A program made the position numbers and the translations under genes. The notes under the pieces were generated by a model. The model worked only from the letters and a program-made list of their open reading frames with translations, ran no database searches and was not told the origin of the DNA. This document shows, piece by piece, positions 1 through 37,288 of a stretch of DNA of 37,288 nt (within the stretch, counting starts at the first letter, position 1; each line of letters opens with the position of its first letter). Source of the DNA: Parachlamydiales bacterium. Lineage in GTDB: Bacteria; Chlamydiota; Chlamydiia; Chlamydiales; JAEMRK01. The stretch lies in NCBI GenBank assembly GCA_016463375.1, contig JAEMRK010000012.1:1-37288 (forward strand), given 5' to 3'.

Positions 1-1
1 G

Positions 2-556
2 TATAGTGTAGCTCCTTCACTTAGTCAGTACATAAAAATTGAAAATTATAAACTCCCCATTTCTGAATCAAATGCTGAGCGTTTGAATAACAAGAAAGCG
101 GGTGATGTAATCATTAATACAATTGAACACATTAACCATGCACAAACTAGCAAATTAAATAAAATTTCATACCGTATTGGACAATTTGCTATTAAATTAA
201 TCGAAGTCATTTCTTTTGGTAAACTAGCTCAAACTGATTATACAAAGTGCGTGAATGCTTTAGCTAACCTAACTTATGAAGAAAAAAATGTCGATGATAG
301 TGCTGTTCAACGCTTAAAGAAGAAGGTTGAAATAAAATTAAAAGATAATTCGAAAGATACTTCGATTGATAAAAAATTAATTCTTGCACAGCAACAACAA
401 GAATTAACTAAAATTTACAACTATCGTAAAGAGTTCAAACAAGAAGTAGAAGCAAATTTTGAAAGCATCTATACGGGCATCACTTCTAACAATGCAGTTG
501 ACATTTCAGTTATCGGCAATGTTTCATATTCTCTTCCATTACCTCTTAAAGTCTAA
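2..556 (+). CDS. Hypothetical protein, first of three tandem paralogs (5' end outside window)
   Basis: The reading frame is open from base 2 to the TAA at 554-556, so the gene enters from the left and its true start is not visible; a TTG at 83 could start translation but is not needed. About 184 residues are visible. The product looks soluble and mostly helical, rich in Lys, Asn and Gln, with a charged helical C-terminal half and no clear membrane segment. A block around the visible residues YKLP, GDVIINT, YRIGQF and DYTKCVNAL is matched by YEIP, GDFILNT, YTLSEIF and DFQKCVEIL in the next gene, so the two are diverged paralogs. A hairpin terminator follows at 585-612. I recognise no known domain, and function is unknown; a lineage-specific or host-interaction protein is only a guess. 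Confidence 0.7.
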   Translation, partial: YSVAPSLSQYIKIENYKLPISESNAERLNNKKAGDVIINTIEHINHAQTSKLNKISYRIGQFAIKLIEVISFGKLAQTDYTKCVNALANLTYEEKNVDDSAVQRLKKKVEIKLKDNSKDTSIDKKLILAQQQQELTKIYNYRKEFKQEVEANFESIYTGITSNNAVDISVIGNVSYSLPLPLKV

Positions 557-584
557 TTCAATTTAATTAGTTTGGGATTATTAT

Positions 585-612
585 AAAAGCTGTTAGAAAT
601 AACAGCTTTTTT
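585..612 (+). terminator. Rho-independent terminator after the first paralog
   Basis: The arms AAAAGCTGTTA (585-595) and TAACAGCTTTT (600-610) form a perfect stem around a GAAA loop, and the T tract continues to 612. It lies 29 bases after the stop at 556 and before the Shine-Dalgarno of the next gene, so the tandem paralogs are probably separate transcription units. Confidence 0.85.
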
Positions 613-649
613 GTATTTATTCTTATATAAACTGCATAAGGATAAATTT

Positions 650-1120
650 ATGTCTTTTACAATATCAACATCAAATAATCTGAATAAAATTTTTAGTCAT
701 TATGAGATCCCTTTTTCTTCCAAGATGGAAGATCGGATAGCATGTAAGCGTAAAGGTGATTTCATATTAAATACCTTTACTTGGTATGCAAATACTCATG
801 GACTATCTAAAGTTGTGTACACATTATCGGAGATTTTCAAAGCCTTTTTAAGTGCTCTAGCTCCTGGTCTCACTATACGTTCAGATTTCCAAAAATGCGT
901 CGAAATATTGAGTCATTCCGAATATGAACATCAACAAGTTGGTCGCAGAGAAATGGATTTATTGAAACACAGTTTGAAATGTTCATTTAGCCCAAGAGAT
1001 TATCAAATTGCTAAAGAAAACTTATACAGCGCTAATTTAAAAAGAAAAAAAATCAAAGAGAATGCAAGTCAGTTTTTGAATAGAGCCATGAATGACATTA
1101 GAACTTTAAAAATAAAATAA
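650..1120 (+). CDS. Hypothetical protein, second tandem paralog
   Basis: This encodes 156 residues from ATG 650, preceded by AAGGA at 638-642 with 7-base spacing. The longer reading from TTG 611 starts inside the terminator T tract and is rejected. Residues about 22-110 align by eye with the upstream gene through the pattern Y..P.S, R...K..GD.I.NT, then D..KCV..L....YE. The N-terminus is Ser/Thr/Asn-rich and the C-terminal 50 residues are a basic helix ending RTLKIK. There is no signal peptide; the hydrophobic stretch around IFKAFLSALAPGL is short and looks like an amphipathic helix. Function is unknown. Tandem duplication followed by strong divergence is the main information here. Confidence 0.75.
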   Translation: MSFTISTSNNLNKIFSHYEIPFSSKMEDRIACKRKGDFILNTFTWYANTHGLSKVVYTLSEIFKAFLSALAPGLTIRSDFQKCVEILSHSEYEHQQVGRREMDLLKHSLKCSFSPRDYQIAKENLYSANLKRKKIKENASQFLNRAMNDIRTLKIK

Positions 1121-1276
1121 GCTAAATTTAAGAGTTTATTGTTCTGTGCGTGCTTAGTCCGATAATTTTTTGCTCCTAAGATGGATGTTAAAGTGATGTC
1201 GTAATTAAACAACGATTCTCTTCAAATTAGTCATTGTGATAAGGTTACGATCATTTAACTTCGCAAAAGATGTATT

Positions 1277-1792
1277 ATGACTTCACCAATACTCAATTCC
1301 TATGTATTAAATCGCTACATCAACCAATGCGGTCTAGTCGAACGTAATATGCTAAATCCTAAACGCTACCAAAATGAGATCCAAATAGTTAAAAAAGCTA
1401 TAAGCAGCTGGGAGAGCCCCGTCACATTTGATAGTTTGTTAAAATCTATAGTTTACCGCGTCGAACAATTTTTTAAATGGTTCATTAACCGATCTGATTG
1501 GCAAAACGCAGTTAATGTTGTAGGTTTGAGTAAGGCTCGTAAAATTAATTACAATTTTGAAACATACTCGAAAATGACTAATGAATCATGGGATAACTTA
1601 AAAGATTCATTTTATGAAGCCGCGCCAGGTGAAATATTTCAAAGCTTTAAAGAAGTGTACAAATCAATCAAACAATTTGAAGACATTTTGAAAACTTCAA
1701 AACAATTAGCTGATCAAGAAATGCGCATTATCTTAAAAACTTATCTAGATCCTATTAAACCTCAAAACTCAACGATTTTAAACTCTATTTAA
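1277..1792 (+). CDS. Hypothetical protein, probable third tandem paralog
   Basis: This encodes 171 residues from ATG 1277; a competing ATG at 1270 is out of frame and the ribosome site is weak. Similarity to the two upstream genes is low, but the central stretch YRVEQFFKWF, then RSDWQNAVNVV, corresponds in position and pattern to YRIGQFAIKL..DYTKCVNAL in the first paralog and RSDFQKCVEIL in the second. The C-terminal half is predicted helical, with EIFQSFKEVYKSIKQFEDIL looking like a coiled coil. I see no signal peptide or membrane span. The 156-base gap before it (1121-1276) holds no gene; a weak TTGTGA/TAACTT pair at 1234-1261 is the only promoter-like match. Function is unknown. Confidence 0.7.
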   Translation: MTSPILNSYVLNRYINQCGLVERNMLNPKRYQNEIQIVKKAISSWESPVTFDSLLKSIVYRVEQFFKWFINRSDWQNAVNVVGLSKARKINYNFETYSKMTNESWDNLKDSFYEAAPGEIFQSFKEVYKSIKQFEDILKTSKQLADQEMRIILKTYLDPIKPQNSTILNSI

Positions 1793-1847
1793 ACTTATTC
1801 TTTTTTTATGTATTATGGTCACTAGTTGAATTGGTAAAGGAAAGCTT

Positions 1848-2519
1848 ATGAAAAAATTGTTATGCACTCTTTGTTTGTCAGTATTGAGTATAGGTGTTAG
1901 TCCATCAGCTTTTGCTGAAGCTAATGTTGTTATATTAATGGGTGCCCCTGGAAGTGGCAAGTCAACTCAAGCTGAAAAGCTCTCACACGCTTTAAACGTC
2001 CCTGCTTTTACAATTGCAGAGCTTTACACCAATGAACTCAAAAAACAGAGTGACTTAGGTATTCAACTTAAAAAAGAAGCTTTTGAAGGATTGGTCGTAA
2101 CTGATAAAGAACTAGTTCAGCTCGTTGTAGAAAGATCAAAAAATCCGGATTGTCAAAATGGCTTTATTCTTAATGGTTTCCCAAAAACATTAGAACAAGC
2201 TGCTGCTTTACGCGATCAAATTGATACTCAAGCTCACGTGACAGTTTTTCATTTAGATTTAAACGACCAAGAAGCAATCACAAGGCTTGCTGACAAGCCT
2301 AATTCTGATGATGAAGTTATCAATGAGCGCCTTAAAGCCTATCACGACAAAACAGAGCCTCTTTTATTCTTTTATAAAAAAAGTTGTCAGCTCACATCTT
2401 TAGATGCAAAACTTAACGTCGATCAGATGACATCACAGATGGTCCAGATCCTAAAAAAACACCAAGAGGGACATGCCACCGCCGCTTGCCCAACAACTCC
2501 GACCGAAATCCCTCATTGA
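1848..2519 (+). CDS. Exported adenylate-kinase-like protein
   Basis: This encodes 223 residues; the start has AAAGGAAAG just upstream. Residues 1-23 are a Sec signal peptide: MKK, a hydrophobic core, and cleavage likely after AFA at 23. The remainder is a short-LID nucleoside monophosphate kinase: Walker A GAPGSGKST (32-40), an NMP-binding region, GFPKT (110-114) and YHDKTEPL (165-172). By eye against E. coli Adk, the AMP-binding Arg of the TGDMLR segment is Thr, Arg of GFPRT is Lys, the preceding Asp is Asn, and the Arg before the DD of the LID is absent. It may therefore be a weak kinase, have another specificity, or only bind nucleotide. Export would place it in the periplasm or outside the cell. 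The last 15 codons lie inside rarA. It is distinct from the housekeeping cytosolic adk expected elsewhere. Confidence 0.85.
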   Translation: MKKLLCTLCLSVLSIGVSPSAFAEANVVILMGAPGSGKSTQAEKLSHALNVPAFTIAELYTNELKKQSDLGIQLKKEAFEGLVVTDKELVQLVVERSKNPDCQNGFILNGFPKTLEQAAALRDQIDTQAHVTVFHLDLNDQEAITRLADKPNSDDEVINERLKAYHDKTEPLLFFYKKSCQLTSLDAKLNVDQMTSQMVQILKKHQEGHATAACPTTPTEIPH

Positions 2520-3735
2520 GGTCGTCGGCCAGGATCATCTGGTTGGGACAGACGGATTTTTAACGAAGCTTATTAAAAAGAAATCTCCTCTGTCTATTTT
2601 ACTATGGGGACCTCCAGGCTGTGGTAAAACGACGATCGCTAAGTTATATGCCGAGGCTTTCGATGCTCGTTTTTTCTCAATGAGCGCTATCTTCGGTTCT
2701 TTACAAGATCTTAAAAAAATTTTCGAAGAGACCAAAGAGTCTCTCTTTGGTCCTGTAGTCTTATTTGTTGATGAGATTCACAGATTTAATAAAGCACAAC
2801 AAGATGCCTTCTTACCTCACCTTGAAAAAACTGGGTTAATTTTAATTGGCGCGACAACTGAGAATCCCTCTTTTGCTTTAAACAATGCGCTACTATCTCG
2901 TATGCGCGTCTTAACTCTTAAGGCATTAGAAAATGATGATTTGATGACATTGATACAACGTTATGAAATCACTAATGGTCCTTTACCTATATCACAAGAA
3001 GGGAAAGAGCTCTTATGCCATTTAGCTGGTGGTGATGGTCGTTACTTATTCAATCTCATCGAAAACATTCAGTGTACAGATCAATCAACTGATAAATCAA
3101 AATTATTGACCCTCGATGATATACGAGAACTCCTTCAAAAAAGAGCTGCTTTATTTGATAGGCAGGGAGAATCTCATTATAACATCATTTCAGCTTTGCA
3201 TAAAGCAGTTAGAGGATCAGATGCCGATGCGGCTTTGTATTGGTTAGCTAGAATGCTTAAAGGCGGAGAAGACCCCTTATTCATCGGTAGACGAGTGATT
3301 AGGATGGCATCAGAAGATGTAGGTCTTGCAGATCCGCAAGCTTTAACTGTGGCTCTTGACGCTTGTGAAACATATCGCATTTTAGGTTCTCCAGAAGGAG
3401 AGCTTGCCATTGCACAAGCTGTCGTTTATATGGCTCTGGCTCCTAAAAGCAACGCCATTTATACTGCCTTTTCGAAAGCTAAATCAATGGCCGATGAAAC
3501 AGCGCATTTACCTCCCCCTTTATTTGCATTAAATGCTCCCACAAAATTAATGAAAAAAGAAGGGTATGGTAAAGGATATCGCTATGACCATGATGAGCCA
3601 TTAGGCTTTGCTGGTCAAAACTATTTTCCAGAAAGTATGGAGCGTACCGAGTTTTATCAACCCGTAGCACGTGGATTCGAAAGAGAGATGCAAAAACGCA
3701 TCGAATACTTCGAAAAGTTGCGTAACGAAGATTAA
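2473..3735 (+). CDS. rarA: Replication-associated recombination protein A (RarA/MgsA)
   Basis: A 420-residue AAA+ ATPase of the RarA/MgsA/Mgs1 family, related to clamp-loader subunits, that acts at stalled replication forks with SSB. Visible motifs: Walker A GPPGCGKT (46-53), Walker B FVDEIH (D100, E101), sensor 1 GATTENPS (127-134), Arg-finger region LLSRMRV (141-147), and the family C-terminal block with GYGKGYRYDHD. Length is normal for bacteria. ATG 2473 is supported by AGAGGG just upstream and by the family N-terminus (PLAxxLRPxxL) beginning immediately after it, so the 47-bp overlap with the adenylate-kinase-like gene is real. The two are probably cotranscribed. Confidence 0.95.
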   Translation: MPPPLAQQLRPKSLIEVVGQDHLVGTDGFLTKLIKKKSPLSILLWGPPGCGKTTIAKLYAEAFDARFFSMSAIFGSLQDLKKIFEETKESLFGPVVLFVDEIHRFNKAQQDAFLPHLEKTGLILIGATTENPSFALNNALLSRMRVLTLKALENDDLMTLIQRYEITNGPLPISQEGKELLCHLAGGDGRYLFNLIENIQCTDQSTDKSKLLTLDDIRELLQKRAALFDRQGESHYNIISALHKAVRGSDADAALYWLARMLKGGEDPLFIGRRVIRMASEDVGLADPQALTVALDACETYRILGSPEGELAIAQAVVYMALAPKSNAIYTAFSKAKSMADETAHLPPPLFALNAPTKLMKKEGYGKGYRYDHDEPLGFAGQNYFPESMERTEFYQPVARGFEREMQKRIEYFEKLRNED

Positions 3736-3757
3736 CTCATTTCTTTATTGAACCTAA

Positions 3758-5923
3758 TTAATTAACCCAATGCAGTTCATCTTGAATAATTGACCAACGC
3801 TTACTAGTTGTCGGCAATGGCTTATTCAAAAGCCAAAAATCAATTTGTCTTTGAGTAAAGTTTGACTGCTTTTGTAAAAAAAGCCAATCATTGACAAATC
3901 GAATAAGGGATTCTGCATTCGGGGGTACAGCATATGATAAATAGACTTTACCCATCTTTTTTGGAAAAGCTATGATGATGTAATCGGGATTATTAACAAT
4001 CCAGGATGTCGCATGGTACATCGACCAAAACAAAACATCGACGTTACTATTTTTTAAGTCGTTCGCATTATTCATCTCTAAAACATTCGCTTTATGAAAA
4101 TATCTTTTCGCTACCGGGACATAATCGTAAATAGCTCCAATTTTTAACCCCGCTTCATCTTGAAGTTTCTCGAGATCCTCAAACTCTTTTTTACGAGATG
4201 CTAGTACCACTAAGACATTTTCTAAGTCTGCATAGGCGCTTGTAAAAGCGACTTGTGTCAGTCTTTCCGATGACATGACAACTGAAGACATCGCAATATC
4301 AAATGCACCATTGATTAAATCTGAATCTAAAGACTGATACGTGAATGGTACAAATTGTATTTTTTCACAATTAAGATCTTTTGCTAATTGATAAGCAAAA
4401 GCTATGTCATAGCCGATTAAGTTATTAGGCCCGTTCCAAAAGCAATAGGGTTTAGTATCAGCGTTATAGCCAACTCTTAACACCTTGCTTTTTATGATCC
4501 GCTCAAGTCCTGATTCATCATGAGCATCACTTGTGCTGACTTGTAAAAATTCAGCAGGAAGAGGTTTATAGACAAGTTTATCAATAGTTACATTTTTGAA
4601 CTCGTCTTGATATACATCTGTCGTCTCTTGACCTATACCTGTTTTTTTTAGACCAAATACTAATGCAATTAATAAAACACAAACAACTAGTATTTTAGTC
4701 AAAATTTTTAATGGTCGTAATTTTAAATGCTTGTAATAGCTATACGCGGTGATGGTACAAAAAAAGTACATTCCCATAACATTTGCAAGTGCTTGAAAAT
4801 TACGAGTGATTGAATTAGCCGAGAAAAAAAGGTCAATTGCTTCTATCGGAATATTCAAAAATTGCGCAAAAAACTGAATCCCATTGATGCCGGAGGCTCC
4901 GCCTCCCCATCCCATGGGAATAACTAATAAATTAGTTAGAAATTCCTTATTACCATTTATTGGAGTGCGGAAAAAAAAAGCTGCGAACATGATAAACAAA
5001 ACAAGTCCTAGATTTCCGATCTGCATAAAATTATAAGATAAAGAAGCTATAGCTTCTGGAATATTGAGATTCTCACCCTCCGGGGCACTCTTTTTTATTT
5101 TTTTAAATTCTTTTGCTAAATCTTCAATATATCCAACTAAAAATGGGATTGATAACGATGCCATTGTTGTTGCAAACACAAGCATTAATACAGGAGATAC
5201 ATTTTTAATCGCATTGCGGTAAGAAATATCGATAAAGGCTGTTAATAAGTAAGGAAGAATAAAAAAGACCAGCGATAAAACGATTATGATGTAAATGGCT
5301 AAGTAAAATAGTAGATGTTGTAGTTCTACAAAATCGATCGTGCCAAGTGTTGAACCTAGTAAACAAAACACAGCTATCGGAGAAAACTTTCCAAGACCTT
5401 TAATAAATCGTAATATTAAAATATTTGTCGTATTCAAAACTGATAAAAAGGTTGACTTGTCTTTAACGAAAATACACACAGAGCCCATGATCAAACCGAA
5501 TATGGCAATAGCCGGAACATAATTATTGACTAAGTCATAAAATGGATTTTGAGGGATCAACAAATCGAATAGATCCAGCAAAGTTTTAGCTGGCGCTTCA
5601 TCTGTTATCACCACAACTGTATTGCGAACTTTGGGTATCAATAGTCCAAATAAATTAACGATCATTAAAACAAATAAAGTTGTTAACGCAATGACCCAAA
5701 ATATAGGCGTTAATAATCGCTTCACAAGATTTGGTGTCAGACTTCCCAAACCATAAATTACACCCGTTGCAATAAATGGAAGTATAACCATCATCAACAA
5801 CATAATATAGGCTTGGCCTATGGGTTGCAGTATTGCGCAATAAGGACCAAAAAATAATCCGGCAAAGATTGCTGCAATAAAAGCGATCAGGGTTTGGTAT
5901 GCGATTGAAATGCGTTTGAACAT
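3758..5923 (-). CDS. Dicarboxylate/glutamate symporter (SDF/DAACS) fused to a periplasmic amino-acid-binding domain
   Basis: A 721-residue two-domain protein. Residues 1-400 follow the sodium:dicarboxylate symporter fold: eight hydrophobic spans, a Ser/Thr-rich HP1 (ATTMASLSIP, 251-260) and a Gly-rich HP2 (MGWGGGASGINGIQ, 337-350). An extra span (~408-425) then leads to a family-3 solute-binding domain (~474-700) beginning LERIIKSKVLRVGYN and carrying SSERLTQVAFTSAY (551-564), the ligand-carboxylate Arg region of that family. Orientation puts the binding domain in the periplasm. The usual TM7 NMDGT and TM8 D..R...N...D residues look replaced (MQIGN; R, Q and M), so cation coupling or substrate may differ. 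One uninterrupted frame makes a true fusion. It probably imports an amino or organic acid. There are 63 bp between it and the upstream methyltransferase gene. Confidence 0.88.
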   Translation of the reverse strand: MFKRISIAYQTLIAFIAAIFAGLFFGPYCAILQPIGQAYIMLLMMVILPFIATGVIYGLGSLTPNLVKRLLTPIFWVIALTTLFVLMIVNLFGLLIPKVRNTVVVITDEAPAKTLLDLFDLLIPQNPFYDLVNNYVPAIAIFGLIMGSVCIFVKDKSTFLSVLNTTNILILRFIKGLGKFSPIAVFCLLGSTLGTIDFVELQHLLFYLAIYIIIVLSLVFFILPYLLTAFIDISYRNAIKNVSPVLMLVFATTMASLSIPFLVGYIEDLAKEFKKIKKSAPEGENLNIPEAIASLSYNFMQIGNLGLVLFIMFAAFFFRTPINGNKEFLTNLLVIPMGWGGGASGINGIQFFAQFLNIPIEAIDLFFSANSITRNFQALANVMGMYFFCTITAYSYYKHLKLRPLKILTKILVVCVLLIALVFGLKKTGIGQETTDVYQDEFKNVTIDKLVYKPLPAEFLQVSTSDAHDESGLERIIKSKVLRVGYNADTKPYCFWNGPNNLIGYDIAFAYQLAKDLNCEKIQFVPFTYQSLDSDLINGAFDIAMSSVVMSSERLTQVAFTSAYADLENVLVVLASRKKEFEDLEKLQDEAGLKIGAIYDYVPVAKRYFHKANVLEMNNANDLKNSNVDVLFWSMYHATSWIVNNPDYIIIAFPKKMGKVYLSYAVPPNAESLIRFVNDWLFLQKQSNFTQRQIDFWLLNKPLPTTSKRWSIIQDELHWVN

Positions 5924-5971
5924 GCGATTCTCTAAAAAGGTTTTTCGCTTTATATATCTAAATATTTTTTT

Positions 5972-5988
5972 AAAAAACAGGTGTTTTT
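5972..5988. terminator. Possible weak hairpin terminator between the methyltransferase and transporter genes
   Basis: AAAAAC and GTTTTT (5973-5978 and 5983-5988) pair around AGGT. It overlaps the stop of the minus-strand methyltransferase gene and is followed on that strand by TTTAAAAAAATATT. The stem is A/T-only apart from one pair, so this is weak. Confidence 0.25.
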
Positions 5989-6499
5989 AAAAGCGATAGA
6001 GAAACAAACTTGTGCTGTAAACATCTTTCATTTGTTGTTCAATGATGGGTTTGTACCCTGGTAAATGAAATGTGTGTGTTAAAAGATATGCCCCTTCCCT
6101 CATTTTTTTCTTAGCTAATCGCTGCATAGCTTTAGGATACAAATAACAAACAATTAAAGACGCGTCTTGAAATGACACTTTAAAAAAATCTTTTCGGGAG
6201 ATTCTTAGATTAGGGTAAGGATAAAAAAGGAGTCTTATTTTAAGAAATAAATAACAAATTGTGGATAGCTCATAACCTTGAATTAAGCAATCTGGATATT
6301 TTTTTGCTAATGCAAAAAGAAGAGTCCCCCATCCACATCCGCACTCAATAATTTTGACTTTGTGCAGCTTGGGAGACAATGCCAAAAGCCTTCTTTTCAC
6401 TTTTGAAGATGTCGGCATCGGTGAGATACCCAATTTCATAGTGTAAAAAAGAAGTGAACTAAAGGCCCAAATAAGTAATAAAAAAAGAATTACGATCAT
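5987..6499 (-). CDS. Membrane-anchored SAM-dependent methyltransferase, FAM173/ATPSCKMT-like
   Basis: 170 residues with one N-terminal membrane helix (~2-20), then a class I methyltransferase core: motif I IIECGCGWGT (50-59) and the acidic ribose-binding end of beta-2, GYE (75-77). The layout resembles the FAM173/ATPSCKMT lysine methyltransferases: a single N-terminal anchor, a P.SSK segment before motif I, YEL after it, and a late HTFHLPGYKP resembling the RFPLPxWxP of that family. In eukaryotes these modify the ATP-synthase c-subunit or the adenine nucleotide translocase; the bacterial substrate is unknown, and a membrane-protein lysine is the natural guess. It starts only 20 bp from the divergent TSUP gene; Met21 (MKLGISPM) is a less likely alternative start because the anchor would be lost. 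Confidence 0.7.
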   Translation of the reverse strand: MIVILFLLLIWAFSSLLFYTMKLGISPMPTSSKVKRRLLALSPKLHKVKIIECGCGWGTLLFALAKKYPDCLIQGYELSTICYLFLKIRLLFYPYPNLRISRKDFFKVSFQDASLIVCYLYPKAMQRLAKKKMREGAYLLTHTFHLPGYKPIIEQQMKDVYSTSLFLYRF

Positions 6500-6519
6500 T
6501 TATTACTACTGACTTTAGC

Positions 6520-7419
6520 ATGGATTACGAATTATTCACACTATTTGCACTTGGATGCGCTTTTTTTGCAGGACTTATAGGATCTTTAACAGGTCTTGGT
6601 GGTGGCGCAATACTTGCGCCACTACTCGTATTGTTACTTAAAGTCGATATTCACTATGCAATAGGATCTGCACTCATTTGCTCCATAGCAACATCAACAG
6701 CTGCGAGCTTTCCCTTACTAAAAAAAGGTATTGCTAATCCACGGATTGCATTATTTTTTGGTACAGCCACAGTATTTGGTGCTATAGCCGGTTCGTTATT
6801 ATCAGCACTTGTTCCGACGACTGCGCTATTTTTTTTATTCGGCGTTGTATTATTAGCTTCATGCTATCCATTCAAGAAAAAAGATTTTCAATTAGTACCA
6901 GTCACAACTTTCACCAAAAAATGGCAGCTCGTTGGCCGGTATCATGGATCACATGGTAATATTGCGTATGCATGCCATAATGTTAAATTAGGATACAGTA
7001 TACTAGTTGGGGCGGGTCTTTTTTCGGGATTATTAGGTATAGGATCTGGTGTATTTAATGTAATGGCACTTGAAAAAATAATGGGATTGCCATTTCGAGT
7101 CGCACTGGCAACCAGCACAGTCATTATTGGCATTACAACATCGTCAAGTGTTGGATATTACCTTCATTGGGGCTATATTGATACAACACTTGTAGCGACA
7201 GTTGTCATAGGTGTTTTACTTGGATCGTATGTGGGTTCAAAATTATTTTTTCGAGCCAAAACAACGGCTCTAAAAGCCTTATTTACAATTGTTGTCATTG
7301 CAATGGGCATTGAAATGATTCATCAAGGAATTGATAGGTTAAGACATGGAAACCAAGTGGAATACACGCACACTGCAAGTCATTCTCACCCTTTCGATTG
7401 GCTGCATCTTAATCGGTGA
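6520..7419 (+). CDS. TSUP (TauE/SafE) family membrane transporter
   Basis: 299 residues with about eight hydrophobic helices and the two TSUP repeats: the first has GSLTGLGGGAILAPLL (21-36) and the second GLLGIGSGVFNVMALEKIMG. The family exports or imports small sulfur- or carbon-containing anions such as sulfite, sulfoacetate or taurine products; the substrate cannot be read from the sequence. A hydrophilic insertion (~127-150) separates the halves. The C-terminus is His-rich (THTASHSHPFDWLH) and its last 74 bases overlap the DUF1634 gene, which typically travels with TSUP genes. No good ribosome site precedes ATG 6520. The gene lies head-to-head with the methyltransferase, leaving no room for independent promoters between the starts. 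Confidence 0.88.
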   Translation: MDYELFTLFALGCAFFAGLIGSLTGLGGGAILAPLLVLLLKVDIHYAIGSALICSIATSTAASFPLLKKGIANPRIALFFGTATVFGAIAGSLLSALVPTTALFFLFGVVLLASCYPFKKKDFQLVPVTTFTKKWQLVGRYHGSHGNIAYACHNVKLGYSILVGAGLFSGLLGIGSGVFNVMALEKIMGLPFRVALATSTVIIGITTSSSVGYYLHWGYIDTTLVATVVIGVLLGSYVGSKLFFRAKTTALKALFTIVVIAMGIEMIHQGIDRLRHGNQVEYTHTASHSHPFDWLHLNR

Positions 7420-7687
7420 GTTTTTATATTTAAAAGAATTTGGAAATACAATCATTGACTACAGTGATTTTTCGCCAATTTGTCTTTTTTGCAATGAACT
7501 TAAAGGGCCAATTACTGTTGGTGCTAAGTGGATGTCGATCGGATTAATTTTGTTCATTACGCTGCCAATAATTAGGCTTGTAGCCTATTTTATAGGATTT
7601 TGTAAAAGACATGAAAAGCGTTATGTTAGGCTATCACTCATTTTAATATTGATGATCGTGTCGGGTTATTGGCATCACGTAAGTTAA
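7346..7687 (+). CDS. DUF1634 family membrane protein, TSUP partner
   Basis: 113 residues with three predicted membrane helices (around 12-28, 58-84 and 93-108). It fits DUF1634: a first helix with a Gly-Glu pair, a loop, then a conserved GAKWMSIGLILFITLPIIRL segment and a short last helix. Genes of this family usually stand beside TSUP/TauE-SafE transporters, and here the two frames overlap by 74 bp, which implies coupled translation and a shared job. The role is unknown; an accessory subunit of the exporter is the usual inference. It ends 4 bp into the convergent CDF gene. Confidence 0.75.
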   Translation: METKWNTRTLQVILTLSIGCILIGEFLYLKEFGNTIIDYSDFSPICLFCNELKGPITVGAKWMSIGLILFITLPIIRLVAYFIGFCKRHEKRYVRLSLILILMIVSGYWHHVS

Positions 7688-8637
7688 GTTTTTAACTCTT
7701 CATTCCATATGCTTAAATGGGCTTCATCGTGATTTTCAATAGGCTCTAAATGTGTCATCAATTCCGCATTACGGCCAAGTCTTTTTACAACACAGCATTC
7801 AATGCGCGTTGCAATAGCATGAGCTTCGCTTATATGCATTTGTCCAATAAACTGTAGATGCACTTCGCAAAATATGCGTGTACCAGCATTACGGTGTCTT
7901 AGTCTGTGATATGTAAGATTATATTTCTTGGTTTCATCATCTAATATTTCATGTAATAATTTATCGACATTAGGATCAATTGTATCCATTAAACCAAACA
8001 CCGACTCTTTAATGAGCTTATAACCTGTCCATAAGATGTTTAAACCTATTAATAATGCAATTAATGGATCAAAAAAAGCTTGTTTAGTGAATTTTGTGAG
8101 CACCAAAGCAAGCATAACACCACAGCTTGTCCAGCAATCTGTTAAAATGTGTTTTCCGTTGGCCTGTAAAACAAGTGAAGTCGTTTTTTTTCCTTTATTT
8201 ATTAGATAAAGACCAAGTACACCGTTGATGATTAATGCTGCTAATATATAAACGAAACCCGTTTCAAGATGGCTGATTTCAACACCACTTATCCATTTTT
8301 GGATGGCTTCATAAACGATAAATAAAGCAGCAACACCAATTATCCCTCCCTCAAAACCAGCTGAAAAAAAACTGATTCGATCGTGACCGTACGGATGATC
8401 ACGATCAGCCGGCTTCAGACTAAGCCACATACTATAAGTTGCAAAACCAACTGCAAACAAATGAACCACGGACTCCATAGTGTCTGATAATATCGCGGTC
8501 GATTTGGTTTTGTAGTAAGCATAAATTTTTATAGCTAGTAATAAAAAACCGATAATGAGAGAAATCGTCATCGCCTTTTTTTTTGACCTGTCTTCTTTAG
8601 CATTCATTGCCATTTGAGACATTTCATCTTCTATCAT
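7684..8637 (-). CDS. Cation diffusion facilitator (CDF) metal exporter
   Basis: 317 residues: six membrane helices and a C-terminal cytoplasmic metal-sensing domain (~215-300) with several His. It exports divalent cations (Zn, Fe, Co, Mn or Cd) by proton antiport. The TM2 half-site is E55xxxH59 within SDTMESVVHLF, where YiiP has D45xxxD49; the TM5 half-site H163xxxD167 (GKHILTDC) is intact. KPADRDHPYGHDR (75-87) is the conserved TM2-TM3 loop. The SDxxES form marks a clade that usually has Asn at the fourth position, so His59 could alter metal choice. ATG 8637 is followed by a second Met at residue 6. It converges on DUF1634 with a 4-bp overlap and is probably monocistronic. Confidence 0.9.
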   Translation of the reverse strand: MIEDEMSQMAMNAKEDRSKKKAMTISLIIGFLLLAIKIYAYYKTKSTAILSDTMESVVHLFAVGFATYSMWLSLKPADRDHPYGHDRISFFSAGFEGGIIGVAALFIVYEAIQKWISGVEISHLETGFVYILAALIINGVLGLYLINKGKKTTSLVLQANGKHILTDCWTSCGVMLALVLTKFTKQAFFDPLIALLIGLNILWTGYKLIKESVFGLMDTIDPNVDKLLHEILDDETKKYNLTYHRLRHRNAGTRIFCEVHLQFIGQMHISEAHAIATRIECCVVKRLGRNAELMTHLEPIENHDEAHLSIWNEELKT

Positions 8638-8735
8638 GACTAAACCAATGCAAGTAATCTTTATATTTATGAGGCCAATAGTTTACCTTTTTTTAACCAA
8701 AGTTAATACGATAAAAACAATTCTAAAGAAATTTT

Positions 8736-8765
8736 TTGCAAAATAAAGACTTAACTAGGTATACG
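8736..8765 (+). promoter_or_regulatory. Candidate promoter for the acidic protein-hemW pair
   Basis: TTGCAA (8736-8741) and TATACG (8760-8765) are 18 bases apart, in a 208-base gap between divergent genes. The -10 matches consensus at only 4 of 6 positions. A small inverted repeat ACCAA/TTGGT follows at about 8767-8781. Otherwise the gap holds nothing recognisable. Confidence 0.35.
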
Positions 8766-8845
8766 ACCAAACAAATTGGTTCGATCGCTGGATAGGAGTG
8801 TTTTACCTTTTATCCTTGAAAATTAAGGCTCTTTGAGGTAAAAAA

Positions 8846-9343
8846 ATGCCGTCTTTTAATTATTTCTCCCGGGAAAGTTCTTCGAACATGAAAAGTGAGC
8901 GTTTAAAAAAACTTGAATCAGAGTTGCGTGATTTGGAACAATGGCTGAAACTAGGCCTTGTCCCTAAAAAAGATGTTGAAAAACATAAAGAAGAAATCCG
9001 TAGCCTGCAAGGTAAGATAGAAGAAGAAAAGGATCGCTTGCAATTTCTTAAAGAAAGCGGCGAAATCGAAGAGTATACAACTCCAAGACGGCATCCTGCA
9101 CGCCAGGCAGCCTATCCTGACACTTCATCGATACCAGACATAGATATGACCGAGGAAAGCGGCGGCTTAACCGACGCTGGCCTTGAAATGGAAACAGAAA
9201 CTATCGAAGCTGAAGGATTTTCTGAAGAGCGCGCTGATGACAGCGAAGAGCCTGAAGACGACGATGATGATGATGAAGATCCGTTCAGTGACCGTAATCG
9301 TTGGCGCCGTGGCGTCCTCGATCCAGACGCTGATGACTGGTGA
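8846..9343 (+). CDS. Hypothetical acidic protein with N-terminal coiled coil
   Basis: 165 residues from ATG 8846, preceded by GAGG with 7-base spacing. Residues ~15-73 are a charged coiled coil (KSERLKKLESELRDLEQW, then KDVEKHKEEIRSLQGKIEEE). The C-terminal half is disordered and very acidic, with a run of Asp/Glu (about 134-144) before DPFSDRNRWRRG and a final DADDW. It has no signal peptide or membrane span. I recognise no family; the design suggests a small scaffold, chaperone-like or nucleic-acid-mimicking protein, but that is only inference. It is the first gene of a two-gene unit with hemW, whose start lies 11 bases inside it. Confidence 0.7.
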   Translation: MPSFNYFSRESSSNMKSERLKKLESELRDLEQWLKLGLVPKKDVEKHKEEIRSLQGKIEEEKDRLQFLKESGEIEEYTTPRRHPARQAAYPDTSSIPDIDMTEESGGLTDAGLEMETETIEAEGFSEERADDSEEPEDDDDDDEDPFSDRNRWRRGVLDPDADDW

Positions 9344-10478
9344 TCTCTTAAATTGTATTAGTCTTTATTTTCATATTCCTTTTTGCACTAAAAAGTGTCC
9401 TTATTGCCACTTTTATGTCCTCCTTGATAATGCATCGCATCGCGCACGTTTTTTAACAGCTTTAAAAAATGAGTGGCGGATGCGTTTGTCTTTAATCGGC
9501 GATAAACCAATCGGCTCTATCTATTTTGGTGGTGGAACACCTGCTTTACTATCTTCTGACGAAATCAAAGATATATTAGACATGGTTCACTCAAGCTCTA
9601 ACGTATTGAATGATTGTGAAATCACAATTGAAGCCAATCCAGAAAACATTGATCGCAATAAATTACAGGGATTTTTTGATGCTGGCATTAACAGATTAAG
9701 TATCGGTGTCCAATCTTTTGATGATGATATGCTTAAAACTCTTGATCGTATCCATGATTCCAGAAAAGCTATATGGGCCATCGAAACGGCAAATCAAATA
9801 GGTTTTAACAATATATCAATCGACATTATGTATGATTTGCCCGGTCAAACTCCCCAAGAATTTTCTCGTACGCTAGACATTGCCGCCAAACTTCCAATAA
9901 CTCATCTATCACTTTATAATTTGCAGATAGAGCCTAATACAGCCTTCTACAAACGACAAAAAGAACTCAATGCAATAATTCCTCGTGATGAAAACAGTAC
10001 AGCACTATTACAAAGCGCAATCGATCATTTGACAGCTTCTGGTTTTGAGCACTATGAGATATCAGCATTTGCTCGACATCAAAAACGCTCTTTCCATAAT
10101 CTTGGTTATTGGCAAGCGAGGCCTTTTTTAGGATTTGGACCATCTGCATTTAGCTATTGGGATAAAAAAAGATTTCGTAACTGCGCTAATTTACTGAAAT
10201 ATGAAAAGGCTTTATTTAATGGGCAAGACCCTGTTGATTTTAGCGAACAACTAGAAACTCTTAGCGCACAAAATGAACTTTTTGCAGTTGAAATGCGCCT
10301 CTTACAAGGTGTAAACATCCCTCAATTCGAAAAAAGACACGGCGCTTTAAACTCATTACTTAAAAAATCAATCGAGCATTTAATTAGTATTGATTTGTTA
10401 AAAAAAGAGCATGACACTCTTTCTTTAACAAAACGCGGAATCTTTTTTTATGATTCAGTTGCAGTCGAATTAATTTAG
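9333..10478 (+). CDS. hemW: HemW-type radical SAM protein (HemN-like, haem chaperone)
   Basis: 381 residues, the normal length for HemW. The radical SAM cluster motif is C18xxxC22xxC25 within YFHIPFCTKKCPYCHF, followed by GGGTP (66-70) and EANPENID. HemW proteins are annotated as coproporphyrinogen oxidase-like but in characterised cases bind haem and act in haem delivery rather than as HemN. The YCHF form (rather than YCGC) and the missing HemN N-terminal extension point to HemW. ATG 9333 is chosen because family homology begins directly after it; the frame stays open back to 9183 only as a by-product of the acidic gene. No good Shine-Dalgarno is visible, consistent with coupling to the upstream gene. 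It is convergent with the RsmI-like gene (4-bp overlap). Confidence 0.88.
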   Translation: MTGDLLNCISLYFHIPFCTKKCPYCHFYVLLDNASHRARFLTALKNEWRMRLSLIGDKPIGSIYFGGGTPALLSSDEIKDILDMVHSSSNVLNDCEITIEANPENIDRNKLQGFFDAGINRLSIGVQSFDDDMLKTLDRIHDSRKAIWAIETANQIGFNNISIDIMYDLPGQTPQEFSRTLDIAAKLPITHLSLYNLQIEPNTAFYKRQKELNAIIPRDENSTALLQSAIDHLTASGFEHYEISAFARHQKRSFHNLGYWQARPFLGFGPSAFSYWDKKRFRNCANLLKYEKALFNGQDPVDFSEQLETLSAQNELFAVEMRLLQGVNIPQFEKRHGALNSLLKKSIEHLISIDLLKKEHDTLSLTKRGIFFYDSVAVELI

Positions 10479-11194
10479 ATCTCAGACGCGTAAAAAGCAA
10501 ATACAGCTGGTTTTTTTGCAAGAGATGGTGGAGGAGATTTGCGCCAAGTCTCAACAGAGTATGTCATTACTCTTTCTGTTGTCAGTGTCAAATCCCAAGC
10601 TACAGTCAAATATGTTTTAGGATTTAGATGATCGATTAAATCTTGCAATAAGTATTGATTGCGATAAGGAGCTTCGATCATCATTTGTGTTGCTCGATCT
10701 TTTTTAGATATCTTTTCCCAAATTTCAATCTGCTTAATGCGCTCATCTTGTTTACTTGGTGGATAGCCATGAAAAGAAAAGCGTTGTGCAGGCAGTCCCG
10801 ATAACATCAATGTCATCAACAATGATGACTGACCGGTATAGGCTTTAACTGGTATTGCCATTTGCTTTGCACGCAAAACTAAGTCGTGACCTGGATCTGC
10901 TAGACATGGAAGGCCTGCATCTGAAACAAGACCCCATTGACCACCTTCCAATATCGGTTTTAAAAAAAAGTCGATCTCGTCTTTTCTTGAGTGTTCATTA
11001 AAAACACCGATGGGTACTTGATGGGGTGGCACTTTTGTTTTGAAGCGATTAAGAAATGATAGTCCGCCTTGCGGACTCTCTGCAATTAATCCATCTAATT
11101 GTGCTACAGCCTCTGCAACATCTGGACTAATTTTTTCAATCCAATTTCTATCCCCTAATCCATTTGGTAATAAATGGAGTGTTCCTACTTTCAC
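10475..11194 (-). CDS. RsmI-like tetrapyrrole-methylase-fold SAM methyltransferase
   Basis: 239 residues starting with GTG. It has the tetrapyrrole methylase fold shared with RsmI (16S rRNA C1402 2'-O-methyltransferase): SDAGLPCLADPG (90-101) is the family SDAGtPxiSDPG motif, and SGLPAQRFSFHGYPP matches the SGlP...F.F.GFlP block. The usual N-terminal TPIGNLxD and EDTR motifs are replaced by LLPNGLGD and ESPQ, and the protein is about 45 residues shorter than RsmI. It therefore belongs to a divergent COG0313 branch, and the rRNA target is uncertain. The GTGA overlap with the upstream holA stop shows translational coupling. Confidence 0.75.
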   Translation of the reverse strand: MKVGTLHLLPNGLGDRNWIEKISPDVAEAVAQLDGLIAESPQGGLSFLNRFKTKVPPHQVPIGVFNEHSRKDEIDFFLKPILEGGQWGLVSDAGLPCLADPGHDLVLRAKQMAIPVKAYTGQSSLLMTLMLSGLPAQRFSFHGYPPSKQDERIKQIEIWEKISKKDRATQMMIEAPYRNQYLLQDLIDHLNPKTYLTVAWDLTLTTERVMTYSVETWRKSPPPSLAKKPAVFAFYASEI

Positions 11195-12186
11195 AATAGC
11201 CTCGCTATTAATAAATCCATTAAAAGATAAGGGTCTGAAATGCTGCTGCGTGAAAGTAAATCGATCTCTGAGATGGAGACAATGCCTTTACGCAAGCTTG
11301 CCATTCCATACCCTTCTGCTAAATAAACCGCTTGTTGCAATGCCTTCTCACCTCTAATTTGAGGGAATTCGCGCTGCAAATCTTGGAAATTCCTTCCCTC
11401 TTTAACAAGGCATACTAAGCGATATGACGTTTGAAATTGTGTGCGCAACTGAACAAGCATGCCTTGTATCGATCCGCCAGCTTCTAACTGCGATCGACCA
11501 AGATGACATGCTAAAGGTGCCTTCTTTTGCAAGATAGCATTCGTCCAATGCCAGCTTGGCTCTAAAGCCATCTGGACACACACCTGCATTAAATCGTTTA
11601 AAGTGATTTGTGGGCACTGGCCCACAAAGCACGAAAGTTTATCAAGCTCGTTTTTTAAAAGAGGCGGCTGAAAACCGACCTGCTGCAATAATTTTCTAGC
11701 TGCTTCATCTGTAATTTTTTTTTGTAAACTATTTGCCATTTGATGAATCCAATGAAGGAATCTATCTTGCCTTTCCCATGGCTTTTCAGAAGATAAGTCT
11801 AGTAACATACCCTCTTTTTCAGCGCGTTGGTTTAAAGCTTCATTTTTTAAAGACGTGGCACACAGTATAAAGATAACAGATGGAGAAAAAGTCTCTTTTT
11901 CTAAAAGAGTAAGATTGTTTTTTTTAAGCTTTTCTAGTCTTTCGATTAAAACAACACGGCGTTCATCAAAAAGACTAATAAATGAAAGCTCTTCTTTAAG
12001 CTGAGCATCAGTCATTTGGTCAGCGTGATAACGTTTGACAGGTAAATTCCATTGCTTGAGTGTCTCTTGCGCAATGGTTTTACCCTCCATTTCATCTTTA
12101 ACGTTGATTAGGTAAAGACTAAAATGGGGTGAAGCTTTTTTTTTAACAGCGATGTCAAACGCTGAGAGTTGGTTAAATTTGACCAC
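11191..12186 (-). CDS. holA: DNA polymerase III subunit delta (HolA)
   Basis: 331 residues, start GTG. The delta subunit is the clamp-loader wrench that opens the beta sliding clamp. The N-terminal RecA-like domain lacks a P-loop, as expected for delta (FSLYLINVKDE start; SFISLFDERRVVLIERLEK at about 69-87 fits the family pattern of L.s.sLFserrlv.i). The middle has LLKNELDKLSCFVG (K.E..KL) and the C-terminal collar has GMLVQLRTQFQ followed by a helical bundle. Residue conservation is low, as usual for HolA, so the call rests on the overall pattern. It is 47 bp after the WaaQ-like gene on the same strand and overlaps the next gene by 4 bp. Confidence 0.85.
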   Translation of the reverse strand: MVKFNQLSAFDIAVKKKASPHFSLYLINVKDEMEGKTIAQETLKQWNLPVKRYHADQMTDAQLKEELSFISLFDERRVVLIERLEKLKKNNLTLLEKETFSPSVIFILCATSLKNEALNQRAEKEGMLLDLSSEKPWERQDRFLHWIHQMANSLQKKITDEAARKLLQQVGFQPPLLKNELDKLSCFVGQCPQITLNDLMQVCVQMALEPSWHWTNAILQKKAPLACHLGRSQLEAGGSIQGMLVQLRTQFQTSYRLVCLVKEGRNFQDLQREFPQIRGEKALQQAVYLAEGYGMASLRKGIVSISEIDLLSRSSISDPYLLMDLLIARLL

Positions 12187-12233
12187 AGCTTTACTAATAG
12201 TTAAAGAAGATTAAGTCATAGACCTTATCTTAA

Positions 12234-13346
12234 CTAAGACATTATCGACAACTGATAATGGTTTTTAGATAGCAACCGAAAAGCTGCATTGACAATTGAT
12301 TCTGGAGTTAAGGCGGTTAAACAATCACTGACCTTACCACCACCACAACCATCAAGTCCACAAGGTCTACAACCTGGATCGTGACTCATAATAATATATT
12401 GAATACTTGATGTTAAGCCATACCATGGTCCCCATGCTTTTTCAGATGTTGGGCCGAACAACGCGACCACTGGCTTTTGAAGAGCGCATGCTAAATGCAT
12501 CGGCGCAGAATCAACGCCAATAAATAATTGACTATGCTCAATCAATGCACCTAGTTCTTTAAGATTAATTTGCCCTGTAAGATCTAAAAAATTTGAAGTT
12601 AATTTTTTTACATCTTGTACATATTTAATCTCACGCTCGTTACTAGACGCTGTAATTATAATAGTATGGCCCATTGCATGTAAACGATCGACAACCTGAG
12701 CAATTGTTTTGACAGGTAAACTTTTAAATAACCAACGCGACGTTGGATGAACTAAAATATAGTCTTTAATGCGGTGAATACTCAAAAGCTCATCAATACG
12801 AGTTTTTGCATGCAGTGTAGTATAAAATTGGAGTTTTCGTTCATAAATTTCAGGATAGATGCCGATGCGACGCAAGGTATCTAGATTTAATTCTACAACA
12901 TGCCTGTCAGTGTTAGGTTTTTTAACCACATGAGTGTAAAGGCGATCTTTTTTAAAAATCCCTTTTTTGCCAGGATCCCAACCTACTCGATAACGTGCAT
13001 TTGAAATGTAGCATGCAATTGACCCTCGGTCCCCTTCTGTCAAATTAATCACAAGTTCATACTTTTGCTTACGGATTGATCTAAGAAATTCGATCTCTTT
13101 TTTTAATCGGGGCAAGCGCGATAGTTTTTTCCAAGCTGGGTCACAAAAATGCATGGCATTGATTGCAGGATGACCTTCTAACATCGGCGCCGTTTCTTTA
13201 AAAATCATTGCATCGATACATGCATTTGGAAGCGCTTTTTGAAGCGCTGAAAAAACAGGTGTTGTTAATAAGACATCACCAAAATGACGTAATTTGATGA
13301 CTAAAACACGTTTAATCGTCTCTAAATCAATTGGAGGTGAAATCAC
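12234..13346 (-). CDS. GT9 glycosyltransferase, WaaQ (heptosyltransferase III)-like
   Basis: 370 residues. The family transfers heptose from ADP-heptose to the LPS core at the inner membrane. Motifs: VIKLRHFGDVLLTTP near the N-terminus, PTSRWLFKSLP in the second Rossmann half, the sugar-nucleotide site GVDSAPMHLACAL, VALFGPTSEKAWGPW, and a C-terminal CRPCGLDGCGG...SDCL block typical of WaaQ. The start is GTG 13346, with GGGAG 7 bases upstream and 4 bases after the OsmC stop; the frame is open to 13433 but that stretch lies inside the OsmC gene and has no homology. Characterised Chlamydia LPS lacks heptose, so the sugar transferred may be different. Confidence 0.85.
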   Translation of the reverse strand: MISPPIDLETIKRVLVIKLRHFGDVLLTTPVFSALQKALPNACIDAMIFKETAPMLEGHPAINAMHFCDPAWKKLSRLPRLKKEIEFLRSIRKQKYELVINLTEGDRGSIACYISNARYRVGWDPGKKGIFKKDRLYTHVVKKPNTDRHVVELNLDTLRRIGIYPEIYERKLQFYTTLHAKTRIDELLSIHRIKDYILVHPTSRWLFKSLPVKTIAQVVDRLHAMGHTIIITASSNEREIKYVQDVKKLTSNFLDLTGQINLKELGALIEHSQLFIGVDSAPMHLACALQKPVVALFGPTSEKAWGPWYGLTSSIQYIIMSHDPGCRPCGLDGCGGGKVSDCLTALTPESIVNAAFRLLSKNHYQLSIMS

Positions 13347-13350
13347 TAAA

Positions 13351-13755
13351 CTACTCCCAATGAATTCTAAAGTCTTTAATGACTTTAGGGGAAAGCGATG
13401 TATGAACAGGACACACGTGTGCTGCCGCTTCAATTTTTTTTCTGATGTCTTCTGGAACGAATTCTGGACAATGGATATGCAATGTCATTTCGACAACAAA
13501 TGGAGATTGTGCAGACAGGGCTTTAGTCACTGTTGCTACAGCTTTATCTAATGAAACATTATAGGAATTGGCAGTCATGCCCATCATTGTTAATACACAA
13601 GAAGCCCATGAAACTGCTAATAAATCTGTCGATGAACAAAATTCATTGAGACCGCCGTATTGCTTTGGTCCATCAGTTATGAGAGTCACCGCGCCATCTT
13701 TAAATGAAGTGATTGTGCGCAGTTGACCGTCATACTTTACTTGAATATCTGCCAT
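13351..13755 (-). CDS. OsmC/Ohr family protein
   Basis: 134 residues. The OsmC fold reduces organic hydroperoxides with two Cys: C53 in SWASCVLTMMG and C115 in AAHVCPVHTSL are both present. The sequence is closer to the general OsmC (YhfA-like) group than to Ohr. ATG 13755 has AGGAG 6 bases upstream. The next gene starts 4 bases after its stop, so the two are translated from one message. It is likely cytoplasmic and protective against oxidative stress; the specific peroxide is unknown. Confidence 0.88.
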   Translation of the reverse strand: MADIQVKYDGQLRTITSFKDGAVTLITDGPKQYGGLNEFCSSTDLLAVSWASCVLTMMGMTANSYNVSLDKAVATVTKALSAQSPFVVEMTLHIHCPEFVPEDIRKKIEAAAHVCPVHTSLSPKVIKDFRIHWE

Positions 13756-13812
13756 GACAAACTCCTAAAAAAGAAATTTGCATGGTGTCAGAAAAACTTT
13801 TAAAAGTGTATA

Positions 13813-13947
13813 TTATTTTTTAATCATTTTTTTGATGCGGCGCTTCCAGCCCTCAGCTGTTAAAACGCGCTCTTCTGGGATATATTTTGTGACAGTAGCT
13901 TCCTTGCTTTTACCAGTCAATTTTTTGATCAAATTTTTCGCTATCAT
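13813..13947 (-). CDS. Small basic protein, 44 residues
   Basis: A short frame found by eye on the minus strand: ATG at 13947, TAA at 13815-13813, giving 44 residues (MIAKNLIKKLTGKSKEATV, then TKYIPEERVLTAEGWKRR and IKKMIKK). AGGG lies 5 bases before the ATG. It fills the space between corA and osmC on the same strand with normal gene spacing (77 and 57 bases). The product is strongly basic (about 14 Lys/Arg to 4 Glu) and has a probable C-terminal amphipathic helix, with no membrane span. Role unknown; a nucleic-acid or ribosome-binding peptide is a reasonable guess. A 66-codon frame on the opposite strand has no supporting signals. Confidence 0.6.
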   Translation of the reverse strand: MIAKNLIKKLTGKSKEATVTKYIPEERVLTAEGWKRRIKKMIKK

Positions 13948-14024
13948 AACTACCCTATTCACTGATCCAGTTCGATAGTAGATATGATACCTTAATCAAG
14001 AATTATATAGTATCTTAGAGCCTG

Positions 14025-15086
14025 TTAAAGCCATTTTTTATGTTTAATATAACCTAACATACATAGCGCTACAATTATCATAATGCCAATAGCCACAAAA
14101 AATCCATACTGCCACTGTAGTCCTGGCATATATGAAAAATTCATACCAAATAATCCAGTCAGAAATGTCAAAGGACAAAATACTGTTGAAACAATCGTCA
14201 AAATTTTAATGACTTCGTTCAATCTTTGAGTAACAGAAGATCTATAAAGATCTAGCATGCCAGCTATCAAATCACGAAACATTTCAATAGCGTCAATCAC
14301 TTGAATAGCATGGTCGTAAACGTCTCTGAGGTAAAATAATGTGGCTTTACTAAAGTGATTAGATTCTTGACGAAGTAACCTGGAGATAACCTCTCTTAAA
14401 GGCCAAATTGATCGGCGTATAAAAATCATCTCACGTCTTAAATTGTGTATATCTTCTACCAAATGTTCTTTGGGATAAGATGTAAGATGCTCTTCCATCT
14501 TCTCTAAATTGCCACCAATTTTATCAAGTAGTATAAAATAGTTATCGACAATCATATCAATGAGAGCATAAGCCAAATAATCTGCGCTTAACTTGCGCAT
14601 ATTACCTCTTTTTAATCTTAGACGTTCTCTAACACTGTCAAATAAAGTGTTGTTTTTCTCTTGAAAAGACAGAATTAAATTATCGAATAAAACAATTGAA
14701 ATTTGCTCATCTTCAACATGACCGCCATGATCTTCATAATAATCTAATGAGCGGATAATTAAAAAAACATAGCGATCGTATTCCTCGACTTTTGGCCGTT
14801 GTCCAGGAGTGGCTATATCTTCTGTAATCAAACGATGAAGCTTAAATTGCGAACCTAAAGATTCAATGATTTCAGAATGTGCAATACCTTGAACATGTAT
14901 CCAATTGATACCGCTGGATTTATCTATTGGAAAAGATTCGGGTAATACCGAATAGACTTTTTCAGTAAATTTTTCCTGATCATAATTGACCCACGTAACA
15001 ACTGTACCCCCCTTCGTATCACTGGGCATTAAGACACCTGGTGGAAGGCCCGCTTTACGAGATCTTGATTTTAATGGAGGGTACAT
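14025..15086 (-). CDS. corA: CorA family Mg2+/Co2+ channel
   Basis: 353 residues: a large cytoplasmic N-terminal funnel (1-290) and two C-terminal membrane helices. The signature GMNF lies at the end of TM1 (LTGLFGMNFSYMPG), followed by the periplasmic loop and TM2, with a Lys-rich tail (IKHKKWL). The pentameric channel admits Mg2+ and can pass Co2+ or Ni2+. The start ATG 15086 has AAGGAG 8 bases upstream. It lies 12 bases after pepA and is probably cotranscribed. An unrelated Mg2+ channel, MgtE, is encoded 2 kb upstream on the same strand. Confidence 0.95.
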   Translation of the reverse strand: MYPPLKSRSRKAGLPPGVLMPSDTKGGTVVTWVNYDQEKFTEKVYSVLPESFPIDKSSGINWIHVQGIAHSEIIESLGSQFKLHRLITEDIATPGQRPKVEEYDRYVFLIIRSLDYYEDHGGHVEDEQISIVLFDNLILSFQEKNNTLFDSVRERLRLKRGNMRKLSADYLAYALIDMIVDNYFILLDKIGGNLEKMEEHLTSYPKEHLVEDIHNLRREMIFIRRSIWPLREVISRLLRQESNHFSKATLFYLRDVYDHAIQVIDAIEMFRDLIAGMLDLYRSSVTQRLNEVIKILTIVSTVFCPLTFLTGLFGMNFSYMPGLQWQYGFFVAIGIMIIVALCMLGYIKHKKWL

Positions 15087-15098
15087 TGTTTAAACTCC

Positions 15099-16568
15099 TT
15101 AAAGACTTTCTAAATACTTAATCAATAGTCGCACGCCGATACCAGTCGCATTTTTGGGATGATAGCGTCTTTCTTTAGATAAATATGCAGTACCTGCTAT
15201 ATCAAAATGAACCCAAGGAATATCGGCTATAAACTCTTGCAAAAACAACCCAGCAGTAATACTGCCGCCTGGTCTTCCACCGCTATTTTTCATATCGGCA
15301 AAATCTGATTTTAACTGATCTTTATACTCTTCGTAATTAGGCAAACGCCAAATTCTTTCAAAAGTATCAAGGCCTGCTTGAGTTAGCTGCTCTGACATTT
15401 CATCGTCATTAGATAAAAAACCAGTTGTCTCTTCACCCAATGCGATAACCATAGCACCAGTCAGTGTAGCTAAATCAATAATACGAGTCGGTGCTAAATG
15501 ATCTTTAGCCCATGCTAAAGCATCAGCTAGTACTAATCGCCCCTCAGCATCTGTATTATCAATCTCAATCATTTTACCGCTATAACTGCGCTGTACATCC
15601 CCTGGCTTGTAACTTTTAGAACCAATGGAATTTTCAGTAGACGGAACAACAACGCTTAAATTAATTTTAAGCTTTAACTGCGCAGCAGTTAATAAAGTTC
15701 CAATCACAGTTGCAGCACCAGCCATATCGCATTTCATTGTTTCCATAGATCCAGTTGGTTTAAGATTTAAACCACCCGTATCGTATGTAATGCCTTTGCC
15801 GACAAGAACTGTTTTATCCTTTGACTTTGAATCGCCTTTATACTCCATAACGATGAAAGCGGGGTCTTTGTCAGATCCTTTATTTACTGCAAGTAATAGA
15901 TCTAGGCGCTCTTTCACAATACGTTTTTTATCAAAGGTGGTCACCTTGATAGATGGATTATCTTTGGCAATTTTTTGAGCCATTGCTGATAAATATTGGG
16001 GCGTTACCTCATCAGCATTGCGATTAACAAGGTCACGTACCAAATAAACACCTTGGGCAATTGTTTTGGCTTTATTAAAGCGAGCTAAAGCAGACGCTTT
16101 AGCTCCAACAAGTGTAACGTGTTTTACAAGTGTCGGGTTTAAATCTTTATTTGTTCTATAATCATTAAAACTATAATTAGTTAACAACATACCCTCTGCT
16201 ATCGCGTCAGACAACGTATCTTCATGCATTTTTTCGACAGAAAAATGCATGATATTAATCATCTGGATTTTTTTTGCGATACAGCATTTGATTAAACAAC
16301 TATAAGCACGCCTGATTGTTTCAGCCGTGATTTTTTCTTTGGGACCAAGACCTAATAATGCAATGCGTTTATCAGTTTTGGTGCCGTAGCAAATAAGGAC
16401 TTCACCTTCTTTAGCTTTAAAGTCACCAGATTCTAATGAAGATTTTAAAACATCTTTCAAAAATGCAACCTCTGCTAAAGCTTTTGGCTGCTGTTTCAGC
16501 TGACAATAAGGAACGACTAGAAGATCGGCTTCTTTACGTTTATCATTGCCCGTAGCGCTAAAGTCCAT
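15099..16568 (-). CDS. pepA: Leucyl aminopeptidase (PepA, family M17)
   Basis: 489 residues from ATG 16568. This two-metal aminopeptidase releases N-terminal residues from peptides in the cytoplasm as a hexamer. Visible metal and catalytic residues: K258 and D263 (VGKGITYDTGG), D281 (KCDMAGAA), D340, E342 and R344 within NTDAEGRLVLADAL. The N-terminal macro-like domain (1-170) is the usual diverged part. The GTG two codons further upstream (16574) would sit directly on the AAGGG ribosome site, so the ATG, with 5-base spacing, is preferred. The neighbour ssb starts the pair; the ssb-pepA order is also known in Chlamydia. Confidence 0.96.
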   Translation of the reverse strand: MDFSATGNDKRKEADLLVVPYCQLKQQPKALAEVAFLKDVLKSSLESGDFKAKEGEVLICYGTKTDKRIALLGLGPKEKITAETIRRAYSCLIKCCIAKKIQMINIMHFSVEKMHEDTLSDAIAEGMLLTNYSFNDYRTNKDLNPTLVKHVTLVGAKASALARFNKAKTIAQGVYLVRDLVNRNADEVTPQYLSAMAQKIAKDNPSIKVTTFDKKRIVKERLDLLLAVNKGSDKDPAFIVMEYKGDSKSKDKTVLVGKGITYDTGGLNLKPTGSMETMKCDMAGAATVIGTLLTAAQLKLKINLSVVVPSTENSIGSKSYKPGDVQRSYSGKMIEIDNTDAEGRLVLADALAWAKDHLAPTRIIDLATLTGAMVIALGEETTGFLSNDDEMSEQLTQAGLDTFERIWRLPNYEEYKDQLKSDFADMKNSGGRPGGSITAGLFLQEFIADIPWVHFDIAGTAYLSKERRYHPKNATGIGVRLLIKYLESL

Positions 16569-16586
16569 ACCCACCCTTTTTTATCT

Positions 16587-17063
16587 TTAAAACGGAACAT
16601 TATCTTCTGAAACAGACTGAGCCATTCCAGAGCCTTGTTGAATTGAACCACCAAAAGATGATCCACCTTTTTGTCCACCAGAGTAAGCAAAAGGACTATC
16701 TTCATTTGTTTGAGTCTGTGATTGAGCGCCACCATTTTCTTGACGATCAGTGCGACCAAACGGGCTAAAACGAATAATTTCTGCTGTAATATTAAGAGTA
16801 ACTTGAGAGTTGCCTTCTTTGTCGACGTAGATTTCTGGCTTACTGAGTTCTCCAACAACGACAAGTGAGGTTCCTTTTTTCAAATAAGGCAATAGTTTAT
16901 CGAAACGATCTCCCCACATAGTGACTTTCCACCAAATAGTTTCGTCACGGCCGCCCTTTTTAGAATTTGTTGCAATGCGCAGTGTCGTTACTTTTTGTCC
17001 ATTAGGAGTAAAACGCGTTTCAGCATCTGCTCCCATATTTCCTGCGATTTGTATGAAATTCAT
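16587..17063 (-). CDS. ssb: Single-stranded DNA-binding protein
   Basis: 158 residues: OB-fold (1-105, beginning MNFIQIAGNMGADAETRF, with WWKVTMWGDRFDKL), a flexible Gly/Gln/Ser linker, and the protein-recruiting tip EDNVPF, which varies from the usual DDDIPF. It binds ssDNA as a tetramer and recruits replication and repair partners; rarA, recN and holA in this window act in the same processes. AAGGA lies 9 bases upstream of the ATG. The 121-base gap before it has a weak TTGCAT/AATATT pair that could be its promoter. It is 18 bases ahead of pepA. Confidence 0.96.
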   Translation of the reverse strand: MNFIQIAGNMGADAETRFTPNGQKVTTLRIATNSKKGGRDETIWWKVTMWGDRFDKLLPYLKKGTSLVVVGELSKPEIYVDKEGNSQVTLNITAEIIRFSPFGRTDRQENGGAQSQTQTNEDSPFAYSGGQKGGSSFGGSIQQGSGMAQSVSEDNVPF

Positions 17064-17083
17064 TTTTTGCCATCCTTAATAAA

Positions 17084-17120
17084 AGCTAATTTAGCTCTTA
17101 ATATTGTCATGCCGAATGAC
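17084..17120. repeat. Two small inverted repeats in the ssb leader
   Basis: AGCTAA/TTAGCT around one base (17084-17096) and GTCAT/ATGAC around GCCGA (17106-17120) lie in the gap between mgtE and ssb. On the ssb strand the first is followed by TTTT and the second lies within the weak promoter-like pair. They could be an operator or attenuator; the evidence is only the symmetry. Confidence 0.25.
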
Positions 17121-17184
17121 GAAATGCAAGCTTTTCATCTCATCATTCAACACTTAATTTATTAAATAGAAATTTTAAATTGTT

Positions 17185-18663
17185 CTAAGCAAAAAATAAT
17201 GAGTGGATAGCTATACTAATTAAAAAGTACATAATCATAGATAAAACGTCATTTAATGCCGTCACAATAGGGCCTGAAGCCACAGCGGGATCAACACTAA
17301 GTCTTGCAAAGAAGAATGGAAAGAATACCCCAAGGAACGATGACCATAAGCAAGCACCAAAAAGACCAAAGCTTACAATCACTCCAATTTCTAAAGGATC
17401 TGATCCTAATTGCTGCACGCCAAAAGTATTTAAGAAATAAATAACAGTGCCGCATAGAATACCAAAAACGATTCCGGTCATAGTTCCAATCATCATCTCT
17501 TTGCTAACAGCCTTATTTCGACTACCAGCAGATAGAGTACCGATGGCCATACTCCGCACTAAAACAGTACTGCATTGGATGCCCACATTGCCAGACATAC
17601 CAGTAATTAATGGAACAAAGAAAACCACAAACCCAAGTAAGTGACCTTCTAATCGACCAAATAAAGACATGGAAGCTGCGCTAACTAAACCCCCACATAA
17701 AGTCACTAATAGCCAAGGAGCTCTATATAAAAACCTTTTAAAAGTCGGCTCATTACCTCCAACGTCTTCTGTTGTTCCAGCCATGCGAGCAATTGTTTCA
17801 TCGGCTAAGTCTTCAATAGCTTCAACGACAGTCTCATATGTGACAACACCCACTAAAAAATTATCTTCATCAATAACTGGTAATGCTGGAATTTTATAAC
17901 GCTCTACTAAGTCAACGACTTCATCCCGACTAGTGTCTGGTGTCACTTTATGAATGATAGGCTTCATCACTTGACGCAAAGGCAATTCAGGTGGATTTAT
18001 TATCAAATTGCGCCCAGGAACATATCCTTGTAATTCACCTGCTTGATTGAGCACAAAAATACGCCGTGTTAAATCAACACCGGGATTATCGCGTATGTAA
18101 CCGGCAGCCTCACCTATTGTAATATCCGTTGTGAAAGCAAAAAACTCGTTTGTCATTAAACGACCAGCGCTGTAACGATCGTGCTTTTGCAGCTCACGGA
18201 TATAATTAGCTTTTTTTATATCGATAAGATCTAAAACTCGGCGATAGCGTCTACCTGGCAAATCGTCTAATACCCATACAGCTTCATCTAATGGCATCTT
18301 TTGAATGACGCCCTTTATCTCTTCATCAGTTAGCTGACGAAAAATTGCAGATCTTGTGTTACTGTCGGTATTAATTATGAAGGTAATTTGAGCTTGAAAG
18401 TCAGGAAGATTTTCATAAAGTACATGTCTGACATTGGGAGGCAATCTTGAAGCAGCATAAGCTAAGTCAATAGGCGTATGCTCTGATGCAATTTTTGCAA
18501 TATTATATAAACGAACTTTTGATGTTTGTTTGTGAAAAGCTTCTTCTAATTTCTGGTTAAGTAAGTCGTCCAAATGACTCGTTCTAGAGTCCATTAAGTT
18601 ACCAGTTCCAGCGTGGAATTCTTCTAGCTCGACCTCTTCGTCGTTGTGCTTATTTTGATCCAC
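17185..18663 (-). CDS. mgtE: MgtE Mg2+ channel
   Basis: 492 residues: cytoplasmic N domain (~40-165), two CBS domains (~170-290) that sense Mg2+, a plug helix, and five membrane helices (~315-490). The pore segment is present: DPAVASGPIVTALNDVLS, whose DPAxASGP...ND pattern carries the pore Asp. MgtE forms a homodimeric Mg2+ channel gated by cytosolic Mg2+. The start is GTG 18663 with GAGGAG 9 bases upstream; an ATG between them is out of frame. A 13-base gap separates it from the TPR gene, so the two are an operon. The N-terminal 30 residues are acidic and not part of the known fold. Confidence 0.95.
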   Translation of the reverse strand: MDQNKHNDEEVELEEFHAGTGNLMDSRTSHLDDLLNQKLEEAFHKQTSKVRLYNIAKIASEHTPIDLAYAASRLPPNVRHVLYENLPDFQAQITFIINTDSNTRSAIFRQLTDEEIKGVIQKMPLDEAVWVLDDLPGRRYRRVLDLIDIKKANYIRELQKHDRYSAGRLMTNEFFAFTTDITIGEAAGYIRDNPGVDLTRRIFVLNQAGELQGYVPGRNLIINPPELPLRQVMKPIIHKVTPDTSRDEVVDLVERYKIPALPVIDEDNFLVGVVTYETVVEAIEDLADETIARMAGTTEDVGGNEPTFKRFLYRAPWLLVTLCGGLVSAASMSLFGRLEGHLLGFVVFFVPLITGMSGNVGIQCSTVLVRSMAIGTLSAGSRNKAVSKEMMIGTMTGIVFGILCGTVIYFLNTFGVQQLGSDPLEIGVIVSFGLFGACLWSSFLGVFFPFFFARLSVDPAVASGPIVTALNDVLSMIMYFLISIAIHSLFFA

Positions 18664-18676
18664 GCAACCATACTCC

Positions 18677-20746
18677 TCAAATTCTAGTTTTATTTTTTAA
18701 TTGATTAACAAAATGCCTAAACATCTCTGTATGCTTTAATGCATCGAGCCATTCATCATGCAAAACATCTTCTAATGGAGGAAGCCCACCATGAATTTCT
18801 GCGCGCTCTAAAAAATACATCGCAGATCTAAAACATCCCATCAAAGAATACAAACAAGCAAGATTGTAAAAAGATTGAACATTTCCAAGAGCTGCAGCCT
18901 GTAATAATTTACTTTCAGCCTCTTCTCGCAATTGCTGGCTTGAACTACCACTTGTAAAATCTCTACTCAATTCCGCTAAATTTAGCAGTGCAAGACCCCA
19001 ATCATTCCAAACCATTTCATCTTCTTTATCTTCTTCGATTATCTGACGAAAATATTCAATGGCCTTTAAAAAATGTTCGGGTTCAGCGGAAACTTCACCC
19101 AAATGAGATAAAGCCAATGCTAAATTATAACGAGCATGAATGTATTGTGGATCTTTATCTAAAACAAAAGATAAAACTTGAATCGATTTTTCATATAATT
19201 CAGCTGTTCCATCAAAATCGCCTAAGAAGTCTAAACCACAACCATAATGGTAGAGCCACTCCATTTCCGGAGTATTCTCCATACCATTGCGTAAAGAAAA
19301 GGCATGCTCAAACTTAACTAATGCCTCTTCAACATACTGCTTTAAGTTGGTCATTTCAGCCATTTTTAATAAAGCAACACCCCAATCATTCCAAAATTGT
19401 GGTTGCTTAGGCTGTAATTCCGAAGCTCTAGAACAGTAATAGCCTGATTGTTCCACCATTAAAAAGTCACAACGCATTTCGCCAAGGGCGAAGTGCGTTT
19501 GAGATAAACCGTGCCACAACGAGGCACGAGCATTATCAATCGATAATCCATACTGAAATTTTTCAATGGCCTGCATGAAAAATTCCTCATCTCCGAAATA
19601 ATGGCCGAGTTCGTGTAAACAAAGACCATAACTATACCAAATATCAGGATTGTCTGGGAAATGATTCGCCGCAACTGCTAATTTCTCTTCAGCCTGCTTC
19701 AAAAATTGAAGGTTTTCCCGATAAACACCCAATAACATAAGAGCTTCCCCCCACCGGCACTGAATTTGTGGGTGACCTGGGTGAACAATATCGGCTTTTG
19801 CAAACTTTTCAAGTCCATCTTCAATTAAAGATAACTCATGCTTAATCTTTCCTTCATTAATGCAGAGTTGGCCAAAACGGACCCAAGCTTCAAGTTGTGA
19901 TGGATTGAGATCTAAAGATTTACTTAAACTTTTTGACGCTTCATCAAAGTATTCTTCTTGCCCATTCATTTCATGAATATTGCAATGTGTAAGACCTAAA
20001 TGAAACCAACTTGATGCATCTTCTGGTGAATCACTTGTTGCTTGCTTGTAAGCTTCTTCGGCTTTTAAGTACCATTCAACAGAACCCATAAGTTCTGCCA
20101 TTCCTGAAAATGTATTTCCTAAATCACACCAAAAAGCAGATCCACTACAACCTAATATTTTAGCTTCTTCAAATTTTTCTAAAGCAACGCGAAAATCTAT
20201 TGCTTCACCTGATTGTTTACCTAAATAATACCAATTAAGACCCCAATCCCAGCAAAGTGCACCTTGTGTCTCTTCATTACCTTTAAGCAATTCATAAGCG
20301 GTCAAAAATTTTTCATCAGCTTCTTGGAAATAATTTAAATCACCGTATGTCAATCCCATCTCTACTAAAACATTGCCCCAAGTATACCAGGCATCAGTAA
20401 AGGCGGGGTTAAAACTTGTTGCTTTTTGTAAATTTTGATTGGCTAAACTTAAACACCTTTCTTGATGTTGGCGTTTGGCATAAGTAAACCAAGCCAAACC
20501 TTGACGATAAAAAATCTGCGCATTAGATGGTGCAATACGCAAAGCGAGTATGAAAATCTCTAACGCTTTTTGTTCGTTAGTAATTAATGCGCGTTCACCC
20601 TGGAGTGTAAAAAGCATTGCTAATAGTTCACGCTCATCCGATGTCATTTGTGTCCACAATGACGGTTCTTTGAACTCTTCGAGCCTATCTAATGCATTGC
20701 TAGCGAGAATTTCTTGGAAAATTGGCAGATAAAAATTATTCGTCAT
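18677..20746 (-). CDS. Tetratricopeptide-repeat protein
   Basis: 689 residues made of roughly a dozen TPR-like units of unusual length. Each carries a W-x-x-G/W pattern (WYTWGNVLVEMG, WFHLGLTHCNI, WVRFGQLCINEG, IWYSYGLCLHELG, WNDWGLALLNLAELS) followed by a second helix with a FL.A...F signature. There is no signal peptide or membrane span, so it is probably cytoplasmic. TPR proteins mediate protein-protein contacts; in chlamydiae many are chaperones or secretion-linked, but no partner can be named here. It shares an operon with mgtE. No ribosome site precedes ATG 20746, and a promoter -10 lies only 7 bases upstream of it, so the message may be leaderless. Confidence 0.85.
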   Translation of the reverse strand: MTNNFYLPIFQEILASNALDRLEEFKEPSLWTQMTSDERELLAMLFTLQGERALITNEQKALEIFILALRIAPSNAQIFYRQGLAWFTYAKRQHQERCLSLANQNLQKATSFNPAFTDAWYTWGNVLVEMGLTYGDLNYFQEADEKFLTAYELLKGNEETQGALCWDWGLNWYYLGKQSGEAIDFRVALEKFEEAKILGCSGSAFWCDLGNTFSGMAELMGSVEWYLKAEEAYKQATSDSPEDASSWFHLGLTHCNIHEMNGQEEYFDEASKSLSKSLDLNPSQLEAWVRFGQLCINEGKIKHELSLIEDGLEKFAKADIVHPGHPQIQCRWGEALMLLGVYRENLQFLKQAEEKLAVAANHFPDNPDIWYSYGLCLHELGHYFGDEEFFMQAIEKFQYGLSIDNARASLWHGLSQTHFALGEMRCDFLMVEQSGYYCSRASELQPKQPQFWNDWGVALLKMAEMTNLKQYVEEALVKFEHAFSLRNGMENTPEMEWLYHYGCGLDFLGDFDGTAELYEKSIQVLSFVLDKDPQYIHARYNLALALSHLGEVSAEPEHFLKAIEYFRQIIEEDKEDEMVWNDWGLALLNLAELSRDFTSGSSSQQLREEAESKLLQAAALGNVQSFYNLACLYSLMGCFRSAMYFLERAEIHGGLPPLEDVLHDEWLDALKHTEMFRHFVNQLKNKTRI

Positions 20747-20753
20747 AACCGCA

Positions 20754-20782
20754 AGTATAAATTAAAGCATTCTTTCACTCAA
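20754..20782 (-). promoter_or_regulatory. Promoter for the TPR-mgtE operon, possibly leaderless
   Basis: On the minus strand TTGAGT (20782-20777) and TATACT (20759-20754) are separated by 17 bases. The -10 matches consensus at 5 of 6 positions and the -35 at 4 of 6. Transcription would begin within a base or two of the ATG at 20746. Confidence 0.55.
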
Positions 20783-20783
20783 C

Positions 20784-20827
20784 GTGTTTCCCTTTTTGTT
20801 TTTTGTAAAACAAAAAATGTGAAACGC
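20784..20827. repeat. Inverted repeat between the YyaL-like and TPR genes
   Basis: An outer stem GTGTTTC/GAAACGC (20784-20790 and 20821-20827) encloses a perfect inner stem TTTTTTGT/ACAAAAAA (20799-20806 and 20810-20817) with an AAA loop. On neither strand is there a clean U tract after a G/C stem, so a standard terminator is not supported. It may still end transcription of the YyaL-like gene. Confidence 0.4.
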
Positions 20828-20864
20828 ATAAATTTCTATCTATATTGAATACAAATTTTGTTAA

Positions 20865-20882
20865 ATCGATTTTTTAATCGAT
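20865..20882 (-). terminator. Weak hairpin after the YyaL-like gene
   Basis: ATCGATT and AATCGAT form a perfect 7-bp stem with a 4-base loop, 4 bases past the stop at 20887-20889 on the minus strand. The bases after it are TTAACAAAATTT, a poor U tract. Confidence 0.35.
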
Positions 20883-20886
20883 GAGA

Positions 20887-22941
20887 TTAAAATCCGTTAA
20901 GAATATCTTGGATTTTTTCTTGATCGTTAGCTGGCGTTTTGCATAGACCATGACTACATAGATATAATGTAGTTGTGTCCTTAATTGCCGTTTGCAATTT
21001 TAAATCAGGTATGAGCGTTCCCAAATTTTCTTCAACTTCATTCCAAATAACAACACGATGCGGCTGAAAATTTTTGCTTAAAGTTGCTTTGATCAAATCT
21101 TGCCATTGGCCATCTGAATTTAAAGCAACAACGACAGTTGGTGCTTTTTTATCTAAGTAACGCTGCAAAGCCATCAATAAATAACAGCACCCGACAGGGT
21201 GCTCTTCGATAGATTTACAAGCTTTGCGTAAAATATCTTCTGCTCTACTTAAGTACTTTTTATCATGTGTAATTTGATAAAGTCTTAATAGATTTTCACA
21301 GTGGATACCATTACCAGATGGCTCTGCCCCATCGTACATTTCACACTGCTTGAGTATAGTATAAGGATCTTCACCAACTGATGTGTAATAAGCGCCATCT
21401 GGCATTTTAAATTTACTTTCGATAACTTCTGTCATCTCGAGCGCCCAATGTAACCATAATGCATTGCCATCAACTTCAAATAGCATCAAGATGCCATGTA
21501 TCAAAAAAGCGTAATCATCAAGTCCACCATCATATCGTGCTTCTTTGTCACAATAGCGTCTTAATAATTTTTTATCTTTCCACATTTCTTTACGAATAAA
21601 ATGCGCTGCATCATATGCACTTTCTAAATAGGTTTGATTATCAAAAACCATCGAAGCGTAAGCCAATGAATAAATGATGAGACCATTCCAACTGACAATA
21701 ATTTTATTATCTATGATGGGTGCTTTTCTTTTCTTTCGAAGATTTAATAATTTTTCACGGCACTCTTTGAAAATGCGATCGGTGTTTAGCACATCAATTT
21801 CGTGTCTTTCACAAAATTCTTCCAAGGAGTCAGTTGTTGATAAAACAGAGCGACCCTCAAAGTTTCCTGGATAACGTACATTATAATACTCGAAAAACAA
21901 GTTTGCGTCTTGTCCAAGAATAACTTCTAATTCTTTGCGAGTCCATGTGTAGTAGTATCCTTCCTTACCTTCTGAATCAGCATCTTGAGCGGAATAAAAA
22001 CCTCCATGAGGTTGTTTCATCTCTTTAATCAAGTAATTAAATATGCCATCGACAACCTGTTTGAAATTTTGCTTCTTGGATACTTGCCAAGCTTCCGTGT
22101 AAATTCTTGCTAATATAGCATTGTCATAAAGCATTTTTTCAAAATGAGGAATTTGCCAACGATCATCGACGCTGTATCTTGAAAAACCCCCTCCTATATG
22201 ATCGTGAATACCTCCTCGAGACATCATTTCAAGCGTTAGATCGACAAAAAAGTAAGCACGCCCTTCCCCTGTCAGTTTTCCATAACGCAGTAAAAAACAA
22301 CTGTGATATCCGATGGGAAATTTCGGAGCTCCTTTAATACCGCCATATAATGGATCTGCCATTCGAAAAAACAGCTGAGCTGTTTCTTCAATATTATTGA
22401 TTGTTGGCATATCCAATGATGGAGCCGCATCTTTCTCATTAAATATTTCAAAGATTTTATCGGCCTGTTCGATGAGCTTGTCACGCTCTTCGGGTTGCAT
22501 CCACATGTCTTGTATTTGGCTGATTAGTTCTACAAGCCCTAAACTTCCAATACGAGAGTCTGCTGGTACGTAAGTTGTAGCAAAAAAAGGTTTAAGATCA
22601 GGCGTTAAAATGACATTAAGTGGCCAACCTCCACCACTTGCAATGATTGCTTGGGCAAAGTCCATATACAAAGCGTCAACCTCTGGCATCTCTTCACGGT
22701 CGACTTTGATATTAATGAATGTTTGGTTCATGAGCTTTGCAATATGCACATTTTCAAAGCTCTCTTGCTCCATGACATGACACCAATGACATGTTGCATA
22801 GCCTATAGACAAGAAGATGGGTTTATCTTCTTGTTTAGCGGCTATAAAAGCTTCGTTACCCCAAGGGTACCAATCGACTGGATTGTGTGCGTGTTGTTGC
22901 AAGTAAGGTGACTTTTCATGAATGAGACGATTGGTATGCAT
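20887..22941 (-). CDS. YyaL/SSP411-type protein: thioredoxin-like domain plus six-hairpin glycosidase fold
   Basis: 684 residues. The N-terminal DUF255 thioredoxin-like domain (~1-165) begins [18 protein letters not shown] and carries ATCHWCHVM with C51 and C54, the family signature. The rest (~175-560) is the alpha/alpha six-hairpin barrel seen in N-acylglucosamine 2-epimerases and cellobiose phosphorylases ([28 protein letters not shown]). A final ~90-residue domain is specific to the family. The reaction is not established; the eukaryotic relative is SPATA20. It starts 14 bases after the rodZ-like stop, so it is the second gene of that transcript. The length is near the usual ~680. Confidence 0.92.
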
Positions 22942-22955
22942 AAAGCCTTAGTTTT

Positions 22956-23363
22956 TCAAAATAATTCCATATATCTTCCAAAAAACCAACCCGCCACGAT
23001 CACACCGACCGAAACGACGACCCATAAAAGATTAGGCAGCCACTTAACTCCGCCGCCTGGCGTACCTCTTGCTTCAACAGTACCAATACCATAAGCAAAG
23101 TCTTGCTTTGGTGGAGTTATGTAAAATATTTGAGGATTTTCTTTAACCAATTGATTAACGTCTAAACCTAAGAAGGTAGCGTATTTCTTGGTAAAACCTT
23201 GCGCATAGACTGGAGATATCATTTTTGTCATATCTCCTTCTTCTATAGCTTGTAAATAATTCATACGAATGGATGTGGCATTCTCTATTTCTTTTAAAGA
23301 TAGGTTCATTTCTGTACGCCTAGTCTTTAATACTTCTCCAATCCGTGTTTTTGTTGGCTCCAT
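22956..23363 (-). CDS. rodZ: Short RodZ-like HTH membrane protein
   Basis: 135 residues from ATG 23363, chosen because GAGG lies 5 bases upstream and the HTH homology starts at once; the frame is open to 23435 but that extension covers the leader hairpin. Residues ~7-75 are the RodZ HTH domain (GEVLKTRRTEMNLSLKEIE and SPVYAQGFTKKYATFLGLD, which in other species contacts MreB). A membrane helix follows at ~112-130 and only about 5 residues remain, so the periplasmic domain of E. coli RodZ is missing, as in Chlamydia. RodZ links MreB filaments to septal wall synthesis. Its divergent neighbour is rnhC, an order also known in Chlamydia. Confidence 0.85.
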   Translation of the reverse strand: MEPTKTRIGEVLKTRRTEMNLSLKEIENATSIRMNYLQAIEEGDMTKMISPVYAQGFTKKYATFLGLDVNQLVKENPQIFYITPPKQDFAYGIGTVEARGTPGGGVKWLPNLLWVVVSVGVIVAGWFFGRYMELF

Positions 23364-23373
23364 GATCACCTCT

Positions 23374-23390
23374 ATCGCACTTGATGCGAT
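23374..23390 (-). repeat. Hairpin in the rodZ leader
   Basis: ATCGCA and TGCGAT (23374-23379 and 23385-23390) form a perfect 6-bp stem with a 5-base loop. It ends just before the GAGG ribosome site of the rodZ-like gene, so it could reduce or tune translation, or be an operator. No regulator is visible nearby. Confidence 0.35.
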
Positions 23391-23453
23391 TCTTCGGCAT
23401 TGTGCCAAAAAATCCCCTTTAGAAAAAGCACACAATTTTAAATTGCTTTATTT

Positions 23454-23459
23454 TATAAT
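23454..23459 (+). promoter_or_regulatory. Candidate -10 box for rnhC
   Basis: A perfect TATAAT lies 44 bases before the rnhC ATG in an A/T-rich divergent gap. The bases at the -35 position (CACAAT) are poor, so only the -10 element is claimed. Confidence 0.35.
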
Positions 23460-23502
23460 AATCACTAGAATTCCTTTTTTGAAAAGCTAGGTTATTTGGG
23501 AT

Positions 23503-24471
23503 ATGAGAGATCTACCTCCATCTTTTCCCCGTTGTTATGTAATCAACATCGAACCCGGCTGTGTCGAAAAGCTGAGGACAGATTTAGAGTCTCAGGGTTT
23601 CGAATTCACTGTTCCCCCCCACACTATATTTTCAGCCAAGAAAAAGGGCATTAGCTGCACGCTTTATCAATCAGGTAAGCTGACAGTTCAAGGCAAAGAA
23701 ATGGCCGAATTTATCGAATTTTATCTTGAACCTGAAATTATTTTTCAATCTGCCTTCAATAATCCACCTGCTAAACTTAATTTGACACCGAGAATTGGAG
23801 TCGACGAATCCGGTAAAGGTGATTTTTTTGGTCCTTTGTGCGCAGCTGGCATATATGTTGATGAATCGCAAATGCAATTATTAGTTGATATTGGCGTAAA
23901 AGACTCTAAGCTACTAAGTGAAAAAGCCATAGAAAAAATAGCTGCTCAGTTACGTGAAAAATTTGCTTACCACGTCGTTTGTATCAATCCTAAACGTTAT
24001 AACGAGCTATATGAACAATTCAAAAATCTCAATACACTATTAGGATGGGCTCACGCTGCTGTCATTGGTCAACTTGTTGAAAAAACAGGATGCGATGAAG
24101 TCATCATTGATCAATTTGCTGCAGAATATGTCGTAATCCAAGCTTTAAAAAGACGAGGTGTCGTCGTTAAACTGACACAAAGACACCGGGCTGAAGAAGA
24201 CCTGGTCGTTGCTGCCGCCTCAATTTTGGCGCGTAGTTCTTTTGTACAACAACTCTCCAAACTCTCCAAAGAATTTCACTGTGAACTTCCTAAAGGCGCT
24301 TCTGCTGGAACCATTAAAGTGGGAAAAGAATTAGTGCAGCGTTACGGCAGTGAAGTCCTCAATCAAGTGGGCAAAATGCATTTCAAAACTGCCCAAATGA
24401 TTTTAGGAAACCCTAAAAGACCGTTTAATCAAAGGGATCCCGATGAACTCCCTTTTGATGACGTGTCTTAA
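23503..24471 (+). CDS. rnhC: Ribonuclease HIII
   Basis: 322 residues. RNase HIII cleaves the RNA strand of RNA-DNA hybrids. The N-terminal ~90 residues are the TBP-like substrate-binding domain that separates HIII from HII. The catalytic domain opens with GVDESGKGDFFGPL (D101, E102), followed by the conserved DSK (134-136), EVIIDQF with D203, and EEDLVVAAASILAR. The tail is longer than usual (RPFNQRDPDELPFDDVS) and acidic. ATG 23503 has GGGA close upstream. It is divergent from the rodZ-like gene, as in Chlamydia (CT008/CT009 in my recollection). A hairpin terminator lies about 90 bases downstream. Confidence 0.94.
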   Translation: MRDLPPSFPRCYVINIEPGCVEKLRTDLESQGFEFTVPPHTIFSAKKKGISCTLYQSGKLTVQGKEMAEFIEFYLEPEIIFQSAFNNPPAKLNLTPRIGVDESGKGDFFGPLCAAGIYVDESQMQLLVDIGVKDSKLLSEKAIEKIAAQLREKFAYHVVCINPKRYNELYEQFKNLNTLLGWAHAAVIGQLVEKTGCDEVIIDQFAAEYVVIQALKRRGVVVKLTQRHRAEEDLVVAAASILARSSFVQQLSKLSKEFHCELPKGASAGTIKVGKELVQRYGSEVLNQVGKMHFKTAQMILGNPKRPFNQRDPDELPFDDVS

Positions 24472-24522
24472 TATTTTCGTTTAAGATTGCAATATTATAT
24501 TTAAGTGGATTATTGATTTTTT

Positions 24523-24612
24523 ATGATACATACATTCTCTTTTCCAAGTGTTATTGAGGCTTTCCCAAAGACCTCTTGGGGAAAGCGTTTTTCTTTTGGG
24601 GGTTCTATATGA
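24523..24612 (+). other. Possible 29-residue leader ORF ending on the next start codon
   Basis: A short frame from ATG 24523 to TGA 24610-24612 overlaps the ATG of the following gene as ATGA. It encodes 29 residues (start MIHTFSFPSVIEAFPKTSWG), with 5 Phe and 5 Ser. The terminator hairpin at 24559-24597 lies inside it. No good Shine-Dalgarno is seen, so translation is not proven. If it is translated, ribosome passage would open the hairpin, as in attenuation. Confidence 0.3.
24559..24597 (+). terminator. Rho-independent terminator or attenuator after rnhC
   Basis: GCTTTCCCAA and TTGGGGAAAGC pair with one bulged G around AGACCTC, followed by GTTTTTCTTTT. It is 88 bases past the rnhC stop and only 12 bases before the next start, so a promoter for that gene would have to lie upstream of the hairpin. 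A TTTAAG/TATGAT pair (24500-24527, 16-base spacer) is one candidate, which would make this an attenuator. Confidence 0.75.
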
Positions 24613-25061
24613 AGCAACAGCGAAGAACCTCTTGGAATATGGTAATGATGATGGCAGCTATTATGGCTGTAGGTTTTCTATTGAACCTAATTATCTTATT
24701 ACCTCATCAAAGAAACGAACATTTTATTGGTCGCGGCTGGGTTAAATCTATATCGATTATTTCTGACCGAGAAGGTAGTTATCAAGCAGGGCTTGTTCAA
24801 CAAGGTGAAATCGTTCGCTTGTTAAACCAAAGCACTTGCGTCGACACACTCAATATTGATGATATTGAGGTCTTAAAAGATCAAATAGATAGTAAAAAAT
24901 TAGTCATTCACCGCTTTTCTCGTGGTGATATCGCTCTTCAACCCATTGGCCGCATCGATAACAAGCTTGTTTTTATCGTTGTAGGATGGGATAAAGATAC
25001 CTGCTTAATAGAAAATCAAGATGGTGATTTTCGTAAAATTCTAGCATCCGGCAATCTTTAA
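24609..25061 (+). CDS. Hypothetical protein with one N-terminal membrane helix
   Basis: 150 residues from ATG 24609, preceded by GGGGG with 6-base spacing; the longer frame from 24576 begins inside the terminator hairpin and is rejected. Basic residues 2-6 precede a membrane helix (~10-31, NMVMMMAAIMAVGFLLNLII), so the bulk is probably periplasmic. The remaining ~115 residues look beta-rich (WVKSISIISDREGSYQAGL, RLLNQSTC, KLVFIVVGWDKDTC) and contain two Cys that could pair. I recognise no family. recN starts 16 bases after its stop, so they are probably cotranscribed; a functional link to DNA repair is not implied. Confidence 0.7.
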   Translation: MKQQRRTSWNMVMMMAAIMAVGFLLNLIILLPHQRNEHFIGRGWVKSISIISDREGSYQAGLVQQGEIVRLLNQSTCVDTLNIDDIEVLKDQIDSKKLVIHRFSRGDIALQPIGRIDNKLVFIVVGWDKDTCLIENQDGDFRKILASGNL

Positions 25062-25076
25062 TCAGAACACATCTTC

Positions 25077-26702
25077 ATGCTTAAAAGGCTGAATATAAAT
25101 AATATCATTCTCATTGAATCTTCTGAAATTCCCTTTGATAAAGGGTTTAATGTTTTATCGGGAGAAACTGGGGCTGGTAAATCTGCTATTTTACAAGCTC
25201 TTTCGCTTATTTTAGGCGAAAGAGCTGATAGTCATATCATACGTAAAGGTTCAATTAAAGCGAGTGTTGAGGCTCTCTTTGAATTTGATAGTCTTTCACT
25301 ACTACCTCAAAAACTGCAAGAGATGGGCATTGATTGTGACGATGGTGAAGTAATTATTCGGCGAGAAATCCATAGTAATGGAAAGAATCGTTGTTATATC
25401 AATCATCAACTTGCGCAATTAAAAGCATTACAACAAATTAGCCGTTATTTAGCAGAACATGTAGGCCAGCATGCTGGCCAACTTTTGTTCTCATTAGAAG
25501 AACAAAGGCGTATTTTAGATGACTATCACGGCAATCACCAACTCATTCAATCCATTAATAATGGGTATCATCATTTACAAGAATTGAAAGCCACGCATGA
25601 AATGATGATACGCAACGAGTCTGCAAGATTGCGTAAAATCGACTCTATTAAACGAGAATTGAGCGAACTACAAGAAGCTAATGTAAAAAATGGTGAAGAG
25701 GAAGTCCTATTCCAAGAATACACAAAACTTGTTCATCAAGATGAGATTCATGTTAAATCTGCACAAATTCATGAAGGACTAGGCGGATCTCGCACCTCAA
25801 TTGTTCCAGCACTTGCTCGTAGCCTTAATGCTCTGGAAAATCTTAAAAGCTTGGACCCCTATTTTCAAGAGCTTGAAGATAACCTTAAGAGTGCATTAAG
25901 AGAAATCGAAGAAGTGACTTACACTTTACAAAATTATCAACGCAAGCTTACTAACAATCCTCACAGACTCAATGAAATCAACGATCGTTTGACAACGATT
26001 AACGCTTTGAAGCGAAAATATGGAAAAGATTCTAATGAATTGAACCCTTATTGCGAAAAATTACAAGAAGAACTCGATAATGAAGAAATGGTGGATTGGA
26101 AACTTCAAGAGCTGTTATTGCAAATTGCGCAAGAAGAAGAAAATCTCAAACAATTATGCGTTGAACTCACTCAATTACGTATTAAATCATCTAAGCAATT
26201 ACAACAAGCTATCACAGAACAAGTGCAATCGTTGAATATGCAAAAAGCTGAAGTATCAATTGTTGTGATCACCAAAGATTTTTCAGAAAATGGATCGGAC
26301 CATGTTGAGTTTTATTTAGCAGCAAATCCAGGCGAACATGAAAGACCTTTAAAAGAGTGTGCAAGTGGTGGGGAAATATCAAGGCTTTATTTAGCTATTA
26401 AAGTTGTTATGGCTGGTAAAAAGAGCACTCCTTTAATGATTTTTGATGAAATTGATGCCAATATTGGTGGCCATACGGCCACAATTATTGGGCAAAAACT
26501 TTTACATATTGCCCAATCTCATCAAATTATGTGCGTCACGCATTTAGCCCAAGTCGCACAATTTGCTAATCATCACCTTCATATTAGTAAGAAAGAAGAG
26601 GCAGGTCGCACACTTTCTATAGTAAAAGAGCTTGATGAACAAGGCCGTATTCAAGAGTTTGCCAGGATGCGCGGAACAGCAGAGATTGATACAATTAATT
26701 AA
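25077..26702 (+). CDS. recN: DNA repair protein RecN
   Basis: 541 residues of an SMC-like ATPase used in double-strand-break repair. Walker A is GETGAGKS (29-36) in the N-terminal half-domain, followed by ILQALSLILGERAD. The coiled-coil arms span ~160-360 (HLQELKATHEMM, RKIDSIKRELSELQE). The C-terminal half-domain has the ABC signature ECASGGEISRLYLA, Walker B PLMIFDEIDANIGG and the His switch VTHLAQVAQFA. The RecN motif VGQHAGQLL (~128-136) is also there. Length is close to the usual ~550. No strong ribosome site precedes the start, so translation may depend on the upstream gene. Confidence 0.95.
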   Translation: MLKRLNINNIILIESSEIPFDKGFNVLSGETGAGKSAILQALSLILGERADSHIIRKGSIKASVEALFEFDSLSLLPQKLQEMGIDCDDGEVIIRREIHSNGKNRCYINHQLAQLKALQQISRYLAEHVGQHAGQLLFSLEEQRRILDDYHGNHQLIQSINNGYHHLQELKATHEMMIRNESARLRKIDSIKRELSELQEANVKNGEEEVLFQEYTKLVHQDEIHVKSAQIHEGLGGSRTSIVPALARSLNALENLKSLDPYFQELEDNLKSALREIEEVTYTLQNYQRKLTNNPHRLNEINDRLTTINALKRKYGKDSNELNPYCEKLQEELDNEEMVDWKLQELLLQIAQEEENLKQLCVELTQLRIKSSKQLQQAITEQVQSLNMQKAEVSIVVITKDFSENGSDHVEFYLAANPGEHERPLKECASGGEISRLYLAIKVVMAGKKSTPLMIFDEIDANIGGHTATIIGQKLLHIAQSHQIMCVTHLAQVAQFANHHLHISKKEEAGRTLSIVKELDEQGRIQEFARMRGTAEIDTIN

Positions 26703-26747
26703 TTATGTTAATACTATGCCTTTAACATTGAATAATCGGGTTTGAAC

Positions 26748-27662
26748 GTGAAAAAATTATTGTTAATGTGTGCACTTGGAGTTGCCCCTCTTTTTGGATA
26801 CGACTCTTTAGAGCAACAGCCGCTTTTGGATAAATTAGCTGAAGCTGTTTTAAGTATGGAAAGTCCACCACATTGGACTGTTGTTTTAAAAGGTGTTCAA
26901 GTAGCAAACGCTAAATTTAAAACCTCTGATGTTCGTTATCAAGATTTATTGTTTAATGAAGCTGATGGCGATTTATATTTCACATTTGCACCAACAAGCG
27001 AAGAAACGGTTACATTCGGTGCAGGATGGGGTCATACCACTTTAAAGTGGGATGAAAATCCATTCTTCTCACAAACTAATTTTGACGTTGTCAAGTTAGG
27101 GGTTATTGCTACCACAGATCGTTTTACTGATTGGTTTTGGCAAGGCTCTATTTATACGAATCGTCAAAGTAATAAAATTGGTTCATCAAACGATGCGATT
27201 TATACAACAGAAGTTTGGGGCCGCTGGTCTGTTACAGAAGCTTTTGGTTTAAATTTTGGTTTCATCAACCAATTAGGCCTTAAGACAATTGAGCTCTATC
27301 CAATTATCGGGTTTGATTACCGAGCTAACTGCAATTGGAAAATCAATTTAGTTTATCCAACGAACATATCAGTTAATTACGATTTTGCTGATCACTGGAC
27401 TGCATCGGCATCAGCAAGATTCTTTAAAACAAGACACCGAGTGGACTCTGATCAAGCAGTCCCATTTGCGATTTTTCAATACCAAACTGTTGGTGGAGAG
27501 TTAGCACTTGCCTATGATATCCAATTTTTCAGAGTTAAATTATTTGGTGGATCAACGACTGAAGCTCGTTTGAAAATTTACAATAGTAATGGGAATGACA
27601 GGACCGAGTACAAACTCGATCCAGCTTTTTATGCCGGTATGAATATTTCCGTGCATTTTTAA
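26748..27662 (+). CDS. Predicted outer-membrane beta-barrel protein
   Basis: 304 residues from GTG 26748, which gives a clean signal peptide (KKLLLMCALGVAPLFG, cleavage near GYDS) and has CGGG 7 bases upstream; TTG 26742 adds only two residues. The mature part is rich in aromatic residues and alternating beta strands (TVTFGAGWGHTTLKW, FWQGSIYTNRQS, WSVTEAFGLNFGFINQLGL, ALAYDIQFFRVKLFGG) and ends in Phe (NISVHF), the terminal signature recognised by the BAM machinery. The pattern resembles DUF6268-type chlamydial outer-membrane proteins, though I am not certain of that assignment. It could be a porin or adhesin; no specific function is shown. A -10 box and the SRP RNA gene follow at once. Confidence 0.75.
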   Translation: MKKLLLMCALGVAPLFGYDSLEQQPLLDKLAEAVLSMESPPHWTVVLKGVQVANAKFKTSDVRYQDLLFNEADGDLYFTFAPTSEETVTFGAGWGHTTLKWDENPFFSQTNFDVVKLGVIATTDRFTDWFWQGSIYTNRQSNKIGSSNDAIYTTEVWGRWSVTEAFGLNFGFINQLGLKTIELYPIIGFDYRANCNWKINLVYPTNISVNYDFADHWTASASARFFKTRHRVDSDQAVPFAIFQYQTVGGELALAYDIQFFRVKLFGGSTTEARLKIYNSNGNDRTEYKLDPAFYAGMNISVHF

Positions 27663-27676
27663 AGGCAAGTCTTTAT

Positions 27677-27682
27677 TCTAAT
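27677..27682 (+). promoter_or_regulatory. Candidate -10 box of the SRP RNA gene
   Basis: TCTAAT (5 of 6 consensus positions) ends 7 bases before 27690, the predicted 5' end of the SRP RNA. The corresponding -35 region falls in the end of the preceding gene and is weak. Confidence 0.45.
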
Positions 27683-27689
27683 CTTTTAA

Positions 27690-27783
27690 CCGGGGACCTC
27701 CTGAGATAAAAAGATCCGAACTAGGTCAGGACTGGAAAGTAGCAGCCTTAAGGATTGTATTTATGTCTGGAGACAATCTCCGG
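27690..27783 (+). ncRNA. ffs: Small signal recognition particle RNA (4.5S type)
   Basis: The bacterial SRP domain IV signature is present: AGGTCAGGACTGGAAAGTAG, then CAGCC (about 27723-27747), with the GGAA tetraloop and the asymmetric loop that binds Ffh. ATCC upstream and GGAT downstream extend the stem, and the ends CCGGGGA (27690-27696) and TCTCCGG (27777-27783) pair through 7 bp including one wobble. The length of ~94 nt suits a 4.5S RNA. With Ffh and FtsY it targets membrane and exported proteins. The 3' end overlaps the 3' end of mazG on the opposite strand. The exact mature ends are inferred. Confidence 0.92.
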
Positions 27784-28417
27784 TTTTTTTATTTTCTTGC
27801 TCCCACTCTCTTATGGTAACTTCTTTTTTACTAATTAGTGCCAATAAGGCAAGTTCGGGGTCTACATTATAATCTTTCGCTTCTTTCACGATTGCCCATA
27901 ACTTATTAGCTATTTCTTCTTCTTTATTATCTGCAGCGAATAAAGTGTCTGGAGCGTCTTTTTGCTTCTTTAAGAGCTTAGATGCCTTAAAAAGGGCTGG
28001 AAAAGCTTCAGAAATGCCATCAATTCGGCTGTTTCTGTTAGAATGGCTCTCCTCTTCTTTCTTGACGCGTTCCCACATTAAACCAATCTCTTCTTCCGTT
28101 TTCAAATTAAGATTAGCAAATACGTGAGGGTGCCTGCGAATCAACTTTTCATTCAAATTTTTTATTACATCTTTTGACAGAAAACGATCTTCGTTTTCGC
28201 CAACAAATATTAAAAACATGACATTAAAAAAAAGATCAGCTAGTTCTTCAGAAATTTTTTGATTACTATTTTCATTAATAGCTTCTATTACTTCATAAGT
28301 TTCTTCTAATAAATAATATTTTAGTGAATTAAAATTTTGTTTTTTATCCCATAGGCACCCATGAGGGCCTAATAATGTTTTTATAATATTAATTAGTTTA
28401 TTAAATTCTTCATTCAT
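27761..28417 (-). CDS. mazG: MazG nucleoside triphosphate pyrophosphohydrolase
   Basis: 218 residues. MazG hydrolyses (d)NTPs to monophosphates and pyrophosphate, removing aberrant nucleotides and in some bacteria lowering ppGpp. The first MazG domain has CLWDKKQNFNSLKYYLLEE with E38, E39 and E42, then EELADLFFNVMF with E58 and D61, matching the EExxE...ExxD Mg2+ site. The C-terminal part (~120-215) is a second, degenerate repeat with RIDGISEAFPALFKASKL. It is shorter than E. coli MazG (~263). The last residues are encoded antisense to the SRP RNA 3' end. It is divergent from the 1233-residue gene with a 76-base gap. Confidence 0.92.
   Translation of the reverse strand: MNEEFNKLINIIKTLLGPHGCLWDKKQNFNSLKYYLLEETYEVIEAINENSNQKISEELADLFFNVMFLIFVGENEDRFLSKDVIKNLNEKLIRRHPHVFANLNLKTEEEIGLMWERVKKEEESHSNRNSRIDGISEAFPALFKASKLLKKQKDAPDTLFAADNKEEEIANKLWAIVKEAKDYNVDPELALLALISKKEVTIREWEQENKKTGDCLQT
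27767..27790 (+). terminator. Terminator at the 3' end of the SRP RNA
   Basis: CTGGAGA and TCTCCGG pair around CAA, followed by seven T (27784-27790). The 3' arm is also the 3' half of the closing stem of the SRP RNA, so the two folds are alternatives. Confidence 0.75.
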
Positions 28418-28436
28418 ACGATTGCCCGTTCTTTAA

Positions 28437-28465
28437 TTGAAAATTAAGATAAATTAGATTATAAT
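28437..28465 (+). promoter_or_regulatory. Near-consensus sigma70-type promoter
   Basis: TTGAAA (28437-28442) and TATAAT (28460-28465) are separated by exactly 17 bases, and transcription would start about 22 bases before ATG 28494, which has AAGGA. This is the best promoter in the window and predicts strong expression of the 1233-residue gene. Confidence 0.8.
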
Positions 28466-28493
28466 TTAGCTAAAATAATAAGAAGGAATTTAT

Positions 28494-31400
28494 ATGTCTA
28501 ATTCTTCATCTATTAATAATAACTCAATTCCTATTGATATTCCTGATCATCTAAATGAAAACGTCAGCAATACCGCCCCCCTTACTACTATTGGAAATTA
28601 TTTGAATGCTGCATATAATGCGACATCAATTCCTTCGGTTATTACAGGTTTACATAACAAAGTTAACGCAGTCAAAAATAAAGTTGAAGCCGCAAGAACC
28701 ACAGCTAATAACGCGATCGAATCAGTCGGTAATGCCATTCAAACCACAAAAAATGTTTACAATGCCGCTATTGATGTAGCTGGCAAGGCTCAAACAGGTG
28801 CCGTTGAAGCCAAAAAGTTTTATGATTCTTACGCACCCGTGGCTAATTTATTATTAGATAATGCCGGCATTAATATTCCTAACACTGGTATGGCAAATCC
28901 CACGAAGTTTAACTTAGGTGCTTTAGCCACATTTGCTGTTCATCCAGAAAATAAAGCTAATGAAAAAATTGAGGCTGTTAATGGCGTAGGCCCCATTAAA
29001 AATATCCTGATTGAGGACAACCTGCTTGATAGAGCAATCAATGAAGGTCTAGATAAACGATCAGAGTTAAAAAAAGAAAATCCAACTAAGGAATTAGAAA
29101 GAATTACCGAGCAATTTGTTTATAAAAGCTCTTATTTGGGTTCAATGATTTTTGTTCGTGAAAAATTATTTAGAAACGATCCTTTAGAAGCTAATGACTT
29201 CTTTTATAAATCCTTGTTAAAGACCGCGCAAGATAAAGCGACGATTAATGGTGTCATCGATAGAGAAGTTGAAAATAAAGTATTAATCGAGCTGTTTTGT
29301 ACCAAACAATACTTCCGCTTTCCAAAGCTTGCACGCTTCTTGTTTAATTTTACTAACTCAATACTTTTTGACATCATAAATGCAACAGCGTCCAATGCCA
29401 AAGAAAAAATAGAAACTCTTTTCAATAGCAAAGAAAATATCTACAAACTATTGACAATTGAATTAGAGCAAATTTCAAATTACATTCAGCTTAAATTTTT
29501 CCGTCGCAAAGAATTTATTGATAGAGCTAACGGAAAAAATCCTAATAAATTAAATCATGGAGACCTAGAGAAATACGAAGAAGAAGAACTCGTAAAACCA
29601 GAAACCTTAGGTGGCCGTTCAGTCAAAGAACATTGGAATACATTGAATTCTGTTATTGCCAATAACTTTTTAAAAATAGATCCCGTGGGCGCGCCTTTTT
29701 TCAAAAGAATGAGTGACAAGAATGAAAAATGGTTAGAAAACTCAACATATAAGACATTTCACGATAAATTCTTTGGACCATTTGTCTCTCATTTGGTTAA
29801 GCCACTCGTTAAACTTATATTTATCCCTGTGAATTGGCTGAGAGCTAAAATTCTACGAACAACAGTTAAATTAGCTCTTGATCGTATTGAAGTTATTAAA
29901 TCCCCTCTTCAAGACACTGTTAATTCAGATGAATTTACAGTCAAACGTATGCAGGGTATCAATGAATTATTGATGGCGATTTATCAAGAACAAGCTTTAG
30001 ATCAAAATGACAAATCTAAAATTGACGGTAAGCAAGTCGAAAAGCAAGATATAAGCGATCTTAAAAAGCCCTTACACAATATTTTATGCAACTTAGAAAA
30101 ATTCTTAAGTGTAGATCAAAAAAATACCATTAAAGAAATCGGCAATGAATTGAATTTTTTAAATGCCGATAATAATCTTAATGTCGAACAGTGGATTAAA
30201 GAACCTATCAATAAGCAATTTGTTGATGCAGGTATGGACATATTCGAAGACTTATTTCGTCTGTTAAGTCGAGATGGCGTGTTAGGCGATAAATTCACAT
30301 ACGTTGCAGATCTAGCATTAAAATCTTTTGATCCACCAGAAGATTATGAATTAGGTAAAAAATATACACCTCCCGATTACCGCCTTCAAATTAATCACTA
30401 TTCAAATAGCATTATTGGATTAATTAAGAAAATATCTGAGCAAGCGGCTAACGATGCATTTAAAAAATTAGAGACTAATGAAGCCGTTATTGCTGAAACG
30501 CTTATGCAAGAAACTTATACTAAGCTTCAAAATGATAGTTTTAACTATGAAAAAGAAGTTAAAAATGGATTTCATGATGCTGAAAAGACGCTTGATAGTA
30601 TTGGTAGAGGTAGAATATACGATATCAACCAAGTTCAAGGCGCTGCCAAAGTCCTAGAAGATAAGTTTTACAATATCGTTCTAACCAATCAACAGTACCG
30701 TACTCATTTAAATGAGTCTGAAGCCAGCTTTGGAGAAAATACGGTTATCAGTAAACATGGTGATAAAGAAAATAAAAAAATCCATGAACAGACTGTTGCC
30801 CATCTAACAAACTTGGCCACAAAAAATACAAATCAAGTGGCCGCTTTAAAAAATAAAGCAAAAGAGTTATCTAAATTATGTGACGTTTTACCAAACGTAG
30901 ATGCCATAAAAAGGGTGTTGAATAAAATACAAGTTATCAGCAGTGCTGATAAAATCAATATCAATTCACTTAAAACTGCGTTTACAGAGCTTAACGAAGT
31001 CGTCCCAAAAACGGCAAGTTACTTAAAAACGATTTCTGAGCTCCAATCATGTATACTTAAACTTACTCAAAATAGACGAGAATGGAGTAAATTTAAGAAA
31101 ATTCAACAATCCTTTGAAGCTTTGCCATCAAATATCAAAATCATTTTAAAAGATTATGAAGAATACGATGCTGCATCCTTAGCTATCAATCAATTGACAG
31201 TATTGCAAGATAGCATTCAAAGACAGTTACCTAAAGAAGATATTCTCAAACAGTTTAATATATTAGTAAATCTTACTCAAAAAGCTCCACAATCCATATC
31301 TCCTAAAACTCTTAGAGAAATTGAACGAACCATTAAATCACAAGCACCCTTTGTCATTCCTGTTGAAGAAGAGAAATCAACTGGTGAGCGCTTGAAGAAC

Positions 31401-32195
31401 TTTATTTTAGGATCTATTGCTAAATCTGAAAATGACGTTGAAGAAGCTCCCTATCATATAATTCATAGGCTTATATTAACTGCGACTGATGACTTAAATA
31501 AATCGAGAACTAATACAAAGAAAAAAATATTAAGTCTTCGTGCTGATATTTCAAGCTGTATCACTAATAAACTAGTACCAAACGTTAAAGAAATTCAAAA
31601 TTCGACGTATGGCCAGCGTGAAAGTACTTATATATCAAGCTTAAACAAAGATCTTGATTACCTCATAAAAATATTTGAAGAACAACCGTCGGAATTGTCA
31701 GATGCATTTAAATTAAAAATGGAAAATGCTTGCGTCGCATCTAATAATTTAGATATTACGACTAAAGTAATCATTCAACGACACAGTAATGAATTCGATA
31801 AATTCTTTAAAGATGCCGAAAAAATATCTAAAGATTTCAGACTTTGTCTTGCCAAAGATATCGAAATACTCACAAATGCGATGAAAAACGACCTTAAAAT
31901 TGCTAAAATCGATTTAATAGAATTTGACAAGTTGGCTAAAAAAGTGGGCTCTGAGTTCATTAAATACGACATTGTTAGTTTAGGCGATAAGCTTGAAGTG
32001 GCAAGAGGCCCATTAATGAAACGTATTCAAGGTGTCATTGAATCAGTGCTCGAAGTAGCTAAGAAAAAAACGCATTTAGAGCATTTAGTCATTAATCGCA
32101 TGCTCGTACAAACAGCTAATGACCATTTTGAACCGAAGAAAAAAACAGTTTTTGATAATATCCATGACATATTTAGTCGTTCTAAAGCAAACTAG
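28494..32195 (+). CDS. Very large helical orphan protein (1233 residues)
   Basis: I recognise no family. The protein is Lys/Asn/Glu-rich and helical. Residues ~53-115 are an Ala/Lys/Val amphipathic stretch with apolipoprotein-like spacing (NKVNAVKNKVEAARTTANNA, GNAIQTTKNVYNAAIDVAGK). Residues ~160-470 form a denser globular region that includes the only notably hydrophobic segment (SHLVKPLVKLIFIPVNWL, ~436-455). The rest is long helices and coiled coils, with an EEDVEEA-like loop around ~970-985. There is no Sec signal peptide; the Ser/Asn-rich N-terminus (MSNSSSINNNSIPI) would suit type III secretion, but that is speculative. Translation starts behind AAGGA and a strong promoter. The frame is intact and continues closely into the Nudix gene. 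Confidence 0.8.
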   Translation: MSNSSSINNNSIPIDIPDHLNENVSNTAPLTTIGNYLNAAYNATSIPSVITGLHNKVNAVKNKVEAARTTANNAIESVGNAIQTTKNVYNAAIDVAGKAQTGAVEAKKFYDSYAPVANLLLDNAGINIPNTGMANPTKFNLGALATFAVHPENKANEKIEAVNGVGPIKNILIEDNLLDRAINEGLDKRSELKKENPTKELERITEQFVYKSSYLGSMIFVREKLFRNDPLEANDFFYKSLLKTAQDKATINGVIDREVENKVLIELFCTKQYFRFPKLARFLFNFTNSILFDIINATASNAKEKIETLFNSKENIYKLLTIELEQISNYIQLKFFRRKEFIDRANGKNPNKLNHGDLEKYEEEELVKPETLGGRSVKEHWNTLNSVIANNFLKIDPVGAPFFKRMSDKNEKWLENSTYKTFHDKFFGPFVSHLVKPLVKLIFIPVNWLRAKILRTTVKLALDRIEVIKSPLQDTVNSDEFTVKRMQGINELLMAIYQEQALDQNDKSKIDGKQVEKQDISDLKKPLHNILCNLEKFLSVDQKNTIKEIGNELNFLNADNNLNVEQWIKEPINKQFVDAGMDIFEDLFRLLSRDGVLGDKFTYVADLALKSFDPPEDYELGKKYTPPDYRLQINHYSNSIIGLIKKISEQAANDAFKKLETNEAVIAETLMQETYTKLQNDSFNYEKEVKNGFHDAEKTLDSIGRGRIYDINQVQGAAKVLEDKFYNIVLTNQQYRTHLNESEASFGENTVISKHGDKENKKIHEQTVAHLTNLATKNTNQVAALKNKAKELSKLCDVLPNVDAIKRVLNKIQVISSADKININSLKTAFTELNEVVPKTASYLKTISELQSCILKLTQNRREWSKFKKIQQSFEALPSNIKIILKDYEEYDAASLAINQLTVLQDSIQRQLPKEDILKQFNILVNLTQKAPQSISPKTLREIERTIKSQAPFVIPVEEEKSTGERLKNFILGSIAKSENDVEEAPYHIIHRLILTATDDLNKSRTNTKKKILSLRADISSCITNKLVPNVKEIQNSTYGQRESTYISSLNKDLDYLIKIFEEQPSELSDAFKLKMENACVASNNLDITTKVIIQRHSNEFDKFFKDAEKISKDFRLCLAKDIEILTNAMKNDLKIAKIDLIEFDKLAKKVGSEFIKYDIVSLGDKLEVARGPLMKRIQGVIESVLEVAKKKTHLEHLVINRMLVQTANDHFEPKKKTVFDNIHDIFSRSKAN

Positions 32196-32218
32196 ACGAT
32201 TAATAAAAGGTATAGTTC

Positions 32219-32680
32219 ATGGAAAGGCATTTCACAGCGACAGCTTTCATAGTTGAAAATCACAAAACGTTTTTAATTTTTCATAAAAAACACTCTAAGT
32301 GGCTGCCCCCCGGCGGCCACGTTGAAAAAAATGAAACCCCACCAGAATGTGCTATTAGGGAAGTTGAAGAAGAAACTGGCTATCAAGTTAAACTTTGCCG
32401 CCAAGAAAACTTCTGGATAGATCATCCTTGCGCTCGGAGTTTCGAACGTCCCTATTTTTGCTTATTAGAAGATATACCCGCTAATGCAAAAGATCCTGCA
32501 CATCAGCACATGGATTTTGTTTACGTATGCACTCCATACAATCAAATTGCTTGCCAAGAAGACTTAAACGGACGCTGGTTTACACTAGACGACATTGACC
32601 AATTGCAAGTTGGTCATGATATTTATCCTGATACTGTAGAGGTATTAAAAATCATTCTTAAAAAAGATTGGACGTTGTGA
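32219..32680 (+). CDS. Nudix hydrolase
   Basis: 153 residues. The full Nudix box is present: G33x5E39x7REVEEETGY (33-55), which binds the metal and cleaves nucleoside diphosphate-X substrates. The N-terminal TATAFIVENHKTFLIFHKKH is the usual first strand pair and WLPPGGHVE follows. The substrate cannot be predicted; the group looks like MutT/NUDIX 'housecleaning' enzymes. AAAAGG lies 8 bases before the ATG. It starts 23 bases after the large orphan gene and its stop overlaps the start of the next gene, so all three may be on one transcript. Confidence 0.9.
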   Translation: MERHFTATAFIVENHKTFLIFHKKHSKWLPPGGHVEKNETPPECAIREVEEETGYQVKLCRQENFWIDHPCARSFERPYFCLLEDIPANAKDPAHQHMDFVYVCTPYNQIACQEDLNGRWFTLDDIDQLQVGHDIYPDTVEVLKIILKKDWTL

Positions 32681-33780
32681 CACGCGGTATATTCATTGCT
32701 GCTACAGGCCAGCATATTGGTAAAACAACACTGTGCCTTGGGATTCTAGCAGGACTCTTAAAAATATATAATCGCGTTGGTTTCATAAAGCCCGTCGGTC
32801 AAAAACACATATTCGTTAATAATCAGATACCAGTTGATAAAGACGCTGTTTTATTTCACGAATATTTCAGGTTAAACATCCCATACACAGCAATGAGTCC
32901 TGTAATCATTCCTGCCGGAATGACAAGAGAGTTTTTAGATGGCTTGATAGATACTCAACAATTGAAAGATAAAATCACTGATGCCTACGACCACATCTCT
33001 TCAAACCATGATTTTACATTATCTGAGGGCACTGGACATGTCGGTGTTGGTTCTATTATTGATCTCAATAATGCCGATGTAGCAAGTCTTTTAGGCCTAG
33101 AAGCCGTATTGATAGCGTCGGGTGGACTCGGATCTGCCTTTGATGCGCTAGCTGTCAATTGTGCTTTGTTTCATGCTAAAGGGGTGAAAATTAAAGGCGT
33201 TATATTGAATCGTGTTCTCAATGAAAAAAGAGAGATGATCATTAACTACTTTCAAAAAGCGCTTAATCGATGGAATATTCCATTAATCGGGGCGATACCT
33301 TATGAAGAAATGCTTGCGGAACCCTCGATTCTTGACTTCGAGACACTTTTTGAAACTAAAGTACTCGTCGGTGAAAAACAACGTTTTTGTCATTTCCACC
33401 ACTTATCTATTGTCGACACTAGCATGCGCTTGTATCGACAAGAAAAACTACTAAACAATCAATTAATCATTACACCAGCATCAAGAGAAGATCTTATTTT
33501 AGCAACTCTGGCAAAAGTATGGGATTCTAAATTAGCAACACCCCCAAGACCCACTTCTTGCGCTTTGCTATTAACTGGGCCACAACCACCAAGACCTTTA
33601 CTCGTTGAAAAAATAAAACGAGCAGACCTCCCCTGCTTGTACACTTCAGTATCTAGCTATAAAGCGATGCAAATGATTTCTTCATTTACTGCAAAAATTC
33701 GTCAGGAAGATTTATGTAAAGTTGAGCTTGCGATTCAACTTGTTGAATCGCATGTCGATTTTTCACTTCTTACAAGTTGA
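32677..33780 (+). CDS. P-loop (BioD/Pta N-domain-like) protein with DRTGG domain
   Basis: 367 residues from GTG 32677, which overlaps the Nudix stop as GTGA; TTG 32668 is an alternative. Residues 1-~205 are a dethiobiotin-synthetase-like P-loop ATPase domain (ATGQHIGKTTL, 9-19). Residues ~215-325 match the DRTGG domain, whose pattern is visible as TPASREDLILATLA, then LLLTGPQPPRPL and PCLYTSVSSYKAMQMIS. This is the arrangement of the N-terminal region of long phosphate acetyltransferases, but the catalytic PTA domain is absent, so it may act as an acyl-phosphate or nucleotide-responsive regulator. Function is not established. It converges on the WaaC-like gene with an 18-bp overlap. Confidence 0.82.
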   Translation: MTRGIFIAATGQHIGKTTLCLGILAGLLKIYNRVGFIKPVGQKHIFVNNQIPVDKDAVLFHEYFRLNIPYTAMSPVIIPAGMTREFLDGLIDTQQLKDKITDAYDHISSNHDFTLSEGTGHVGVGSIIDLNNADVASLLGLEAVLIASGGLGSAFDALAVNCALFHAKGVKIKGVILNRVLNEKREMIINYFQKALNRWNIPLIGAIPYEEMLAEPSILDFETLFETKVLVGEKQRFCHFHHLSIVDTSMRLYRQEKLLNNQLIITPASREDLILATLAKVWDSKLATPPRPTSCALLLTGPQPPRPLLVEKIKRADLPCLYTSVSSYKAMQMISSFTAKIRQEDLCKVELAIQLVESHVDFSLLTS

Positions 33781-34740
33781 TTTCATAATTTGTAAATAAG
33801 ATTCAAAAAGCTCTTCTGGTGTCCATCCTTGCATACAAGGATAATCTACACATGTTCGCAAACGAGGACATCTTGTCTTGAAAGTAACTCCATAAGGACA
33901 GTGACCTTGAATGGATAAACGTCCATCACCTTCTGGGCCATATTTAACTTTTGAGGATGGTCCAAACAGAGCTAATATTTTACAAGTTGCTCTATTGGCT
34001 ATGTGCAATGGTAATGAATCCACCGCTATAACACAGCGCGATTGATTGAAAAGTTTTAATAAATCTTCAAATTCATACACACGATCTAAGGGCTCAACAT
34101 AGGGTAAATCAACCATCTGATGAGCAATTGTCTGCTCTTGAGCATTACCCCAAAGTATTTTGAAAGTACTTTGATCATACTCATGAATCATTTCCATTAA
34201 TCTTTGAGTTGTCTGAATATTCATCTCTTTACTAGGCCATTTAGAAAATGGACACAGATAAATCACTTGATTGGAATCTGTATTAGACTTGTGCTTTGAT
34301 GAAAAATGATCGGTGTCGTAAAAATGTTGTTGTACGATTTGCAAATAGTCTTGACAACGACTTGTATTTCCGCCTATAGAATACCGACGATTTGTTACTA
34401 AGCAATTAGGCCACTCTGGAGCGTCTTTAAAAGCAAACCCAACTTTATAAGTAGATCTTGCCATCCATGTGATTCTAGCTGATTTACAATTACCTTGAAG
34501 ATCAAATAAATGATCATAATACGTGCTCTTCAGCTCTTTTTTAAAAGCGGATTGATCTCCATGACGATCGTAAATAATTAGACGATCAACTAAGGGATTG
34601 TTTTGTAAAATAGAGGCGCAGCGTTTTTCCACAACCCAATCGACATCGACTAAGGGATAGCGTTCTTTTAAATAGTCCAATACATCAAGTGTTTGGATAA
34701 TATCACCCAAAGACGACGTTTTGACGATCAAAACTTTCAT
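33763..34740 (-). CDS. GT9 glycosyltransferase, WaaC (heptosyltransferase I)-like
   Basis: 325 residues. The N-terminus MKVLIVKTSSLGDIIQTLDV matches WaaC, which adds the first heptose to Kdo. The C-terminal Rossmann half carries VIAVDSLPLHIANRA and LFGPSSKVKYGPEG, then a Cys-containing tail (TRCPRLRTCVDYPCMQGW). The catalytic Asp of the N-domain (Asp13 in E. coli WaaC) is represented by the Asp of SLGD. Together with the WaaQ-like gene at 12234-13346 it gives this window two GT9 enzymes. ATG overlaps the upstream rluA-type stop by one base (TAATG), so they are coupled. Confidence 0.85.
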   Translation of the reverse strand: MKVLIVKTSSLGDIIQTLDVLDYLKERYPLVDVDWVVEKRCASILQNNPLVDRLIIYDRHGDQSAFKKELKSTYYDHLFDLQGNCKSARITWMARSTYKVGFAFKDAPEWPNCLVTNRRYSIGGNTSRCQDYLQIVQQHFYDTDHFSSKHKSNTDSNQVIYLCPFSKWPSKEMNIQTTQRLMEMIHEYDQSTFKILWGNAQEQTIAHQMVDLPYVEPLDRVYEFEDLLKLFNQSRCVIAVDSLPLHIANRATCKILALFGPSSKVKYGPEGDGRLSIQGHCPYGVTFKTRCPRLRTCVDYPCMQGWTPEELFESYLQIMKSTCKK

Positions 34741-35561
34741 TACGACACTTTCAAATCATTAATTACATTAACGAAATCTTCAGGCATTGGCGCGTTAATT
34801 TGCAACAAATCTTGTGAAATTGGATGATGGATTTGAATTTTTGAGGCATGCAACATGTGACGCAATGGCTGATGTTTGCAATGAAAGGAACGACTATATT
34901 GATAGTCACCTAAAATAGGATGCCCCATTTCTTTTAAATGAACGCGTATTTGGTGAGTTCGTCCAGTTTTTGGAAAACACATGATTAAACTAGCGCGGTT
35001 TAAGCGCTCTTTTAAAGTCCAATGGGTTTCTGCAAAACGACCAGTTTTTTGTGACTGGTATAATTTCTGCCCATCATAGCTCTTATAATGCGCCAAATGG
35101 CTTGTTATCACACCTTGTGATTGGCGAACTCTTTGATCGACCAATGCTTGGTACTCTTTTTCAACCGTTTTATTTTTGAATTGTAAAAAGAGCGATTTAT
35201 AAGCATCAAGTGTTTTAGCAATGATAAAAACGCCTGATGTATCGCGATCTAAACGATGAACAAGCTCAACACCCTCAAACTGTAATTTTTCGCATGGTAT
35301 GCCAGCTGGCTTATTGTATATGCATAAGTGCTCATCTTCAAATAAGATGCTGACCAACTGATCAACGACTGGTCTTAAAGTGATCATATCACCATAACGG
35401 ATGCGTGTTGACGCAAAGCGTTCGACACGCCCGTTAATCATACAGCCATTGCGATGAATCCACTCCTTAATCTTTTTTTGAGAGATATCTTCGATCTTAG
35501 ATCTCAAAAATTGAAGTAAAGAAATGTTTTGCTCTTTTTTTGTGACAGTCCATTGATACAT
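34740..35561 (-). CDS. RluA-family pseudouridine synthase
   Basis: 273 residues. An N-terminal S4 RNA-binding domain (~12-62, QFLRSKIEDISQKKIKEWI) precedes the catalytic domain with VHRLDRDTSG (101-110); D105 is the catalytic Asp of HRLDxxTSG. YNKPAGIPCE before it and GRTHQIRVHLKEMGHPILGD after it complete the RluA/RluD/RluC type pattern. The enzyme converts uridine to pseudouridine in rRNA or tRNA; which site is not determined here. No ribosome site is visible upstream of ATG 35561 and TATACT lies 6 bases ahead of it. It is divergent from fabI. Confidence 0.92.
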   Translation of the reverse strand: MYQWTVTKKEQNISLLQFLRSKIEDISQKKIKEWIHRNGCMINGRVERFASTRIRYGDMITLRPVVDQLVSILFEDEHLCIYNKPAGIPCEKLQFEGVELVHRLDRDTSGVFIIAKTLDAYKSLFLQFKNKTVEKEYQALVDQRVRQSQGVITSHLAHYKSYDGQKLYQSQKTGRFAETHWTLKERLNRASLIMCFPKTGRTHQIRVHLKEMGHPILGDYQYSRSFHCKHQPLRHMLHASKIQIHHPISQDLLQINAPMPEDFVNVINDLKVS

Positions 35562-35605
35562 ATAGAAAGTATAACCAAAAAAACACTATTGATCGAGATA
35601 TAAGG

Positions 35606-35633
35606 TTCAAATAATAGGCTTATCTATTACAAT
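35606..35633 (+). promoter_or_regulatory. Candidate promoter for fabI
   Basis: TTCAAA (35606-35611) and TACAAT (35628-35633) are 16 bases apart. The -10 matches consensus at 5 of 6 positions. Transcription would start about 27 bases before ATG 35667. Confidence 0.4.
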
Positions 35634-35666
35634 TTGTACTTTTTCAAAAAATTTGCAGGAGAGATC

Positions 35667-36575
35667 ATGCTTAAGATCGATCTAAAGGGTAAAATAGCTT
35701 TTATAGCAGGCATTGGAGATGACGGAGGATTTGGCTGGGCTATTGCTAAAGCTTTAGCAGAAGCTGGCGCCACAATTCTTGTTGGGACATGGACACCTAT
35801 ATATAAAATTTTTACACAGAGCTTGAATACCGGAAAATTTGACGAATCTCGTCGCCTTTCCGATGGATCCATGCTTGAATTTGCAAAGATTTATGCATTA
35901 GATGCGATGTTCGATAAACCAGACGATGTCCCTCAAGACGTTAAGGATAATAAACGATATAGGGATAATGAAGGTTATACCATCTCTGAAGTAGCTGAAA
36001 AAGTTAAAAACGATTTTGGACATATCGATTACTTCATTCACTCATTAGCTAACGCTCCTGAAGTCAAAAAGCCTTTATTAGAAACATCGCGTCAAGGCTA
36101 CCTTGCAGCGATGAGCTCATCATCTTATTCTTTTGTTAGCTTACTCGCCTACTTTGGACCATTGATGAACAAAGGTGGAGCTGCATTAACTTTATCTTAC
36201 ATAGCATCTGAGCGCGTCGTTCCTAAATACGGGGGCGGTATGGGTTCTGCAAAAGCGGCTCTTGAATGTGATACAAGACAGTTAGCATGGGAAGCTGGAC
36301 GTAAATATCAAATACGCGTCAATACAATATCTGCAGGTCCTTTACCAAGCAGAGCTGCTAAAGCGATTGGCATGATCGATAGTATGATCGAATACTCAAA
36401 AATGAATGCACCATTGACTAAAGAATTTGAAGCAGAAGAAGTAGCGACAACAGCTGCGTTCTTATTATCACCACTGGCTTCTGCGATAACTGGTGTAACG
36501 CTTTATGTCGATAACGGCATGCACGCAATGGGCGTTGCTGTAGACAGTGCCATTTTGAACTCAATTACAAGTTAA
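35667..36575 (+). CDS. fabI: Enoyl-[acyl-carrier-protein] reductase (NADH), FabI
   Basis: 302 residues. FabI performs the last step of each fatty acid elongation cycle, reducing enoyl-ACP with NADH. The N-terminal nucleotide site is [20 protein letters not shown]. The catalytic pair is Y188 and K196 in [14 protein letters not shown]: Tyr-x7-Lys, as in plant ENR, rather than the Tyr-x6-Lys of E. coli FabI. The long insertion at ~44-110 (IYKIFTQSL through YTISEVAE) is also of the plant/chlamydial type, and this type agrees with the Chlamydiae assignment. ATG 35667 has AGGAG close upstream; TTG 35634 is not supported. It converges on the SDR gene with an 11-bp overlap. Confidence 0.94.
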
Positions 36576-37278
36576 AGCCCCCGCTGACTTCAATATTTTG
36601 GCCAGTGATATAGTCACTGGCCTCATCAACTAGAAATTGCACAACACGCGCAATTTCTTGAGTCGTACAAGGCCGATGCATTGGCAGTCTATCTTTTACT
36701 TGATCTAAATCTACAGCGTTATCAATTACTCCTGGAGACACCATATTCACCCTGACATTTTTTGGAGCTAACTCTTTAGCTAAAGACTTCGTCAATCCAA
36801 GAAGTGCAAGTTTAGTAATATAGTATGCCGGCGCTGTATGGTTAGGTCTAACTGCTGACAATCCAGTCACACCTATGTTGATGATTTGTCCTTTATTTTT
36901 AACTAAACTATCTTGTAATTTTTGAATAAGATGAAATGGGGCATTTAAATTAGTTTGAATGAGGCTATGCCACTCATTGAGATTTGTTTCTAATACAGGT
37001 TTAACTAAAAAATTTCCTACGTTATTTATTAATAAATGAGTCGAAGGCACTTCTTTTAAATAGGTATTTAACATCTCATCTATACCTTTAGACGTATCGA
37101 AGTTTCCATATATTGATTTGGCCTTAACGCCCTTATTTATACATTTTTCGACTACATCTACAGCTTCACTCTCACTACTACAATAGTGAATTGCTATATT
37201 CCAACCTAAATCAGCTAAAGATAATGCTAATTGTTTGCCTAACCGCTTAGAAGCTCCCGTAATCAACGCCCATTTCAT
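36565..37278 (-). CDS. Short-chain dehydrogenase/reductase, pteridine-reductase-like
   Basis: 237 residues. The NAD(P) site is [15 protein letters not shown] (4-18), with the TGxxxRxG form found in FolM/PTR1 pteridine reductases and [10 protein letters not shown] following, as in that group. NNVG (85-88) is the SDR structural motif and the catalytic pair is Y152xxxK156 (AYYITK). The catalytic Ser position expected 13 residues before the Tyr is Gly139; Ser141 or Thr138 may substitute. Reduction of dihydrofolate/dihydropterin is plausible but another carbonyl substrate is equally possible. The full reading frame is inside the window, starting 10 bases from the right edge; GGGTTTACAC precedes the ATG. 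Confidence 0.8.
36600..36622. repeat. Perfect 9-bp inverted repeat beyond fabI
   Basis: GGCCAGTGA and TCACTGGCC (36600-36608 and 36614-36622) enclose TATAG, 24 bases past the fabI stop and inside the 3' end of the SDR gene. No T tract follows on either strand, so it is not a standard terminator. Confidence 0.4.
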
Positions 37279-37288
37279 GTGTAAACCC

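Follow-up and report, generated by a model that had tools for sequence, protein, structure and literature searches.

The window, a whole contig of 37,288 nucleotides from a chlamydial assembly of 1.88 Mb (98.9% complete), carries on its minus strand (the original prediction gave no strand) a gene that runs from an ATG start through 721 codons without an internal stop (Table 1). Two Pfam domains passed their curated cut-offs in the translated chain, and no others did: SDF (PF00375) at residues 9-393 (E = 1.1e-34, 120.6 bits against a cut-off of 27.9) and SBP_bac_3 (PF00497) at residues 482-694 (E = 7e-18, 65.1 bits against 26.4). The order along the chain is a DAACS/SDF membrane domain, a ninth helix, a tether and the solute-binding (SBP) domain. 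The original prediction had read the frame as continuous through a symporter, an extra membrane helix and a binding domain, and this architecture was confirmed, with the extra helix (TM9) found in 111 of 112 family members. Neither DctP, DctQ, DctM nor Tct was detected in the window protein by Pfam, nor did the TAXI-type SBP or ESS-family GltS profiles match it, and NCBIfam held no model that fitted it above cut-off.

Table 1. Features of the fused gene and its product, with positions in the window.
Feature	Window positions	Strand	Basis
Whole fused gene, 721 aa	3758..5923	-	Open frame; Pfam; 112 near-full-length one-frame relatives
SDF/DAACS elevator-type membrane domain, residues 9-393	4745..5899	-	PF00375; Foldseek TM 0.72 with 9bgy
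Hairpin HP1, residues 235-272; SSS[G/A]TLP motif replaced	5108..5221	-	AlphaFold2 helices; column counts
TM7, residues 288-317, a broken helix; FMQIGN in place of NMDGT in the window protein, FPxxG in most family members	4973..5062	-	AlphaFold2; alignment columns
Hairpin HP2, residues 326-355; GxAGxPGxG lost, tip shortened	4859..4948	-	AlphaFold2; alignment columns
TM8, residues 361-396; D394, R397 and D405 of canonical transporters missing; N375, next to R374, at the position of the family Arg	4736..4843	-	Alignment columns; AlphaFold2
Ninth membrane helix, residues 404-427	4643..4714	-	AlphaFold2; charge pattern
Predicted periplasmic tether, residues 428-471; low model confidence at 440-448	4511..4642	-	Spacing; AlphaFold2
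Bilobal SBP_bac_3 domain, residues 472-698; carboxylate Arg retained (R554), Ser (S634) at the position of the alpha-amino Asp	3830..4510	-	Pfam; alignment; Foldseek TM 0.88
Conserved C-terminal signature, residues 709-719, RWSIIQDELHW	3767..3799	-	Family alignment

The maximum 19-residue hydropathy in TM9 of the window protein was 2.9. Across the 112 relatives the mean net charge was +3.1 just before this helix and -0.3 just after it, and because positive charge precedes TM9, the positive-inside rule would place the SBP domain in the periplasm and the C-terminus outside. The spacing from TM9 to the SBP domain stayed within 50-62 residues throughout the family, and a C-terminal signature, RWSxxRxVLHW, closed nearly all of the 112 aligned proteins. 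The binding domain is contiguous in both the Pfam match and the AlphaFold2 model, unlike that of channels of the ionotropic glutamate receptor type, which is split by the pore helices.

Relatives were collected with a profile made from a narrow alignment that included the conserved C-terminus; a scan of genome contigs with the single protein gave no match, and a first, broader alignment was too divergent for scanning. In the scan of ~85,000 species genomes, 475 stretches passed tblastn and 80 loci were retained, mostly from metagenome-assembled genomes, in Gammaproteobacteria, Alphaproteobacteria, Bacteroidota, Cyanobacteriota, Desulfobacterota, Myxococcota, Planctomycetota, Acidobacteriota, Nitrospirota and Verrucomicrobiota. 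Alignment of 112 near-full-length, single-frame relatives (31 chlamydial and 81 non-chlamydial) supplied the homologue survey that the original prediction had called for. Fused proteins of ~720 aa occur in about ten phyla, Chlamydiota and Pseudomonadota among them, and in the window's order both domains lay in one ~720-aa frame in roughly 70 of 234 genomes (strong best matches, a minority of them contig-cut). Fused homologues are also found on plasmids of Gammaproteobacteria, where one is annotated as a single CDS (WP_308362721.1). Pseudoalteromonas xiamenensis (annotated as one CDS) and Halioglobus pacificus both carry a fused homologue; the database name for such genes is 'cation:dicarboxylase symporter family transporter'. 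One-frame relatives across the phyla contradict a frameshift or assembly join at codons ~425-470, as well as the idea that the homologues are two separate genes. In the tree a fully supported branch separated Chlamydiota from the other phyla; the window sequence forms a long branch whose exact placement is unsure. Three chlamydial genomes carry the fused gene in tandem or neighbouring copies (G175:C31, G176:C91 and G182:C97), which suggests paralogues with different ligands.

We compared fused and unfused forms in three sets of genomes. In ten whole genomes that carry the gene, every match to the SDF subtype of at least 429 bits was part of a fused frame 717 aa or longer; intact fused copies scored 429-603 bits compared to at most 110 bits for plain SDF genes, and one additional match of 203 bits was a fragment at a contig start. 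Among 274 sampled genomes of one class the subtype was present in 6, always in fused or contig-cut frames, and the one contig-cut frame inspected contained both domains. Within the order of the window, intact fused copies scored 404-1003 bits and plain SDF genes 145 bits at most. The SBP subtype, too, was fused wherever it was found in the searched genomes, the sole exception being a frame of 266 aa close to the start of a contig. Neither half was seen as an intact, unfused copy in the genomes searched. Because the SDF subtype never occurs intact without the SBP domain in the genomes searched, the domain is, as far as these sequences indicate, not an optional add-on there. Separate plain SDF genes were usually also present in the sampled genomes; the window's own genome has an SDF-only gene on another contig (C55) that scored 309.9 bits, compared to 123.2 for the fused gene. 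At two Flammeovirga loci (L061:4638-5843 and L063:4599-5840) the fused gene is directly preceded upstream, in the same orientation, by a plain DAACS gene with the canonical-type motifs NMAG and GTAGVPG. Another chlamydial genome (G012) encodes a canonical DAACS transporter of 639 aa to whose N-terminal side a membrane domain of several helices is added (L138:1101-3020).

Purifying selection acts strongly on both halves. In 12 close pairs dN/dS was mostly 0.01-0.15 in both halves, with a maximum of 0.26 in one SBP comparison; for the SDF half the values were mostly 0.01-0.12, and in most pairs it was constrained equally to or more strongly than the SBP half. Pairwise divergence of the two halves was correlated (Mantel r = 0.85, a value that none of 999 permutations reached; r = 0.94 among Chlamydiota and 0.63 in the remaining members), as expected from one old fusion.

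AlphaFold2 produced both folds for the window protein (pLDDT 83.2, pTM 0.77) and for a gammaproteobacterial member (pLDDT 86.5, pTM 0.79), with HP1, the broken TM7, HP2, TM8 and TM9 modelled in each. With Foldseek, the window model matched 9bgy, an ancestral uncoupled aspartate transporter, at a TM-score of 0.72 normalised to the target, and both models matched amino-acid SBPs, reaching a target-normalised 0.88 to AncCDT-1 (5t0w). The DAACS fold is thus predicted to be retained despite the loss of residues described below.

Residues were mapped onto GltTk and GltPh by alignment at ~20% identity, where local offsets of 1-2 residues are possible, with the GltPh numbering and the roles of its Na+ and substrate residues as reference. 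R276, N310, M311, D312, P356, D405 and Y89 were present in 0% of the weighted family, and five others were infrequent (S278 2%, N401 2%, D394 32%, R397 24%, T314 32%). The Na+-site motif NMDGT of TM7 is absent, with M300 and I302 at the N310 and D312 equivalents of the window protein. In TM8 the counterparts of D394, R397, N401 and D405 are R374, Q377, N381 and M385, so that Asn alone matches, and the window protein is among the few members with Asn at that position. The segment at the HP2 tip has 11-16 residues compared to 17 in GltTk; it is 6 residues shorter in 81 of the 112 proteins and 3 shorter in the window protein, while 23 chlamydial members keep 16 of the 17 residues without keeping the motif. 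For these counts we relied on alignment columns, with a regular-expression motif check as support, since this check proved overly strict on the control set; its two GxAGxPG-like matches sit at residues 145-152, outside HP2. Because nearly all residues for Na+, glutamate and aspartate are gone, neither the substrate nor the coupling of a glutamate symporter can be assumed, and, judged by its residues, this part of the protein is no ordinary glutamate symporter. The original prediction of a glutamate-type symporter with an affinity-raising domain was not upheld, given this loss and the SDF subtype never being intact without the SBP domain in the searched genomes.

Basic residues appear to take the place of the former substrate site in the main, non-chlamydial branch. 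Of its 81 members, 46 have Lys at the S277 position of HP1, 43 have Lys or Arg at the T314 position of TM7, and 77 have Arg at the M395 position of TM8; these positions alternate, and most of the 81 have at least two basic residues. The corresponding positions are neutral in chlamydial members (M254, N304 and N375 in the window protein, with R374 adjacent to the last). As the chlamydial site is neutral and not basic, the substrate of that branch probably differs from that of the main branch and is perhaps an amino acid.

In the binding domain, the carboxylate-binding Arg (R554 in the window protein) is kept in 28 of 31 chlamydial and 45 of 81 other members and is missing in the remaining 36 non-chlamydial ones. 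The Asp that contacts the alpha-amino group has disappeared from 98% of the weighted family. Most non-chlamydial members have Ser or Thr at this position, followed two residues later by Glu, and 19 of the 31 chlamydial members have Glu at the position itself. From this pattern we infer that the SBP ligand carries a carboxylate; in the main branch it perhaps has no alpha-amino group.

Neighbourhood clustering at about 80 loci revealed neither a conserved partner gene nor a conserved kinase or regulator. A Pfam search of 80 neighbours gave weak recurrences only, with Porin_O_P, DUF2252 and a Na/H exchanger found three times each and a glutaminase twice. No ABC permease lies beside the fused gene among the window neighbours tested (TauE, cation efflux, MgsA/RarA and others), and no conserved ABC partner was present among neighbours at the other loci. 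In the window protein, Pfam and the AlphaFold2 model gave no cytosolic signalling or output domain, and the N-terminus and the TM8-TM9 loop are very short in the model. Because it has no cytosolic signalling domain and no conserved partner genes, the fused protein looks self-sufficient.

Several features of individual loci were recorded alongside. At one locus from a gammaproteobacterial metagenome-assembled genome (L076:4882-5892), a gene for a TAXI-type SBP (NMT1_3, PF16868) is found upstream of the fused gene at a distance of 34 bp, so that SBPs of two unrelated kinds adjoin a single transporter. In the window, a gene 63 bp upstream on the same strand (5987-6499, minus) encodes a membrane-anchored protein of 170 aa that has a methyltransferase-like motif (ECGCGWG) and no Pfam match; it was not found within ~1.5 kb of other chlamydial fused copies. 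The window also contains a DsbH gene and a 1233-aa open frame without a Pfam match at E 1e-5 (28494-32195, plus). A gene for the Hc1 chlamydial histone-like protein is present in the window's genome; the same model also matched one Bacteroides control.

We favour, at a probability of about 55%, the reading that the gene encodes a candidate single-chain, SBP-dependent secondary transporter of elevator type, whose solute is probably of the carboxylate type. The periplasmic SBP domain would capture a carboxylate-bearing solute and close, and the closed domain would dock on its own SDF unit, perhaps also on a neighbouring one, by means of the tether of constant length. The solute would then be handed over to the remodelled site of the transport domain, which would move it inward. 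The hand-over to the membrane part, the import direction and coupling without the DAACS Na+ sites are all deduced steps of this scheme. Several findings count against it: chlamydial members, the window protein among them, lack the Arg of TM8 and the Lys of HP1 and TM7; 36 of the 81 non-chlamydial members lack the carboxylate-binding Arg of the SBP domain; and the cation-coupling residues of DAACS proteins are gone with no replacement coupling site recognised. A fuller version, in which a further class of SBP-dependent secondary transporters evolved independently on the DAACS elevator fold, with one chain, an obligatory SBP domain, a rebuilt site that is cationic in most members, coupling without the DAACS Na+ sites, a spread over about ten phyla and no description in the literature searched, we hold tentatively, at slightly under even odds.

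Among the alternatives we place two first, each of them unlikely. The protein could be a sensor or transceptor in which the membrane part has given up transport and the SBP domain signals its ligand to an unlinked partner, by analogy with DctA-DcuS. SBP_bac_3 domains are common sensor modules, and the loss of canonical transport residues would fit; the lack of a cytosolic output domain, the very short N-terminus and TM8-TM9 loop, and the lack of a conserved neighbouring kinase or regulator argue against it. Similarly improbable is an ordinary Na+- or H+-coupled glutamate or dicarboxylate DAACS symporter whose accessory domain raises affinity. The above-cut-off SDF match, the DAACS fold and the database name are consistent with such a symporter, whereas the family-wide loss of nearly all Na+ and substrate residues, the shortened HP2 tip and the better-scoring SDF-only gene in the window's genome are not.

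We rank next, and also consider doubtful, a ligand-gated conductance in which the ligand-closed SBP domain would open a pathway, possibly for anions, in the SDF trimer, by analogy with ionotropic receptors. DAACS proteins already have an anion conductance, and a gated pathway would agree with the loss of coupling residues from a fold still kept under selection, with the basic residues around the transport site of main-branch members and with the obligate tethering of the SBP domain. Gating by an SBP is without precedent in the DAACS fold, however, and the solute-carrying parts HP1, broken TM7 and HP2 are still structured and conserved. Least probable is a decayed transporter that serves merely as a membrane anchor for the SBP domain, or an assembly or frameshift artefact, as the loss of canonical motifs might suggest; the selection on the SDF half, its intactness in 112 relatives and the confident model contradict a dead anchor.

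The nearest precedent for the favoured SBP-dependent transporter is TAXI-GltS (BP0402/0403), in which an SBP serves a glutamate-type secondary symporter that is proposed to depend on it, with fusions of the two in Lachnospiraceae (PMC12344293). Such fusions are rare (14 in InterPro, mostly from one family) and separate genes are the rule; before TAXI-GltS, TRAP and TTT systems were the only known SBP-dependent secondary transporters (PMC12344293). Both TAXI-GltS and the fused family join an SBP, there sometimes covalently, to a glutamate-type and probably elevator-type symporter. GltS, however, belongs to the unrelated ESS family (TC 2.A.27) and its SBP is TAXI-type and N-terminal, whereas the fused family combines the DAACS fold with a C-terminal SBP_bac_3 domain behind a ninth helix, is always fused in the sample, extends over about ten phyla and has lost the canonical site.

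The comparison with TRAP systems in the original prediction was apt: as in TRAP (HiSiaPQM) and TTT, a periplasmic SBP would feed an elevator-type secondary transporter. Here, in contrast, the membrane fold is different, the SBP comes from the ABC amino-acid family, and everything is in one chain with no DctP, DctQ, DctM or Tct. With GltPh, GltTk and the EAATs (PF00375, TC 2.A.23) the family shares the fold, the helix order and the HP1/TM7/HP2/TM8 layout; it differs from them in lacking nearly all Na+ and substrate residues, in its shorter HP2 tip and in the added ninth helix and SBP domain. The SBP domain has the bilobal fold of ABC amino-acid SBPs and of cyclohexadienyl dehydratase (AncCDT-1, 25% identity), but it is membrane-tethered, has no ABC partner gene, has lost the alpha-amino Asp and has gained the C-terminal signature. 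OpuA and GlnPQ are ABC importers with the SBP covalently fused to the translocator; unlike the fused family, which has no nucleotide-binding domain (NBD), they are ATP-driven through NBDs.

No description of an SDF-SBP_bac_3 fusion was found in the open-access literature searched. SBP-dependent secondary transport is known, and the DAACS scaffold appears to be new, making the family a candidate class beside TRAP, TTT and TAXI-GltS. For hundreds of genes the database label 'cation:dicarboxylase symporter' probably misleads. The TAXI-GltS work asked why so few secondary transporters use SBPs and whether an elevator mechanism is a prerequisite, an idea that further SBP-dependent classes would allow to be tested (PMC12344293). 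A candidate class on the best-studied elevator fold bears on this question, and it offers a natural tether, a rebuilt binding site and a large natural data set of 475 candidate stretches confirmed by tblastn in one scan and at least 112 near-full-length members.
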